A DNA stretch of 10,810 nucleotides from Saprospiraceae bacterium (GTDB taxonomy: Bacteria > Bacteroidota > Bacteroidia > Chitinophagales > Saprospiraceae): positions 1-10,810 of the forward strand of contig CANETR010000022.1 of the NCBI GenBank assembly GCA_947441325.1, written 5' to 3'. The notes under the pieces are model-generated. The model did not search any database and was not told where the DNA came from. It saw nothing but the letters and a program-made list of their open reading frames with translations. Shown here in pieces: positions 1 through 10,810 of the stretch. The stretch's first letter is position 1; every line of letters begins with the position of its first letter. A program made the translations under genes and the position numbers.

Positions 1-1340
1 CTCATTAGTTCCGAGAGCACTAAATTCCCCGTCAGCGTAAGTGTAACATGCACCAAAGAGTGATAATAGGCCTCATTGCTGTTGAAAATATGATAAGGAA
101 CAGTTGAAAAGACATGATTCAAAACCTCAAAAAACTCGGGCCATGTTCTATTCCAAAGCGCGTCCTGTATTTTTATGATGACATCGCTGCTCAACAGCGT
201 AGGAGATTCCCCTGAATACTGAGAGAGCAGATAAATCATGAAAGAGGATCTTACCTCGTGGTTGGGAAAACCCAGAACATAGCGTCGGCGTTCATAATGT
301 CCGCTTATTTCTCTAATAGTCAGGTACCCTGTCTGATATAACAAAGAAAGAGCATCGATATGCTGAATGTCAGCAGATTTAAAAACAATATCAGTTGCCT
401 TTAGGTACTCCAAACGGGCTGGATCTATTTTTTCTTGCGATATAAGCTCCATCAAAAAAGTTGGCGTACCGGTTTCGAACCAATAATTCTTAAATTGATA
501 CTTATCGAAAAAATTTAGTATTGAGAAAGGGTTGTAAAGTTTTGCAGATAAATCATCATCGAAGCTGTAGCCATTATACCAACTCTTAACAGAGGCTGTC
601 AGTTCATGAATACTGATTTTAAATTTTTGAGCGCCAAAAATAAATCGATCTTCAAATAGCAGATCAAGTTCCTCCTGTGTGTAACCGCAGATCTTTGCGC
701 TTTCTGCATTCATGCTGATGTCGTTGAGGTTGTTCAGATCGGAAAAGATAGAAACCTTGCCGTATTTTGAAACACCTGTAATAACGACCTTGTGCAGATA
801 TTGATCGGCTCCTTTCAGAATGCCATAGAATGATTTTAATTCTTTAACATGTTTGGCCGATATGTCCTCTTCAGTAATGTAATCGGTTATTGGTTTGTCG
901 TATTCGTCTATTAATACTATACATTTTCCTGAAGCTCCTCCCAATTCCTGAATTAACTGTCGGAAACCGGATGCAGCATCTTCAGAATTTAATTTAATTC
1001 CAAATTTCTCGGCATGTTCTTGCATTTGAGTCATAAGGCCTGCCTCTAGGGTGCTTTTTCTGGTATTAATACTGCTTAAATCCACATGAATCACCGGATA
1101 AGTTTTCTCCCAATTCCATTTATCCTCAATCCAGAGCCCTTTAAACAGTTCTTTTTTTCCCTGGTATAAATATTTCAGGGTGGACAACATGGTAGATTTT
1201 CCAAATCGGCGAGGGCGCGATAGGAAAAAATATTTTCCCTCCAAAAAAACATCATAATAAACCTCGGTCTTATCCACATAGAGATAATCTCCGCTTCTTA
1301 AGGTTCCAAAATCTTGTATGCCAATGGGTAATGCTTTCAT
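1..1340 (-). CDS. AAA-ATPase-like / PD-(D/E)XK nuclease family protein, 3' end cut by window edge
   Basis: I translated 446 codons by hand without a stop; the gene runs off the left edge. The N-terminal half fits the AAA-ATPase_like family (PF09820). It opens KALPIGIQDFGTLRSGDYLY, followed by a P-loop RPRRFGKST (residues 42-50), Walker B IVLIDEYDKPI (141-151) and an ITGVSKYGKVSIFSDLNN stretch (187-204). The family hallmarks SWYNGY (253-258), LYNPFSILNFF (268-278) and YWFETGTPTFL (286-296) are all present. The end, from about residue 407 (VPYHIFNSNEAYYHSLVHV), is the beginning of the C-terminal PDDEXK_9 nuclease domain (PF08011), whose catalytic core lies mostly outside the window. Family members are usually a little over 500 residues, so roughly 70-80 are missing. 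The family is abundant and often multicopy in Bacteroidota; its biological role is not established. The ATG at 1340 matches the family N-terminus. It is separated from the genes to the right by a terminator and has its own promoter. Confidence 0.93.
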   Translation of the reverse strand, partial: MKALPIGIQDFGTLRSGDYLYVDKTEVYYDVFLEGKYFFLSRPRRFGKSTMLSTLKYLYQGKKELFKGLWIEDKWNWEKTYPVIHVDLSSINTRKSTLEAGLMTQMQEHAEKFGIKLNSEDAASGFRQLIQELGGASGKCIVLIDEYDKPITDYITEEDISAKHVKELKSFYGILKGADQYLHKVVITGVSKYGKVSIFSDLNNLNDISMNAESAKICGYTQEELDLLFEDRFIFGAQKFKISIHELTASVKSWYNGYSFDDDLSAKLYNPFSILNFFDKYQFKNYWFETGTPTFLMELISQEKIDPARLEYLKATDIVFKSADIQHIDALSLLYQTGYLTIREISGHYERRRYVLGFPNHEVRSSFMIYLLSQYSGESPTLLSSDVIIKIQDALWNRTWPEFFEVLNHVFSTVPYHIFNSNEAYYHSLVHVTLTLTGNLVLSELM

Positions 1341-1445
1341 GGATGAAATTAAAAATTAAAGCTTAGACTTAGCGATGCTAGACTATTAGCCTTTTTTAAA
1401 AATGAATTTAGATAGATGATATCAGTAATCTAAAAAAATGATTTC

Positions 1446-1476
1446 CAAAAGTACCAAAAAAAAAGCAAAGGTCAAA
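1446..1476 (-). promoter_or_regulatory. Exact Bacteroidota-type promoter for the ATPase/nuclease gene
   Basis: Read on the minus strand, TTTG (1476-1473) is followed by exactly 19 bases and TACTTTTG (1453-1446). This is a full match to the known Bacteroidetes primary sigma factor pattern, TTTG-N19-TANNTTTG. Transcription would start near 1439-1441, leaving a leader of about 100 bases before the ATG at 1340. The -33 box lies inside the 3' arm of the terminator hairpin of the upstream genes. Confidence 0.7.
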
Positions 1477-1500
1477 ATTTATAAAAAATTTTGACCTTTG
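1456..1500 (-). terminator. Rho-independent terminator ending the minus-strand transcript
   Basis: A perfect 15-bp inverted repeat (AAATTTTGACCTTTG at 1486-1500 and its complement at 1466-1480) encloses a 5-base loop. On the minus strand it is followed, after one base, by nine T (1464-1456). It lies 220 bases past the stop of the small secreted protein gene at 1720. The stem is AT-rich but long. No plus-strand gene is in a position to use it. Confidence 0.75.
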
Positions 1501-1719
1501 AGGAAAACTCATTCCAATTACTATTTTTTAAAACCAGCCAATTTTTTTGTACCTGGTTGTAGCGGGTTAGTCCTGGGTTAAAACCATCAGATTTTTAATT
1601 TTTTCTGAAGCTTTTAAGCTCAGAAAAAACAATACCATTAGAGCCCGATGCTTTAGCTTCGGTTTATCTAAAAGCCTCAATAGTTAGCTATTTTAACTGT
1701 CCCATGGTTTTGTAAAATT

Positions 1720-2022
1720 TTAGTAAATTGGGCTAGATGGCAATTGAGCATTGGATGATTTGTAGGTCCCATCATTATAATTTAAATAATACATTTTCGA
1801 CTTCCCAGTTTCAGTGTCCCAGACTAAAACATTATAATATGATTTTCCGTCTCTTTCAGAAGATTCTTGATCCATCATAAACTTCCCAGTACTATTTTCT
1901 GTCGAAGGATTATCAGCTTTAGCAGGATTGATGGTAGCAATAAGGGCAGCTGAACCAAAAAGAATGGTGCCTGATACCAGGGCAATGCCGAAGCATTTTT
2001 GAAGGAAATTGGAGATTTGCAT
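1720..2022 (-). CDS. Small exported protein, paralogue of the gene at 3090-3383
   Basis: This 100-residue protein has a clear Sec signal peptide: a short polar/basic start (MQISNFLQK), a hydrophobic core (residues 11-30) and an A-K-A site at 34-36, predicting cleavage before Asp37. The mature part is 64 residues, starts DNPSTENSTGK, carries VWDTETGKSKMYYLN (31-45 of the mature form) and ends QLPSSPIY. It aligns without gaps to the mature part of the other small protein here, with 30 of 64 residues identical by my count. I do not recognise the family, and no catalytic motif is visible. The D-T-E-T-G-K-S-K segment suggests a beta-hairpin turn. It has no Cys after cleavage and is not a lipoprotein. 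The region just upstream of the start is a tandem octamer array, so expression could vary with array length. The start is supported by the signal peptide and by the paralogue. Confidence 0.82.
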   Translation of the reverse strand: MQISNFLQKCFGIALVSGTILFGSAALIATINPAKADNPSTENSTGKFMMDQESSERDGKSYYNVLVWDTETGKSKMYYLNYNDGTYKSSNAQLPSSPIY

Positions 2023-2030
2023 GGTTTTTA

Positions 2031-2127
2031 GAATGAAAGAATGAAAGAATGAAAGAATGAAAGAGGAAAGAATGAAAGAATGAAATCCCGATAGCTATCG
2101 GGAGAAAGAATGAAAGAGGAAAGAATG
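2031..2127. repeat. Octamer tandem array (GAATGAAA) interrupted by an 18-bp palindrome
   Basis: Four GAATGAAA units (2031-2062) are followed by GAGGAAA, two more GAATGAAA units (2070-2085), the palindrome at 2086-2103, then GAAA, GAATGAAA, GAGGAAA and GAATG. The array starts 8 bases upstream of the ATG at 2022. On the coding strand it is therefore a pyrimidine-rich leader made of TTTCATTC units. Confidence 0.9.
2086..2103. repeat. Perfect 18-bp palindrome inside the octamer array
   Basis: TCCCGATAGCTATCGGGA is exactly self-complementary. It separates the two parts of the GAATGAAA array, as if inserted into it or kept as its centre. There is no loop, so a cruciform or a dimer-binding site is more likely than an RNA hairpin with a stable loop. 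Confidence 0.85.
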
Positions 2128-2171
2128 GCTCGTGATAATGACGAGAGGAAAGATTTCCGATTTTCCTATAA

Positions 2172-2255
2172 ATGCTCAATGAAAAATACTCAATGCTCAA
2201 TACTCAATGTTCAATACTCAATGAAAAATGTTCAATGCTCAATGAAAAATGTTCA
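2172..2255. repeat. Twelve-unit heptamer array (ATRYTCA / ATGAAAA)
   Basis: Twelve consecutive heptamers are in perfect phase. Nine are ATRYTCA (ATGCTCA, ATACTCA, ATGTTCA) and three are ATGAAAA (2179, 2221, 2242). The array ends 6 bases past the stop codon of the LysM gene on the minus strand. It lies between that gene and the octamer array. It is not a CRISPR, because there are no spacers. Confidence 0.92.
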
Positions 2256-2261
2256 ATGTCC

Positions 2262-3062
2262 TTAGCGCGATGCTTTTTCCAAAGGCGGAAAAACAAGTTT
2301 CATACCCGGTTCTATAGCATAAATAGATGGCAGATTGTTTACCTTGGCAATTTGCAGGAAAAACTCGGGTGAGCCATATATTTTTTTGCACATGGCGGGT
2401 AGGTTGTCGCCGTATTTTACTTCAATGAGGTGAGAGAGGTCTGGAGAGTAGCCAGTTACAGCTTTCTCTGGATCTTCAACACCTATAAAGTCAAGAGCTA
2501 TTTCTGCTCTTATTGGAAATCCCTTGGCACTGAAAAGCGTGTATTTGATCTCCATCTCGCCCAATTGACATTTATAACGCCCTTCGGGGTGACTGCTATC
2601 ATTACTATGAGAGGGCAGAACCGAACCCCAGTTGATGAGCAGAAATGGAGGACCATGTTCCTCACTTTGCCAATTGTAGAGCACCTTTTTCATGCGCTCG
2701 ATGTAAAACTCTACAGTGGGCTGCTCCGATCCATCATCCATACTCCAATAGGTATTGGCATAGGGATCTTCCAAAACACCAGTAGCATCTACAATGGTAT
2801 CAATGCGCAGATTTGGCATTTCATATTTTTGAAATACCTGTGGGGTGAAGGAATTGCCTGCAGCGGCTTCAACACTGCTCCCAACTGACCCCGCTGCAGA
2901 TTGTCCACCTGTAGCATCTCCATATTTGACAGTAAATTTCAGGGCAATTTCTTGTGGATTTACCTGCAGGATTAGTTCATTGGGGTCTTCTATCGCTGTT
3001 GCACAGGCAATATCTTTGAAGGCTGATATGGTTAGTTTGGTTACTAAACTTTCGTTAGCCAT
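2262..3062 (-). CDS. Contractile injection system tube/LysM adaptor protein (Afp7/Pvc7-like, CIS_tube family)
   Basis: This 266-residue protein has two parts. Residues about 5-200 resemble the contractile injection system tube-protein N-terminal domain (PF19266 as I recall it): ELILQVNPQEIALKF (29-43), FLLINWGSVLP (140-150), and the typical block CQLGEMEIKYTLFSAKGFPIRAEIALDF, about 165-192. Residues 210-260 are a LysM domain (LIEVKYGDNLPAMCKKIYG ... IAKVNNL ... IEPGMKLVFPP). In phage-tail-like particles (Afp, PVC) this adaptor sits at the tube-baseplate junction next to the VgrG-like spike, and the particle is assembled in the cytoplasm; no signal peptide is expected or seen. It lies 27 bases downstream of a small secreted protein gene and is probably cotranscribed with it. 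None of the usual neighbours (sheath, tube, spike, baseplate, AAA ATPase of the eCIS type) is in the window, so it appears orphaned. Length is normal for the family. Confidence 0.85.
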   Translation of the reverse strand: MANESLVTKLTISAFKDIACATAIEDPNELILQVNPQEIALKFTVKYGDATGGQSAAGSVGSSVEAAAGNSFTPQVFQKYEMPNLRIDTIVDATGVLEDPYANTYWSMDDGSEQPTVEFYIERMKKVLYNWQSEEHGPPFLLINWGSVLPSHSNDSSHPEGRYKCQLGEMEIKYTLFSAKGFPIRAEIALDFIGVEDPEKAVTGYSPDLSHLIEVKYGDNLPAMCKKIYGSPEFFLQIAKVNNLPSIYAIEPGMKLVFPPLEKASR

Positions 3063-3089
3063 AGGGGATGGGTTTAAAATTCTTAAGTT

Positions 3090-3383
3090 TTAATACAATG
3101 GAGAAGCGGGTAATTGGAAAGACTCAGGATTCATTTTTATTGTTGTGGTGTTGAGTCCGTATATCTTGGATTTTCCACTCTCAGTATCCCAACCTAAAAC
3201 TAGGTAAGAAAGTTTTCCGTTGTACACCGTTGCCGTGGTTGAAAACATATATTTCCCTGAGTTATTAACTGTTGTAGGATTATCTGCCTGAGCGGGGCTG
3301 ATGGAGTAAATAAATACACCAATACCGAAGAAAAGTACGCCTAAAGAAAGGGCAATTTTTTGAAATGCATTTACAAAGTTCAT
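3090..3383 (-). CDS. Small exported protein, paralogue of the gene at 1720-2022
   Basis: This 97-residue protein starts at the ATG at 3383. The frame is open 51 codons further upstream to 3536. I chose the inner start because it places the signal peptide at the N-terminus and matches the paralogue's length. The signal peptide is MNFVNAFQK, then a hydrophobic core (residues 10-28), then A-Q-A at 31-33, with cleavage before Asp34. The mature 64 residues begin DNPTTVNNSGKYM, include GWDTESGKSKIYGLN and end QLPASPLY. They align gap-free with the second small protein. The function is unknown. Export to the periplasm or outside is predicted. It precedes the LysM adaptor gene by 27 bases, which suggests a two-gene transcript. 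I did not find a convincing promoter upstream. Confidence 0.82.
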   Translation of the reverse strand: MNFVNAFQKIALSLGVLFFGIGVFIYSISPAQADNPTTVNNSGKYMFSTTATVYNGKLSYLVLGWDTESGKSKIYGLNTTTIKMNPESFQLPASPLY

Positions 3384-4008
3384 AGGAGGTAGATTTTTAT
3401 TGTTTGTGATAAAATTATAAATACATATTGAAATAACCAAAGGCCGTGCCATTTTTTTAGAAAATAAAAAATATTTAAGAAGGGGTGATATCGGCGTTGA
3501 TTGGAGAATAGCTTTGGAGTGGGGAATGACTTGCAAGAAAGAATAGAGATATAGACTTTGTATTACAGAGATTTAAGAAATTAGCACAGATTTTTAACCC
3601 AGTCAAAGAACCCCAATGGATTTAAATATTTATGCGAATCAAGGGTTGGATTTTTAAAACTTAAATATCATAAAATCCTAGCAAACAATCAAACAGGTCA
3701 CCCCTACGGGGCTTTTTTTTATCTTATTCAATTATAACTAAGAACAGTTGACTCCTACGGAGCCATTTTTGCTCCATAGGAGCGACCTGTTCTTAGTAAA
3801 AAATGTAAACCCCCGTAGGGCTGACCTCTTAAAACAACCTATAGTTTTTGCAAATGACATATTGTCAATTTATTAAGGCAAATATTTTTAAGCTATTGAT
3901 GTAAAATAAGACCTTTTTTAACTCTTGATTCGCATTATTTGTATAAAAGTATGACAAGTAATAAGTGCGACTCCAATAGACGGTCGAATTATTCTTCCGA
4001 GGCGTTCA
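3384..4008. other. Non-coding region with nested palindromic element
   Basis: No gene is supported over 625 bases. 3384-3631 is plain A+T-rich sequence. 3632-3935 is a symmetric palindromic element described separately. 3936-4008 is spacer after the stop of the giant gene. No clear T-run terminator for the giant gene was found on the minus strand, so the palindromic element may serve as its 3' end. Confidence 0.6.
3632..3935. repeat. Nested inverted-repeat element with four REP-like units
   Basis: Three inverted repeats are nested around one centre. The outer arms are ATGCGAATCAAGGGTT (3632-3647) and 3920-3935, matching at 15 of 16 positions. The middle arms are AGGTCACCCCTACGGGG (3695-3711) and 3811-3827, matching at 16 of 17. 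The inner arms are 3738-3763 and 3771-3796, matching at 22 of 26, with a 7-base centre. The middle and inner arms are all versions of one unit, roughly AACAGGTCRCYCCTACGGRG, in + + - - order. Each unit ends in its own small hairpin (CCCC-TAC-GGGG or CTCC-TAC-GGAG type). The layout resembles a REP/BIME or a small non-autonomous element; no protein is encoded inside. Confidence 0.85.
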
Positions 4009-7000
4009 CTATTCCAAATTTATATTTCCCAAAACATTGCCACCAGTGAGCACATCATCCAATTGCAACTGCTGTTCCAGCTGCTCTATCAGGCCCATGC
4101 CCATTTCGAAATCGAGGCGATCGAAGCCAAAAACCACTTCCTTGACAGCATTGCCCTCCTTTTTGGGTGCCTTTACTGCCCCCTCTTTCAGCGTTACATA
4201 ATATTCAAGGTCGTCGCGCTCGAGGCCACTGGCACTGAAACGAAGGTCGCCCAAACCCAGCAGCAGATTGGCAAAATAGTGAATCTGATGTTTACTGTCT
4301 TCGAGGACAATTTTGCCTGCTCCTTTTATACTGCTGTTTTCCTCGCTGTAGTTGAAATTGCCTTCGAGGCTAAGGGTTGCAGCATCGTCAATAAGATAGT
4401 CGCGGGTTGCAGCAACTGCATTGTTGCCAGTTTCAAAACCTGCATTTTCTCTGATAAAGCTCAGGTAGTTGCTTGCCTGTTGGTCTATGCCGGTTTGCAG
4501 TTCGCGGTATTTTGCTCTGTTGGCATTTATTTTCTCATCCAAAGCGTTCAATCTGGCATTGACGGCAGCAGGATCATTCGAAATAGCATCTAAGTTGAGC
4601 ATCCTATTAAAATCCTCTTCGCTCAGGCTGGTAAAATCAATATTTTCGGCCTCGGGTTCACCGCTTTCGAGAGATTTTATTTGATTGTACTCTGTTGAGA
4701 GTGCCGTGAAATCTTCATCAATTTTAAAGCTCTGTTCCTGCGATTTATTTACTTCGGCGCGATAATGTGCCAGTTCATGTCTCATTTCATCCTGCGCATC
4801 GGCCAAGTCAAGGTCATTGATATAGGCATCCTGTATATGGCTTCCCTGCAGTAATTCGTGAATGGCTTGCAATTGATTATCGGCACCGGCCGAGGCAGAA
4901 TTTATGGCATTGTTTCTTTTGTCGACTCCCTGATGCACACCCGATTTGAAGCCATTGTGATATCCTTTTTGGTAGAGTTTAAGGAATTTTGACCACAAGC
5001 GGCCCAGTATATCAGCAAAATATTTTATTAGATTTTCGTCGGAATTGTCTTCAAAACTATTTTCAAGTTCCTTTTGAATCTCTTTCATTTCGGCCTCGAT
5101 AAAATCTTTAACAGACTCATTATCGGCTGGCGCCCTTTCGGTACTATCTTTAAATTCGCTAAGAATTTTTCTAAAACCCAATGTGATGTTTCGATGATTA
5201 CCCAGGGAGGAGGGGTCATTGCTGTCAACCTTTGTATCTCTGTGTAATTTATAATCAGCGCTGATCAGTTTGCGCAGTGCTGCTCTTATATTGCTAATTC
5301 CCTGATATTCCATTCTTTCCAAATCCGATTTTTGCATATCGGGATTTGTTTTTGCCAGCCTCAATCCGCTCGAAACGCCTTCTTTGAAAGCATCTGTAAA
5401 TGCGGCTTCCCCTTCATTGTCCATGCTTTCGTGCATGGAGTTGAAAAAATCGTCGGCAGCATCTTTGCGCTCCTCATCGGGTTTGATATTTTGTTTGAGT
5501 TCTTTTATGCTAATGCCGTCCTGCAGCCCGATTTCACCGCCTTTGAAAAAGCCGGCTCGGAATTCACTGACATATTCAACACTAAACTCATTTAGCTGCT
5601 CAATGATTCTTTGATCGGAGTCATTCAGGCTATTTTCAGCAATAAAAATTCGGTCGGCTTCTTTGTTGATCAGGTCAAATTTCTTGTTGAGGTCCATTTT
5701 TTCATCTGGACGCTTCATTTTGGATAAATTTTCCAGAATCTGGTTCAGTGCAGTGTTTAGGTTTCGGTTCGAGCTGTTTTGAACAATGGCTTTTTCGAGT
5801 TCTTTTTCAATTTTTTTCTGAATTTTTTCATGAACGGCAGAGCCAGCTTTCAGGGCAAACTGTTTTTTCAGTGCGGCGATATTGTTACCTTCTTCGGGTG
5901 TTTCGGGCATTTTGAATGCTTCATTATAGCCTGCTTCGATACCATCTGCACGGCTATCCAAAAACCCTTCGCGGTACTGACCGATGAGGTTGGCGATTTT
6001 ATTACCCATCTGCAGCGATTCGGTCGAAAGGGCAGTTTTGGCATTGTTTACGGTACCTGCGGCCTTGTCGAGCATACCCTGTTTGCGTCCTTCTCTTACA
6101 CCTTCCTGAAAGGAGGACCGCTGTTGAATATCGGCATCGACACTATTGTCGAAATCGTCATCGGCATTGCTGTTATTCACCTGATTATAGGCCCTGTTGT
6201 AGCCACGCCAGTATTCGATTGCTTTTTGATAGGAGCGCTTGAATCCCTCTTCGTAAGCGGCATTCAGTTCATCGTTCAAATCATTTTTTATCTCGGGCCT
6301 TTCGGGCAACGGGTTGCCTTCCAATATTTCTTTGGCAGCATTTTCGCCGGCATTTTCACCCTCTTTGTAACCCTTGTTATAGGCTTCTTTATAGGCGGGG
6401 CCCTGCATTTCCACGCTAAAATCGGAAAGGCTGGACATGCCTGCCTGTATTTGTACGAGCATTTGCTCGCCCCTTATTTTCCCCTCTTTAAATTTGGCCT
6501 TTTTCTCAAAAACTTCCTCTGTCAGATTGGCTGCTTCCAAGTGTTCTTTCGATTTTTTTGATTTACTGAGAAAGGCTTCGGCTACAGATTTATTTTCGGG
6601 CAATTGCAAAAATCCATCTTTGTTAAGACCATGAATAATTCCGATACTAAAAAGGGCATCGTCATTGGTTTTGTCATCGATACTGCTTTTTGCTTTTTCT
6701 ATACCGGCGCTGTATCCTTGTTTGAACTGCTGTGTAAGACTCTCTTTAGACATGCCCTGTTCGTCGGCAATACCCTGCAGAAAGGCGCTTTTTTCGTTGG
6801 CTCTTTTATTTATGGCATCATTTTTCTTTTCCTTGGTTTTTGCGGCAAGCAGTATGTCGCTACCCGGCTTTTCCTGTTCAGAAAGACCAATAATATTCAT
6901 TTCAACAGATGCAAAATCTTTAGAAAGTTCTTGACCTTTTAGTAGGGTAAATATTTTAAGCCAGGCGTTCTGATCGGTTTTGTAGCCTTCTTTGAAGGCA

Positions 7001-9939
7001 CGCATAAGCGCTGCTACAGCAGAGGGGCCCAGGTCGCCAAGCTCCTGCTCCTGGTTTGATATGATGCTGTCGTTGCTGCTCATACCTGCTGCTGCCATTG
7101 CAGCTGTTCTTAGATTTTGATATTCACTTTGTGCCTGTCCGGCTTTGTAGCCCTCGTTGTAATAAAAATCTGTATCAACTGCTTTTTCGCCGCTTGTACC
7201 TTGTTGCAGCCCCAGGCTGAATCGGTCGGCAGCCTGATTTCCCATTTTTTTGCCATGGGTATTACCTGCTTTGAACTCATTGACAAGCTTTTCCGCTTGA
7301 GTAGGATTTTTGAAATCGGCAGGCAGGCGCTCCTCGTCGTCAATTTCTTTGTTATTTGCATCGGCAAATTCCATGATTTCATCTTTCATGCCTTCGCTCA
7401 GTTTATTCACTTTGGCATCTGCATCAATATCGGTAGCTGATTTTGCAGCATTGTAAATAAGGTCGAATGCAGCCTCTTTTCCTTGTTGGAAATAGCGTTG
7501 AAAAATGGCTTTATGTTTTTCATTTTTGCCACGGGTTTTTAATTCTGCCAGGAATGCATCTTTATTTGTTTTGCTTTCTTGGTCGAGTGCGGCTGCAGGT
7601 GCAGCAGCGCCTCGAATTACTGCCGAATTGAAAGCATTGATAAAGCCAGAGCTGTATTCTTCCCCCTGCGTTTTGGCAATATTCATGGCGCTCAAGATAT
7701 TGCTGTTGAGTTGAGCTCTTTCAACAGGACTGGGCCTGCTGGCTAATTTTTGGGCGACTGATTCACCGAAGCTCGTACCAGTTTCATAGCCACGTCCATA
7801 ATCAGAGCCTGAAGCAGCCCCTTGGGCAGCCTTGTTTTTTCTGGCTTCGGAACGGGCCTGAACAGCAGATGCCACTTCAATTTGATAGGCCAGCGAAAAG
7901 GTAGAAAAGTAGCCTTTTTTGTAAGATTCGTTGGCTGCACCGATGTTGGTTTCAATTCGCTCGAGATTGGCAGCAATGCTTTCGATTTTTGACTCAATTT
8001 CAGCTATTTTATTCTCATCGCTGAGTGTAGAAACTTTCTTAATTAAGCGCTCTTTGATGGCAAGGGCCTGCCCGGCTGTTCTGCCAATTTCCTGCCCTGC
8101 CTGATAATCGGGATTGCCCTCACGAGCAGTCTTTTTAGCATTGACAGTATTCTGCTGTTTTTTTACATATTCTTTGTTAAACTGTTTGAAATAGCCTTTT
8201 TCGAAAATTTTGACTTTTTCCTTATTGGCTTCAATTTCAGGATTTGGAATTCCCGAGCTTATGTAAATATTTGTATGATTGGTACTCAGAAAATAGTCGT
8301 GAATCTCAGCAGGAATCTGTTCCATACTCGTTCCAAGAGAGGAGAGGTCAAAATTTCTGTCTTTGAGTGCCGCCAAGGCCATGTCATCGCCCAGGAAAGC
8401 TGCCAATCCGCCTTTGAATCGCCCGGCAAGGAAATGTATATAGTTTTCTTCGCCTTGTTGCGGGCCTGCATTTTTTCTTTTTACTTCAGCTGCTGCCACC
8501 ATTCTGCCATTGCTGTAGCCTTTGTTTAGTCCGGCGAAAAAACCTTTTTTGAAAAGTGGGTCGGGTGTTGATTGATTATTTTCGCCCTCTTTTATGACCA
8601 GGTTGCCTTCTGCATCTTTATTTTGATTCGCGAGGGCAGATAATCTCTTTAAATCATCCTGAGATATTTCATTTTTTGCCGATTGCATACCGCATTGCTC
8701 GCCCCAGGAGTAGCCACGGGCAAAATTTGGACTGTCGGCCATCAGTTGATCTGCCGATGGGTGACTTTGAGCTACTTTTGCTTGTCGGGCTTCGGTATAT
8801 TTTTTATTAAATCCGCTATTGAATCCGGTACGGTAATTTTCCGATTTATCGGGGCTTTGCGCTTCCTGGCGCAGGGCATTTGCCCCAGCCTCATCGCCTG
8901 AACCCGATAGTGTGCCTGCATTTTCTCCTGCTGCTAAGCCATCCTGATAGCTCTGATCGTTGTGCAGAGCGGTTTTTTTCATATCGACCTTCATCTGCTG
9001 ACCAAGGATATAACCGTGGTTAAAGCCAGATAAAAAACCTTTTTCTCTTTGTTCTCTGATTCGCTGTAACAATGCAGCATCGCTTATTCCTTCGCAGGGC
9101 AATGCTAGCAGACGGTTTTTGATACTGTCGCTGTACTCTTTTTGGATTGTCGGATCGGCCGACAATGATTCTCCTACAGCAAATCCGCCTTCCGATTTTG
9201 TCACTTTTTTACCCATTGCGAGGCTGCAACCGGCCTCCATACCTGCATTTTTTCCCTCCATGAATGCGGCGCTAAGGGTGGCGGCATTGGGATCTTCTGC
9301 AACAGTAGGTTGTAATGCAAGAATATCTTTTGAAGCGTTGTCGGCAGCTGCTGTGCTTTGCGTGGGACTGTTTTCGCTGCCCTGCTTCTGCGTTTCATTG
9401 CTGCTAGCAGATGGAACGGAGCCTGAGCCAGCACTAAGGCCAGCGCCCATAGTAGTTGCGCCTTCTTCGGGATTTGTTTCCGCTGTCTCTGTCGCTTTAA
9501 TTTCGCTGATGAGGCTATTGAGGCTTGAACCAGCCTCGTCAGGTGCCGAACTTTGATTGCTTAAAGTGGCATTTTCGGTATTTTTTTCTACTTCGTTGAG
9601 TTCTGATTTTGAGTTTTCGCCCGAGTTGTCTTCTGCCTTAGCAGTGGAGAGTCCTCCACCCATAAGCGGTACGGTTTCGTTTTCTGTGGAGACTAAACCT
9701 TCGGATGAATTTTCAACAGTTTCGCCACCCATTCCAGAAGATAATCCTCCGCTCGAATCTCCCATGCCCATTGTGCTGATGCCGCCACGGTTGGCATTGG
9801 CATTGGCATGACTGTCGTTGACTTCGTCATCGTGGTGTACCCCTCGCAGGCCTTCTAGCTCGTAAATTTGGTCGCTCAGCGGTTCTTTGCTGGCGTACTC
9901 TTTTACTTTTTGGAGATTATCTTCGCTATTGGGGGTCAT
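4009..9939 (-). CDS. Giant 1976-residue repeat protein with alternating Gly-x3-Gly helical motifs, function unknown
   Basis: I do not recognise this gene. There is no signal peptide or membrane segment, so it is likely cytosolic or loaded into a particle. Residues 1-35 are possibly structured (QIYELEGLRG). Residues 36-215 are Ser/Gly/Asn/Glu-rich and probably disordered, with recurring MGxGLS. Residues about 222-1675 carry around 20 helical motifs in two alternating flavours. Type A is like YxxGxxxGxxxGxxxA (e.g. 330-346, 611-627, 713-729, 1275-1293). Type B is like KGYFxxFNxxYxxxxxxA (e.g. 299-324, 369-390, 464-490, 580-605, 674-705). The first six A/B pairs repeat every 70-115 residues; later ones are more diverged. 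Residues about 1690-1830 look like coiled coil. Residues 1850-1945 look beta-rich (AATLSLEGNFNY, FSASGLERDDLEYYVTL). Only three Cys are present (238, 282, 416). Glycine-every-fourth motifs also occur in Yae1/Lto1-type proteins, but no homology can be claimed. An eCIS cargo, tape-measure-like ruler or scaffold is possible. Confidence 0.9.
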   Translation of the reverse strand: MTPNSEDNLQKVKEYASKEPLSDQIYELEGLRGVHHDDEVNDSHANANANRGGISTMGMGDSSGGLSSGMGGETVENSSEGLVSTENETVPLMGGGLSTAKAEDNSGENSKSELNEVEKNTENATLSNQSSAPDEAGSSLNSLISEIKATETAETNPEEGATTMGAGLSAGSGSVPSASSNETQKQGSENSPTQSTAAADNASKDILALQPTVAEDPNAATLSAAFMEGKNAGMEAGCSLAMGKKVTKSEGGFAVGESLSADPTIQKEYSDSIKNRLLALPCEGISDAALLQRIREQREKGFLSGFNHGYILGQQMKVDMKKTALHNDQSYQDGLAAGENAGTLSGSGDEAGANALRQEAQSPDKSENYRTGFNSGFNKKYTEARQAKVAQSHPSADQLMADSPNFARGYSWGEQCGMQSAKNEISQDDLKRLSALANQNKDAEGNLVIKEGENNQSTPDPLFKKGFFAGLNKGYSNGRMVAAAEVKRKNAGPQQGEENYIHFLAGRFKGGLAAFLGDDMALAALKDRNFDLSSLGTSMEQIPAEIHDYFLSTNHTNIYISSGIPNPEIEANKEKVKIFEKGYFKQFNKEYVKKQQNTVNAKKTAREGNPDYQAGQEIGRTAGQALAIKERLIKKVSTLSDENKIAEIESKIESIAANLERIETNIGAANESYKKGYFSTFSLAYQIEVASAVQARSEARKNKAAQGAASGSDYGRGYETGTSFGESVAQKLASRPSPVERAQLNSNILSAMNIAKTQGEEYSSGFINAFNSAVIRGAAAPAAALDQESKTNKDAFLAELKTRGKNEKHKAIFQRYFQQGKEAAFDLIYNAAKSATDIDADAKVNKLSEGMKDEIMEFADANNKEIDDEERLPADFKNPTQAEKLVNEFKAGNTHGKKMGNQAADRFSLGLQQGTSGEKAVDTDFYYNEGYKAGQAQSEYQNLRTAAMAAAGMSSNDSIISNQEQELGDLGPSAVAALMRAFKEGYKTDQNAWLKIFTLLKGQELSKDFASVEMNIIGLSEQEKPGSDILLAAKTKEKKNDAINKRANEKSAFLQGIADEQGMSKESLTQQFKQGYSAGIEKAKSSIDDKTNDDALFSIGIIHGLNKDGFLQLPENKSVAEAFLSKSKKSKEHLEAANLTEEVFEKKAKFKEGKIRGEQMLVQIQAGMSSLSDFSVEMQGPAYKEAYNKGYKEGENAGENAAKEILEGNPLPERPEIKNDLNDELNAAYEEGFKRSYQKAIEYWRGYNRAYNQVNNSNADDDFDNSVDADIQQRSSFQEGVREGRKQGMLDKAAGTVNNAKTALSTESLQMGNKIANLIGQYREGFLDSRADGIEAGYNEAFKMPETPEEGNNIAALKKQFALKAGSAVHEKIQKKIEKELEKAIVQNSSNRNLNTALNQILENLSKMKRPDEKMDLNKKFDLINKEADRIFIAENSLNDSDQRIIEQLNEFSVEYVSEFRAGFFKGGEIGLQDGISIKELKQNIKPDEERKDAADDFFNSMHESMDNEGEAAFTDAFKEGVSSGLRLAKTNPDMQKSDLERMEYQGISNIRAALRKLISADYKLHRDTKVDSNDPSSLGNHRNITLGFRKILSEFKDSTERAPADNESVKDFIEAEMKEIQKELENSFEDNSDENLIKYFADILGRLWSKFLKLYQKGYHNGFKSGVHQGVDKRNNAINSASAGADNQLQAIHELLQGSHIQDAYINDLDLADAQDEMRHELAHYRAEVNKSQEQSFKIDEDFTALSTEYNQIKSLESGEPEAENIDFTSLSEEDFNRMLNLDAISNDPAAVNARLNALDEKINANRAKYRELQTGIDQQASNYLSFIRENAGFETGNNAVAATRDYLIDDAATLSLEGNFNYSEENSSIKGAGKIVLEDSKHQIHYFANLLLGLGDLRFSASGLERDDLEYYVTLKEGAVKAPKKEGNAVKEVVFGFDRLDFEMGMGLIEQLEQQLQLDDVLTGGNVLGNINLE
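4915..9276 (-). repeat. Protein-level repeat region of the giant gene (A/B glycine-zipper modules)
   Basis: This segment encodes residues 222-1675. Type B motifs share G-[FY]-x2-[GF]-F-N-x2-Y followed by a Lys/Ala-rich tail: GFLSGFNHGY (301), GFNSGFNKKY (372), GFFAGLNKGY (466), GYFKQFNKEY (582), GYFSTFSLAY (676), GFINAFNSAV (765). Type A motifs share three Gly at i, i+4 and i+8: GLAAGENAG (334), GQEIGRTAG (615), GYETGTSFG (717), GVREGRKQG (1280). The repeats are divergent at DNA level, so they are old rather than recently expanded. Confidence 0.85.
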
Positions 9940-10057
9940 TTTTGGAGCAATTAACGATTAACTCAAGCCTGGTCAGTTTCTGTCATTGGACAGGGTAGTT
10001 GAAAACGCAATTTAGCTTAAATAAAGCTAGTTTCAAAAGAATAAAGCGTCTTTTTCG

Positions 10058-10088
10058 CAAAGTTATCAAATTATTGGATTCTTTCTAA
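10058..10088 (-). promoter_or_regulatory. Candidate Bacteroidota promoter for the giant gene
   Basis: On the minus strand TAACTTTG (10065-10058) matches the -7 pattern TANNTTTG exactly. Nineteen bases upstream lies TTAG (10088-10085), three of four matches to TTTG. The start of transcription would be near 10051, giving a leader of about 110 bases. The -33 box is imperfect, so this is a candidate only. Confidence 0.45.
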
Positions 10089-10140
10089 GTCGCTTTACTT
10101 TTAGGCTATTTGGCTGAGTAAAAAATTGGGTGGCTGAAGT

Positions 10141-10261
10141 CCCCTTCCCCCTTGCTGCCGCGCTGTCGCCAGAGCGCTGTTGCGGCAGCTCCCAGACCTA
10201 ACAGGTTTTTAAAACCTGTTAGGTCTGGGGACCCGGGCGCTGCAAAGCGCCCGCGAAGGGG
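10141..10261. repeat. GC-rich composite of nested hairpins upstream of the transposase
   Basis: Outer arms CCCCTTC (10141-10147) and GAAGGGG (10255-10261) enclose three hairpins. The first is GCTGCCGC/GCGGCAGC (10154-10161 with 10182-10189). The second is a perfect palindrome of 19-base arms with a single-base centre (10191-10229). The third is CGGGCGCT-GCAA-AGCGCCCG (10234-10253). The block stands out from A+T-rich surroundings. Hairpin recognition is typical of Y1 transposases, and the block lies 150-270 bases upstream of such a gene. Confidence 0.85.
10191..10229. repeat. Perfect 39-bp palindrome (19-base arms)
   Basis: CCCAGACCTAACAGGTTTT (10191-10209) is followed by one T and its exact reverse complement (10211-10229). 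As RNA or single-stranded DNA it could form a long hairpin on either strand. It is too symmetric to be chance and probably belongs to a dispersed repeat family. Confidence 0.9.
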
Positions 10262-10312
10262 AGGGGAGGCCCAGCCGCTATTCTCCCGCTGACCAACTAA
10301 AGAGCCAATTCG

Positions 10313-10360
10313 AAAAAAAATCATCCGATTCGGAAAAAAAAGTGGCAATTGTGAAAAAAA
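10313..10360. promoter_or_regulatory. Three A-tracts phased at about 20-21 bases
   Basis: Runs of 7-8 A begin at 10313, 10334 and 10354, intervals of 21 and 20 bases, or about two helical turns. Such phasing is known to bend DNA. They sit 50-100 bases upstream of the transposase ATG, between it and the palindromic block. Confidence 0.5.
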
Positions 10361-10374
10361 GGGCATTACTTTGC

Positions 10375-10389
10375 GAAACAAATTGTTTC
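10375..10389. promoter_or_regulatory. Palindrome directly before the transposase start, possible operator
   Basis: GAAACAA-A-TTGTTTC is a perfect 7-base inverted repeat around one base. It ends 21 bases before the ATG at 10411 and overlaps the end of a TTACTTTG sequence that partly resembles a -7 box. It could be a repressor site or only AT-rich chance symmetry. Confidence 0.35.
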
Positions 10390-10410
10390 AAATTTAAAAT
10401 TCTCCAAAAA

Positions 10411-10810
10411 ATGAAGTACCTAGCCCCATTTGTACCCCAAGCCTATTACCACGTTTTCAGCCATGCCAACGGATTTGAAAATATTTTTCTCGATAATGGC
10501 AACTTTGAATATTTTCTAAGACAGTTCGAAAAATACATCAGCCCGGTGGCCGATACCTATGCCTACTGCCTCATGCCCAATCATTTTCACTTTTTGATAA
10601 AAATCAAAAGTCTGGAGGATTTGAAAATTCCGGATGATTATTCTTACGACATTCATAAGTTTGTGATGCAGCAGTGGAGCAATATGCTAAATTCCTACAG
10701 CAAGGCTTTCAATAAAATGCACAATCGCAGGGGTGCTCTTTTTGTCAATCAGCTACGCCGTTCCCACATCGACAGCGAAGAATACCTTTACAAAGTCCTG
10801 CATTATATCC
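10411..10810 (+). CDS. REP-associated tyrosine transposase (Y1, IS200-like), 3' end cut by window edge
   Basis: I translated 133 codons by hand from the ATG at 10411 to the right edge without a stop. The start MKYLAPFVPQAYYHVFSHAN is typical of the transposase IS200-like/RAYT family (Y1_Tnp, PF01797). The metal-binding HUH motif is HFH at residues 58-60 within AYCLMPNHFHFLI. The likely nucleophilic tyrosine is Tyr96 in SYSKAFNKMHNRRGALF. These enzymes nick and rejoin single-stranded DNA at hairpins and are thought to mobilise REP palindromes. Bacteroidota members are usually around 180-220 residues, so the C-terminal third is missing here. The gene diverges from the giant gene. Palindromes lie both just upstream and 6.5 kb away, in line with the family's link to dispersed palindromic repeats. 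Both catalytic motifs are intact. Confidence 0.92.
   Translation, partial: MKYLAPFVPQAYYHVFSHANGFENIFLDNGNFEYFLRQFEKYISPVADTYAYCLMPNHFHFLIKIKSLEDLKIPDDYSYDIHKFVMQQWSNMLNSYSKAFNKMHNRRGALFVNQLRRSHIDSEEYLYKVLHYI

Follow-up and report, generated by a model that had tools for sequence, protein, structure and literature searches.

Gene content of the window

The stretch of DNA analyzed here, referred to as the window, spans 10,810 bases and is the entire contig C22 of a draft genome (G000; 453 contigs, 63.26% complete) that belongs to the genus of Saprospira grandis. A giant gene occupies positions 4009–9939 on the minus strand, an exact open reading frame (ORF) with an ATG start that encodes 1976 aa, and its assignment draws on the ORF list, homologs, and dN/dS. 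The S. grandis-type genomes G001, G002, G003, and G005 are of the same genus as G000, as is G004; in all six pairs among the former, dN/dS of the giant gene was 0.06–0.10, which marks it as a constrained coding gene under purifying selection.

The initial annotation had placed a contractile injection system (CIS) adaptor gene downstream on the same strand, and such a gene was recovered at 2262–3062 (minus strand), encoding a CIS_tube protein (PF19266; Pfam E 1.4e-26) that we take to be an Afp7-like adaptor, with a weak LysM match, below the Pfam cut-off, at its end. It starts 946 bases past the giant stop codon. Between the two lies a small ORF (3090–3536, minus strand; assigned by eye) whose short product, from an internal ATG (∼3383), has a hydrophobic N-terminus and, compared by eye, resembles the small protein encoded at 1720–2022 (minus strand; also assigned by eye), which has a hydrophobic N-terminus as well. 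Three terminator-like hairpins were found between the giant and CIS_tube genes against 1.1 expected; given these and the intervening ORF, a single operon is only a candidate reading. The contig ends truncate an AAA-ATPase-like gene (PF09820 by Pfam; 3–1340, minus strand) and a transposase-like gene (10342–10809, plus strand; Y1_Tnp E 0.083, below cut-off); a neighbor similar to the former occurs in G004, where an ORF resembling the latter also lies near the giant gene. Mutually similar small proteins with hydrophobic N-termini were noticed by eye near the CIS_tube and giant genes of both G000 (1720–2022 and 3090–3536 in the window) and G004 (16280–16615 and 7819–8124 of locus L022), and a protein similar to the 1720–2022 product adjoins the G004 CIS_tube gene.

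A CIS_tube gene thus adjoins the giant gene in G000 (downstream, same strand) and in G004 (upstream, divergent), the two CIS_tube proteins sharing 52% identity, with long distances separating the giant gene from the CIS_tube genes in G001, G002, G003, and G005; we regard this adjacency as weak evidence for a link to injection. In G001 two CIS_tube genes (L074, L075) are located outside the sheath cluster, and the same holds in G002, G003, and G005. The giant gene sits in one conserved neighborhood in G001, G002, G003, and G005 and in genomes G543, G615, G661, G694, and G756 of genus g22 (genomes of 7.4–7.8 Mb; probably Aureispira, the name being inferred). The conserved neighbors, recognized by eye, are an acetyltransferase-like gene, a small membrane-like protein, and what is presumably a DUF4293-like gene, and this neighborhood looks like the ancestral place of the giant. 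No injection gene was recognized by eye among the ORFs flanking the giant gene in G001, G002, G003, G005, G026, G543, G615, G661, and G694. The giant and sheath genes are separated by ∼95–110 kb in G002, G003, and G005, by 1.4 Mb in G001, by 2.9 Mb in G543, and by 3.6 Mb in G661, and are on different contigs in G004, G026, G615, and G694.

Repeat pattern and domain anatomy of the giant protein

The protein opens with a polar, low-complexity part (residues 1–220; 9280–9939, minus strand), delimited from the sequence and alignments, in which conservation among relatives of ∼50% identity looks higher over the first ∼55 residues. It is followed by glycine/aromatic helix repeats (residues 226–1673; 4921–9264, minus strand), delimited by motif counts and a structural model. 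The initial annotation had described two alternating motif types over some 1450 residues, A (YxxGxxxGxxxGxxxA) and B (KGYFxxFNxxYxx), with glycines regularly at i, i+4, and i+8 together with aromatic residues. This regularity was far above that of shuffled sequences: there were 18 occurrences of GxxxGxxxG, for which 300 composition shuffles gave 0.93 on average and 5 at most, and 24 of [FYWH]xxGxxx[GA], for which 500 shuffles averaged 2.4 and peaked at 7, while Gly-Gly pairs within residues 211–1850 numbered 44 at spacing 4 and 23 at spacing 8, where ∼9 were expected from composition. The proposed extent also held, the motifs running from residue 226 to ∼1670. Strict alternation, read by eye from the sequence, was confined to residues 300–763 (B300, A331, B369, A406, B463, A503, B579, A612, B673, A714, B763); beyond residue 763 the order loosens, most motifs being A-like, and several of the KGYFxxFN copies have degenerated.

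An AlphaFold model of residues 290–790, built from nine sequences, was nearly all helical (mean pLDDT 80.2), in agreement with the helical repeats proposed, and the A and B motifs of this segment fall inside predicted helices when the motif map and the model are compared by eye; with a pTM of only 0.40, the way the helices are arranged as a whole is modeled with low confidence, and the rod, solenoid, or oligomer of the initial annotation is conjectural. Absent from the earlier description was a separate C-terminal part, for which a model of residues 1640–1976 gave long helices and then an eight-stranded beta domain (block pLDDT 78–93 in the beta part). The two long predicted helices (residues 1711–1759 and 1790–1833; together 4441–4809, minus strand) perhaps form a hairpin. 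The beta domain itself (residues 1855–1945; 4105–4377, minus strand) was delimited by a profile match at 1846–1969 and by AlphaFold, and was found in the relatives aligned. A related beta module occurs in another protein of G000 (L120, contig C446; profile E 7e-8, seven stretches), which consists of repeated beta modules over 686 aa to the contig end and had no Pfam or NCBIfam match; its relatives L131–L134 are open frames of 1304–1305 residues in G001, G002, G003, and G005.

Hydropathy analysis of the window protein revealed no transmembrane (TM) segment, no 19-residue window exceeding KD 1.05, and no hydrophobic N-terminus of the kind expected of an N-terminal signal sequence (export/T9SS), consistent with the soluble, signal-less protein of the initial annotation.

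Relatives, sheath types, and an effector-domain fusion

A match to a family of settled function was looked for and did not appear, so that the protein is still unrecognized, as first annotated: neither it nor its repeats matched any Pfam or NCBIfam family above cut-off or any solved-structure profile, and in PHROGs the window protein matched only one weak unknown. The sole Pfam match in the giant family was eCIS_core, in an extension of the G026 relative. The YG-box of SMN (PF20635) is a soluble glycine zipper, and its likeness to the giant lies at the level of the motif, as aromatic-x-x-Gly repeats in a soluble helix; homology is not claimed. The two differ in that giant relatives score below the PF20635 cut-off (19.2 bits in the G694 relative against 21.3), and membership was rejected; among ten repeat pieces this profile gave one match only (a window piece; 12.2 bits, E 0.16). 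Yae1/FliH-type GxxxG proteins were also rejected, as neither the window protein nor the ten pieces drew such a family from Pfam at E ≤ 1. The giant family was absent among the matches listed in a survey of literature titles and abstract openings (eCIS, Saprospira, Aureispira, T6SS), and a prior mention is possible. We conclude that the family is probably undescribed and, in the genomes searched, known only from Saprospira and close relatives.

Overall identity among the relatives found ranged from 17 to 51%. Three database proteins matched the window giant at 48–51% identity, the relatives in G001, G002, G003, and G005 at 22–23%, and those of g22 and g265 at ∼17–21%. In G004 the giant gene is broken up (L022, 9102–15987): one ORF encodes 1285 aa and another 743 aa, a 219-aa ORF separates the two, and the break is either a draft error or a real split. 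An alignment (A8) of the window protein with those of G001, G026, G543, G661, G694, and G494 and the N-terminal ORF of G004 contained 28 invariant window residues, 22 of them glycine, against 135 glycines in 1762 residues overall; since only the N-terminal ORF represents G004, no position farther along the protein could count as invariant. In nine unsplit sequences the repeat region (window residues 226–1845 in the alignment) measured 1550–1725 residues. Between G001 and the G004 pieces or G026, the giant was 24–27% identical, while the sheath was 85 and 76% and the spike 69 and 59% identical, respectively, and some other sheath-cluster genes were intermediate (37–56%, G001 versus G004 or G026). 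The giant is far less conserved than the machine genes, yet it is under purifying selection.

The sheath cluster of G001 (L073) comprises the sheath and, by Pfam, two gp19-like tube proteins, Phage_base_V, Pvc16_N, and two GH18-domain proteins, and, by eye, a gp25-like gene, a PAAR-like gene, and a membrane-like protein of 85 aa; neither a tape-measure gene nor an AAA-ATPase gene was noticed in this stretch (ORFs by eye, Pfam on nine ORFs). Two GH18-type proteins and the 85-aa membrane-like protein adjoin the sheath genes in L073, in L071 (G026), and in L076 (G004), GH18 identity having been checked by Pfam in G001 only. Weaker matches to GH18 proteins near sheath genes were also seen in G010, G028, and G056. 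Aureispira sp. CCB-QB1 has a subtype iv type VI secretion system, according to PMC11566945. The machine type accompanied by the giant family is probably this subtype.

In a search of 398 Saprospiraceae genomes with a seven-row profile, giants were found in 14 of them, in 3 of 112 genera. The G001 sheath protein matched 139 of the 398 genomes, and 16 of these carry a close sheath type, defined as ≥76% identity to the G001 sheath (G001–G005, G026, G475, G494, G543, G615, G661, G694, G718, G734, G747, and G756). The giant was present in 13 of the 16 genomes with the close sheath type and in none of the 123 with other sheaths. Another 259 genomes gave no sheath match, and the giant was found in just one of them, the window genome, 63% complete, whose contig C293 encodes a relative (55% identity) of the 725-aa GH18 protein of the sheath cluster and a second GH18-type gene (31–40% to the same query). 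Homologs residing mainly in genomes without a CIS, an outcome raised at first annotation, were therefore not observed, as 13 of the 14 carriers have one sheath type and the remaining one has GH18-type cluster genes and a CIS_tube gene. Among 60 relatives, the seven giant carriers were also the seven best matches to the 725-aa GH18 protein (E 1e-185 or less). G747 has the close sheath type and the conserved neighbors, but the giant is missing at the syntenic site, and G475, of the same sheath type, has a different gene at the usual site; a moved copy may lie in an unassembled part of either genome. The third, G734, gave no giant match and no match in an anchor search of the site. Taken with these absences at the site, the 13 of 16 same-sheath genomes show the giant to be tightly associated with the machine type and not apparently indispensable to it. 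All carriers fall in just three genera of a single family, so that the correlation could equally be explained in full by shared ancestry.

In G026 the giant runs past the beta domain into an eCIS_core domain (PF13699; residues 2206–2271, E 7.8e-9) and then a C-terminal domain. This C-terminal part matched three proteins at 49–56% identity over 65–90% of its length, two of which contain eCIS_core (P0005 and P0006); from sequence, a complete effector-type protein appears to be fused to the giant here, an arrangement seen once. The C-terminal domain (L020, 8595–9935; P0005–P0007) has conserved Cys and His residues and no Pfam match above cut-off. eCIS_core was missing from the window protein, from the relatives in G001, G543, G661, G694, and G494, and from the G004 C-terminal ORF. 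Genome-wide searches recovered three eCIS_core proteins in G004, four in G026, and none in G000, G001, G002, G003, and G005, so no eCIS_core partner in trans was seen in the latter. G010 has open frames with eCIS_core that are very large, the longest reaching 4627 residues (L121–L125); in L121 and L122, by eye and with Pfam for L121, long arrays of beta-rich repeats follow a polar N-terminus and eCIS_core.

Possible roles of the giant family

Our tentative preference is for the giant as an accessory, fast-evolving component of the contractile injection system found in the Saprospira/Aureispira lineage, either a payload (cargo) or a scaffold that carries cargo. This rests on the phyletic link to one sheath type (13/16 versus 0/123), on the G026 fusion to eCIS_core and a domain that otherwise ends separate proteins, on the CIS_tube gene that adjoins the giant in different relative orientations in G000 and G004, on a hydropathy profile with neither a TM segment nor an export signal, and on divergence faster than that of the machine despite purifying selection. 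It is weakened by the lack of linkage to injection genes in most carriers, by G747 and G475 without the giant at its usual site, by the single occurrence of the fusion, and by the absence of eCIS_core from most relatives and from S. grandis-type genomes. The cargo or scaffold role raised in the initial annotation thus stays conjectural, helped by one fusion to an eCIS_core effector module. Mechanistically, the glycine faces of neighboring helices would pack tightly into a soluble array of helices, compact or extended, and the giant would stay cytoplasmic and bind the injection apparatus by one end, to be fired with the tube or to keep effectors near the apparatus, as the fused eCIS_core effector in G026 suggests. 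The full version, a soluble ∼2000-residue glycine-zipper helix array, injected or injector-bound, that is loaded on the Saprospira/Aureispira-type CIS and serves as a carrier for fused effector modules, is on balance unlikely.

The closest parallels come from Streptomyces, where two reports describe Tme and Sle1 as tape-measure-related CIS effectors, Tme carrying eCIS_core (DUF4157) in cis and Sle1 binding an eCIS_core partner (PMC11126660, PMC13277306). As far as these accounts go, Tme/Sle1 and the giant are alike in being large, with long helical parts, an eCIS_core link, and a tie to a contractile system. Tme/Sle1 differ in their remote homology to phage tape measures, predicted TM helices, and position beside sheath or baseplate genes; the giant, by contrast, has no tape-measure match and no TM segment, is usually unlinked, and shows eCIS_core in one relative only. 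Despite these differences, the giant family could by analogy work similarly. Relative to eCIS-associated toxins (PF13699), as described in PMC11297309, the G026 member shares the domain and the C-terminal module of separate eCIS_core proteins, whereas eCIS_core is not in the window protein or the other relatives scanned.

Other explanations account for parts of these observations. A cytoplasmic scaffold or cytoskeleton-like rod, acting in cell shape, gliding, or machine organization and itself not delivered, is possible, if doubtful: it would suit the vertical inheritance in one neighborhood (S. grandis-type and g22 genomes), the invariant glycine scaffold, the soluble composition, and the S. 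grandis-type genomes without eCIS_core, but by itself it leaves both the one-sheath-type match and the eCIS_core fusion unexplained. That fusion, together with the CIS_tube neighbor, also argues against a protein unrelated to injection and kept by descent in the clade; such a protein would be expected from the restriction to three genera, a usual site away from injection genes, and same-sheath genomes without the giant, and we consider it improbable.

The proposal that the giant is a length ruler, that is, the tape-measure protein of the injection tube, lost ground and appears very improbable, less likely than the payload or scaffold. The long repeat region, helical where modeled, would fit a ruler, as would the G001 sheath cluster, in which no tape-measure gene was noticed (by eye, Pfam on nine ORFs), and the Streptomyces effectors provide a precedent, as far as described (PMC11126660, PMC13277306). 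Against it, there is no tape-measure family match in Pfam or PHROGs and no TM segment by hydropathy, the gene is unlinked in most carriers and missing at the usual site in two same-sheath genomes, and the repeat region varies between 1550 and 1725 residues. An archaeal contractile system cluster is likewise described, in PMC11566945, as lacking a tape-measure homolog, which indicates that one need not exist.

Should the payload or scaffold reading hold, the injection system of a predatory lineage would gain a further part, a repeat protein of very large size with no known relatives, and the natural fusion in G026 may show how effectors are attached. The giant, a single soluble chain in which ∼20 glycine/aromatic helix motifs have diverged, would also be useful for learning the rule by which such helices pack. 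Even without the link to injection, these giant proteins form a well-defined family that is subject to purifying selection and unmatched in Pfam, NCBIfam, and the solved structures searched.
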